A stretch of 64,000 nt of DNA from Xestospongia muta (Eukaryota; Porifera; Demospongiae; Haplosclerida; Petrosiidae), in assembly GCA_963693285.1 (NCBI GenBank), contig OY848918.1, positions 20,161,484-20,225,483 on the forward strand, given 5' to 3'. Made by a program: the position numbers and the translations under genes. Positions 1 through 64,000 of the stretch are shown here, one piece after another. How positions within the stretch are numbered: position 1 is the first letter of the stretch; each line of letters opens with the position of its first letter. Under the pieces are notes generated by a model. The model saw only the letters and a program-made list of their open reading frames with translations. It searched no databases and was not told where the DNA came from.

Positions 1-1834
1 CTTTTTACATAATTTATATTATGAATTAAATTATTATTATTGACAGATATATCTGCAGTGATGGATAGCTTCATAAATGTTATTAGGTATCCAGTAAGCA
101 AATTAACTTACTATCATTATGTATAATACATAAAATATAATACACTAAATTAACTAATGAAGATAGAGACAGATGTATGTGTTCACTATAAACCTAGTTG
201 GGTTAATGAAGGTCATAGTAAGTGTTTACATAATAGGATTATGTAATAATGCTAAGAAATAAAACAAATAGATATTTCTTGAAATCAGACTTACAATCAT
301 ATTATTGATTTTATCTATTGTTTAATGATAATTGATTTATGATCAAATTCTTTGAAATATAATTACATTCCATATATTTAATTATTAATGATAATATTTA
401 CACGTGGTTTGGTACTGTCTACTTGTAGCAGTCTAGTAAGTTAATTAAGATATTTATTTATTATTAACTTAATATATATGAAGTATATTATATTATGTAT
501 AGGAATATATATTATGTCCGAAATTAATTCATGATGTCTAAATATGGTCAATTCCTGGAAAAAAATTAAAATTTATATTTGATTACATAGTCTGAAAAAT
601 AGTATAATATGAACATTTTCATAGAATGAATTCATAGTATGACTTCTAAGAGTTATACTTTACACAGTACATAATACTATGACCATATTGTTGGTAGATA
701 AGTCTTAAAAGATTGTTATTGTAACTTACAAATGCCTTCCACACTGAAGACATAAGTTTTCTAACCTAATATCCTTGATAAAGTGCCTATGCTATAGGCT
801 AAAACAACTGGTGAAATCTACAAAGAAGATTATGAGGTGGAATGCCTGCACAATTAAAATTATTTGTAAATGAATATTTTCAATGACTTCTATTATGAAA
901 CTCTTTAATAGAACTGTAACATTTGGTATTATTAATATGCTACACATAATAATATAAATACATTAATTATAATATTAATTAATCAATCAGACAATAAGAT
1001 AATAGTCAAAATGTTAAAAAATATAACAAAATAAAAAGAATGAAGAAATGTAAGATCAAGTAAACTGATTGATTGAAAAATGGCAAAAGATTGGTATCAT
1101 TGATTATAAGTTAATGATATTCAAATAAGTAGTATTAGTTGTACAAAAAATCTTGAGAAAAGATAGAGACAGAGTTAATGTAAAGTAGTACAATAAGAAA
1201 CCATTATAAGTACATATAATAATTATTATACAAAAATGAAGATAACAGATTACAATATATTTGGAAATAACTTACTTAGATTCCTGTGGTTGTAAAACGT
1301 ATCTATACATCATCCGAGCAAAGGTCCTACTTGATGTTCTTTGTAATGATGAGTATGAGTAAAAGAGAATGAGAGAGAAAGAGAGAGCAGTCATTACCAT
1401 GGAAACAGGACAAGATGAATGGTGGTTGGTACGATGTGGCATTCAAAAGGTCTGGGACCAAGCAATTCTCTCTCCCTCATACAATTATTACAATCGTATT
1501 TGACTTCCAACATTAGAAGTATAATAAAAATATTAATTTATAATTATATTAGTATATTATTAATGTGATTTCTTTGTAGTAACAATGTCTGTTATGTTTG
1601 GTTAGTTAGCAAATTGTCAATTTGATCATAATATGTCATTGACTATATCCAATTATATTATTGACTTATTTATTTATTCCAGATATTAAAGATTCAGACA
1701 TTGAACTTGAAAACTTGGCCCATGTCCCAATCAAACATATTAGGTTGTTCTATATAGTAGATTGATACTATCCTTCTATTTTGCATCACTTATTAATTGC
1801 TAATAACATTATTGATTTGATTTTTAACTTGCAG
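1..1834. other. AT-rich sequence without a recognisable gene
   Basis: No open frame with coding character was found on either strand. The stretch holds one copy of a dispersed repeat (243-933, annotated separately). A short possible exon sits at about 1682-1735, behind a CAG-like acceptor, but has no identifiable product. The sequence just before 1835 ends in a good polypyrimidine-AG acceptor that leads into the degraded death-domain exon. Confidence 0.5.
243..933 (+). repeat. Dispersed direct repeat, left copy (pair with 60607-61291)
   Basis: About 690 bp are nearly identical, in the same orientation, to 60607-61291. Shared landmarks include GTAATGCTAAGAAAT at the start and ACTGTAACATTTGGTATTATTA at the end, with scattered substitutions and small indels between. 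In the right copy the preceding bases read like the tail of a retroelement-type ORF (residues KTYLLKSHLQLYY then stop), so this may be the 3' end of a non-LTR element. That assignment is an inference. Confidence 0.75.
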
Positions 1835-2120
1835 ATATCAAGATTGATCTCCTTCGATTACTACATCCAATTACATTTAAATAGAGACAAAGAGGAGAGT
1901 CACTCAAAATAAGTCGTGAGGATCTAGAAAACGTATGCGATGAAAGGAGTCGAAATAGTGACAGATCTAGACTCTCTGATGTCATTCAAACTTGGTTTGA
2001 CAAGCAACATACTATTGTTACCTGGCATACAATTAACATTGCAGTAGAATTACCACCAGTGTTTGAACCTTCTGTAGCTGAAAACATTATTCATTTCTTT
2101 AGCCCGATAAGTAATCACTA
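1835..2120 (+). pseudogene. Degraded death-domain exon, first remnant
   Basis: After an AG acceptor ending at 1834, one frame reads through about 90 residues to TAA at 2118-2120, interrupted by a single TAG (about 1883-1885, context ITFK*RQRGESLKI). The frame contains LLRLLHPI, GESLKISREDLENV, LSDVIQTWF and TIVTWHTINIAVE, which is the helix-by-helix layout of a death domain with its conserved tryptophans. The stop sits where death domains usually carry a helix tryptophan (a W-to-stop change is one substitution). It resembles, but is not the same subtype as, the death domain of the intact gene ending at 47580. It is probably the C-terminal exon of an older paralogue whose front lies outside the window or has been lost. 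Confidence 0.6.
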
Positions 2121-3036
2121 AACTGTCTTTTTTATCTAGTTAAAAATTAATATGCTTATTCTTTCACTTGATATGATGTTTTTTGATTTGTGTCATGTTG
2201 ACAATTTTTACTCTAGCCAGTTAGAGTTGTTATTGATACTCTTTGTTAACATTTATAATTTATTAATATATTATAATTAATTAATATTAATAAAATAATA
2301 ATTCATATTTGTTTTAAAAATGTACCACATTCAGTTGCAAAAAGACATCGAAAGTTTCTTTCTATGTACCTGCAGGGAAAACTCGTCTCATATGAAGACT
2401 TTGAATGTGGATTATAAATATCATTTCTTACACATCCCAACAGTTCAATCTTCACTCTGTTGCCTGAACATTTTAAGATGTGTATTACACTCCGTGCTTT
2501 GTTCTATAATAGGTATTAATTTACATGTATGCTTATCAAATATCTCATTCCCATTGTTATATATTTTCTTGTAATGTTATCTTTACTTTGTAATAAATAC
2601 CTATATTAGTTTTATTGACTCTACATTTAATTTAATTGAGAATAATACTCAAGTTAATTGTCATGCTAAACACGAGACCATTGACATGATTAACTTACTT
2701 TTGGTAGATTTTTTGTCTCTACTGACACCATTCAATGTTCTTGATAATGCGTTGTATTTAAGCTCATTTTTATTCTATATTTGCAATGAAGTCTACTTCT
2801 TTTCTATCATTAATTGAATCAAGTGGCCAACCTCATGGACAGAATGGAACTCCCATCAATAAAGCAAGACCACTAGGTTAGTAGTTATCACTGACAAACC
2901 ATTAACACACATTTTATTGATTGGAGGATTGGTTAACATTTAATGAAAGATAAAAACAAATTTTTATTTTTCAGTGCATGTTACTTATATTATCATTGTA
3001 AGCCTATGTTTCTAATGGGGATACTTGCATTACTGA
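2121..3036. other. Spacer between the two death-domain remnants
   Basis: There is no convincing gene. An open frame at 2320-2574 lacks coding character and is left out. A short stretch at about 2768-2878 reads SLIESSGQPHGQNG and ends at a GTTAGT donor-like site, so it may be another decayed exon of the same paralogue; support is weak. Confidence 0.35.
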
Positions 3037-3300
3037 GAACAATCAAAGCTAGTTAATCTAATAACTGACATTGAGTATGACTGGGATAAGCTCAGTGTTT
3101 CATTGGAAGTTGAAAATCAGGTTTTAGGTTGTTTGTATTGAAGTAATGATGATAAGACAGCTAAACTTATTGTTGTCTTATGTAGCTGGATCAATACATT
3201 TCCATCAATCTGTACTTGGAATGTTGTTTTGACTTTAGTTGAGGGTCCTATAGTTAAGCATCATTCAACAGCAATGAAAACCCAGAGATTTTAGCTAAAA
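3037..3300 (+). pseudogene. Degraded death-domain exon, second remnant (paralogue of the gene ending at 47580)
   Basis: One frame reads LVNLITDIEYDWDKL, SLEVENQVLG, TAKLIVVLCSWINT and TWNVVLTLVEGPIVK. It aligns residue for residue with the last exon of the intact gene at 47252-47580 (LVGLLTDIEYEWYKI, TKLIKVLRSWMDT, TWDVVLAAVEGPIVK). It is broken by TGA at about 3139-3141, inside the segment matching LIQNNDD, and by an early TAG near 3292. The 3' splice acceptor is not clean. This is direct evidence that the death-domain gene family once had another copy upstream. Orientation is the same as the intact gene. Confidence 0.85.
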
Positions 3301-4324
3301 CTGAGGTCCAGTCAATGTATGGAGTAAAATAGTTGACTACTAATGTTCTTCAGTTCAATTTTTGAATTTTTTTGAATTTAGTTTATGTCTAACCTTTTTA
3401 TAAGTATGTCTATATCATTTAGTATTTTTTTCCATTTTTTAAAAACACATTTTCTGTTATCCATTACTTTTGTCATTTTTGAAGATAACATACTTTTTAT
3501 TATCCACGTTTACTCTATTATTTTTTATATAATTAGATTTTTGTTATCAATCATTTCTCTGTTATTTTAGTGTCACTCTTAGAATTATACAAACTGCACA
3601 TGAATAAACACTTTATTAAAGTTAGTGTTTGGTCTTTTATATTCAATTTTTGATCAGTTGTACCTTTATATTTGATATGATAAATGGATTAATGAATAAT
3701 TTTTACTTCTTATTTTATCTTCTTATCAATAGAGTATACATACACAACTCATCGTGTATATTAAAGATCAAGAAATGTTTACAGGCTTAGTTAGAACTGT
3801 GATATTACTATCACAGTAATGTATAATACTGGCTATATATATTACTACTAATAAAATGTCACTAGTCTACATGAATGAATACATAACTTCCTAATTTTGT
3901 TAACCTTATTTTTAAAAATTACATTGCTTACAAACACAAATAGAAGTATATCTGTAACATGTACTATAAAACAAATCATACACTTAGAATTCATTAATTA
4001 ATCAATTATTAACATATCACAACTATTGATTGATTAATCTATTTAATGTCTGATTGTTTAAACTATCAAAAAATCATTTCCATTATCTTCATCAATTTAT
4101 GATACTTATCAACTGTTCAATATCTTTATCTGTTTCTGTACTCATTTCAATTATTCAATTTATTAAACGATCTATCAAATCCTTCAATCTGTCTATAGTT
4201 ATACAAATGTTAGGATACATTGTTGAATAGAACAAGATAATAATTGTAGAAAATAACTGAAAACTCTTCTTGATTTTTTTGCTGGTACAGATGTATATAA
4301 TGTGTTTCATAGTTGTTGTAATAG
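3301..4324. other. AT-rich intergenic sequence
   Basis: No gene seen. A 61-codon open frame at 3385-3570 is a hydrophobic, T-rich run with no family signature and is treated as chance. Confidence 0.5.
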
Positions 4325-5796
4325 CACTGTTAATACAAAAGTGTTAGATGAACACCAAAAAAGGTGTTTTCACAAGTGGGCAAAATAAACACCTTAAAGT
4401 GTTACAAGTGAGACACTGTCAAAGTGTTACTGAAACACTATAGGTTGTTTGAGAGAACCTAATATTTATTAACACAATGAATAATAATATTATAACTGAT
4501 ATATGAAGTACAATAGAGTTTAGTGTTCACATAATCGTTGAGGGAAATGTAGTTAGGGTAGTAGGAAGTTCTTGTTCATCTTTTAAATTGCAAACAGCAT
4601 ACTGTACAAAATTTTGAAGTACGTGAACTAAGTTATCATAATCCTATGTGTATGCTATTTTAATAGGTTTGGTCCACTTGTGCATCACTGGACAGTTCGT
4701 TTTGAAGCTAAACATCGATTGTTAAAACAGTTATCTACTAGAATGGGCAACTTCAAAAACTTAGCTCTATCTTTAGCTAGTAGACATCAAAGTTTACAGT
4801 GTTATCTGTTGAAGGAGAATGCTCCCCTATTGAAAGCTATTGAGTGTGGACCAGGTAAATGTTTTCTCAAGTGTTATGATGACAATATATAGTATAAATA
4901 CATATACTGGACATTCAATATACATGTAATAAAAATTACTTTAAACCATATCTTTTTTAGAAGCTCATCCAAGCAGCTCTTATTTACAATGTCAACAATT
5001 TCTTCCAGAACATCGTTTGTAAGTCCATTGAAATTCTAACTATCATGATCATTTGTTGTTTGTCCAAAATTGATAGTACATTCACTAAGTAACAATCTCA
5101 TTGTGAGGAATGTGGAATGGTGTACATTTGTGTATATTTTTCTGCTACCATTTAGGTAGTACAATACTTGTATATATTATATGTGTATAACATACAATCA
5201 CTTAAGTAAACAATGGTGAATGGCCAAAAGTATAGCTTGTATAGTATTCAAAGTTAACCAGGCATGTTTAATTGACCAATCACTATATTACTATACATAG
5301 TTTGTTTATAATGGCTATACTGGTTTATATCTCATTATACAGCTTCAAATGGGTTCGAATACATGGCACCTACTACAATACCTCAACAACCTTCATTATC
5401 CTTCAAGAGAGGGTGGAGGAAGACTTAACTTTCGGCAAAGTTCAAGACATTATTTTCAAAGATGGAATAACATTTCATGTACAACGTTTCAAGACAATTG
5501 AATATAATAGACTCTTTAATTGTTATATCATTTCGGAAACAGAAGACTTTCATTTAATTCCTAATGATTCTTTATCTACATATATTTCCTTACATCAGAA
5601 CTATATTTCATCAAATATTGCCCTTGTGTTGAAATATTATGTAAAATAATAGTTGTATAACCTTGTTGTAATATTTCACCATTTACAAACTAACACTTAG
5701 TTGGTGTATGGGTAACACATGGTGCAGTGTGAGCACACCAATATGGTGTAAGATACATACACCATGGTGTTTACGTAACACCATGTTTTAACAGTG
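4325..5796. mobile_element. Internally deleted CACTA-like element
   Basis: The left end begins CACTGTTAA at 4325 and the right end finishes TTAACAGTG at 5796, an inverted pair that continues with partial matches. Both ends carry clusters of short GGTGT/ACACC motifs (4360-4440 and 5695-5790), the subterminal repeat pattern typical of CACTA/EnSpm transposons. Inside lie three spliced exons that make up only the C-terminal part of a transposase. At 1,472 bp the element has lost most of the coding region. The 2-3 bases flanking the two ends do not match cleanly, so a target duplication could not be confirmed. The flanks do share a similar TTGTAG/TTGTTGTA motif. Confidence 0.7.
4667..5649 (+). pseudogene. 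C-terminal fragment of a CACTA/KDZ-type transposase, three exons
   Basis: Exons 4667-4854, 4961-5018 and 5343-5649 have GT-AG borders and join in frame (phases 1 and 2), ending at a TAA. The first exon carries FGPLVHHWTVRFEAKH followed by NFKNLALSLASRHQ. This is the same block as GPLINSWTMRQESKL...NYKNVPKTIARTHQ in the intact transposase at 22991-25641, and it includes the candidate catalytic glutamate (RFEAK). The last exon matches that protein's C-terminal domain (FGKVQDIIF / FGKIIDLV). The zinc fingers and the DDE core upstream of the E block are missing, so it cannot be an active transposase. The surviving exons show no stops, which suggests recent deletion or a truncated expressed product. 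Confidence 0.75.
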
Positions 5797-5849
5797 ATGT
5801 TGTAGCAGTTCCAAAAAAAGCAGCAAAAGACAGGTTTACTTCCAGTAAA

Positions 5850-7074
5850 CAATTAGTGTCACATTGATACATGTGTCTTTTATAATAAATGATATTGATT
5901 GTATACTGTAGAAGTATAATATGATAATATGTTAATGAGATGAATTTTCATTTTTGGTGATCTAGTTAATAGACATATTGACATATAACTAGAAGTAATA
6001 ACAAATACATGATTGTTGTTTAAAGATTATATTGTCTGAATAATTCTAATTGAATGAGAATAATTTCTGTTACAATGTCCTCTTCCAAATAACCTAATGA
6101 AAGAATACAATATTGTGACACAATAATGACTAATGACAATATGTTTGTAGTTATCCAGTAACAGACCTCACGAAATATATGGAAAAACAATGTAGTGTTT
6201 AACTGAAACAGGATTTATTATATCAACAATATTAGTTATACATAATTGTGTAGTTTATGATACTGACTTCACTGTACTTAGATAGCTACTGTGAACATTG
6301 ATACATTGCTGTTTAACATGAAAGTAATACTAATCTCTTGTTTGGAGTTGCTACATTCAGACCACATTTGCTCTATGCAAAATGTCTAGGAGTTGAGTAG
6401 CAAGTAATTATTGGTGTGTGATACTTACACCACTTATATCAACCCAGTACATACATAGTGTGAGTGTATATCTATTACATATAGTAGTAGTTAGTAGACA
6501 GACAGTATACTCTATCTTACTATAATTACGTTACAGTTGATTTAGTTAGTAGAGTTTCCTCATTCCAATGTAGTAGATACATACTATCTAACTATGTATT
6601 ATCTATAGACATCTTTATATTAGGAACATTGTCAGTTGAAGGAACTACACTTATCCACACAACTACACTAAATAGTGTGGTGTTGTCAACTTTTTAAAGA
6701 AAAAATATTCATGTTATCAACATTAACATCATACTAAAACATCATCATTAACTGAAAAGATTTCATGCAATGAATGACCACTTCATAAGTTGAACAGATT
6801 GTGTTATTTTACTCAATGTTGTATTGTCTACTCATACATCACTATGCAGCCTGTAGTATAGCTTTATTTTGAATGTATTCATTCTTTAACTATTTATAAA
6901 TTTTAATTACAACCAGTACTAACATAGAAAATCAAGTACATAATATTGAGTACTCATACAAGACTATGAAATGTAAATCATAGCATAGCTTGATTCTGAC
7001 AGTAACTGTCACTCATATTAATAATTAAAGGTCAGTTTAGTCAAGCTGTTCAGTCCAGTATTTACACACTTTCT
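5850..7074 (+). repeat. Decayed copy of the main gene's 5' flank
   Basis: This stretch starts GTGTCACATTGATACATG and ends near CAGTATTTACACACTTT. It matches 29067-30040 over most of its length, parts of 30727-30990, and 31507-32600, which is the authentic upstream region and 5' leader of the ankyrin-death gene. Shared landmarks include TGTGTGATACTT, GTTGATTTAGTTAGTAGAGTTT and TCTATAGACA. The block that in the real gene leads into ATGTCTCAGAGATCACTA has diverged here and no start codon survives. It is interpreted as the promoter end of a lost paralogue lying downstream of the death-domain remnants at 1835-3300. Confidence 0.7.
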
Positions 7075-7083
7075 ATGTATTCA

Positions 7084-7203
7084 TTAACCCTTACAGGACC
7101 AATGTCACATATTTGTGACCCTTCTACCATCTGTGCGAGACCAATGTCACAAAAATGTGACCAGCAAGTTTTTATTGTGAGACCAATGTCACACATTTGT
7201 GAC
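7084..7203 (+). repeat. piggyBac-like left terminus with three 42-bp-spaced palindromes
   Basis: TTAA at 7084-7087 is followed directly by CCCTTACAGG, the usual form of a piggyBac end at its TTAA target. Three 16-bp palindromes follow: GTCACATATTTGTGAC (7104-7119), GTCACAAAAATGTGAC (7146-7161) and GTCACACATTTGTGAC (7188-7203). They start exactly 42 bp apart and each is preceded by ACCAAT. Such iterated subterminal sites are likely transposase-binding sites; that role is inferred. No matching right end was found downstream. Confidence 0.65.
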
Positions 7204-7376
7204 AAGTTAATAATTTGCTATTTTATATTACTTAAGTTAGTTTAAACTGCATATTTATCATTATTTTCGTCATTTTTAGAAATTTATTAATATTCATTAA
7301 TATTAATTAATAATTACTAATTAATAAACGCGCATAGAGGAGAGGCTGCTTGTATCTATAGTAATCAATAAACAAT

Positions 7377-7859
7377 ATGGCGTGCAGGATCACAACAGAA
7401 CAAGTGCTAGAAATTTTGGATGAAGAGCTAGATGTAGGACTAAATATGGAGTATGGAGAAGGTGATGAAAGTGACAGTGATGTAGATGATACGTTTTTGG
7501 AAGAGAGGATTTGGGATGACCTGGAGTATAATGAAGATGGTGTATTAGATAATAGTTTTGGAGAATGTGATAGTAGCAGTAGTGAAGGTGGTGATATTGA
7601 GAATGACACTGGCAATAGAACACGAACAGGACATTGTACTGTTAGAGGTTGTGTTAGAGGACGTGATACAGATGGTAGAGGTCATGGTATACTTAGGGGA
7701 AGTGGCACTGTTCAACAAAGAATTTTTAATACTAGTAGAAAAGATGATACTCCTAGAAGAAGATGTGGTCCAACTGATGGGCGTGGTATACGAGGACGTG
7801 GCCAAGGTAGAAGACAATCCACACAAGATATGAATTTGAATTTGACGGTAATTTTTTAA
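7377..7859 (+). CDS. N-terminal exon of a piggyBac-type transposase (partial)
   Basis: The frame opens with MACRITTEQVLEILDEE, followed by an acidic stretch (about residues 20-75, rich in D/E and S) and a basic Gly-Arg-rich stretch (about 80-150). This order of short helix, acidic region and RG-rich region is common at the N-terminus of piggyBac-family transposases. The two piggyBac wrecks at 49345 and 55353 begin very similarly (FTRDEVLDIIEDEP). It lies 170 bp inside a TTAA-CCCTT terminus. A GT donor at 7848 (TTTGACG/GTAATT) suggests the exon stops there. No catalytic domain follows, so the element is truncated or internally deleted. The uniform frame could still encode a short protein. Confidence 0.55.
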   Translation: MACRITTEQVLEILDEELDVGLNMEYGEGDESDSDVDDTFLEERIWDDLEYNEDGVLDNSFGECDSSSSEGGDIENDTGNRTRTGHCTVRGCVRGRDTDGRGHGILRGSGTVQQRIFNTSRKDDTPRRRCGPTDGRGIRGRGQGRRQSTQDMNLNLTVIF

Positions 7860-8383
7860 TTTAAATTCAAGTTTTCTTAAAATTCATTTTGTATAGTAGC
7901 CAATGTTTTTTCATTTATATTGTGTTACTTTAACAACACATGTGTTTATCGAAGATATCAACAAACTCAGTGTCGTCAATACTTCAAAATGGTATAAAAA
8001 AGTCAAAATGACAGAATTGACCCAAGTGGTCCTTTTTCTCATATCCAGTCACATATATTTAAAATAAAAAGGAGAAGACAATAGACAAACACATAGCTCA
8101 TGCCATCTTATATAATAGTGATAATACAACTGCCTAGCCCAAATAAATTGATAAGACAACAGCTCTCCTTATATTGCACGTTGAAATCTTAACAAAATGA
8201 GATTCTTGACCTATTTTAAGATATATGCATTCACACAATAGCAAATTCATGTCCTTTTTTAATTTAGCTGAATTATTGTTTATTACTAATAACTTACTCT
8301 ATGTAGCAAATTAATATCCTGCTGTAATTATCAAAAATAAATAATGATTAATAATTATTGGTCATCTTAGCTTCTCAACTTAC
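7860..8383. other. Spacer after the piggyBac-like N-terminal exon
   Basis: No gene found. A segment at about 8012-8056 (ending TTTTCTCATATCCAGTCACATAT) resembles 16842-16873 (TTTTCTCATATTGGGTCACATAT), which may mark related element edges. No TTAA or inverted terminal repeat was found there. Confidence 0.4.
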
Positions 8384-8528
8384 ATGCTGTTGCTGTCTCA
8401 GATGCATTTGGTAATACAATCAACCACAGAGCATTATAAACTGTTGATAAGCAGTGAGCTTTTGCAATTCTAGTATGTCCTTCCCCAGCTTTGTCTAAAG
8501 CTTCTTTGATGACTTGTTCACTCTCACT
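8384..8528 (-). other. Candidate isolated exon of an unrecognised gene
   Basis: On the minus strand a CTATAG acceptor leads into 145 bp open in one frame, reading SESEQVIKEALDKAGEGH, then TRIAKAHCLSTVYNALW and LIVLPNASETATA. It ends at a GTAAGT donor. Both splice borders are canonical and the residue composition is globular, unlike the surrounding sequence. The plus-strand frame at 8491-8706 covering part of it looks like a shadow. No neighbouring exon in a compatible phase was found: a 24-bp open piece at 8298-8321 has splice-like borders but would introduce a stop. Function unknown; it may be a leftover of a dead transposon gene. Confidence 0.4.
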
Positions 8529-10124
8529 CTATAGCATTGTTAATATGCCAACTATGGTTGTTATCATCTTTGGTAGTAGGTATTACTGGTTATGTTTTGT
8601 AATGGTTTCATACAACTACATTCTTATTCTATTTCTGTGTGTAATTGTGAGTCAGTGTTGGAAGAAATATAAATCCAAGTTCAAAAAGAGGCAAGCCACA
8701 TTATGAAAGTGTAATTATCAATATCTAATCATCTGAAAACGATGAAATGAGACAAACAGCAAACTATTTTATTACTTGAGATTAAATCTAGCAATGTTCC
8801 AGATCATTAATAACAGTATTAGTAATTATAATATATATTATTACAATGTTCTATTTCTTGGTATATATTTATACTTACACATAATTGCAACCCAAACAGT
8901 AAAAGTTTTATGTACCTGTAGTGTATACATTGAGACATAAGTAAGTCATGGAGATATCATGATTTTCTATGCAAAAAAAATTAACGAACAATCAATACTG
9001 ATGCTCACAAGTTTACATTACTCATTTATTTAGTGGTATTATCTACAGACTATACTTTGTTTAAGTGTGTTCTTCATGACAAGCATACCAGTTAATTAAT
9101 AAAGAGAAATCAGTTTTATTTCATTGTTGCAATATAATTAAATTATATAAAATTAAAATAACTTTTCAAGTCACATAACTTATATGTATGGTTGTATATG
9201 AACAATTTTTTGCTTCTATATTAAATGACTTTGTATTATGGTATACTGTAACTAATAAGCAGGCCTTTATAAACACCAATAAAACCAAGTTGTGGAAAAA
9301 GTACAAAGAAAATGAAACAGTTATTGTATACATATTGGGTTCATGCTGAAGGAGGAGTCTTCTGTGGATGCCATTCCATAGCATAATTAATATACTGTTG
9401 CTTTTAAAATTGTCAATTTATTTACATATAACATGTATTTATACATTAATAAAAACATACAAAACATGAAATATATTCATATTCTAGTTCTCATTTGTCT
9501 GATTCATGTCAAGCTATATTGATAATTTTGACCTCACTGTACATCTTTGAATAGTGCCTTGTTGTGATTTTTATCATCACTTTTGTATGTATGATTGTTA
9601 TACAGCTACAGCTATTAATATTATTTTATAATCCTTATACTATTTATAGAAATAACATTATCCCTTAGTCCAATATTATTTGTTCTTATATTTGTTATTT
9701 CAACACTTACCACTGCTGAACCACTTTCTTCTCATAATGTTCCTATATATGAATAAAAGTGATCAACTGTGGTACTTATTATGTATTGGTAATGTATCAT
9801 ACAAAAAAACTTGCGTCTTAATTTGACACAGAGGAACTACATAATGTAAAATATGACCTTTTGTCTGATTGGAAAAGTCAGTAATATTATAATAAGAAGA
9901 CTCACTGATTGACAATCATTAATTAAATGTCTAAAAATGGAAATTAATAGACAAATATTGTTTTTGAGTTTGTCAATATATCAAATTTTCCTTTTGAAAA
10001 CTGGAGCTCACTAGATGTGTAGCAACAATAACAAAATTAGTTGAGATAATCTTTAATGACACACATCCACAATTATGATACAAATAGAAAGCTTTGTATG
10101 TATTTTAATCATTGCTACAAAATA

Positions 10125-10700
10125 AACAATAGATCATGTGATTATTGCACATTATGTAGCATAATTTTTTTATTGTATACTAATACTTAATCTACTTGGC
10201 TCAATGTTAATGTATCATATTAAAGTTCAATAATTATGGATTTGGTTTTAGTCACTGTATTAATTCTGATATGTTTGTTTGCACTTGTGATGATATAGCT
10301 GTAATATTTAGAGACACTCAATAAACCTCTTCTAATATGACACCTGTCAATGTTGTATTGTCATAGTCAAAGTATTTATATTATAACTTGCATTTATACC
10401 AGATGTATTTCTATTCACTTTGATGCAACATGTAATACATAGAATCCCTATAGGTGGTACTGATGGGTTAATTGTACTATATGACCAGTCTTGTGTGGCT
10501 ATAATGAAAGTCAGGAGCATACTTGCTTTAGCTTTAATATTGGAAGAGTGAGAGTGTCCTTACTATTGTCATTTGATAAAAGTATCATGAATTCTCAATT
10601 TTCATTAAAATATGTAGACAAACATGATGGAGGTATTTTCCCATCAAGTAAACAAATTGATGGTGTATGTATTACTGTTGTTCTATTTGTGTTTCCTGGT
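10125..10700 (+). repeat. Dispersed repeat related to 52885-53400 and 58890-59405
   Basis: The block beginning CATGTGATTATTGCACATTATGTAG and including GATTTGGTTTTAGTCACTGT and GACACCTGTCAATRTTGTATTG recurs in both arms of the 49-60 kb segmental duplication, with moderate divergence. The copy here has a longer open frame (10491-10739) than the others, including ATGAATTCTCAATTTTCA and ACAAACATGATGGAGG shared by all. It could be a decayed exon of a duplicated gene or a non-coding repeat; I cannot tell which. Confidence 0.6.
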
Positions 10701-10793
10701 GTAGTTAATTTTACTTATAGTAATTGCTCTAACATATAGATTTCTGTAGTAGCTTGAGCCCTTATCAATATACAGTCAACAATACATACATAT

Positions 10794-10801
<8 letters not shown>

Positions 10802-10838
<37 letters not shown>
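10802..10838. repeat. AT dinucleotide microsatellite
   Basis: An uninterrupted (AT)n run of about 18 units, preceded by CATACATATATACATACA. Confidence 0.9.
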
Positions 10839-10840
<2 letters not shown>

Positions 10841-11534
10841 AAGTACCTGCCACACTACAAGATAATGTCTAAATCCGACTAAGTGAACGTCATTTCCATG
10901 TCCCCAGTGTAAATGTGACTGTAAAATATACATCAGAAGATAATCTGGTAAAAGAAAACAAACCAACATCAAATATTACATATGTTATATTCATCTATAA
11001 ATATATCCTTGTTTAAAGATGTATCATACATTCAAAAACTAAAAAAACATTCATCCAATATATTAGTCAAATATATTATATTATATTAGTACACACTCAC
11101 ACACACTCATATTGTTAACATAGTAATTCATATTATTATATTATCTAGGTATAAGGCATAGACAGGAAAATACACATGCACACAGTCAAATACGCACAAT
11201 CAAAACAATGTAGACTCTCACACAATCTTATCTGCTGTTTCCTCAAGATTCTATCTTGAAATTAACTCAAATGTCATAGTCCATTAATGTTCAGTCAAAC
11301 ACAGGGAGGATAAAACAACTATAACACATGCACTTTATTCCATTCCAAAACTTGCCTGATAATGAGCTTGTGAAAAGGAAAAGGAATGAAATAGAAATGA
11401 AGACTATTTTAGGAAAAATGAGTTTATTTCGTAAAAACCTTACCATTTGTATGAAACAATAGTACAAAGACTTGACAGTCCTCAACTATCTCCCTTCAAT
11501 TTTCAACCCGTAGCAAAACATGCAATTTTTTTAG

Positions 11535-11576
11535 ACTTCTACTATTAATAGAAGTGCTTCTACTCTAAATAGAAGT
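11535..11576. repeat. Two tandem 21-bp hairpin units
   Basis: ACTTCTACTATTAATAGAAGT is followed at once by CTTCTACTCTAAATAGAAGT. Each unit is itself an inverted repeat (ACTTCTA/TAGAAGT). The origin is unknown. Confidence 0.55.
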
Positions 11577-13719
11577 AACTAACAATTCAATCTAATTTCA
11601 TCACGCACCACATAACAACAAGCAATATTTTTTGCATAACGCAGATGAAGAAGTAATATAAAATTGAATCTGCTGTTAATCATCTGTGGGTCGATGCTAA
11701 TATTTTAATGAAAAAAGGGAAATTCGAACAAGAAGTAGCTAATGTTAAGGATGTCAAACCTTATAGTATCATGATAATTAATTGCAATAGAAATAAATAA
11801 AGATAGCAGTATGTAGATTATACTAAATTATGTTTATAATTTGTTTCTTCCAACGAGCAGGATTTATATGAAGCAGATGTATGAGGAAAGTGCATTGAGA
11901 GCATAATATGGTAATAATGTTGAGAACTATGAGTAGAGGATGGTTTTAAAAGTGAATATGCCAGAAAGAAGCTAGAGTATTTTGTTAAAGATTTTGAAGC
12001 CTTTTTATATTCAGTAGCAGTGGTTGTGTTGTAGTTGTCAAAGTGGAGAGAAAAAATACATAGCAATGTTTGTATTAACTAAGTCTAAGGTCAGGATTAT
12101 TTTAATAAGATTTATTATATGTGAAGGATTAGTTATGATGTTAAACTATGCTACAATAAATACAGCACTTTTAATAATTTATGAATAAATGAAAAATGAA
12201 GAGTAAAAAAAATAGATCATCCATTGACAAATGGCAAATTTTTTTGTATTAAATGTCATTAAAAAATCATTTAATGCTTGAATTGGTATTGCTTATTTAA
12301 GTCAATGACATTCTATTAGCTAGTAATGATTGAACAACAAATTTATAGAGAATGACAGAGACAGAAATTTAAGCATTTATACCTAATAAAATGTCATCAT
12401 ATGTTGCCAGATAAAACGAACTGCAACTTTTTGTGAATTTTAAATGGTTGAAAAAAATCAATATTCATGCAAAAGGAAAAGTTTTAAGGTAATGAATGAG
12501 TAGAAAGACCTTCTAGATAGATAATAAATATTTTTATTTATTTCCATCAATGTATCTTTGTACATGTTGTCTTTTAAATTTCTTGTGTGTGATGGTTCAC
12601 ACTTTTCAATACTTTTTTGTGAATAAATTTTTTGTAACCCTCAAAAAACAATAGAGCTGTCATTAATAAAGGGATGTATTTGATCTAGCTGTTTGAACCT
12701 CTTTTATTAGCAAAAGTAAACACAGTATTTCTAGCCTCTCATGAAGATGAATTGGAGTGATACGACATTTAAAATTTGAAGAGAAACTTTTCATATAACA
12801 AAAATGATACTTGTTAGAAAATACTAGTTAGAAAAAGTAAACAAACACATTTGCAATAACTGCTATGAGTAAAGTTATAGTCAGAATTGTCTCATTTATT
12901 CTTGTAATCTTTTAAGTTTCATATCCTATTAAAGAACATAAAACTGCCGGTTATATTGTCACTTTTGACAAGGACAAATCTAATTTTTCAGCATTAAAGG
13001 CATCTTTAAAATAAATAATGTATATTCTGTAATTGTAAAGTGATCTCCTATTTTTTCCAGTCTTGCACTTCTTCTTACTTGCAAATATTACCTTTATAAT
13101 TATTATACAAACTAAGTTTGTGATTAATGCTTATCTTCACTAATGGTATTTAATAAATTCAAACTAATTTCAATATCTAAAAATTAAATTCAATGTAGTA
13201 ATTTCACCAAAATTCTAGTGTAAATAATGTATATAATAATATGATGACAGAATATATGCTACTGGACATACCTTCAATATGAGCAGAATGGTCTTTTTCT
13301 AGAGGAACAAGTTTATTTCATAGTCATTTCCTCCTCATTAACAATATTACTGCTAGAAAAAAATACTCTAATTTGCTAAATATACAAAATAACACTGAAT
13401 TATATAAGTGCACAACTAAACCCATACCTTTCACATCTATCTTGACAGACATTTGAAGATTAACAAATGTGGGAAATACATAATGTTCTACTTAAATGAA
13501 GTAGTTATATATTCATTAAGAAATATGATTAAGCAGTATTATACTTCATAAGAGGAACAGCAACATAAATATAGTTTATATCATAATAACACATGAGAGA
13601 AGCTTGTGAGACGAGATATAACGCAACTACACATAATTCTACTAATTGAGATAAAACTTGTACATGAGTAATGATCAAATACAGTAGAACAAAGTACAAC
13701 AGATGAATGTGTATAATAT

Positions 13720-13952
13720 TTAAACAAATGATCATCATACCATTGTACACGAGCCAGAACATGAATTTTAGGCGTAGATGTCTTCAGAGATGATGCAAAA
13801 ACATTAGACCACTTAGTAGCAATTGGAATAGACTTTTGTGAACAAAATTTGCATGAAATTAATTCTTCACAATTAATTATACATTTTTGTAATCTTTGCA
13901 AAACGTGAACATCTTGACTATGTCCATTGTTTGATACAAACAGTTGTACATT
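13720..13952 (-). other. Candidate exon of an unrecognised gene
   Basis: On the minus strand a TTTACGTAG acceptor ends at 13953. It opens a frame of at least 75 residues beginning NVQLFVSNNGHSQDV, with a Cys-rich segment CIINCEELISCKFC and later VLARVQWYDDHLFKY. The downstream donor is unclear; the frame runs on to 13581 but its tail loses protein-like character. Composition is typical of a folded domain, and the CxxxC/CxxC spacing could bind metal. I do not recognise the family. It lies on the same strand as, and 0.9 kb downstream of, the broken gene at 14887-16593, but no in-frame connection was found. Confidence 0.35.
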
Positions 13953-14282
13953 CTACGTAAATAGAAAAGCTCATTGTCACTGAGTACTTCTCCTTGAAAA
14001 GCAAACTAAGTCCTGATGAATTATTTTTCAGCATCAATTTTCGACACAGTGGATGAAAAACTCTTTATTTGTTGCATTATCAAAAGATCTCGTGACTGAC
14101 AAAACTAACTATAATTACTTTCAGATTTCCATTGAGTCTGTTCATATATAGTTGATAGAAAGTCATCCTCATGGTTCATTAAAGTACTTAATTGTTTGTC
14201 CCTCTGCATTTTTCAAAACTTTAAAAATATTTATTTTTCTTGCAAAATCTAATTGCTAATCCTAGAAATACACAATGCATAA

Positions 14283-14340
14283 GATCAAAGACATGCCAAC
14301 ATACTACATTATAATGTAGTATGTTGGCATGTCTTTGATC
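14283..14340. repeat. Perfect 58-bp palindrome
   Basis: The 29-bp arm starting GATCAAAGACATGCCAACAT is followed with no spacer by its exact reverse complement, ending at 14340. A second, weaker inverted pair (ATTTTGTTTGTT / AACAAACAAAAT) begins 4 bp later. The palindrome sits in the region where the minus-strand gene at 14887-16593 loses its downstream exons. Confidence 0.95.
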
Positions 14341-14886
14341 CTAATTTTGTTTGTTACTTAGTTTAATTAAACTGAGGAACAAACAAAATTTCAGAGTATT
14401 TAACACCATATTCACAATAAATGTAAAATTTTTCGTTAAGGGAGTAGTGAGGAACAAAACTTGATTGAAACAACTATTTATCATTTAAGTGTTATTACGA
14501 TTTCTATTTATGGTGGAAATTATTCTTTTTGTGAAATTAAAAAATTATTTCTTCTGATCAGCCACGAGGCATTGTGGGCAGGAGATGCATGGAAATAGTA
14601 CCATTTTCTTCGTATAAATGGTTAGGTTTTACTCACATGTTGTTTAGAAATGGTCTAAACACTGCACTACTTAGATTGATACATGTTGATTGTGTACATT
14701 TTGTTGTCCTGTCTTTGCCTTATACTTGGAGAGAATATTATAATGTGGAATACAATTTTAATAGGTTGATAATGAAGATGTTTGTATATGTATGTGTATA
14801 ATAATATGTTTGTCTAACATATAGGATGTATGTTTTGGTAGTACTTTTTGAGTGTATGGTACTTCTTAAAACAAAGGTGTATTCAT

Positions 14887-16593
14887 AGATGATTACACTG
14901 TTCGCTCCTTTTCCAGTATCAAATGCCTCATCAATCAAAAAGTTGATCTGACGAGGAATAGCCTCACAACAGACACCGAATATTGCACACTTTCGTGGTG
15001 TCAAAAAATAAATAGGCCCTGGTTGTAATGGATTGCTAGGATAATGGATCTACAAGCAATAATGTTTATTGATTAATAGTCACGGTCATGTTTATATACC
15101 TGTTGAGCATAGTCAAAACTATAATGAGCGTTTACATTTAGCTCTATTATAGGTCTTGAAAGTGGAGGAGTAAAGGTGCCATCTACTGTAAAGAGATCTT
15201 TTATAACAGTGCTGGTCTCTTTAAGTACTGTTTGATAGTAGTGTCTCTCTTTACGTACAAGATCCACATGTAGTCTGGCCTTTTCTAAGACCTTAAGGAA
15301 GCATGTAAGTTATCTGTTTGTAATATTATTACTCCTTACTTCTGACTGATTTGCTAGTGGTGTACTCATGCTTTTAACAATAGCAGAGCTATTTTTTTGA
15401 CATTGCCAACAAAGATCTGTCATCGGTTTTGTGATGACAATATGTGGAAGATATCGTCTCCACATACTATAAAATGTTGTCTCTGAGGCAAGTCTAAATG
15501 TTGTTGTCGCATTTGCCCTGACGTATTCAGTGTATACTATCCTTTTGGATGTGCTAGATGGTAAGAGTTGCATGTTGTATTTCTTATAACCTGGTATTCT
15601 ACCAGGTAACAAAATTGCATGAGCCTCAGAATAATTTTGTATAAATGTTATTATTCGTGTTACTTCCTCAGGAGTGAATGCATGATGTGGCTCTCTTCCA
15701 ACATTACCGTGTTTTCTAACAATAATAATTACAATGGTATTTCTTTATTAAATAGTTTACCTTGTTCTGATTCCATCTTTTAGGTAAGATTGTTTTATTG
15801 CCTGTAATCTATGTTTACCAATGCCATGTAAAAACAAGAACGTTTTTCTACAAATCTGTAGAGTATGGTAATGTATTGTCATTATCATGTTCTTCAGTTA
15901 TACCTTGACTCCATTGTGCATAAATTGTGTGTAGGAGTGATATCTTTCTTTTGAGGGATGTCTCAAGGCTGATGTACTGTCTCCAGCTCGTGTGGTAGCT
16001 AGAAGCTGACCCATTATTACAAGGTCCATTTCCTGCTTCGATAATTCTGCCATATCATTTCTTATGGCCCTGTAGTGTAACTCAGGAAACTGTTCTGAGC
16101 ATCTAGCTTGACACCCACACCCCTGATTAAAGAAGGTTTGACAAGCAGTCTCTTCTTCAATGTCTGTAGGTCTCTGACTAACCCCTATATCTGTCTCACA
16201 TCTATTTACTACAATTGCTGTTGTTATGGTTGGTTCTGCAATTAAAAATTTAATTTTGTTTTTCTTGAATTAATAGTACCTTCGGATTGATGGTCAAAGT
16301 GATCTTCAAGCTCGTCTGTCATATCATCTACTTCTACTCCATTTCAATATCATCCATTTCTAAATCTAATTCATTGTCATCTTCATTATACTCTGTTGTT
16401 ATTAATAACCATAATAAGTAGATTCATAGCAATTTCCTGTCTGCGTGTGTGTGAAATACTTACCTCGTGGTAATTCATCATCACCTTCGAAAAAGTAGTC
16501 TTCAATAAGGCTAAGAAGGCCCTCATCATTATTTTGTGGCATTCTGCCACTGTTTAGCAGACGAGCGATCGCTTGTTCATTGGAAGTGGCCAT
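14887..16593 (-). pseudogene. Broken multi-exon transposon-type gene (probably DUF7869-like family)
   Basis: Seven exons are read on the minus strand: 16593-16464, 16392-16280, 16235-15904, 15855-15761, 15715-15340, 15291-15100 and 15049 to about 14887. All have GT-AG borders and agree in phase apart from exon 2. The frame starts MATSNEQAIARLLNSG, becomes acidic, then shows a cysteine cluster (CQTFFNQGCGCQARC), FLFLHGIGKHRL, MTDLCWQCQKN and finally HYSFDYAQQ / PRKCAIFGVCCEAIPRQ. I recall this series of blocks from a repetitive protein family of sponges and cnidarians annotated DUF7869; the name is from memory. Exon 2 has lost one base near 16335, giving a frameshift with TAG. The C-terminal part with the expected downstream acidic motif is absent. 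This is a dead or truncated copy. Confidence 0.65.
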
Positions 16594-17459
16594 TTTAAAT
16601 TTTGTTTACAGATAATGGTTGCCATCGCAACGTCTACGTAAAAGACGCACCGCGCGCTCCGTACATTTTTAATGAGAGGAAACATTCGTCTCGTTTCTCA
16701 GTGCTCGCGTACAAAAGTAGTTCAGATTTGATGTCAAATGAACGGTAAACCTTCGTTTAACAATATTATATCAAAAAATAAATTTCCATAAAATTTTTAT
16801 TTTATTATGTTTTTGCGTATACTGAAAATGTACCGAATTCGCAAAATGACTGATTTTCTCATATTGGGTCACATATGTCACATTTGATGTTGATTTGTTT
16901 TCCTTTACAAGATTGTCTTCTGCTATATACTTTACAATAAATTTTTACACTTGGTTATTGGGAAATAATGATCACATAGTCAGATAGGGATATCTTGTGC
17001 TATGACAAGTACTAACTGCAAATTAATAAAGGCATGAGCTAACTCTAGACAGAAATCTGTATGTAAGAGACGTGTACAATAACTTGGTTTAATACATTTT
17101 GTCTGTACACGATGTATGGATTAATAAAAGTGATGTCTAGCAAGTGGAAAAAAGATTTGTTTCTGTCATTTTTTAGAACTGTGAATAATCCCTAGTATGT
17201 AACAAACTGATCTTTTTTGTGTACACCTTCCATGTAAGTTTTGTAATCGTGAATGATTGTTGGATTCTGCATGGTCATAACTCTCTCTCAGGAAGAATTG
17301 GTTCATCCTTGAATCTTGACTAAAAACTCATCATCAATAGTAGAAAGGACAAGTACAACTTTCTTATCCATCCACTAAACTCTAAGTATGTACCCATGTT
17401 AGTATCTTGTCCTTTTACCTTTTCTAGTTATTTCTTTTATAACTAATCATGTATTCCTT
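16594..17459. other. Upstream flank of the broken gene and spacer
   Basis: The 120 bp upstream of the ATG at 16593 are richer in CpG than the rest of the window (ATCGCAACGTCTACGTAAAA, GCACCGCGCGCTCCG), which would suit a promoter. Beyond about 16750 no gene is visible. Confidence 0.4.
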
Positions 17460-17880
17460 TTTCTGCTTAGGTTGACTATATCACAACTTCTAAAATCAGT
17501 TTCATATAGCTGTCTACACAAGTACAGACTTATTCAGATGTTAAAAAAAGTTGAACCCCTTAATTTGAAGGTCAACAATCTCTGGGAGAACATGATAAGT
17601 TGACAACGGTAAATCATCATCTGATTTGTCTGACGTCCACTGTAGAGGTCCCAGTTCTTCATACAGCTACTTTTTGGCATCAGTAAATACCCAAAGCCTT
17701 CATCTCTTATTTACATAAATTTTCCTGGATAAGTAAATAGTATAGGTGTTATTAGCTTGCCATCTATTCCTATTTACTAGAGTACAAGTTCCTTTTTCTC
17801 AGTAATAGATTTTGCAGATAATGTCTCGAGGTAGGATTCCTTTTCTTAAAAGTTCGTCGGCGGAGGCCATAAATTCGTTA
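17460..17880 (-). pseudogene. Fragment of a piggyBac transposase, same subfamily as the one at the window end
   Basis: The minus strand matches 63600-64000 on the plus strand, with heavy decay. TACTGATGCCAAAAAG lines up with the TDAKSGY block, DDLPLSTYHVL with GDLSLSTHVVL, and DLQIKG with DLQIKG. The bases at 17467-17530 correspond to the final bases of the window. Several stops and frame changes are present, for example TAG after TDAKK. It is only a core fragment with no ends. Confidence 0.65.
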
Positions 17881-18099
17881 CGCCTTGCATCGTATAATTA
17901 ATAATCATCACGTATCCATCTTAGTAGGTATACAGTGACTAAGAAAGTCTCCTATGCTTGACCAGCTGTTTCTAAGGAATATTGAGCTTTTTAATACAAT
18001 AACTGTGAAACCATATCTTATTTAACTTAATGTTTATTCTTCAGAATTATACTAAGTAATATTACTAATATGATTTAATGTTACTAAAATTAATTATAC

Positions 18100-19485
18100 T
18101 ACAAAATTTAAAGTAGTAAGATTGAAGTAAGATATTGGACAGATAGTCAGATATCAAAAAAGAGGAAGAAATCAATTCAGAATCAGACTCAAGTGATGAA
18201 TAATGTAATGAAGAGAGTGATGAGTGTAGGAGCAATAGTGGTAATGTTATTGAAGAGTGATATGAACATTAATTTACCTAATGGTAAAGGGAGAGTAATA
18301 TCAATAAGGAGAGGTAGAAGTGGGATAATAAGTCAAAAGACAAAGAGAAAAGATTGAAAAACATAATTACAAATTATAATGAACATTAACAATTTAATAT
18401 CTGATGAAATTCAAGTAGAACCATCATTTACCAAACTCTATGACAAACTATTCCACAATCTGAAAGACTGACACCTTTATAATGCTTCAATTTAATGTTT
18501 ATTAAAGCTGTATGTCTGTTTCTAGTTCACAGGACTAATGAATTTGCATCATAAAAACTAGCAAGGTAAACTAAACTGCTCTCAGTGTGTTGAAACTTGA
18601 TACCAGTAACTACAGAAGATATAAAGGCCTTGTACGTGTCATTCTGGAGACATTGATTCACGAAAAGAAAACGGATATGGTCCAATCATTCATAGACTTG
18701 TTGTTTCCAATTATCAAATCCATTGTGTACCCATATAAAAATTGCCCATTGGCCAGTCAATAATCAATTTTAAAGGAGGATGAGCTTTCACCAATATTTA
18801 TAGATCAAGGGGAAAAAACCAATGGGGGATAAAATGCATTACCTTCTGGTAACAAATCATGCAGGTTATATGCACAATATGTTGGCTTACTCAGGCCAAA
18901 AAGCACCACTAATACAACAGCCTACTTTATCTCACACTACTAATGTAGTTTTTTCATTACCAGAATACTTGAAAGGAAAGGACATGACCTGTACATTGAC
19001 AAGTTGTATACAAACATACCACTAGTCTATGAACTTGATAAATTTGGAATATCATTCACACATGCAATTTTTTTCCAGAAAAAAGATTGCCTAAACAAAT
19101 AACAGTCATTAATAAGGACATGAGAGATACAATACAATCATAATAAATAAGATTATAATATCATCCTTAGATGGATGGACAAAAGAAATATGATAATGTT
19201 TTCAACCTAATATTCAAAGAAGTTATTGAAATTCAGTCTAGGTTAATCCCATACAATAATGTCAGCTATAAACTACTTCCTTCCTTTAATACAGAAGAAC
19301 ATCTGAGGAATAAAAAATGGTTGTTGCTGAGTACAATGAATATTATGTTGGGTATCCATAAACTTGACCAAATGAAAAGTTACTATGAATTTCGTCATAA
19401 GTCAGTCAAATGGTGGTGGAGCGCATTGTTCTGGTTATTAGATATGCCTATTGTAAACGGTTATATTATACCTAAGCAAACATAA
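18100..19485 (+). pseudogene. Degenerate piggyBac transposase, another subfamily
   Basis: An acidic start is visible near 18160 (EEEINSESDSSDE then stop). Core blocks follow in different frames: HYLLVTNHAGYMHNM at about 18838, LPEYLKGKDM at about 18958, and a DLYIDKLYTNIPLVYEL-type run at about 18985-19033 that carries the second-aspartate region. The open frame 19171-19485 contains KLDQMKSYYEFRHKSVKWWW and FWLLDMPIVNGYI, the well-conserved block after the third catalytic aspartate of piggyBac transposases (normally GVDxxDQ). Here that site reads GIHKLDQ, so the aspartate is lost. Many stops separate the blocks. It is inactive, and it lies just outside the left end of the CACTA-like element at 19821. 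Confidence 0.75.
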
Positions 19486-19833
19486 AGGAAACAAAAACAA
19501 AATGAATAACCCTGAGTTTCGTTATGAAATTATCAATAAGCTGACAAGACAACTCTAAATGTAATATTCTCCACCAGTGTCAGATCAAGTTCACAGAAAT
19601 TAAATGAGACAGACAATCATTTAGAGACATTGTATAACAGAATGATTGTATGTTGTGTACATTACTGAAGAAGATAAAAACAACTCATACTTTTTGTAGT
19701 TGGCACATGCTCAGATAAACCAGCTTTGTGTCCTACCGAATGTTTTCAGTTAAATTATTCTCATAAAAAGTACAGGGTTTAGTAATAATGGTATTTGTAG
19801 TGACCTTTTCCAGTCTTTTACACTGCAAAAAAT

Positions 19834-20425
19834 AAAAGTTAAAATAACCATTATTCCTGGGTTAAATCCATTGAAACTGAGATGACCTTATTTAAAGTTA
19901 ATTTAACTACATTAAATGTTAGGTATTTTAAATACAAAATAATTGCTTGCTTTGACCAATTTTTAGAAGGTTAAAACAACTTCGTATTATTTTACTTGAT
20001 AGAACCATTTTATTTATTTAAAATTACCTAATTTCAACTGTTAAATTTTAGTTCTGGATATTGGTTAACTAAACACAGTAGTAAGTTAAATTAACCATTA
20101 TAGTTATGGTAATTGTAAACTTTACTTAAGTTAAAATTGTTAAAACAATGATGGTTACAATCTATTTAGAAAAATAGATACAATTGCAAGTAAATGTAGA
20201 AACTATTTAGCACATACCAATCATAAATGAATTAATATACTTAAAATTAATAGAATTGGTTAAAATATAGTCTTAATAATCATAATAATATAATGACATT
20301 TGAATACATGTCTAATCAATAATGGAAATAAAACAAAATACTAATCATAACAATATCACATTTAGAATACAAGTCTTATTAACAATTGAGAAAATAGCAA
20401 ACACAAAAAAGCTAACCATGATTGT
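19834..20425. repeat. Left subterminal repeat region of the two-gene transposon
   Basis: Short degenerate copies of AAATAACCATT, GGTTAAAT and TTAAATTAACC recur on both orientations here. The 3' side (25870-26110) has AAATAACAC, TAATAACCTT, AAATAACT and AAATAACCTTTG. These are probably transposase-binding sites by analogy with CACTA elements. Confidence 0.55.
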
Positions 20426-22877
20426 TTAAAATGATAAGATTGAAGTCTTTTGAGCTAAACAACAAACTTTTGTATGTCTGTATATTTGTTTCTTTTCTTC
20501 AGCAGTAGCTGGTAGGTTCCAAATAAATTCTTGAAAGAATAAGGCCACTTCTTGAACTTGTTTTTCATAGCGTAAGTTGAATATATAATGAGATATGAAC
20601 CACAAATTCAGCCCTTTAGCAAAATCATTGGTCTGTGTTAAAACAAGGTCATCCACGAAAACAAAATAATCAGCTGAATCTTGGTTTTCAAAACTGGCAA
20701 AGCGTGGGGCTGTTCTCCTTGGACTCCTTGTAGCAACGTCTGAAGGATCATCAGTCATCTGGGAAGAGCAAACAGATAATAAGTATTAATTAATTACATT
20801 AAATTTCCAGTGAATGTCAAGAATAACTAATGGTTGCATTAAAGTTGTTTTTATACCATTCAATCTCATGAAAGGTAGCACATGTATGCATTTTCATAAA
20901 AGCACATCTTATAACTTACCATACATTTTTCATATATATAAATTAGTACATCTTCACTTCCTTTTTTTGGTAAAAGTCTACATAAGGCAGATAGAGCAAC
21001 CTTCTGCTTCTGGTTATCATCACCTAGATTTAAAAACACCAGATATTAATTTACTACTTCACTTCATAATATTAATAAAGAAATCACCTTTATATTTTGT
21101 TTGCTCTATTGAAAGAGTTTCAGCTTGTTTTCCAGATAAACTAGTGTTACAATATTCTGTAATAGCTGGGACCCACTTATTAGTCCAACAGTCAATGGCA
21201 GCTTTAAAGAGTCCTGTCCCTTCAAGAATGAGATCAACCTCTTGCTCAAGCTATCAAAAAAAGAATATACAAATGAAATTGTAAGAAGCCAATCAGTATT
21301 ATTTTGCTAGCACTTAAATATTTTTCTATAAATTTAACATCTTTCATAACATATTATGGTCTATAGAGAAAGCATGTACTTACTATTTAACCTGGTTGCT
21401 TAAAGCGGCTTTTAATGTTGACAATAATTCCTTTCCTCATGCATGGTAAGGGGATCAGCTAGAAATAACATATACTTAGTCTTACCACATAGTTTTTATG
21501 TAGCTCATTATAAGTTTGTAATAGACTAGTTGCACTAATTTCCTCAGAGTCAAGCAAAACATCTTCACGTCTCTTTGTGAATGTCTGCTGAGACAAAGAT
21601 AACACTATCTCTTTGCGTGGATTTTCTTTTTGCAATTCCTTTTGTAACAATAATATATTTCGAGATACAGTAACACTATCATCAGCAGTGTCCCTGAGTG
21701 GAGGATAACGAGTTAAAAGTAAATTCTTTTTTTTGGGCCTTCCACGTTTTGATTTTGGGGTTTGATCTACTTCATTGTGACTATTGTGTGGCCTTTTTCG
21801 TGGAGTACCTCTCACATTGTGTACTCGTTCAATAATTTTTTTCTCCCAAGAGCCCTGCAGAGTTAAAACTTGTGATTAACAATTAAGAAACATATATAAA
21901 CACTTCAATCAGTAAACAAAACCACATTGAAACCATAATAATTTAGAAGACACCTTTTAACCACAAATTACTTCACAGTTTACACATTATAATAACATAT
22001 CCACTGTGAATATATTTATGGTAGGCTCTAGTTTGTAATACATTATAATTATATTTAGGCAACTCACATATCCAGAAACTTTGTGTCCAATATCTTTCAT
22101 AAAATCATACTTCTTGACTAGCATTTTTGCAACTTCAGTACAAAATTCTTTATTTGGACTTGAATTAAATGAGTACATTTGAACCACAAGGTCACGAACT
22201 ATTTCACAACGAATGTCTCTCACCAGGGATAGCTTTCGTTCTTCTTCTGTTGGTTTGTTAATGCACTCCATAATAGATGGCCTCCATGTATCCGGTATTT
22301 TAAATTCATGCATCATTGCAGAGGCAGAAGAAGCAACAGAAATGTTGTCAGATTCACTATAGCTTGGAGATGACATTGGTGGAGAATACGGTATAGATTG
22401 AGGACTGTTTACTGAATATGGAGATTGCTCTGATATTTGAGGGGGTTCTGAAGTCTGCATCGAAACTATTTCAGCTGATATAGCTACATGTACCTATACA
22501 TAAACATTACAATATTTCTTGTATCCATAAACATACAATTGAATTATATTTATTCATAGGTCATCATAACTAAATGGAATAAACAACGAATAGCCTACCT
22601 TAGCCTGTAATCTTAGTATTTTCTTTACCACACCAAGCTTGGACACGAGAGACTTTACTTCATCTTCTGTCAATTCTAAGAAGGCTTCGCCATCAATATC
22701 ATTACCTGTAACATCAATTCAGTATTCATATGTCAGTGTTTCTCGGTACTTACTTTCCAATACGTTACAGACGTCTGACGGTATGCCATTATCCTGTAAA
22801 AACATAGCAAGATTCACGGGGTCGATATCACGGCTGAACTTAACCAATTCTCCTTCTGATGTAGCAGTTACAGCCAT
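20426..22877 (-). CDS. SAM-domain protein, SAMD3-like, companion gene of the transposon
   Basis: Seven exons on the minus strand (22877-22754, 22705-22599, 22493-22068, 21854-21486, 21250-21088, 21023-20920, 20758-20426) join in phase to 541 residues with no stop. Every border is GT-AG. Residues about 13-77 form a SAM domain (FSRDIDPVNLAMFLQDNGI, DGEAFLELTEDEVKSLV, LGVVKKILRLQ). Next comes a Pro/Ser-rich linker, then DTWRPSIMECIN and IVRDLVVQMYSF, MLVKKYDFMKD, SGYGSWEKKIIERVHNV, a basic patch (PKSKRGRPKKK, AT-hook-like GRP) and a helical C-terminal half. The order and length (human SAMD3 is about 520) match SAMD3-like proteins that are multicopy in fish; this comparison is from memory. It is transcribed away from the transposase. 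The likely role is a DNA-binding or assembly partner in transposition; that is inference. Confidence 0.85.
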
Positions 22878-22990
22878 TGCTAGCACGCTCTATTGATCTG
22901 AGAAATGGCTTGATCTGATTGGCTTAAAAATAATGTTGGCGCTAGTAGTTATATAGAGGAAATTAATCAATAGTTATATAGAGAAAATTA
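22878..22990. promoter_or_regulatory. Shared divergent promoter of the two transposon genes
   Basis: Only 113 bp separate the two start codons. The stretch contains an inverted CCAAT box (TGATTGGC), a repeated GATCTGA, a TTGGCGC motif, and a direct 25-bp repeat (TAGTTATATAGAG at 22946 and again at 22971) with TATA-like cores next to the transposase start. The 5' leader of at least one gene must overlap this interval. Confidence 0.6.
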
Positions 22991-25641
22991 ATGATGGCAA
23001 GTGAAACATCTCCAATTGTTGAATGCCCTCTGTGTGGCTACTTCTCGCCGAGTTTGACGTTTCATGTAAGTCATCTACGCTTGGTGCATTCCAAGGATTC
23101 ATCTTTCTCCATTGTATGTAATATCGAAGGATGCAAACACGTATTTAAGGCATTCACTGCTTACAACAGCCACATATACCGTCATCACAGAGTAGCACTT
23201 GGATTAGACAAACATATTGAAGAGTCAAATGTACAATCAAGTACTGCACTTCAACCTTCTACTACAGCTAATGATCTTGACATCTTTGATCTAGTCAGTG
23301 ATGAAGCTCCTACTAGCTCATATGCTGATGCTAATGTAACTTTAACAGATTGCAGAACCACTCAACAATTTGATCACACTATTAAAGCTGCTAAGCTCCT
23401 TCTTCATCTTCGAGAAGGTCGTAACATCTCTCAAGCTGCCTTAATTGATGTAATGGAGAATTGTCATATTTTATGTGCACAACAAGTTAATAATTTAAAA
23501 CATGAAGTACGACAAAAGTTGATTCAAGCTAATATTGACATTAGCAGTATTAATGGATTGGAAGATGTTTTAAATGAACAACCATCTCATCCATTTGAAG
23601 GTATCGATACTATTTATTTATTTGAGAAGTATTGTGCAGATCACTTGGGCTATGTAGTAAGTGAAAAACTATTACATGAATTACATGTTTTTAGTCATCA
23701 GAATTTATTGTTAGTATATTGTAATTGTATATCTCACATCTATTATTCGTTATCTTATTGTAGGAACCTCAAGAAATTTCATTGAAACAGACAAGTTGGA
23801 TTAATCAGTTCGGGGGTTACAAACGGAGAAAGGTATTGAAAAAGGATAAATTTTATTACATATCTTTGCTGGATAGCCTTACAAATATCCTTAAGCTAGT
23901 GGATTTTCAAACTGAAGTCTTAAATCCTCACAACAGTAATGTTGATGAGCAATTACATGACTTCTACGATGGCACAATATTTCACTCACATCCATTGTTT
24001 AACTCAGATCCATATGCTTTGCAAATAGTGGCTTATTACGATGAAATTGAAGTAGTAAATCCTCTTGGTTCATATGTCCGAAAGCACAAACTTGGGTGCA
24101 TGTTTTACTTTCTAGCTAATGTAAGGCCCCAATATCGTTCCACTCTAAAAACAATACAACTTGTTGCTGTTGGAAAGTATGAGGACATTCAGAAACATGG
24201 AATTGATGAATTTATGGCACCATTTGTTGATGACATAAAGACCTTGTACTGTAATGGAATAAAGGTTTCAATAGCAGGCATAGACCATATTTTACATGGT
24301 GGACTATTGGCTTTCTTAGCAGATAACCTTGCTGCTCATTTAGTAGGTGGATTCAAACAAAGCATGTCCTTTGCATTAAGAATATGTCGGGAGTGCATGA
24401 TCACACGTGAACAATCACAAAGTCTATTTTTTGAAAGTGATTGTGTAATACGTACACCAGACACCCACTTTGAGCAGTGTGCACTTTTGGCAGGTCCACT
24501 TTCTGAACATCATTCAACATCTTATGGAATTACCAGACTCTCAATCCTAGAAGAAATCCCCAGTTTCTCTGTCACCAGTGGACTACCACATGATATAATG
24601 CATGACTTATATGAAGGAGTTGTACCATATCACTTGTCACTTCTTCTTAATTATTGTGTTCATGAAAAGTTTTTTACACTTGAGGAATTAAATCAGAGAA
24701 TTGGAGCTACCGACTTTTTAAATACCAAACCTTGTCTCATTGACCCTAACATATGCCGTACTGAATCTAAAGTAAAACAGTCAGCTTCCCAAATGATGAC
24801 TCTCTGTCGTGAATTTCCGCTTTTAATTGCAGACAATATTCCTGAAAATGATCCCCACTGGCAAGAGTTCCTGCTTCTTCTCAAAATATGCAGTATTGCT
24901 ATTGCACCAACATGTACTTATGACCTTATAGCTTATCTTAGAATAATTATTGATGAGTACTTAAGTACATTCCGTGGACTTTATCCACATAAGACTTTGA
25001 TACCAAAACAACACTATATGATTCATTATCCTTCACAAATGGAGAAGTTTGGGCCACTAATTAATTCATGGACTATGCGTCAAGAGTCTAAGCTAAGCTT
25101 TGTCAAAAGAGCATCTCGTTTTAGCAATTATAAGAATGTGCCTAAAACAATAGCACGAACACATCAATTTTGGCTTTGCTATCAAATGCATTCTAATCCC
25201 TTCATGCTTTCACCTCAAATGGATATAAGTCCAAAACAATTTTCTAATACTCTATCATGTGAAGATGACTACATTCAGTGTGAACTGAAACGAATAGTTC
25301 CAAATCTAAGTGATGATGATGTTCTTTGTCATCCTGAATGGGTTAATCTTCAAAGCTCACATTTTCACAAAGGTTTGTACATCTTAGTTAAGTATGATAT
25401 AATTACTCCAGTTTTTGGTAAAATTATTGACCTAGTTACTGTTGACAACACACTTATTATATGTGTGCTAGAGTACTATGGTCATTTCTTCAGTTCTCAC
25501 TACAATGCATTTGCAATTAGAACTAAAGGTGTTGTCTCAGCTATTTATGTTTATTCCATAGCAGATCATCGTCCTTTCCATGCTCGATTCAATTTTTCAC
25601 CAGAGAAACATTTATATATAACATTGCCATACTATTATTAA
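22991..25641 (+). CDS. C2H2-finger CACTA/KDZ-type transposase, two exons
   Basis: Exons 22991-23656 and 23764-25641 join in phase (GGCTATGTA / GAACCTCAA) into 847 residues. The intron is 107 bp with GTAAGT and TTGTAG borders. Residues 12-33 (C12, C15, H28, H33) and 43-66 (C43, C48, H61, H65/66) form two C2H2 fingers. The core follows with VVNPLGS...KHKLGCMFYF, then FLADNLAAHLVGGF (D409, likely second catalytic Asp), CRECM, GLPHDIMHDLYEGVVPY (MHD 501-503), and WTMRQESKLSFVKR (E663, likely catalytic Glu) followed by NYKNVPKTIARTHQFW. This layout is shared with tnp2/KDZ-like transposases. The first catalytic Asp cannot be assigned with confidence. No disabling change was seen. The start is the first of two adjacent ATGs. 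A related C-terminal fragment lies at 4667-5649. Confidence 0.88.
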
Positions 25642-26166
25642 TAATCATTGTTATGTGTTGATAGTTATTTGCTCCAATGTTTCGGTTTAAAAAATAACAT
25701 TTTATTTCATAATTCAATCATAAACTTAATAAGAATAAATAAAGTCAAAGGTCAGTACTGACACTTATAAAAAGCAATACCTTTAAAAATTAACCTGAAA
25801 ATTTAGAAGTAATTATTATAGTAATCAAATAAATTGTTAATCTTAACTGAAATCAGTCTTCCATTTTAATGTAAATCCAGGTTGTTTCAATCTTGATGGT
25901 ATTGAAATAACACTATTAACAGATTATTATAACTATTTTTTTAGGGAGGATATAACTTGATATATATGTTTGTTGTTTTTACCTTCTGATTACTTAAATT
26001 TATCTTTCTTGGTGCTTATTATAACCTTGAATGGTTGTTTGAAATAACTAAATTAGAAATAACCTTTGATTGGCATTTTTATATTAAGGTTGTTCATTAT
26101 AACTGGGGAAAATGCAATTAAAAAAACCACATAAAGTTAATTTAATATTTCATTTTTTGCAGTGTA

Positions 26167-29066
26167 ATGTCATTTAAAAAATGCTAATGCCAACTCATTT
26201 TTATTGAAAATAGTATAATGGTGAACATTTATCTATTTGATATTAAAAAAAATAAATGCGATAATATCAGTTGGCATTGCAAATCTGATTGTTATTAGTT
26301 GAAATGAATGTTGGAACATTTACTTGATATATTAGAAAGTACAAATATTATTATTGTATCTGGACAAGAAATAATATTTTGTTTGTAAAACAATCTTAAG
26401 TTTATTTTAATGACTTGGTGTGATGGACCTGATTTTTATCAAATAAAAGACTGAAGAATTAAGATGTCATACTTAATTTAGCATTAGAAAGCAGCCTTTT
26501 ACTTGTGGAAAATTATTAGATTCTTGAGAAAACAATTTTCAGTCTGTTATAGGTGAACATTTTCAACATGTTCTGCTTTGGTTTTGTCTATAAAGAAATA
26601 AACTAATTTAGATACATTATTTTGTGATTAGTGTAGCTTATATTTAGAATAAAATTATGTTGGTAGGAAATATCTATCACTAGCAACATTTCATAGGAAG
26701 ACAAAGCCTAATAAGGACATTAAGTTATTGCCTAAAAATTTTGACATTAACCACTTTTATAAGTTTTTCATTACACCTTTTTTGTTTTTGATCTAGTAAT
26801 AACTTTAAGTTTTATTCTTTAGTATTAATTTTAAATAAGTAATGATTGGTGATTTATATTATAAAAATTGTTACATCTTCTATTATTTAAATATAGATAT
26901 CTTAATCTGTGTTGTTATTAATTGTATTTAGTTTCTTTGAAATTTATGAGTTATGCCATTTTTTGTATAATATATGTTTTTTTTTGTCATACACTTGTTT
27001 AGATAACAGATTCCTATATTAAGTTCTTATATTTCAATGTAGTTTATTTAGAATTTACTTTTATTTTAATACTTTAAAAACGTTATATAAACAGAATATA
27101 GTTGTAAAGACTAAATCATCAATTTCTATCTGTCCTTTTAAAGTCATAACAGAGGGAGCACCATCTAGCACTACCAAATGACTACCAAGCTAAAGCTGTA
27201 GAATTTCTTTATATAAAGACACTTATACTCTATTATAGAATGTGGATTGATTAGTTACCAATTGAAAATGCCATGAAATTACATGTCCAATACAGTAATA
27301 TGTTTATAGCATACTACACTGAACAAAATAGTAATAATTTTATTAAGTCACTTATTTTATTTCATTTGTGATAAATGTGAAAAGGATCTGTTGACTCAGC
27401 AATATGAGAAAGTTTTAAGGAAATTGTTATTGTTGGTAATCAGAAGTTTTCATTTTCTCTGTCAGTCACTCAATTTATGATATTTATATAAGTTTTTATT
27501 TTTATTTACAATGGTAGAAGAAAGGAGTTTTAGGTGTACAGTGGATCTGAAAATCAATTTTATTTTTTATGAAAAATAATGATTTTTTATATTTTCTATC
27601 ATATTGATTTATCATAATTTGCCTTAACTACACTAATAATTATTAGAGTTCAATCTAGGCTCTCTGTTGTACTAATACTTGTATTTTAGTAGCCAAGCCA
27701 TAGTGTAGTGACATTACTTTATGCATGGACTATTAAAAAGTATATTAGAGCTCCATTAGCTGCATGTATATTACATTCAATCCGTTTAAAAGAGTAACAC
27801 CCACTCAAATACAAGCCATAAGAATACCAGTTGTTTTAATGATATAAGCCTAACTCAGCAAAATTTGTATCAATTTACATCTAAGAAAGCTGTGTCTGTT
27901 TTTATACATACAATATAGCAATCAACTGAAGTAAATATAAGACTAACATAATACATTAATACACTGTTATATACAGTGTATATATGAGAGGGAGTGTACA
28001 CTTGTCACAACTTTACTATGGCTCTTATCACAACCATACTCATAGTAGCTATGACAGGACATTTATCAACATTATAGTGAATAGTGACATTATCCATTAA
28101 AACACAACAGCATATGCATGCAATATGTTTTAAATAATGAATTGTTGTACACTGGTGTTCCAAGAACTGTACAAAGGTTTTGTATATCATGTAATTTGAA
28201 AAATGATAACGACACTGGTATGATTCGAGGATATCAAATCTATTATTATTCTGAGTTCAAGATATTTTCTTTACTCTTAATTTAGTTTAAAATAAAGAAA
28301 GGTACACAGGACAGGAAATAAGACATAATATAAATGGATGGTGGCCTATATCTAGTATATATATAGTACATCAAATGAAAATTGGGTAAATGTAAGATTA
28401 ATAATTATGATCAATGCATGGATTATTTATGAATGTGTTCAACAATCAGGTTGTCCTCTTTATTATATAAAGCTAAAATACTAAATAACAATATAACAAC
28501 AACATTAATGTATGTAATGATGATAAGAGAGTACACAATATGGTAAAATTTATATTAATAATCTCAATAAAAACATATATTGGGGCACACACTGCTACTT
28601 GTAGAGTGATGCATTTATACCTAATGAACACAAGAAATGACTAATTGTGTATGTAATGGTTAGAAGTATAAACCTGTCTTTAGTCATGACGAAGAGATTA
28701 TTATAGAAATAATTTTTGAATTGAAAGGTTCTGATCAATATTAAAATATAGTGTATTATTATATATCATAATAAGTAGTCACAGATCAATTCTATTAGTC
28801 TAGCAACATCACAGGTTCATGGACACAACTTCCTTTTAATTTTGCTCATACTGACTGTCTTATTCAAACATCTAATTATCACTTATCAAATGATAAAATT
28901 AAATTAATTCGAAATTATCCATCCATTTAAATATAACTACAGAATAATAGATATATTATACAAATTTGTTACATGTATTAAACACTATTACTATCAACTT
29001 AATTATGTAAACATACATGTAGTATTGATGTCTTTTTAGAGGTTTGAGTATCTAAGATAACGTATG
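26167..29066. other. AT-rich stretch without genes
   Basis: Nothing recognisable was found on either strand. Open frames are short and lack splice context or motifs. Confidence 0.5.
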
Positions 29067-30040
29067 AAAGAATTAGTGTCACATTGAAACACTTGTCCTT
29101 TTTAATCAATGATACTGACAGTATACTGTAGAAGTTTAAGCATAGTATGCTTAAACTTATACAGTATACCATATTATAATAAATTAATAATATGGCCTTC
29201 ATTTATAGAGTAATAAAAGTTATTGACATAAACATAGTTAGAAGTAATGATAAATATGTGATTGTTGTGTAAAGATCATAGTGACAAAATATGAATGAGA
29301 AAAATTTCTCTTGCAATTTTTTCTACCGAAGTATCTAATGAAAGAATGTAATTTTTCACACAAATAATTACTATTGGTATTACGTTTATGGTTATTAAGT
29401 GGCAGACTTTACTAAGCAGATGTTGATCATATATGATCATATAGTTTACAGTACATACATAGTGTGAGTGTATATGTATTACATACAGTAGTAGTTAGTA
29501 GACAGATAGTATACTCTATCTTGCTATAATTAGGTTATAGTTGATTTAGCTAGTAGAGTTTTATCATTGTAATGTAGTAATTATGTCACATACTTCCTGT
29601 ATATCTATAGAAGTCTTGATATTAGGAATAGTGGTCAGTTGGAGGAAATACACTTATCCACACAACTACACTAAATAGTGTCGTTTTGTTAACTTTCAAG
29701 GCAAACAATTCATGTTAACAACATTAACTAAAACATCATTAACTGGAAAGAATGCATGTAATTCTGATGAATGACCACTTTGCAAGTCAAAAAGACCGTG
29801 TCATTTTACTCAATGTTGTATTGTCTACTCATACATCACTATACAGCCTGTAGCATAGATTTATTTTGAATGTATTCATTCTTTAATTATTTTATTTATT
29901 AATTTTTAAATTGAGAATTCATACAAGACATTTGATTAGCAAATTGTAGCATAGCTTGATTATGACAGCAAATTTCATCCATATTAATAATTAAACTTCA
30001 ATTCACTCAAGCTGACCAGTACAGTGTTTACACACTTTTA
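29067..30040 (+). repeat. Second decayed copy of the main gene's 5' flank
   Basis: It matches 5850-7074 from GTGTCACATTGAAACAC to CAGTGTTTACACACTTT, including TACATACATAGTGTGAGTG, GTTGATTTAGCTAGTAGAG and the CCACACAACTACACTAAATAGTG block. Some internal parts are missing. It lacks the start codon of the real gene. Within it a near-perfect hairpin (29121-29169, arms around TTTAAGCATA / TATGCTTAAA with GTATACTGTA at the outside) replaces the collinear sequence seen in the other copies. Confidence 0.7.
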
Positions 30041-30726
30041 TGACAGATTTTAGAGGATGAGTGTGAATATTCCAGCCCACACAATTAATGAAAATACAAG
30101 ATTGTACCCATCAAGTGTTTCCTCAGTGTTTCTTAATTTCATTGATAGTCTGTGACTAGGACACTGGTATTTCCACAGACTTAACAATATATTTATATTT
30201 CTACAAACTATAAAAATAACTTAAGAAAAGACATTAATAGTCCTCTTAATTAGGACTGTTTTATGAGGAAAACAATACTGTTGTGTATAGTTCAACTTTA
30301 ATTGTCCACTAGTAATACATATTATTATATGTAGTCAGGTACTATTATACAATATAATAGAATACTCTAGTGTTAACAACTGTACTGTCTTGAGGAAGTG
30401 TTTTGTATTTTTAATTATAAATACTGATTGCATTCCTTAGTAATAATCAAAAACTTACTCATTCTATATAAATATGAGGAAACATGTACTGATGTATAAA
30501 TTGTTAAATAATATCTCAGACAATCATTTAATCTGTCAAATGAAAAAATTATATTTCTTTCAAATGTCTATCTGTCATTAAAATATAACTATGGAATAAT
30601 GGATATATTATATAATTGTGTTACAGCTATAAAAAAGAAAACTTTACTATCAGTTCAATATACATGATTATGTGTAGTACTGATCTCTTGTTAGAACTTT
30701 GATTATCTAAGAATGTACTAAAGAAT

Positions 30727-30990
30727 TAGTGTCACATTGATACATGTGTCCTTTATAATGAATGATACTGATAGTATATTGTAGAAGTATGTGATAATAT
30801 GTTAATGAGATGAATTTTCATTTTTGGAGATCTAGTTAATAGACTTATTGACATATAACTAGAAGTACTAATAGTAAGATAATGAGATGAATTTTCATTT
30901 ATGGAGATGTAGTTAAATAGACTTATTGACATAGTCCTCCTAATTATGAGTGTTATGAAGAAACCAGTACTGTTGTGTATAGTTCTAATT
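30727..30990 (+). repeat. Short third copy of the 5'-flank repeat
   Basis: It begins GTGTCACATTGATACATG and contains ATGAGATGAATTTTCATTT twice (about 30809 and 30880), showing a small local duplication. It is homologous to the start of the copies at 5850, 29067 and 31507. Confidence 0.65.
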
Positions 30991-32029
30991 TAATTTTCCA
31001 ATATATACACTACCTGTATATTATAGTATATTAGTATATATAGTCATATACTGTTAGTATGATAGAATACTCTATTATTAGCTGTATAGTGTTGAGGGAG
31101 TGTTTAGTGTTTGTAATTATAAACACTAATTGCATTCCTTAGTAATAATCCAAAACTTGAATGTGTCACAGAATGTCTAATTCCAAATGTCAAGATATTG
31201 ATCAGCAACTTCCTCATTTTCAGATGCATCAACAGCAATGCTCACAAGATGCATTGATATCTTCACTAGGTATCTGGGTAATGTCTTTTCAAGCACTCTT
31301 TCCTAGTTTATCTTTCACTCTTTTAAATTGTGTCAAATGACAAAAATTAATTCCTCTTAAATGACCCATTTGTAGAATGATAAATATATTATATAAATGT
31401 GTTACATCTATTAAAACACCATTACTATCAGTTTAATAAACATGATTATGTATAGTATTAATGTCTTGTTACAAGTTTGATTTCTCTAAGAATATACATG
31501 GAGAATTACTGTCACATTGATACATGTGTCCTTTATAATGAATGATACTGATAGTATACTGTAGAAGTATATGATAATAGCATAATGAGATGATTTTCAT
31601 TATGGAGATCTAGTTAAGTAGACATATTGACATATAACTAGAAGTAATAACAAATACATGATTGTTGTTTAAATATGATACTGTCAGAATAATTCTAATT
31701 GAATGAGAATAATTTCTGTTACAATCTCCTCTTCCAAAGAATCTAATAAAAGAATACAATGTTGTGACATAATAATGATAAATGACATTACTTTTATAGT
31801 TATTAAGTAACAGACCACACAGAGTGCACGTCGATAGAAAAACCAATGTTCTTTTACATTGAAACAGGATATATAATATCAACGATATTAGTCATACATA
31901 ATTGTGTAGTTGTTTATGATATTTAGTTCAGTATACTGAGGTAGCTACTGTGAACATTAATACATTGCTCTTTAATGTGAAATTAATACTAATCTCTTGA
32001 GTTCCTATCCCAAGAACATATTTACTTTA

Positions 32030-32156
32030 GGCAGTGTCTATTTGTCCGGCAGGAAATGTATACTTTTTTGTGTATTAAACTGATCCCCACCCCCTAAACC
32101 TAACCTACCTTTATACAACAAAGTATACATTTCCTGCTGGACAAATAGACACTACG
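32030..32156. mobile_element. 127-bp hairpin MITE with a 9-bp target duplication
   Basis: The arms AGTGTCTATTTGTCCGGCAG / CTGCTGGACAAATAGACACT extend inward for about 40 bp. The insert is flanked by the identical 9-mer TTTACTTTA (32021-32029 and 32157-32165). The homologous flank copy at 5850-7074 lacks the insertion, which supports mobility. A 9-bp duplication fits Mutator- or Merlin-type elements; the family is not settled. Confidence 0.8.
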
Positions 32157-32329
32157 TTTACTTTACACAAAGTGGGCAACAATACAAGACTAACTAATCT
32201 CTAGACACTAAATTCTCATCTTTGGAACATAACTATGATTGTATAAGTTTCACAACATTTTTGACCAACACAAAATAGTTTATCTAAACACCTGTCTTTG
32301 TTCTTTCCATTTCCAAAACTCTACAAGTC

Positions 32330-32616
32330 GGAATTGTGTGTGTGATACTTCCGCCCACTTATATTAGCCTGAGTAATTAAAATTGGTGGGCGTGTCAGAG
32401 TTGCCATAACAACCGCCAAACAACGCAGTCACACAAGAAGAACAGGTTAGTAGATCACACACTATACTATAATTTGGTTACAGTTGATTTAGTTAGTAGA
32501 GTTTCGTCATTCCGATGTAGTATATAGTTATTACTATCTATATCACCTACTTGCTCTATTGTCTATAGACACCTGACATAAGAACAGTTACCATCTAAGG
32601 ACCAACACTTTTCAAA
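32330..32616 (+). promoter_or_regulatory. Probable promoter and 5' leader of the ankyrin-death gene
   Basis: It contains CCGCCCACTTATATTAGCC and, 40 bp later, TTGGTGGGCGTGTC. Together these form an inverted GTGGGCG/CGCCCAC pair resembling EGR/KLF-type GC boxes. CpG density is raised (ACCGCCAAACAACGCAG), and ACTATACTATAATTT lies about 150 bp before the ATG. The transcription start is not determined. Confidence 0.45.
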
Positions 32617-35600
32617 ATGTCTCAGAGATCACTAGTAAGTCTATAATCTTTTTATTACTATGTCATTATCCCTATATATCACTGTGATACTAACTAAACT
32701 CACATATCAGTGTTATTGTATAGACAGAATATCTTTGTAAAAGATGGTCTTTTAGTTATAAGGGCTGATCTGTATACTCACTATACTACACTACATGATA
32801 CATGTTGTCTTTATAATAGAATCATCAACTGTTCTTGGCAGCTTTACATGGAAACATTGAAGTAGTCAAATCTACTATTGAACAAGGTGCTGATGTAAAC
32901 TATCATCCATACAGTGTAAGTTACTAGCTCTCAATATTTAAGTATATATCTCAACAGTAAAGCCTATTTTTCATATACAGTGTGTTTTTATAAATAAGTC
33001 TAAGATCCAATAATTATCATATCACTACACACTGTATCATCATTATAGTATGATGTTGGTTGAGCTATAATACATGAGATGGTCTAGTCTCATCCTCAGA
33101 CCTACTCACAAGCTAAATAAGGTCTGATCACACGAGTTGATTTTTGTGACCCCTACTTTAGCTTGCGAGTAGGTCTGGGGACGAGACTAGGGATGGTCTA
33201 AATTTAATATAACAAATCCCTGTGTGATTTTAATCAATAGTGTAAGAGTTTCTTTCATTTTCTGTGTCATCTCCTAATAATAAAAAGTGTTAATATTACT
33301 GACATGATGTGTACATTTGTTGATCTAATAACAATGTTACTGAATTATTCTAACAGAGCCAGTCTATATCTATCATATAACACAAACTTATGAACGGCAA
33401 TATTCTTATAAATTTACTTTTAATATAGCATTTGCAAAATAGATTTTCTGGAATTATTACAAGATTTTATGCCATGCTCATATTTACTCACTCACTGTCC
33501 TCATAAGTTTACAATTTACAAGAATGCTAACAAAACTCTGATAAGTATAGTTTTTTAAAGTATCAAACAGAAGCCTTGAATCTGATTGTATCAACAAGTT
33601 GTATACATACATACCTAACTATGGTCTATTTTTATAGAGAGTCCTTAGGTTTATTGTATTCCAGCATTTAAATTTGAGAAACAATTAGTACACACAATTA
33701 ATTATAACATTAGAGAGAATGTGGTAACATATAGAAAATGGTAAGTTTAGTAAAATATTATTCATTTGCCAAAATGTTTTCCTCCAGTATTTTAATTAAA
33801 GACATGACAATAGGCAGAACAATTCATTGTTATTTAAATTTGCCAAAGTTTATTTTATATCTATATGATCTCCTTCCACAATTACCTATTACAGGTGTTA
33901 CATTTAGCTGTGTATTGTCACATAAATAAATCTATTTGCTGGTTCACACTTTATATAATAACAATATTCATAACCTACTAATAATTTGATTAAGAATATT
34001 ATGACAATGAATAAGATTAAGTTTATAATTTTAATAACAAGAGTGACCTTTTATATTCAGAGGTTAAACCAGTATGTTGTATATTTTATGATTACAAGCA
34101 AAACATATAATGCTAACATATCCACAGACTACTAAACTAAATGTTGGTACAGTAAATAATGTTAGAAGTCTCTTAGCTAGAGAGGTATTATAGTTAATAA
34201 AAGACATTTTCGATTCTATTTTGTCTGCACAAGTAATAGGGAGACATGAGAACAGCTAAAATTTCATAAAGCATTAGACTAGTATGGTGATCTTGTCTGT
34301 TTGCTTAGAGAGTATGAGTCTGGAGACAAAACCATATAAGACTTGTATAGAAGGAATGTGTTTATGGATAGAGCATACTTAGAACTAAACATTTGTTAAG
34401 AGAGTTAAAAAAATAAAAATGCTGTTGTGATATGCACTGATCAGTGATAATGATCTTTCAAATAGAAGCACAGATGACATTTCTGTGGTCTGCAACATTT
34501 TTGCAGACCACAATAGACTGTATGAGTCTAACATGTGCTAGTCCCCAGACCCTTTGTCTCTAAGTGAAGGGACAGACTGTTATTAGATAGCTAAATGACT
34601 ATGAATGTTTTGATATTTTAACTAGAGATCTTATCAGCAGACACAGCTTAGAGTCCTTAATATAATATGATAATAGTTTCATTCACTTTCAAATTTATTG
34701 ACAGGATCTGGAGCACAAATTCATTGGTATTTCACTCATCAAAATAAATTGCTATACACATGTCACACCTATATATTAACTGGGAATTAACCAAAATCAG
34801 TTTACTTTTGAATAATTTGCAAAATTATTTTTTTGAAATGCTTTCTTGTACATACAGCATTTTATTTTTAAGATAGTTAGTTTGACCTTTCTTATACACA
34901 GAGTTTAAACCAGTATATTGTGTGCATTATGTTTGCTAGCAAAGCATATATTATTAATATATCCACAGAGTAACTATATAATTGTAAATAATGTTCATAA
35001 TATGTTTTAATAAGTAATGTAATAACAGTCATTTGTTAATAACAAACATTATCATCTACTATTATATAGGGTTATGTGAGACCACTGATTGCTGCATCTG
35101 CTCGTGGACACACTGATGTTGTGTCTCTTCTTCTTCAAAAAAAAGCAGACCCAAATTGCACTAATGATGTGAGTATTCATATATAGTAACAATACTGTTG
35201 TAATGTATATATGTATACATTGTACATGTAGGTATACACATGTGAGTTTATTAACGTAATTGTCATGTTGTACTTTTCTTGTTTTGTTAGCAATATTATT
35301 AAAATTGTGAAAATTAAACCTCAATTTATTAGCATTTCAATGTTATAATATAGGAGATGTTAAAAACAGAGAATTTACTTCCCCCAGATAATTATGTATA
35401 AAGGTCATCTGGTTTCAGTAACGGATATAGATCCACATCAAGTACTGGGCTGATCATTTCTTTATAGCTATTACACAGGGGTAGTTTTCCATCTTGCTAC
35501 AATAGAATAGTTACAATAAGGGCTTTCCACTCATTGTAATTAACAGGCTTATTTTGACCAATGACAGCATCTTTTCTAGCTCAGCTTTAAGGATAGTTTA

Positions 35601-38600
35601 AGAGAGATGACACAGGCTGAGGTCTTCAAAAATTGGGTTAGGGAGTTCTCTTCAAGTCCAGTTTAGCAACATGTTGAGTCATTGTGCCCAACTTGTCTGT
35701 GAAGACTTCTTTATTTTTCTCTATGTATTGCCAAATCAATAAGCTATCTGTCCATAGTAACTCTATCAGTTGACACATATTATTTTTGGACCATTTTGAA
35801 ACCTTGCCTGACACCCCTGGTTATATTAAACCCTATCCTATTATGTTTCTCATGGGTTTCCTCTCTCAAGTGTACATGAAGACCTAGTATCACTACATAT
35901 GCTTGAAAAGATGGCTATTTCCTCTGAAGTTTCCTATGATTGTCATAATTGGCTTATGAATGATTTTCATAATTGCCTCATTAATGAGTTACACGATACA
36001 CACCTAATAATTTCCTCATGAATGAATAGCAAACATTATAATTATACATCAATCATATGAATTTAGAGAATATATTAAATGTGTCCAAATTTGGGAAAAT
36101 TACACATGTTGCTCAAAACATTTTGATTGATGATTGTATGCATGTATTATATACTGAATGTATACTATACCAGTATCCAGGAAGAACAATAATGAAAGTA
36201 CCTGGATACCAATTTTTTAGCATAATTGTACAAAAAATTGCCCATCAACCACATATACAAAATAGTTTATTGAAAATATTTTAATATGGTATAGCGTTTT
36301 TTTTGGGGAGGGGGCAAAATTTTCGTGAACGTCAACTTTTTTTAGTTTGTGCTAAAAATTTTGTTGTCAAGCGATCTAGTCCAAACCACATCCCTTTACA
36401 CATGAGTTGTACAAATGGCGTGCTTCGAAATTCAAGCCATAATGTGAGGCTACTACCAGTACAAAGGGATCTGGGATGCTAAGTTTGGAGAACAACTTGT
36501 GTGCCAAAGAGGCACGAGTTGGCAGCTGCAATCAAAGTTGATGACACAGATTGTGCTAAAGGGGCATGAGGATCTGTAGGTTGTTCTTTTCCCTCTTGAA
36601 GTATCGAAATAAGGCCATACTGAATGTAAGACTCGCTGATCAACAATGTGAGAACGTGCATGCAACCACGTGTATGGATGAATGTGTGTGGCACATTTCA
36701 TCTAATTAACTTTCGTGGGTAAATATTTTGTGGTTTGTTTCTCAACCACAAAAAACCATGAAAATCCCCCCCCCCCTCCTCGAAAAAACCCCGCTATATG
36801 GTACAGTATGTGTATTTTTGTCAAATAACATAACAAATGTCATATTAAGTACATGTAAGTCTATCAGTATCAGTACAGTGGAATATTGTACTCCCTGAAT
36901 AATGGAAACCTCATTTACATTGACAAATTGTGTGGTCGGAATGAATTCCCATTTAATACACATTACTTGGTGACTCAGAAAAAATGGAAACCTTTTGTAT
37001 TATATAATAAATGCTTTTTACGAGTCATTGTAGCAAAGAGTCATCACTTTTAATGTCCAGTTAATGAATACATTGATAATGGATTAGTGAAATGACAAAC
37101 GTATAGCTTAATAGAGCTTTGTAAACCTGTAATGACAGGCCTTACATAGAGGCCTAGTAAAATATATTGATATTACATTGTAAATGATTATGTTAACAGC
37201 TTCTTGTCATGATTCTAATACTATATATAAACAGAAGCTTAGAATGTTATATAACAGTTACTCTAGTAACACAAACTATCTCTACAATTATACAAGGAAA
37301 TAATATAACAAAGTTTTTATATGTTAAGTTATAGTTTCTAATACATGGCAGTGTTTTACACTCAGTCTATAAGTATGATGTACCAGTGACTTGTAATGTA
37401 TGTTGTACTGTCTTCATTGTTGTCATCAGATAAAGATAACTATGATAGTCACTAAGTCATATGTCCAGGCAGTGTCATTGTTTGATGGCTGGTACATGTT
37501 GTAAATAGAGTCTCTTTACTTCCCTAATCAAGAGTATATTTATATGATATAATATCCTTAATAATTATTGATACTATATATCAAGAAATACATACTGTGA
37601 ATAATAAATGAACATACTTAAAACTGATTGACAAAAGAAATTTTGCCAATAACAACCAACTGACAAAGTAGGGCATTATATAGAATGTGATCTCTATAAT
37701 AAGATATATACCTTATATTACGTAACTATCATGAGCGTATCTCTTATTTGTTCATATTTTCTACACTTATCACATTAGTCCCAGCTTATATCCTGATAAA
37801 CTCAAGAAAACATTTATGGCTTGTAGAGACATCCTTTTGCTTGATAAGCACTATTTTACTGACATATTGTATACACTTACATGATCTATTTTACATATGT
37901 GACGTGTCTTAGGCTATAAAAGTTGTGAAATGTGATTTCTTTACAGTTCTAATCACAAAACATGATCTCAGTGTCATAAAATCAGATTCTTATCATGTCT
38001 ACATGACAATCAATAGACAATTACATGTTTTTAGAGTTAACTTTTTTAATATGATAGTTTCAATCCAACTCGGCCAAAATGTTTAGTATGAAGCCTTTGA
38101 AGCTAATTCATTTAATGCCCACAATGTGGTGAAATAATTATGTTTATTAGTTTCATTATTAAGAATTAATAAGAAGTGATTATTAAAGTATTGAGTTATA
38201 TAACATATTCTGTGATATGACTTTGATATGACTTCACTACAGAGATAGTGTAGACTATTAATGTGATGTACATGATCTGTTATTACTATACATATACTGA
38301 CAGTACTAATAGTGACACTACTAATTATAACATGATATACAAGATATGTGGTAATAATAATGATGATGATTTGTAAATAAACAAATGACTGATACAGCCA
38401 TGAACAGATATGTAATATGAGCATTCACACTAAATAAGAATAATATAGGAATTGCACTGTATACCATTTATTTTTAATTCCAATATCATCAGCTGATTTA
38501 ATGTTTACTGGAATAGAATACTTACATAATATACTCTACTATTCTGTAGTCAGTATAGTTCAGTTACATATCGGATTGTTATATTAGACATTGTAGTAGT

Positions 38601-41600
38601 GTTTTCAGTGAGCTTTATACATTAATGTACATCTCATGTTTATATATGTATTATCTATTAGTCTAATTATTTTACTATACTACATAGTGATGTGTCCATT
38701 ACAGTCTCAATGTAATCAACTTTCATTACAATATTGGATCATTTCAACATTATCATTACATTTACTTCAACAAAAGTACAGTACATTATATATATTTCCT
38801 TAGAAGGCTTAAACTAACAATGAAATGGAAGTAAATAGGCTCTTTCAAAGTGTTAGTTAATTCTGTCATTTTTACAGTTTTCACATACAATTTCTTGTAG
38901 GATCAAGAATGCTTTTAGAATCTAGATACACCTCTTTGCAGTTAAAGTGTGAAAAGACTAATGTGATTTTGAAAGTTCAGCATGAACACAAAGCCTTGTA
39001 CAATGCAAAATTGTTTGCTTTGACAGAATGCTTTGTGTTACAAGCTTAAAGTATCTCATATAGTTGTAGCTACCATAGGTGAGATGTATCTCTAAGAATG
39101 TATCTCTCTTTATAAAATTTAATATCAATCATCAAGTCAGGTCAATATTGGGAGAGATTTTACAGATTTTGTATCCATCGAACAAATTGATTTTTGTTGC
39201 AATAGATAAACAAGTAATAGCTTAATTTATTATAAACATTTGAAGGTGAATGTACATAAAATTTAATACTTACAGCCAGAAATGTTTACATTATAGGCTG
39301 TGTCACGGATTATACTATGACCTCGTTGAGTTAAGCTACCCAGACATGTAAATAACACAGCCTTTTTACGTGCTATCTGTATGGAACCTGCACGAATCAA
39401 TTCAGCTTACAAATGCGTATTTTATAAATAAAATGTGGCTCTCTAGAGCTACAAAAGAGTAGCAACTATAAACTCCATACATTTTCAATGGCATACTTTC
39501 ATCATACTTCAAATTCCACACCTTTGAATAACACATTTATCTTGAGAAGTCAGCCGTGTGTCACTTGTCAATTCAAAATTACAATTCTAATTAAATGAAC
39601 AGATGTTCTATTATAACAATCATTAATTCATTATTATTAAAATAATAATCAGGTCTTGTCTTTTGCAATTTAAGACAGCTATAAAGCCACCATAGTTCTG
39701 AAAAGAACCTTTTAACAAAGGAGGAAGACTGCGTCAGAATGCATAGAAATTTTCGTCATCAAAACTATCTTGATGCTGGGACATAAACTCTTGTGGTATT
39801 AACAGTTTATGTAAGAGGTCCTTGAGTCCATTGATGTCTGTTGAGTTTCTTGAAATAGTCATAGATATTCACAACAACCTCCTTTTTTGTGACCTCAGTC
39901 TTTTTTCCCTTTGTATCTTCATGAGCATGAGAGAAAATGTGGTCTGTTCACATGACATTCACATGAACAAATAATGAATAACACTAAAATGTACTTCAGT
40001 GCTAAGTACATATAAGCCATATATTATAAAATGAAATGATCATAAATACTGACAATTATTTTTTACAGGACAATGATACTCCTCTTCATTTTGCTGCTTT
40101 CGAAGGCTATTTTGATGTAGCTGATGTGCTAATAAAATCTGGTGCATTATTGGATGCCATTAACATGGTAAGTGTCTTCATTATTAAACATGTTGTTATT
40201 ATACACGACTGTATTTTGTATGTAATGTTGTTATTAATTTATGTAATTATGTAGTTATTTGTGGTTTTGTCACTTAACTTCATATAACTACATATTATCA
40301 CAATATAAAAAAATGGCTACATTTACTATAATCCTAGCATTAACTAGACGCTATTTTAATTACTTGTAGTCCATTATATAAGCTAAATTGTTTGACACTC
40401 TCAGTAGCAACAAAGCTAATATACAGGACACTGTTTATTTCTTTGAATGATATGCTCTGTCATTTCATATTGAGAGGTTTGTGTGATAAGATATTCTGTT
40501 TGTCAATAATTTTAATACGTTTACATAAGAAGTGTATTTTTCAAACTACTGTTCATATTATAGTATGTCCAAGTTGAGTTGGGCCACCCTGACTTGTAAA
40601 TAACTTTGCCGTTTTACTTGTTATCTGCATAGAACTTGCACCAATCGATTCAGCTCGCAAATGCGCTATTTATATATTATAAATTTGGCTCTCTAGCGCT
40701 ATGAGAAAGTATCAAACTAAAAAACTCCATACATTTTCAATGGCATACCTTTGACATACTTCGAATTGCACACCCTTGAGGATTTAATTAAAATCTCTTC
40801 TCATCTTGAGAAGTCAACCATTTTGTCACGTGGCAATTCAATATTATAGTTCCAATTATATGAACAAATTTTTATTGTAAATTCATTAAAATAATTATCA
40901 GGTATTGTCTTTTGTGAATTTTGGGCAGCTATAAAGCCACCGTGGTTTTCAAAAAAAACGTTTTTACAAAGAATGAAGACTGAGGATGCGTAAAACATCA
41001 TCACAACTATCATCAGATTGATCAGAACCATCAGACTCATCTGATTCACTTCCAACTCGAATAATGAACTCATCCACTAATTTTTCATAGAGGCCATCAT
41101 TAGACCAATAGTGGTCTTCAAAGTGGATCTTAACATGTTCAACGAGGCTCTTCCAATGGTCAGGTGTCACAACATCAAAACCCTCCCATACCAGCTGCTC
41201 TACCTCACGGAGATTGAATGCATGAGCATTGGCCTTGATGTGACCTTTAACCTGTGCCCATGACCACTCAATAGGATTGAGAGTGCAGTGAGCAACAGGA
41301 AGTCGGACCACCTTGTGGCCTACATGATGTACAGATTAATAAATAAAATGGCATCTTGACTGAGTACTTACCAGCAGCAGTGGCCATGTCATCAACAACA
41401 TAGCGAGGAGTAGGTTTCAATCTTTGTATGATGCTATATAATTCAGCTTTCAAGGCATTTGTTGGGAGTTCAATTCCCTTTGCCTAAAGCCAATCTTGCA
41501 TCTTTTGCTTTGTCCAACTTTTGACTGGGACATGGTGACTACGACAACTATGATATGAGGCATTATCCATGACAATAAGACTGTTAAGTTGAACATTAGG

Positions 41601-44600
41601 GAGAAGTTTGGTAGCAAACCACTCCTCAAAATGATCATCAGTCATCTCATCATGGTAATCGCCAGTATTTGTGTTGGATCTGAATATGAGATTGGTGTTG
41701 GGAATCCAACCAGTCTCACTACCAGCTCCAAGAATAATAAGCCGTGCACCCTTCCTTGGAGGCCTTCTTATACCACCAAGAGTTTCACCAGTCACATCAT
41801 CCCTCTCCACCCAAGCACAATCCTTACCATTGTGAGGATTGGCTCAGGTTTCATCAAGGTAAACAACTGGCCTATTCTCTTGATGGTTATTGATCATTCG
41901 ACGAAGGTAAGCATGCTTCTGTTCCATAATACGAGGTTGTTTGTAGTAGTGGCATTTGTCATCCACTTTCTTATGTCTATGAAGTACAATATTAATAGAC
42001 ATCATAAAAAAGTTATGGTGATTCACTTGAAACTCATTTCCTTTAACAAAATGTGAAGGGTTGACCTCTGACCACGAAACAGGTTATCCTTATTTAAAAC
42101 AACAAGCAACTTGTCACATGTTCTTTCACCTGATAAAGGTGGTAGATTCTTTGTCTGATGGCTTCACGATCAAAATCATCAACTAGCAGGTGTCTGCAAA
42201 ATCTATATCTCTTTGTTGGAGTAGAAAATGCAGCTCCACCAGGGTCAGCTTTCTTTTTCCATAGTCTCTTGATGGAGATACGTGAAACCCCTGTAGCATC
42301 ACAGGTTCTTTTGAGAGGCCCTTGAGTCCCCTGACACCTACTGGCTTCCTTGAAATAGTCAAAGACATTTGCAACAGCCTCCTTTGTTTGTGATCTAAGT
42401 CTTTTGCCTCTTTGCATTTTCACAAGCACGAAAGACAATGTAGTCTGTTCGCATGACATTCACGTAAACAAATAATGAATAACATTAAAATGTGCTTTAG
42501 TGCTAATTTAATTAATTAGATGAGAAAATACCTCATCTTACATTCCATGCATGCAACATTTTTTTTAATGAAGGGCCCAACTCAACTTCGACAGAGTATA
42601 ATCATTATAATAACATATTAATAGCAAGTAACAACAACAAATGATAGAGTACATCACTCACAAAATTATTAACTCACTATTACCACAACCAACTCTTTAG
42701 TGTGTTTCTGTCATTTCTTACACCAAACTTCTTGTATACAATCATTAAACATTGCATTGTGTATTGTGAAACATACACCTGAGACATATTAACATGTGAC
42801 CATAAATATGATAATTGTACCTAACGTGTAAACAAGTGCCTGCATTGAAAGCATTGCTATGTGCCCATCTTGAACAAGAAGTCAATGGAATTTGGTGATC
42901 ATAAGGCTAATCATTGAGCTTCTGGTATACCAAATTCAGTGACTTACTCTTAAAGGTGACCACAAAGCAACTATTTATATGCAAGCATTTGCTCTAAATT
43001 CATTTGTGTGTTGCATAACATTTTTGTATTTTTGGTCACATATGGTCTTAATAGTTGTCAGTGTTATTACTTTAGACACTCCATTTATGTAATAATTGAA
43101 AATGGATTTAATTATGTATAAGAATGTTGTCATAGATATTATGACTTTTGTGTATATGTCATCACCTATTGGCATGTATTCATTTGAACACATTAAGTCA
43201 TTGTAGTAATTTGTAAGTTATGAAAATGAAGTTAGTTAAAGTAAAAACATATATTAAATGGTGTTCTAAAATTGATGATAAGAAGTTTAGCAGACAATAA
43301 ATGCTCTAATTATGTTTATTTACTGTATATCATATATGATAATATCTTTGAGTTAATGATGCTAATGGCTTTAATGATGTACTGCTGTTTACATATCTTT
43401 TTTAACAAAAAGGCCCCTCATTGTGTATTTATGAGGTATAAATATGCAACATTAGTTAGCAACACATCATGTTGTAGAAGTTAACATAGTTAATATCAGT
43501 AGTAATACATAGTTATAATATACTTGATGTAGTGAGTAGATACTTTGTGTACATAATACAATGATAATTTCACTGGAAAGATATGTTGTATGTTTTCATA
43601 TATTATGTGTATTGTTATTATATAAATTAATAAATGGGTTATTAGTAAACACTAACATTATTGTTTTTATTATAATATCAATAACAATTAGATATAACAC
43701 TTAATATAAGTGATATTATTTCATTATATAGTTGGGTGACACCCCATTACATGATGCATGCTCTAGGGGTAAACTGGAATGCATCAAATTACTCTTATCT
43801 AATGGAGCTGATGCTACCATTAAGAACAATGAAGGTAAAACAGCTGCAGACAAAGTTAAACCTGATGACAAGAACAGAGCTACTATATTACATTTGATTG
43901 AAGAAGCCAAAAAAGGTAATGTAGTTCATCACAATAGACATGTACTTATAGTGTAAGTGATACTAGTATATGAGTATGAGTATCTTATGAAATGAAACTA
44001 CTGCCTCCACAATTCAGTTAATTAAATAGATCATAACTATGTTACTACATACTTGTAATGACATCTTTAGTATTTTTTTAATGTCAGTATATTTTGATGT
44101 TACATTATGATACATATATTAGTAACATATGTATAGTATTGATCTCTAAAGCTTGATAACAAACAAAACATACTTGTAGATTATGTACAAGAAAACAATG
44201 ATGATGGGCATTTATTAGAATGCATTTTTAACTATTATATAGTATTACAAAACACAGGCACACATTATGTCATCTTTTGTCATCTTCAACACCTTTATAT
44301 AACTGATATTATAATATGGTGATTTGGAATTAGAATTATAGCTAATCACAATACAGTGAACAACAAGTTAGCATGTAAGCTACCACAACTCAAAATTTGT
44401 TCCTCAAGCATTTTATACAGGATTGCACTCTCTGTGGCTTGGTTATGAGAAAGATAGCAATGACAGTTAGATGTCACATGTTATCTGATAGATATAAAAA
44501 CTTTGAACTATAATAATATGAATAGCTAATTGCTGTGACAATGTATTACATATTCTGATTTTTACTCAAATAGTCATTAGTAGAATATGTTTATTTATTG

Positions 44601-47580
44601 TCCGTTATACAATACAAAACATCTTTGTGATATCTAGTCGTAATACTATCATATCAGTTCATTCTTGTAATAGCTATTTATTAATAGTCTTGTCTTGTCT
44701 AAAGTTGTCTTTAACTTTAAGCTGTTTTGTTTCAATAGAATATGAAACTTTTGTATTATTAAATTGTGTTTTCTTTCTGTTCATATTCCTACAGATTATT
44801 CTAAGTTACTTGACAAAGCTCTTGATGAAGGAAAAATTACAGCAAAATACTCAAAGATGGCAATGTCAGGAGCTCCAGGAACAGGGAAATCGTCGGCTAT
44901 GAACCTTTTGCTGAATCAGCCACCTCCAAAAAGTCATCACAGTACTCCTGTAACAACTGCTCCAGAGATAAGAAAGGTAGAGACGACCAGTGTCATCACT
45001 GAATCTGATCCAGCAACTTCATCCACCACCCAAATATGGGGCAAGGTAGACCAGTCGTCATTCAAAAAGATGCTTGCTAGAACAGTAAAAAGTATGCTAC
45101 AGTCAATAGCATCTGAATCTATTACGCCTTCAGCTCATAATGATGAGAGTGAGTCATCATCTGATGATGATGGATCACAAAATTCTTCTTCATCAATGGA
45201 GAAACCACAATCAGGTGAAGTCATTTCTCTGGAGTCACCACGTCCACCTTTATCAACAGCCACAACAGAGTTTGTCAAAATCTTACCTATTGTAGAGGAG
45301 TCACCTGAGCTTTACAATACCCACTGGATACACTGTATTGACTCTGGTGGACAGGCAGCATTCCTGGATATAGCTCCTGTATTGTTACGTTATAATCCAG
45401 TCAGCATACTTACACAAAAACTAAATGAGAAGCTTGATGACCAGCCTAAATTCTACTTTAGCTTCAAAGGTCAACAACTTGGTGTACCAGTGGAGCGACA
45501 AATTACAAATTTACAACTACTTGAGTCTTCCTTTCGTTCGCTAGCATCCATAGATCAGCCTAATTTGCGCAAAATTCACGTCAAATTTTCACATCTTGAG
45601 CCTTCCCTTCTTGTTCTTGGCACATTTTACGATAAAATAGCCGAATGTGAGGGCGAGTCTTTGCAGCAAAAGAATGCACGTTTGTGGTCTACTTTAAAAC
45701 AGTTTCGAGATGTACGTATGAATTATTGCGAAAAGGAAAAGCAGATAATATTTCCTCTCAACACAACAGCCAGAGGTGAGTCAGAAAAGAAGATTGCAGA
45801 GAAAATCCGTACAATTGTTTGCCAATCTTACATTGAGGCAGAAATTCCAATACGATGGTACCTGTTTCAGCTTGAATTATATGATCTTCAGGAGAATACA
45901 AAATCAATGGTTGTCAGTAAGAGGGAATGCTTGAGAATAGGGTTTGCAATTAGGATGAATGGAAATGAGGTAGAAGCTGCACTGATGTACTACCATGATA
46001 TGACCATTTTCCTGTATTTTCCTGCTGTATTACCTGATGTGGTTTTCCTCCATCCGCAACCCCTTTTTAATAAGCTATCAGAAATTATCAGCATCTCCTT
46101 TACTGATGCCACCACTTATTTAGATGAATTGAATATTATTCTTCCACCAAAAGCTCATGTACAACTAAAAACAGAAGGTATTTTTACTCGTGACCTCCTT
46201 GGTCGTTTTCCTGATGGATTTTCACCAGAGTTTACAGCTGATGACTTCTTGAAGTTAATGGAAGATATCTTCATTATTGCTCCTTTACCAGAGAAAGGCA
46301 AGTTCTTTTTACCCAGTGTTTTACCTACTACTCCTAACTTGGAGAGTATACGAAGCTCCTTTACAAAAGTCACAGATGCTCTTGTTTTAACGTGGGATAT
46401 GAAGCCTGTACCTCAAGGAATCTTTCCTGCTCTGGCTGTCAATCTTGTTAAGCGACAAAAGTCACCAAAATTTGATCTTTACCGACCTCCAACGTCTGAT
46501 GAGCCTTCAGAAGAACTACTACAATATCGTAATGCTATCCATTTACTGTGTCTGGATTTAGGAGGAGGAGTTTTACTTGTTGATGCTATCTACTCTCTAG
46601 ATGTATACTACAGTGGCCCTTCGGAAAATTGCTCACTTATTCGAAATGCTATTCTCGAAGGCATTGGAGATGTGGTTAAAAAATTTCAGTATAAGCCAAT
46701 TCTTTCGTTACCTCAAGAGCGTTTTTATTGCTCAATGTGTGCTTCTTCTGCTAAACATCTCTGTCGCCCAGACGAAGGCAAGAAAATACTTACTTGTTGC
46801 CGAGATCCTCGAATAACAGCATGTATTGATCAATCACGACAACTACCATGGATTGCAGTAGACCTGTCAGTAGAAGAAGTGAAACTACAAGGTTAGTTTT
46901 TACTTTTATTTAAATTTTGTGCACTAATATCTGGCAAAAGGAACTTAGCATTACAAGAGTGACTTACATGTAATGTAAAGTAATGTAAACTACTTTTGTT
47001 ATATATTCAGTTTTACTGTGATGCTAGAAACATTTCCTCAGTTGTAAATAAGTGATCACTTTAGCATATTGTGCAAAGAAACCCTACCTACTAAATATAA
47101 CACTTGTCATATTACTATTATTAAATAAACTAAATTGTAGTTAATTAATATTTTAAGAAAATAATAATAATTACTTGAGAAAGCCAATATTATCTCTGAA
47201 GCTTTGCGGTAAAAGTTATATTTGTTATTAAATCTTTTATTTCTAATGCAGTTGATCTCACTTGTGTACTAAATAAGAAACCAAACCTTGCAGAGCTTGT
47301 GGGTCTTCTAACAGATATTGAGTACGAGTGGTACAAGATAGGCACTGCTTTAGAAGTAGAAGATCGTGTTCTAGGTGGTTTAATTCAAAACAATGATGAT
47401 AACACGACAAAACTTATAAAAGTGTTACGAAGTTGGATGGATACATCTCCGTCAAGCAGTACCTGGGATGTTGTTCTAGCTGCAGTAGAAGGCCCAATTG
47501 TGAAACGATCTTCAACTGCTTTAAAGATTCGAAAGTTTTTAGCCAAACCAGAGGTCCACTCAAAATATAATGTGAAATGA
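32617..47580 (+). CDS. Ankyrin repeat - GTPase (ROC/COR-like) - death-domain protein
   Basis: Seven exons (32617-32634, 32820-32915, 35070-35168, 40069-40167, 43732-43915, 44795-46891, 47252-47580) join in phase to 973 residues, with GT-AG at every border. Exons 2-5 each encode one ankyrin repeat (LFLAALHGNIEVVKSTIEQ, PLIAASARGHTDVVSLLLQ, PLHFAAFEGYFDVADVLI, PLHDACSRGKLECIKLLL). Exon 6 has a P-loop GAPGTGKSS (191-199), a long Ser/acidic insert, WIHCIDSGGQAAF (switch-II DxGGQ, 348-352), LVLGTFYDK in the G4 position, and a COR-like stretch (IPIRWYLFQLELYDL...VFLHPQPLFNKL). Exon 7 is a death domain (about 872-960; EYEWYKIG, LRSWMD, TWDVVLAAV). The order resembles the C-terminal part of DAPK1 without the kinase. 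The likely role is cytoplasmic death or immune signalling. Exon 1 codes only MSQRSL, and introns reach 4.9 kb. Confidence 0.9.
33078..33200. mobile_element. Hairpin MITE in intron 2
   Basis: Arms TAGTCTCATCCTCAGACCTA and TAGGTCTGGGGACGAGACTA, continuing with AGCTAAA/TTTAGCT, pair over about 38 bp. A 9-bp direct repeat GATGGTCTA occurs at 33078-33086 and 33192-33200 and may be the target duplication, partly overlapping the arm. Confidence 0.7.
34055..34995 (+). repeat. Two related blocks about 850 bp apart in intron 2
   Basis: GGTTAAACCAGTATGTTG...AACATATCCACAGACTA (34062-34135) recurs as GTTTAAACCAGTATATTG...AATATATCCACAGAGTA (34902-34975). They may be leftovers of a local duplication ahead of exon 3. 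Between them is a perfect 12-bp-arm hairpin TGTGGTCTGCAA/TTGCAGACCACA at 34484-34512. Confidence 0.5.
36290..36798. mobile_element. 509-bp element with TATAGCG inverted ends in intron 3
   Basis: The left end TATAGCGTTTTTTTTGGGGAGG and the right end, read on the other strand, TATAGCGGGGTTTTTTCGAGG form an imperfect terminal inverted repeat that continues to AAATTTTCGTG/GATTTTCATGG. The palindromic TATA edge suits a TA target. The interior holds overlapping minus-strand frames (36453-36701) with one protein-like run (PLAQSVSSTLIAAANSCLFG) that could be captured or ancestral coding sequence. It is probably a non-autonomous element. Confidence 0.65.
39329..40008 (-). mobile_element. Deletion derivative of the mariner-like element
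   Basis: The left part (GTTGAGTTAAGC...ACATGTAAATAACA) matches 40570-41030 and the right part (39800-40008, ending near AGTGCTAA) matches 42300-42515 of the larger element. The middle corresponding to about 41040-42300 is missing. The right terminal repeat is also missing, so the copy is truncated. It sits in intron 3, just before exon 4 of the ankyrin-death gene. Confidence 0.75.
40563..42596 (-). mobile_element. Mariner/Tc1-like element in intron 4
   Basis: The inverted ends share AAGTTGAGTTGGGCC (40571-40585; reverse complement in 42574-42588) and an outer TGTC. TA dinucleotides at 40561-40562 and 42597-42598 fit the TA target of this superfamily. The element is 2,034 bp and encodes one transposase gene on the minus strand. 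It lies wholly inside the intron between exons 4 and 5 of the ankyrin-death gene, in antisense orientation. Confidence 0.8.
40964..42459 (-). pseudogene. Mariner/Tc1-like DDE transposase, inactivated
   Basis: Exon 1 (42459-42130) carries a helix-turn-helix-like N-terminus (EAVANVFDYF, TCDATGVSRISIKRLWKK). Downstream exons hold the DDE triad: VVYLDET (first D), SLIVMDNASYH (second D) and LNPIEWSWAQVKGHIK (E). An intron with clean borders lies at 41371-41321, followed by an acidic tail. Inactivating changes are a frameshift near 42030, a TGA straight after YLDET where tryptophan is normal, and a TAG after MQDWL. The triad residues themselves survive, so decay appears recent. Confidence 0.82.
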
Positions 47581-48518
47581 GATTTACACATGGACAATTT
47601 TACCTTTAGCAGAAAACTTTTATTTTTTTTTGATAACACATTTTGCTTTAAAATATTAGAGCTAGAATTTTCTTAATAGTTTGAAGTTACTATACTACTT
47701 CTGGCAATGTTATTTTTGGTATGATTATCTTGTGTATTTTTGGAAAATTATTTAACGTTAAATCTGTTGCTTTTCCTATTTCTATAACATTGTTATACAA
47801 TATGAATATACTTGTGTAACTATTTGCTAAATCTCTTGTACTGCAACAGTATTTAGCTATAAGTGCTTTTGTTTCTTTTCCCTTTTTCTTTAAAAAAGTT
47901 ATTTTAAACCATGTTTTCCTGTCACTATTAGATAGATGCATATAGAGAGTTACATTAATGATTGATGATTATCCTTCATACAACATTCACTGGAAAATTA
48001 TTATATTTCTGCAGTTTGAAACAACTGGAAACGTTTTGAAAATGTCATGTATCCTGTTATGTTTTTGGTGCTTCCCAACTAAGGAAACATAAAGATTTCT
48101 TTTGATAGGAAACATATGTGAAGAGCAAATTTCCTGCTATATAGAAACACTTGAGAACACCAAATTTTTTTGTATTTTCTAAAGAAACTTTAATGTTTCC
48201 ATTGAACTTAATGATTATTTACAAATACAACAATTAAAAAATCAAGTAATCACAAAAAACTAAATACATTTCCTTTATGATGTCCTCAAAAAAAAGGAAG
48301 TGTTATGTAAATTAAAGATATTCATTGTCACATAAACAAGTTAAATTTTTTTTGAACCGCTATGCAGCGAGATGACAATGAACTTTGACCTCACGTGACG
48401 ACAAAAGTAGGCAGGACTAACTGACTGATATCTATTATCACTTATTATTATGACGATTGTTGTGCTGGTGAAAATTTACAGTTAGCTCAAGTCAGTGACA
48501 TATAAGTGTTCTCTTTAT
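47581..48518. other. 3' flank of the ankyrin-death gene and spacer
   Basis: No gene is seen. The first several hundred bases are T-rich and may include the 3' UTR, but no definite polyadenylation site can be chosen. Around 48355-48420 there is a short CpG-richer piece (AACCGCTATGCAGCGAG, CCTCACGTGACGACA). Confidence 0.45.
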
Positions 48519-48975
48519 TCATTTCATTGGATTTACTTGGCATTTACCAGAAATCTGAGTGCATTTTTTTACTTTACAGCATTGCTTCTGTTTCCCTGGC
48601 CCTCCATATTTTGACTTGTCTTTACAAAATACACAAATGCCACAATCATGTGCCTGCTTACAACCTGTACAAGTTCCACACCTTTTTCTCTTCATCCCTA
48701 AATTTTCAAACACATGGATTTGACAAGTATATAATTTATTCCATTGCATCCATATACCTGGTTTAGTATATATACATTCTTTATAATCGAATGTTACTTC
48801 TGTTATATTTTTTGTCATTAGTTAGTTCATCTAAAATTGTCATCCTCTCTTCTTTATTGGCATTGCTATACAGATGGGTATTAATTAGTTATGGACTAAT
48901 AAAGACTCAATGGTTGTACATGTTGCAACTAACCATAGTACATTCCCTTTTTTTCTTCCAGGTGCTTTCCATTAA
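48519..48975 (-). CDS. CXXC zinc-finger protein fragment (C-terminal)
   Basis: The minus-strand frame ends at TGA (48521-48519). It contains RCGTCTGCKQAHDCGICVFC, then KDKSKYGG and KQKQCCKVKKC. This is the full CXXC pattern of two CxxCxxC groups, the KFGG-type motif (here KYGG), KQ and the last cysteines. CXXC domains usually bind unmethylated CpG DNA. The frame can be followed upstream to an ATG at 48818. An AG acceptor at 48698 would alternatively make 48697-48519 the last exon. Further upstream (48975-48775) other frames read protein-like (PGRKKGNVLWLVATCTTIE, NANKEERMTILDELTNDKK), so more exons existed. The gene is cut off where the segmental duplication begins at 49028. The parent protein is not identified. 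Confidence 0.65.
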
Positions 48976-49344
48976 TTGAATTGACAAAATTAATAGATCA
49001 ATAAAAGAGTCACTTTTTTACCAATATTGACAGGTGATTAGAGTGTGTATTTTCTACAGTAGTAGCTCTTGTACTTGTTATTGCTTGCCTTCGAATCTGC
49101 AGTCAGCATTTGATCCAAGTTTCCACAGTCTTTGTACTTAATGTTAACAGTCCAAGATATTACCTCGTGTATTGATTATTGTTGACAACTCAGCCTGCAC
49201 ACTCCACTTGCAACTTAACAGTCCAAGTTAGTACATCACATGCATACGAACCACGATAATAATAAGTATACTTGCACATATTATAATTAGTACATCACTC
49301 AAATAAATATAAACAAATAACAACAAATGCATTATGCAAATAGA

Positions 49345-51364
49345 ATGACTGATAGACGATTATTTACAAGAGATGAAGTCTTGGATATTATTGAAGATGA
49401 ACCAATGTATCCAGGGAGTGATGAAGAATTTGACACATTAGATGATGAGATGGAGGACGACTACTGGTAATAAAATTATAAGATAATTTACAAAGTATAT
49501 AAAACCTACCAATCTTAGTACAACAGAAGGTACATCTGTTGATGTTGAAAAGCCTCCAGTCCAATTACCTGCACCGCTATGGTAAATATCACAAATATTA
49601 CCTTTTACTGATTGTAAAATAAATAGCTACCAACAAATAGAGTCACTTGTAGGTCTATCAAGTTCACTAAACAATACACCACTATCAGTGTAAGTGAACA
49701 CATGTCAAAATAACAGTTTACCTACAATCATAATAGGACTTCTCTGGAAAATCCTGTGTCTGACACAAACAAATCTAAACAAAGGTACGTTATACAATAA
49801 ATGTACATTTCTCATCTGTAAATATCTTCATAGCCAATGTCCAAGTGACCACCCCCTAGGGAAGATAAAATAGTCAAACAATTACATGCCAGTCATTGTA
49901 GATTCATTTACAGAATCAGTGGGACCAACTGTTTCTGTCCCTTCATCACTACTTGAGGCATTTATGCTATTTTTTACACAATCACTTCTACAACTGATAG
50001 TAGACGAGACAAACAGATATGCTGAAACATGTATGGGTGGAGAAAAGTATGCCAAATGGACAAAAGTGTCTATTGAAGAATTGCAGGCATACTTGGGATT
50101 TATGATCGTAATGGGGATAGTAAAATTACCATCCCTATATGATTATTGGAAAAATGACCCATATTATCACTACACTCCCATGGCAGATCAAATTTCTCGA
50201 GATAGATTCATGGACATTTCACAATATCTCAATTTTGTAGACAATGTGACGTTAGCATTACCAGGTACACCACAATATGATCATCTTGGTAAAGTAAGAC
50301 CAATTCTGGAATTTCTTAACAACAATTTCCTTACATTATATAATCCAAATCGTGACAACAGTACAGATGAGGCAATGATAAAATTTAAGGGCAGATCAGC
50401 AATGAAACAATATTTTCCCAAAAAGCCTATCAAGAGAGGATTTAAAGTTTGGGTCAGGGCTGATAGTGACAATGGGTTTGTATGTGAATACCAAGTATAC
50501 TGTGGAAAGGAGAAGAGATCAGAAACAGGACTAGAGTCACGGGTTGTCCGAGACTTAACAAGAATCATTGTCGGAAAAAACCATCACATATACTGTGATA
50601 ACCTTTTTACAGGCATTCTAGTTTTTAAGGATCTGCTAGAAGACAAAATTTATGCCTGCGAACCATGCGTTCAGATAGAAAGTTCTATCCAACAGAATTC
50701 AAACCAATTCTAAAGAAAGGTTTCAAGGAGAGGGGAAAATTCAAGCTATTACAACATGAAAGTTTGCTAATGACAGTGTGGCAAGACACAAAGGTAGTAA
50801 GTGCTCTTTCTACAAACTCTCAACCTTTGGGAACAACACAAGTGGAGAGGAAGCAACAAAATGGAGGAAAAAAACTAGTAAATTGTCCTCAACTAATCGC
50901 CAACTATAACCAAAAAATGGGTGGAGTTGATCGTAATGATCAACTGAGGCAGTACTACTGCCTCAATGCAAGAGAATATAAGGCTTATATGTACATCTTT
51001 TACTTTGTAACTGATGTTGTAATTACAAACACTTACCTCTTGCAAACATTCCTTCCACATCTCCATTCAAAACGATCAAAGACTTTTGCCTCAACTTAGG
51101 CCACCTTCTCATTGGATCATATTGTGGTCGGAAGCGTCCTGGTTGTCCTTCATTGTGTCTACCAGTGAAAAATTTTGTCAGCACCATTTTCCTCAAAAGT
51201 ACGATGGCAGTAGACACAGGTGTCACTACTGTTATGCATTTCTAAACAAACAAAGAGATACTCAATGGTATTGTAATGACTGCAGCCTTTACCTCTGTCA
51301 TACTGGAAAGAGTGATGACTGTTTCCTACACTACCACACCCACCATGGACCTAATGAAAATTAA
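49345..51364 (+). pseudogene. piggyBac transposase, copy A, inactivated
   Basis: The start reads MTDRRLFTRDEVLDIIEDEP followed by an acidic run. Small pieces at 49521-49750 with GT-AG-like borders suggest short introns before the main frame (from 49886). The main frame has TNRYAETCMGGEKYAKW, LGFMIVMGIVKLPSLYDYW, STDEAMIKFKGR (first D), HIYCDNLFTG (second D) and, after a frameshift, KMGGVDRNDQLRQYY (third D). A C-terminal cysteine-histidine domain follows (RHRCHYCYAFLNK, WYCNDC, CHTGKSDDCF). Lesions are a TAG where copy B has TGG (IKW) just upstream, one base missing near 50661 (GCCTGCGAACC versus GCCTGCGGAACC), and a frame change around 51070-51100. All three catalytic aspartates remain. Confidence 0.85.
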
Positions 51365-54151
51365 AGAGACACTTACATATATACAAAAGAATAAATATAT
51401 ATTATCAACACCTAACTGAAATGTCTAACCAAACAGTAGTCATTCAAATAATAAGCATATACAGATAGACAGAGATAACACACAAAATCCAACTATAAAT
51501 TTCTACAAACAAGGTAAGCAATACTAACTTGTTAATATACTGGACATGTTTTGCATCATTTGTAGTACTTATAGAAACTATCACTATTGTACCTTAGCCC
51601 TAGCGCTTCAATTTCAAGCGCTTTTTTCATTACAAAGACGGTAGTAGAAAAGGTTACGATAGAATGACTTACTTTCAGTAGATTTCGAGGTAGAATTTAC
51701 TTGTAGAATCGTTTTATAACATCTCTAGACCTACAAATCAACGACGGTTGCCTTATTTACTCGTAAATGAACCTGTTAAAAGTTCTCCAAGTTTCTTCCT
51801 CTTCTTTCGATGAACATGTGCTTGAGGCAAATTAAATTTCGACATCCGGTGACCCTACCCACGCAATTATTTCGTTAAAAAAGGACACCAAAACGAATTT
51901 CCATCTGAAAATTTCACAATATCTCATACTAGCCTATGGACAAATCTTGTCTACACTTAAAGACAATAAATGACAGCACAAGAACAAATGAAAAATACAA
52001 GTACAATGCTGACATGTTTGTGAGTGTCTAACAAGAATATCTGAACAGAACAATATAGAAGTTTGTCATTGTTATATCTAGTGAAAAGCCTCCTAATTAC
52101 AGCATTTTACCAACTGATTATTGACTAATGTACTTAGTAAAGTCTCCATGTGTCACGTGCATACACTATATATACTAAATATTCTCATTTTAACACTCCA
52201 TGTGCATTTATTAAAGGTTGATTGTATCCAACCAATCCTGTATACATTTGCAAAGATAAATTGTTGCAGATGCCTTTAAAGTAGAGAATGAATTTACTTT
52301 GTTCTTTAGCACTACTTCTATAAAGCATAACTCTATGTACTCATTTAATCACAAGCTCAACGTCTCAAGCTTTTTCATGTATTAGCACCAGATATCTACA
52401 GTCAACTTAGTGATTATATATATATAATAACATTAGCAAAACTAGATCTGTTACTTCATCTGTCTATGAATTATGTTAATTTAATTTATTACAATATAGG
52501 ATACATTAGTCTTAGTATTAATGTATCTGCTAATACAGATACTTGTTTATCTATATGAACATAATTATAAAACCTAGCATATACAAATGGAAACACCTCT
52601 TCATTATAACCTGTGGATCCCAGTGCAACTGACTGATTAGTAAAATTATATCTTAACTTAGAGTAAAATAACCAGAGTTCAAAAATTGTAGTTTAAGTAC
52701 AAGTGAAAATTACTGTAAAAAAGAGTGATAAACAAGGTACTAGAGCAGATCAGTGACATTGAACATAAATATGATGGCAGTCATGATTAGAGGTTTTTCA
52801 TACTCAATACTAGTGGTTATGGTGTACTTGTCAAAGCAATAAAAATAAACAATAAAAACAATAAAAAACAATAAAAATAATACATCACATGATTATTGCA
52901 CATTATGTAGGATATAGTATACTAATACTCAGTCCTCTTGGCTCATCATCAAAGTATCATAGTTAAGTTCAATATGGATTTGGTTTTAGTCACTGTGTTA
53001 ATTCTGATATGTTTGTTTGTTCTGGAGGTGGTATAGCTCTAATATTTAAGACATTCAATAAAACTTTCATAATATGACACCTGTCAATATTGTATTGTCA
53101 CAGTTTATTAGATGTAGCACTATATGATAGGACATGAAATACGTAAAATTCCTATAGTTAGTGCTGGTGGGTTAACTGTACTTTATAACCAGTTATATGT
53201 GACTAAATTTAAAGGTCAGTATAATAGCTTTGCCTATAATAAGTAGAACAGTGAGTGGATCATTACTAGTGTTTTTTCATAAAAGTATGATGAATTCTCA
53301 ATTTTCACTATAATATGTAGACAAACATGATGGAGGTATTATGCCATCAACTAAACAAATTGGTGGTGTAAGTATTACTGTGATCTCCATCTTGTGTCTC
53401 CTGCTGTATAGCTTCATTCACAAATAGTAATTACCATAAACTAGGGATGATGTCTCCAAAAATTAATATCTTATATTTAAAATAAGGACAAAGACTTGTA
53501 CCTCTCTCTGGTAGTCAAATCAATTACATTGTTCTCAGTAAACTAGATTAATTAAAACATGGAGTATATATTAAGTATTGCAACACCATGCAGGCAATCC
53601 ACCATCATGATCAGCTAAAATATATGTGTATCCTTGTCCAATGGGTTTAATATTAAGTGGATGTGAGTGTGTATGTAATAGCTATATCACTGATATTTCC
53701 CCTACAACAGTATATAACTTCACTACAACCACTATTATAATTACTGGTCAATGCTTGGGTCAACTGTACTCTCTTGAGAGAATGTTTTGTAATTGTATTT
53801 ATAAATATTAATTGCATTCCTCAGCAATAATCTAAAATGTATCCATATAATTTACCCACAATATCATCTCTCACCAAGTACGTATACAAGCAAGCACGTG
53901 TGGTAAAAAATTGTTTCTTGTACACATTGCAGACATTTTTATCTAAACTCAGCTTCTACTAACATAACATTGTTTATTAAACTTTATTACTATTAGTATT
54001 AACAAGTAGAAATCAAGTAACAAACAGAATCAACAATCTACAACTTTTTATAATTTATGTTAATTATATCATATTACTAATGGTTTAAACATGTATTGGA
54101 ATGTAATCTCATCTATATATGACTTTAAATAATAAATAAAAGAAATTATAG

Positions 54152-54223
54152 AAGAACCCGTGGCAAAGAAACCCTCAAAAAGTGACTGCTTTAGTAGTGA
54201 TGATGTTGACAGCTTGTTACTAG
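54152..54223 (+). other. Candidate short exon, left copy
   Basis: An ATTATAG acceptor and a TAG/GTGAGT donor enclose 72 bp that read EEPVAKKPSKSDCFSSDDVD and SLLL. It is repeated identically at 60157-60228. The acidic, serine-rich content is compatible with a linker exon. No partner exon was found. Confidence 0.4.
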
Positions 54224-54283
54224 GTGAGTTATTAATTAATAACAATAAATTAACTGTTGTATGTAGCTCAGTAGATGACTTTC

Positions 54284-55035
54284 TATAGCAACAGTAACAT
54301 TATTAATGATTATTAGTCAATCTTTGTTAAAAGTGTGTTGTTTTGATAACTTTTATTTAACTAATATTTAGCTACTTGACACCATTTTTTAAATTTAAAA
54401 TTTAAACTATTAAAATGATGATTCAATGAAACTATGATCTTAGTATCTTACAATCAATAATATATCTAACAAAGAGTTGTTAATATGTATTCTAAAAGTG
54501 GACACAATTATAAGATAAAACATTATCAAATTCTTCACTGCTATTTTAAGGCCTGAGTCCACCCACGCACTGCCTAAAAATTGACTATTTTGTTTTCAAT
54601 TTTCAATTTCAAGCAAATAATAACAAATACATCATTCTGACTACAAGTAAGTGGTTTGATTTTGAATAGTCTTCACTATTATAGTTATAAAGTCAACACT
54701 TGAGTCTTCTGTTCGTAGATATGGACGAAACCAAGGATATCTAAAAAATGGAGAAAACGGGATAGGAAGTTGGTAAAACAGGTATTAAAAGACTTAAAAT
54801 TTAGGACAACAGTGTGTCATAGTATGCTTAACGTCATGTAAAATGTTGAAGTTGATACTAACAATAATCATTAATCATGAGTTATGCAAATAAAATTACT
54901 AATGTGAGGTCGATTGTAGCCACTTAGGCCAATATCCCTTTTTAACGAATGACGCATAACGCGTCATCAATATTGTGACCTCAGTTGACGAATGACGCGA
55001 TTGCGTCATTTGAATTTGCTAAGCAATAGCGCAAC
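54284..55035. other. Spacer between the two duplication arms, with twin palindromes
   Basis: It is unique sequence without genes, except for a left-terminus-like block. CCCTTTTTAACGA at about 54936 is followed by ATGACGCATAACGCGTCAT (54949-54967) and ATGACGCGATTGCGTCAT (54992-55009), two palindromes 43 bp apart. The design resembles the piggyBac end at 7084-7203 and may be the left end of the element that carries copy B. Copy A lacks this block. Confidence 0.5.
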
Positions 55036-55352
55036 ATTGACAGGTAGTTAGAGTGTGTATTTTCTACAGTAGTAGCTCCTGTACTTGTTATTGCTTGCTT
55101 TTGAATCTGCTGTCAGCATTTAACCCGAGTTTCAACAGTCTTTTTATTTAAAGTTAACAGTCCAAGTTAGTACCTCGTGTATTGTTCTTGTTAACAACTC
55201 AGTCTGCACATCTCCACATGCAACTTAACAGTCCAAGTTAGTAACTCACATTCATACGAACCATGATAAAGGTAAATATACTTGCATATTATAATTAGTA
55301 TATCACTCAAATAAATGTAAACAAATAACAACAAATGTATTATGCAAATAGA

Positions 55353-57369
55353 ATGACTGATAGACGATTATTTACAAGAGATGAAGTCTTGGATATTATT
55401 GAAGATGAACCAACGTATCCAGGGAGTGATGGAGAATTTGACACATTAGATGAGATGGTGGATGACTACTGGTAATAAAATTATAAGATAATTTACAAAG
55501 TATATAAAACCTACCAATCTCAGTATAACAGAAGGTACATCTGTTGATGTTGAAAAGTCTCCAGTCCAGTTACCTGCACCGCTATGGTAAATATCACAAA
55601 TATTACCTTTTACTGATTGTAAAATAAATAGCTACCAACAAATAGAGTCACTTGCAGGTCCATCAAGTTCACTAAACAATACACCACTATCAGCGTAAGT
55701 GAACAAATGTCAAAATAACAGTTTACCAACAATCATAATAGGACTTCTTTTGAAAATCCTGTGTCTGCCACTAAGAAATCTAAACAAAGGTGAATTATAC
55801 AATAAATGTACATTTCTCATCTGTAAATATCTTCATAGCCAATGTCCAAGTGACCACACCCTAGGGGAGATAAAATGGTCAAACAATTACATGCAAGTCA
55901 CTGTAGATTCATTTACAAATCAGTAGGACCAACTGTTTCTGTCCCTTCATCACCACTTGAGGCATTTATGCTATTTTTTACACAATCACTTCTACAACTG
56001 ATAGTAGACGAGACAAACAGATATGCTGAAACATGTATGGGTAGAGAAAAGTATGCCAAATGGACAAAAGTGTCTATTGAAGGATTGCAGGCATACTTGG
56101 GATTTATGATCGTAATGGGGATAGTAAAATTACCATCCCTATATGATTATTGGAAAAATGACCCATATTATCACTACACTCCCATGGCAGATCAAATTTC
56201 TCGAGATAGATTCATGGACATTTCACAATATCTCAATTTTGTAGACAATGTGACGTTAGCATTACCAGGTACACCACAATATGATCGTCTTGGTAAAGTA
56301 AGACCAATTCTGGAATTTCTTAACAACAAATTCCTTACATTATATAATCCAAATCGTGACAACAGTAAAGACGAGGCAATGATAAAATTTAAGGGCAGAT
56401 CAGCAATGAAACAATATGTTCCCAATAAGCCTATCAAGAGAGGATTTAAAGTTTGGGTCAGGGCTGATAGCGACAATGGGTTTGTATGTGAATACCAAGT
56501 ATACTGTGGAAAGGAGAAGAGATCAGAAACAGGACTAGAGTCACAGGTTGTCCGAGACTTAACAAGAAGCATTGTCGGAAAAAACTATCACATATACTGT
56601 GATAACTTTTTTACAGGCATTCTAGTTTTTAAGGATCTGCTAGAAGACAAAATTTATGCCTGCGGAACCATGCGTTCAGATAGAAAGTTCTATCCAACAG
56701 AATTCAAACCAATTCTAAAGAAAGGTTTCAAAGAGAGGGGAGAATTCAAGCTATTACAACATGAAAGTTTGCTAATGACAGTGTGGCAAGACACAAAGGT
56801 AGTAAGTGCTCTTACTACAAACTCTCAACCTTTGGCAACAACACAAGTGGAGAGGAAGCAACAAAATAGAGAAAAAAAACTAGTAAATTGTCCTCAACTA
56901 ATAGCCAACTATAACCAAAAAAATGGGTGGAGTTGATAGTAATTATCAACTGAGGCAGTACTACTGCCTCAATGCAAGAGGATATAAGGCTTATATGTAC
57001 ATCTTTTACTTTGTAACTGATGTTGTAATTACAAACACTTACCTCTTGTAAACATTCCATCCCACATCTCCATTCAAAACAATCAAAGACTTTTGCCTCA
57101 ACTTAGGCCACCTTCTCTGGATCATATTGTGGTCGGAAGTGTCCTGGTCGTCCTTCATTCTGTCTACCAGCGAAAAAATTTTGTCAGCACCATTTCCTCA
57201 AAAGCACGATGGCAGTAGACACAGGTGTCACTACTGTTATGCATTTCTAAACAAACAAAGAGATACTCAATGGTATTGTAGTGACTGCAGCCTTTACCTC
57301 TGTCATACTGGAAAGAGTGATGACTGTTTCCTACACTACCACACCCACCATGGACCTAATGAAAATTAA
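55353..57369 (+). pseudogene. piggyBac transposase, copy B, inactivated differently
   Basis: The domain order is the same as copy A, with the first and second aspartates in one long frame (55875-56936: SKDEAMIKFKGR, HIYCDNFFTG). Lesions differ. One base is missing at about 55917 (ACAAATCAGTAGG versus ACAGAATCAGTGGG), which shifts the frame. An extra A at about 56923 (seven versus six) throws the third aspartate (GVDSNYQ in the other frame) out of frame. TAA follows TYLL near 57048. Two bases are missing near 57115. The Cys-His tail ends at 57369. Because A and B carry mostly different lesions, the parent was less damaged when it duplicated. Confidence 0.85.
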
Positions 57370-60156
57370 AGAGACACTTACATATATACAAAAGAATAAA
57401 TATATATTATCAACACCTAACTGAAATGTCTAACCAAACAGTAGTCATTCAAATAATAAGCATATACAGATAGACAGAGATAACACACAAAATCCAACTA
57501 TAAATTTCTACAAACAAGGTAAGCAATACTAACTTGTTAATATACTGGACATGTTTTGCATCATTTGTAGTACTTATAGAAACTATCACTATTGTACCTT
57601 AGCCCTAGCGCTTCAATTTCAAGCGCTTTTTTCATTACAAAGACGGTAGTAGAAAAGGTTACGATAGAATGACTTACTTTCAGTAGATTTCGAGGTAGAA
57701 TTTACTTGTAGAATCGTTTTATAACATCTCTAGACCTACAAATCAACGACGGTTGCCTTATTTACTCGTAAATGAACCTGTTAAAAGTTCTCCAAGTTTC
57801 TTCCTCTTCTTTCGATGAACATGTGCTTGAGGCAAATTAAATTTCGACATCCGGTGACCCTACCCACGCAATTATTTCGTTAAAAAAGGACACCAAAACG
57901 AATTTCCATCTGAAAATTTCACAATATCTCATACTAGCCTATGGACAAATCTTGTCTACACTTAAAGACAATAAATGACAGCACAAGAACAAATGAAAAA
58001 TACAAGTACAATGCTGACATGTTTGTGAGTGTCTAACAAGAATATCTGAACAGAACAATATAGAAGTTTGTCATTGTTATATCTAGTGAAAAGCCTCCTA
58101 ATTACAGCATTTTACCAACTGATTATTGACTAATGTACTTAGTAAAGTCTCCATGTGTCACGTGCATACACTATATATACTAAATATTCTCATTTTAACA
58201 CTCCATGTGCATTTATTAAAGGTTGATTGTATCCAACCAATCCTGTATACATTTGCAAAGATAAATTGTTGCAGATGCCTTTAAAGTAGAGAATGAATTT
58301 ACTTTGTTCTTTAGCACTACTTCTATAAAGCATAACTCTATGTACTCATTTAATCACAAGCTCAACGTCTCAAGCTTTTTCATGTATTAGCACCAGATAT
58401 CTACAGTCAACTTAGTGATTATATATATATAATAACATTAGCAAAACTAGATCTGTTACTTCATCTGTCTATGAATTATGTTAATTTAATTTATTACAAT
58501 ATAGGATACATTAGTCTTAGTATTAATGTATCTGCTAATACAGATACTTGTTTATCTATATGAACATAATTATAAAACCTAGCATATACAAATGGAAACA
58601 CCTCTTCATTATAACCTGTGGATCCCAGTGCAACTGACTGATTAGTAAAATTATATCTTAACTTAGAGTAAAATAACCAGAGTTCAAAAATTGTAGTTTA
58701 AGTACAAGTGAAAATTACTGTAAAAAAGAGTGATAAACAAGGTACTAGAGCAGATCAGTGACATTGAACATAAATATGATGGCAGTCATGATTAGAGGTT
58801 TTTCATACTCAATACTAGTGGTTATGGTGTACTTGTCAAAGCAATAAAAATAAACAATAAAAACAATAAAAAACAATAAAAATAATACATCACATGATTA
58901 TTGCACATTATGTAGGATATAGTATACTAATACTCAGTCCTCTTGGCTCATCATCAAAGTATCATAGTTAAGTTCAATATGGATTTGGTTTTAGTCACTG
59001 TGTTAATTCTGATATGTTTGTTTGTTCTGGAGGTGGTATAGCTCTAATATTTAAGACATTCAATAAAACTTTCATAATATGACACCTGTCAATATTGTAT
59101 TGTCACAGTTTATTAGATGTAGCACTATATGATAGGACATGAAATACGTAAAATTCCTATAGTTAGTGCTGGTGGGTTAACTGTACTTTATAACCAGTTA
59201 TATGTGACTAAATTTAAAGGTCAGTATAATAGCTTTGCCTATAATAAGTAGAACAGTGAGTGGATCATTACTAGTGTTTTTTCATAAAAGTATGATGAAT
59301 TCTCAATTTTCACTATAATATGTAGACAAACATGATGGAGGTATTATGCCATCAACTAAACAAATTGGTGGTGTAAGTATTACTGTGATCTCTATCTTGT
59401 GTCTCCTGCTGTATAGCTTCATTCACAAATAGTAATTACCATAAACTAGGGATGATGTCTCCAAAAATTAATATCTTATATTTAAAATAAGGACAAAGAC
59501 TTGTACCTCTCTCTGGTAGTCAAATCAATTACATTGTTCTCAGTAAACTAGATTAATTAAAACATGGAGTATATATTAAGTATTGCAACACCATGCAGGC
59601 AATCCACCATCATGATCAGCTAAAATATATGTGTATCCTTGTCCAATGGGTTTAATATTAAGTGGATGTGAGTGTGTATGTAATAGCTATATCACTGATA
59701 TTTCCCCTACAACAGTATATAACTTCACTACAACCACTATTATAATTACTGGTCAATGCTTGGGTCAACTGTACTCTCTTGAGAGAATGTTTTGTAATTG
59801 TATTTATAAATATTAATTGCATTCCTCAGCAATAATCTAAAATGTATCCATATAATTTACCCACAATATCATCTCTCACCAAGTACGTATACAAGCAAGC
59901 ACGTGTGGTAAAAAATTGTTTCTTGTACACATTGCAGACATTTTTATCTAAACTCAGCTTCTACTAACATAACATTGTTTATTAAACTTTATTACTATTA
60001 GTATTAACAAGTAGAAATCAAGTAACAAACAGAATCAACAATCTACAACTTTTTATAATTTATGTTAATTATATCATATTACTAATGGTTTAAACATGTA
60101 TTGGAATGTAATCTCATCTATATATGACTTTAAATAATAAATAAAAGAAATTATAG

Positions 60157-60228
60157 AAGAACCCGTGGCAAAGAAACCCTCAAAAAGTGACTGCTTTAGT
60201 AGTGATGATGTTGACAGCTTGTTACTAG
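60157..60228 (+). other. Candidate short exon, right copy
   Basis: This 72-bp open piece is identical to 54152-54223, with the same acceptor and donor. It is retained because both splice borders survive in each arm. Confidence 0.4.
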
Positions 60229-60606
60229 GTGAGTTATTAATTAATAACAATAAATTAACTGTTGTATGTAGCTCAGTAGATGCCACATATGGCAATGAAA
60301 TAATGTTAGTTATTTAGTTTCCAGTTTATTTTTTTGATACAATTTAGATTGTTTATCACTGAGACCACGGGATTCTTTTGAATTACAAAAGATGAATGGG
60401 TGTGCCTCTCACTGTTGCCAATACATTCAACACATCAGTATCATTGATATATGTCTATGTCTTAAAACAAATATGATGTAAAAGGTTGGCTCTTACCTGC
60501 TACTGAAGAGCTTCATAATCACTCTAATCCTCATATATTCATTCAGGTATATTTATTACACAAGAACTAGCATTTTTGATAATCCATTTATAGATTTACC
60601 AGAAAT

Positions 60607-61291
60607 TGTAATGCTAAGAAATAGAACAAAAACATATCTTTTGAAATCACACTTACAATTATATTATTGATTTTATCTATTGTTTAATGATGATTGATTT
60701 ATGATCAAATTCTTTGAAATATAATTACATTCCATATATTTTAATTATTAATGATAATATTTACACATGGTTTGGTACTGTCTACTTGTAGCAGTCTAGT
60801 AAGTTAATTAAGTTATTATTTATTATTAACTTAATATATATGAAGTATATTATATTATGTATAGGAATATATATATTATGTCTGAAATTAATTCATGATG
60901 TCTAAATATGGCCAATTCCTGGAAAAAAATTAAAATTTATATTTGATTACATAGTCTGAAAAATAGTATAATATGAACATTTTCATAGAATGAATTCATA
61001 GTATGACTTCTAAGAGTTATATTTTACACAGTACATAATATTATGACCATATTGTTGGTAGATAAGTCTTAAAAGATTATTATTGTAACTTACAAATACC
61101 TTCCACACTGAAGTCATAAGTTTTCTAACCTAATATCCTTGATAAAGAGCCTATACTATAGGATGAAACAACTGGTGAAATCTACAAAGAAGATTATGAG
61201 GTGGAATATCTGCACAATTAAAATTAATTGTAAATCAATTAATTCTATAATGAAACTCTTTAATAGAACTGTAACATTTGGTATTATTAAA
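60607..61291 (+). repeat. Dispersed direct repeat, right copy
   Basis: Pair of 243-933; identity ends at about TTGGTATTATTA, after which the two places differ (AAGGCTTAATT here, ATATGCTACAC at the left). Upstream (60540-60607) a frame reads YYTRTSIFDNPFIDLPEIV, which may be the tail of a retroelement ORF. Confidence 0.75.
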
Positions 61292-62079
61292 GGCTTAATT
61301 ATCACAATACACAATAACTTTTTAAATATTAATTTTCTAGAATAAACATTATTCTAGGAATATGTCTACATTACTAATGACATTATGTTAATAAACTTAA
61401 TTTTGATGAATAAGTTCGTTCCAGGAAGTGACCACATTAATTTAATTTATTTTCAAATTTTGGTTTTGCCAATAATACGTAAGATAATTTCCAGTTCGTA
61501 TATTATAAGGTAGTTAATAAAAATAAAGAAAGTTACATAATAGACACTTCATTCCATTAATTAAGTCATTCAGCACTGGGAATATATATAAATTAATATT
61601 TCAATATAATAATTAAGTCATAGACTATATATAATCGCCAAATAATATAGATGATATATAATTATAAGTTGGCTGCTTTATATATTGTGTGCTGCCTATG
61701 ATAATAATGAATTTTAATATTGTAATCAACTCAATATTCTGTAATATCAGTATTGGTCCAGGAATAACATAATAATAGCTAAATATTATATTATAGTTGA
61801 AATTGGTCCTTTCCAAAGTTAATAGAAGTACTTCACATCAAAACTATTAAATAATTACTGTAATATTCGCTGCTCATTTTCTTTCAATTAAGGTCTGTTG
61901 ACAGTGAGCTGAAGAGGGATTTAATCTGAAATAAGTCTCTTGATTGATCTGAAAACTGAGCTAAGAAAGGTCTTTTTATACCTTACAGACAGTTTCACTT
62001 CCATATATTACAACTGGTCAGTAACAATAGATGTTAGATTTCAGTCACAGCTACAGAAAAGCAGCACGTGTCAGGTCTA
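61292..62079. other. AT-rich spacer
   Basis: No gene or clear repeat seen; the open frame at 61625-61816 is low-complexity. Confidence 0.5.
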
Positions 62080-62334
62080 TATTGTTCGGTTTTGCAGCTG
62101 GCCAACAGAAGAAAGTGATTGAGATTTAGAAGAGAGAGAATCATTTATGACTACTTGTTGTGTACATCCTTGTAGATAACTATGGAGCCAAGACAAGAGA
62201 AGAGAAGGAAGGTCAAGCAAAGATAAGGAGTCAAGTAGGGGATGGTGAGGGACAGAATCAAATACTTTTGTGAGGTCAAAAAAGACAACACAGACTGCTT
62301 TTTTGAGATCCAATGAGAAAACAAGAATTGACAA
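62080..62334 (-). pseudogene. Non-LTR retrotransposon reverse transcriptase fragment
   Basis: The minus strand reads VVFFDLTKVFDSVPHHPLLD, then LPSLLLSWLHSYLQG and QVVINDSLSS. This is the reverse transcriptase block FxDLxKAFDxVxH with the first catalytic aspartate, followed by the helix before the S/P-GVPQG motif. It looks most like L2/CR1/Jockey-type RTs. Only about 85 residues survive, and the sequence after SSVGQL loses homology before the YxDD block. It is a 5'- and 3'-truncated relic. Confidence 0.8.
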
Positions 62335-62502
62335 TTAATTGGATTTTTCTAAAGGATCATGTCAAACACAATGCTAGCACATTCACAACTTTCCTAGATA
62401 TTTAAGAGATAATAGTTTAAATTGACATGACTTAGCTGACAAAATAATGTCAAAAGATAAAGGTATGATAAATTATATTTTAATGCTTGTAAGCTTTGTT
62501 TA

Positions 62503-62587
62503 TTTTAAAACTTTGATGTAGTCAATTCTAAAAGAACAATTAATAATTACTTGTTCTTTTAGAATTGGCTACATCAAAGTTTAAAAA
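62503..62587. repeat. 85-bp hairpin
   Basis: The arms of about 37 bp (core AACTTTGATGTAGTCAATTC / GAATTGGCTACATCAAAGTT) pair with very few mismatches around an 11-bp AT-rich spacer. It may be a foldback MITE. Confidence 0.85.
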
Positions 62588-63013
62588 AGACTTTGCAACT
62601 TTTCAAGTTACAAGCAAACATCCAGTTTACATATTTTATACATTATAAGATAGTCATAATATGTTAATATTTACTTTGTTGTATTAAGTTAGTTAGTGAA
62701 CTGTCTTGTATTTAATTAAATTCTTGGAAATGTAATTATTTCATGATTGCATACACATGATATATATTTTAAACAGATCTCATACATCGTGACATTATTC
62801 TTTCTCTGATGTATGTTAATCCTGTGATGTTTCTAAATGATTGAGTACTTATCAATATTTACTATTAAAATATCAAGGAGCTATTCGGAGCCCTACCCAA
62901 TTTAATCGCAAAACAGGGAACCTCTTCTGGTATCAGGATATAATTTTCAACAACATATATCTATCAAACTCTATTTCCAATGGCGTAGTTTTCTCAGTAT
63001 AAGTGATCCAGAT

Positions 63014-64000
63014 GCATTGCAGGAGATGATGGAGGACATTGATATCAACTACAGTGATGATGATTTTGAAGGTACTGGTTATGTAGATGATGGATGACAA
63101 TTGTTTTTTAATAAAAATGAAAATAGTATTACTTTTACTATACCTAACAGTTACTGCTACTGTGTCTGTTGTTTCTACCCTGAACTTCAACTACTGCTGC
63201 TATTGGTCCAACTTCTACTACTATGTCTCCATTTCAAGACAATCTGGACTAACGAGCAACAACTCTCGAGAATATTCTGTTAATTATTTCAATCAACTAT
63301 GGATAAACACAATAAGTAATGAAATATTACATCAAACAAACCTTTATAGTCAACATTATATTAACTCTCATGATGATCATCTTCTGTACCATCCTATACA
63401 TTGATTGCATGATTTTACTATACATCAATTCATCCTAGGAGAGCTCTATAATTTTTCGATAACATTAGTAATCATAATAGGTGTTGTCAGTATACCATCT
63501 ATTCAAATATAATGGTGCACAAATTGGCCACATATCAATGACTGCTCTCAAAAAGTAATGTCCATCTGAAGATAAGTTTCTTCTTTTTCTAATTTCTTCA
63601 TCTATCAGACAATGATAACTATACTTCCTATATACAAGTTGGATATGATCACTTATTAGTCAGTTCCAATATACACTCTGAACAAAAACAGTAGTAAAAG
63701 AGGAGGGGATATCAGTTCTAAGAGTTGCCTATCTTTTCTTAGTACCTCCACAAAAAGCCACACAAAAGAGGGATGAATGCTTGGATACTTACTGATGCCA
63801 AGAGTGGCTACATGTGGAACTGGGACATCTACACTGGAAAATCTGAGTACTGAGATGGAGATTTATCACTGTCAACTCATGTTGTTCTTTACCTGATAGC
63901 TGACCTTCAAATTAAGGGTTAAAACCACACAAGTCCATACTTGTGTAGATGGCAATATGAAACTGGTTCTGAAATCTGTGGTACAGTCAAGCTAAGCAGA
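63014..64000 (+). pseudogene. piggyBac transposase wreck at the window end, PGBD4-like subfamily
   Basis: A likely first exon (63004-63080) follows a CAG acceptor and reads DALQEMMEDIDINYSDDDFE. Later frames give TNLYSQHYINSHDDH (63340), ELYNFSITLVIIIGVVSIPS (63440), KKPHKRGMNAWILTDAKSGY then MWNWDIYTGKSEY (63755-63850), STHVVLYLIADLQIKG, and GTVKLSR at the very end. These are in the correct piggyBac order, broken by many frame changes and stops; the catalytic aspartates are mostly outside legible stretches. The element continues beyond the window. A relative lies inverted at 17460-17880. Confidence 0.8.

What the first reader, a model, noticed from the sequence alone, without database searches (positions are those of the whole stretch)
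19821..26164. Intact two-gene transposon pairing a SAM-domain protein with a C2H2 CACTA/KDZ transposase
Matched 13-bp ends, TA on both flanks and two fully spliceable, stop-free divergent genes (541 and 847 residues) point to a recently active, possibly autonomous element. The obligatory-looking partnership of a SAM-domain protein and a zinc-finger DDE transposase is unusual. It resembles two-gene CACTA systems in plants (a DNA-binding helper plus a transposase) but with unrelated helper architecture.
Basis: partly seen in the sequence, partly recalled or inferred. Interest (0 to 1): 0.88.

Follow-up and report, generated by a model that had tools for sequence, protein, structure and literature searches.

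The report
Animal CACTA transposon with SAM helper
This is a recently mobile cut-and-paste transposon in an animal genome, probably a sponge, that carries a cutting enzyme and, back to back with it, a second protein with a SAM domain and a possible DNA-gripping AT-hook; the same gene pair recurs in several old families, so the two probably work together.

Summary
The element is 6,344 bp (19821-26164), with 13-bp ends CACTGCAAAAAAT and TA on both sides. Three other copies in the same 158-Mb genome show 8-11 mismatches to it; one has CA on both flanks, so the 2 bp are a true target duplication. Paralogous unoccupied sites were read base by base for three of the four insertions. The transposase is a CACTA/EnSpm (Tnp2) enzyme, not KDZ: Transposase_21 signal, invariant D-D-C(2)C-H(3)H-E in 46 sequences, a confident model matching RAG1 and Transib, and a probable C-terminal BAH-like domain. 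The divergent partner has a SAM domain, an RGRP AT-hook-like core and conserved helical regions. The pairing is not peculiar to this copy: 39 of 66 partner loci have a transposase head-to-head within 6 kb (about 0.16 expected by chance), in families whose transposases are as little as 29-61% identical. Between families both genes show purifying selection, and the ends carry clustered RGTTA motifs. Best reading: a CACTA element whose SAM/AT-hook protein plays the part of plant TNPA, the end-binding helper, from an unrelated origin; its biochemistry is inferred. The window copy has a 23-bp deletion altering its helper's C-terminus. New variant of a known kind.

The parts
19819..19820 (.). left target-site duplication TA
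   Evidence: a single TA lies at the junction in two paralogous empty sites
19821..19833 (+). left terminal inverted repeat CACTGCAAAAAAT
19834..20170 (.). left subterminal region with clustered RGTTA/TAACY motifs (13 in the first 350 bp of the element)
   Evidence: shuffle mean 3.9, 0 of 1000 shuffles reach 13; motif chosen after reading this end
20426..22877 (-). SAM-domain partner gene, exons 22877-22754, 22705-22599, 22493-22068, 21854-21486, 21250-21088, 21023-20920, 20758-20426; 541 aa in this copy
   Evidence: introns GT...AG; 23-bp deletion near 20482 relative to the three other copies
22599..22877 (-). exons 1 and 2, coding the SAM domain
   Evidence: PF00536 E 0.021 in the window protein, below the cut-off; best 1.4e-7 among homologues, 3 of 13 match
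21486..21854 (-). exon 4, with the SKRGRPKK AT-hook-like core
   Evidence: RGRP invariant in 6 of 6 aligned proteins; Pfam AT_hook in 2 of 13, best E 0.72, weak
22878..22990 (.). 113-bp intergenic region between the two divergent start codons, with two near-identical 22-bp repeats that each hold AGTTA
22991..25641 (+). transposase gene, exons 22991-23656 and 23764-25641; 847 aa
23024..23185 (+). two C2H2 zinc-finger patterns (C12-x2-C15-x12-H28-x4-H33; C43-x4-C48-x12-H61-x3-H65)
   Evidence: read from the translation; Pfam C2H2 models only weak (0.03-0.06); similar Cys/His patterns in ORFs of divergent families
23764..25224 (+). RAG1/Transib-like catalytic core: D315, D409, C430, C433, H639, H643, E663 (full-length numbering)
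25213..25623 (+). probable C-terminal BAH-like domain (residues about 484-620 of exon 2)
25615..26151 (.). right subterminal region with RGTTA/TAACY motifs (10 in the last 550 bp of the element)
   Evidence: shuffle mean 3.7, 5 of 1000 reach 10; a second motif version, GTTAA/TTAAC, is not enriched here (5 against 3.1, 205 of 1000)
26152..26164 (-). right terminal inverted repeat
26165..26166 (.). right target-site duplication TA

Best explanation
A cut-and-paste DNA transposon of the CACTA/EnSpm superfamily with two divergently transcribed genes. The transposase (C2H2 patterns, RAG1/Transib-like DDE core, probable C-terminal BAH-like domain) cuts at CACT(G/A) ends and joins them to a 2-bp target, TA in three of four copies. 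The partner protein (SAM domain, AT-hook-like core, conserved helical regions) most likely binds the clustered AT-rich RGTTA/TAACY subterminal motifs and, by SAM-mediated self-association, brings the two ends together and recruits or licenses the transposase. It would do the job of plant TNPA without being its relative. Shown: the element, its ends, 2-bp duplication, paralogous empty sites, recent copying, conserved gene pairing, between-family selection on both genes, CACTA-type catalytic signature. Inferred: DNA binding by the partner, SAM self-association, and that the partner is required.
Against: No binding or transposition data. The partner's SAM match is below Pfam's cut-off in the window protein, the AT-hook match is weak, and the model, made on the Amphimedon relative, found no convincing fold (mean pLDDT 64). 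The RGRP core is missing from two deep families (L072, L073). 88 of 129 transposase-related loci have no partner within 6 kb and 27 of 66 partner loci no head-to-head transposase; most are short or divergent exon matches, but some may be one-gene elements. The partner is itself damaged at other loci with a transposase: a 1-base deletion in exon 4 at C1:24.04 Mb, and exons 4-7 not found in the fetched stretch at C8:2.79 Mb. Three deletion derivatives lost the transposase and have decayed partner frames. Within the youngest copies dN is about equal to dS (three comparisons, few changes), so selection is seen only between families, and two partner comparisons were saturated. The left-end motif was chosen by eye, and one of the two motif versions tested by shuffling is not enriched at the right end.
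Confidence: 0.7

Rival explanations
1. The partner is a passenger or an anti-silencing factor: a captured host SAM gene that shields the element from host silencing rather than taking part in the reaction, as TET/JBP genes are thought to do in fungal transposons.
For: Transposons do acquire such genes (PMC12730594, passages including the abstract); a SAM protein could act on chromatin (recalled); the transposase has a probable BAH-like domain.
Against: The pairing and orientation are kept across families with transposases as little as 29-61% identical, which is older and more constant than I would expect of a passenger (inference); subterminal motif clusters suggest a need for an end-binding protein.
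Confidence: 0.2
2. The partner is a repressor or copy-number regulator encoded by the element, binding the shared 113-bp promoter region and the ends to limit transposition.
For: The divergent genes share one short intergenic region that holds two AGTTA-bearing repeats; plant TNPA also has the Suppressor function (PMC2613891, passages).
Against: Nothing here separates repression from help; long-lived selection for a strict repressor inside a selfish element is harder to explain (inference). The two roles may coexist.
Confidence: 0.15
3. Two neighbouring host genes, or a KDZ-type element, rather than a CACTA transposon.
Against: Copies, ends, 2-bp duplications and empty sites; Transposase_21 and no KDZ model among the listed matches; Zisupton makes 8-bp duplications (PMC12730594 passages).
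Confidence: 0.02

Closest known systems
Plant CACTA elements Spm/En, Tam1, Tgmt* (TNPD/TNP2 transposase plus TNPA/TNP1 end-binding protein)
   Same: CACT ends, short target duplication, subterminal repeats, Transposase_21/tnp2 transposase, second element-encoded protein
   Different: Plant helpers come from alternative splicing of a shared transcription unit (PMC2613891, passages) and, as far as I recall, have no SAM domain; here two divergent genes with an unrelated helper; 2-bp duplication where Tgmt* has 3 bp
Animal TRC elements of the CACTA superfamily (SmTRC1, Spongebob)
   Same: Transposase_21, 2-bp duplications, in animals (PMC1636069, passages and sections 6 and 8; PMC4298943, passages)
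   Different: TRC ends begin CCC, here CACT(A/G); SmTRC1's other proteins come from splice variants and no SAM partner is described in the sections read
ProtoRAG/RAG1-RAG2 and Transib
   Different: RAG/Transib make 5-bp duplications (recalled); RAG2 is a kelch/PHD protein (recalled), the partner here is SAM/AT-hook; the BAH-like domain is in the transposase itself

Membership tests
CACTA/EnSpm superfamily | 5'-CAC...GTG-3' termini, typically CACTA/CACTG | tested here: met
   CACTG in four copies; one end of a divergent family reads CACTA
CACTA/EnSpm superfamily | short (2-4 bp) target-site duplication | tested here: met
   TA, CA, TA, TA; unoccupied sites with one copy
CACTA/EnSpm superfamily | Transposase_21 (Tnp2) domain | tested here: met
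   44 of 46 members, best 3.2e-8; the window protein alone 5e-4 to 8e-4, below Pfam's curated cut-off
CACTA/EnSpm superfamily | D-D-E triad with C(2)C and H(3-4)H between the second D and E | tested here: met
   D315, D409, C430, C433, H639, H643, E663, each 46 of 46; definition from PMC12730594 passages
CACTA/EnSpm superfamily | clustered subterminal repeats | tested here: met
   short degenerate motif, chosen by eye at the left end; a second motif version is not enriched at the right end
Plant Spm/En-type helper (TNPA/TNP1) | helper made by splicing of the same transcription unit as the transposase | tested here: not met
   two divergent gene models with separate starts; no RNA data
Plant Spm/En-type helper (TNPA/TNP1) | helper binds subterminal repeats and is required for excision | not testable with these tools
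   needs binding and excision assays
KDZ (Kyakuja-Dileera-Zisupton) | KDZ transposase family match | tested here: not met
   no KDZ model among the listed Pfam matches of the window protein or of 46 members; Transposase_21 matched
KDZ (Kyakuja-Dileera-Zisupton) | 8-bp target duplication (reported for Zisupton) | tested here: not met
   2 bp
Transib/RAG | 5-bp target duplication (recalled) | tested here: not met
   2 bp; the fold is shared
SAM domain | PF00536 match | tested here: met
   homologues 1.4e-7 at best, 3 of 13 members; window protein only 0.021
AT-hook | GRP core flanked by basic residues (recalled) | tested here: inconclusive
   SKRGRPKK, RGRP in 6 of 6, but Pfam AT_hook weak, 2 of 13, best 0.72; absent in L072 and L073
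BAH domain | BAH fold | tested here: inconclusive

The most novel reading that the evidence does not exclude
An animal CACTA lineage evolved, independently of plant TNPA, a dedicated SAM/AT-hook partner that polymerises through its SAM domain on the subterminal repeats to synapse the two ends, while a RAG1-fold transposase with its own BAH-like chromatin-reader domain does the chemistry: a division of labour comparable to RAG1/RAG2 but built from other parts. SAM-bearing genes of other animals could include descendants of this partner (untested idea from recall).
Probability: 0.35. Interest if true: 0.75.

Novelty: new variant of a known kind. Interest (0 to 1): 0.56.

Why it matters
Two-protein CACTA transposition is known from plants; an animal lineage with an unrelated second protein would show that CACTA elements have recruited end-binding helpers more than once. 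The element is young, has near-identical copies with open frames, unoccupied paralogous sites and a simple head-to-head layout, so the need for the second protein can be tested directly. The RAG1-fold core with a BAH-like tail also bears on how RAG1-related transposases acquired chromatin-reading parts.

Full report
What is there. The element spans 19821-26164 (6,344 bp). It begins CACTGCAAAAAAT and ends with the inverted copy; TA lies on both sides. A transposase gene (+, two exons, 847 aa) and a partner gene (-, seven exons, 541 aa) are transcribed away from each other from a 113-bp gap. All predicted introns are GT...AG; no RNA data were available.

It is a mobile element. The genome holding the window (G000, 158 Mb in 28 contigs) contains three more copies with both ends: C1:23757541-23763907, C2:11715863-11722229 and C4:7659347-7665712. 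Each shows 8-11 mismatches to the window copy over 6,366 alignment columns, plus gaps of 23-24 bases. Flanking bases are TA, CA, TA and TA for the window, C1, C2 and C4 copies; the CA pair shows that the 2 bp are a duplication and not part of the ends. Joined flanks, with one copy of the 2 bp, matched paralogous unoccupied sites. For the window, 13 matches of 92-96% identity span the junction nearly end to end, and others at 76-80%. The C2:11.7 Mb copy has spanning matches of 91% and 93% on the same contig and the C1:23.76 Mb copy of 83-96%, plus weaker ones elsewhere. For the C4 copy the best spanning matches are only 74-76%. Five sites, for three of the four insertions, were read base by base and align through the junction at 286/295, 281/295, 246/257, 291/297 and 262/271; in the last of these the target dinucleotide itself differs.

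State of the window copy. Both frames are open, but relative to the other three copies a private 23-bp deletion alters the last 19 residues of the partner, and the transposase has three private amino-acid changes. 'Possibly autonomous' is therefore uncertain for this copy. Among older relatives, the partner frame at C1:24.04 Mb and C4:4.77 Mb has a 1-base deletion in exon 4, while the one at C2:16.60 Mb shows no indel in exons 1-6.

The partner. Of 13 relatives found with the alignment, the two that bear names are from the sponges Amphimedon queenslandica and Halichondria panicea, so the host is probably a sponge; I did not test this further. SAM is clear in relatives (1.4e-7 at best, 3 of 13) and weak in the window protein. 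An RGRP core is invariant in 6 of 6 aligned proteins but absent in two deep families. The model, made on the Amphimedon relative, has a confident helical domain but no convincing fold match.

The pair is conserved. Of 11 transposase matches of at least 360 aa, 10 have the partner head-to-head; the exception is C1:18918661. At one of the ten (C8) partner exons 4-7 were not found in the fetched stretch. With all searches pooled, 39 of 66 partner loci have a head-to-head transposase within 6 kb, against about 0.16 by chance; 88 of 129 transposase-related loci have no partner within 6 kb, and 27 of 66 partner loci no head-to-head transposase (one search gave the same 39 of 66). Paired transposases range from 100% down to 29-61% identity to the query. 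These totals include short, decayed and divergent fragments, and the tool scored only some of its candidates (70 of 389, 150 of 200). dN/dS between families is 0.17-0.18 for complete transposase exon 2, 0.25 for a partial one and 0.19-0.25 for two partner exons; two more partner comparisons were saturated in synonymous change, and three comparisons within the youngest family show dN about equal to dS on few changes. Three deletion derivatives share breakpoints that remove the transposase, and their partner frames have decayed, the usual fate of non-autonomous copies.

The ends. RGTTA/TAACY occurs 13 times in the left 350 bp (shuffle mean 3.9, 0 of 1000) and 10 times in the right 550 bp (3.7, 5 of 1000); the version GTTAA/TTAAC is enriched on the left (12 against 3.2, 0 of 1000) but not on the right (5 against 3.1, 205 of 1000). 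The motif was picked by eye from this element, so the tests elsewhere matter more: 7 in a divergent family (mean 2.8, 19 of 1000) and 9 in another (3.2, 1 of 1000; a second copy of that family 3 of 1000); the right end of a deletion derivative has 6 (2.4, 24 of 1000).

Reading. Spm/En needs TNPD and TNPA, and TNPA binds the subterminal repeats; TNPA and TNP1 of different plants share little similarity (PMC2613891, passages). The partner here fits that role: beside the transposase in 10 of the 11 longest copies, with a possible AT-hook suited to AT-rich DNA and a domain known for self-association (both properties recalled). That it binds the ends and is needed is inference. An anti-silencing passenger or a regulator remains possible.

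Novelty. Animal CACTA elements are known (PMC1636069, passages and sections 6 and 8; PMC4298943, passages). In the open library my searches showed no description of a SAM partner (mostly listings), and Repbase was not searchable. I rate it a new variant of a known kind.

Noticed in passing
window 19671-19820 and 26165-26314; G000 C2:18.9-21.0 Mb: The DNA around the insertion belongs to a repeated unit: 13 nearly full-length paralogous matches at 92-96% identity on the same contig, suggesting a segmental or gene array into which the element jumped.
   Followed up: partly
G000 C1:20.86-22.16 Mb: Ten transposase fragments of 43-47% identity, all on the minus strand and matching about residues 22-166 of exon 2, spaced at roughly 100-250 kb; looks like an old element carried along by a segmental array.
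   Followed up: no
G000 C1:11.84-11.92 Mb (L001-L007): Seven hits of the end motif plus TA, all in one orientation within 74 kb, perhaps an array of end-bearing fragments.
   Followed up: no
window 22946-22992: Two near-identical 22-bp repeats just upstream of the transposase start, each holding AGTTA, the motif clustered at the ends; possible autoregulatory site.
   Followed up: no
L015, L017, L018 (C4:6.84, C2:17.77, C2:6.88 Mb): Three shorter relatives share the same deletion joining element positions 3235 and 5575, so one deletion derivative seems to have transposed further.
   Followed up: partly
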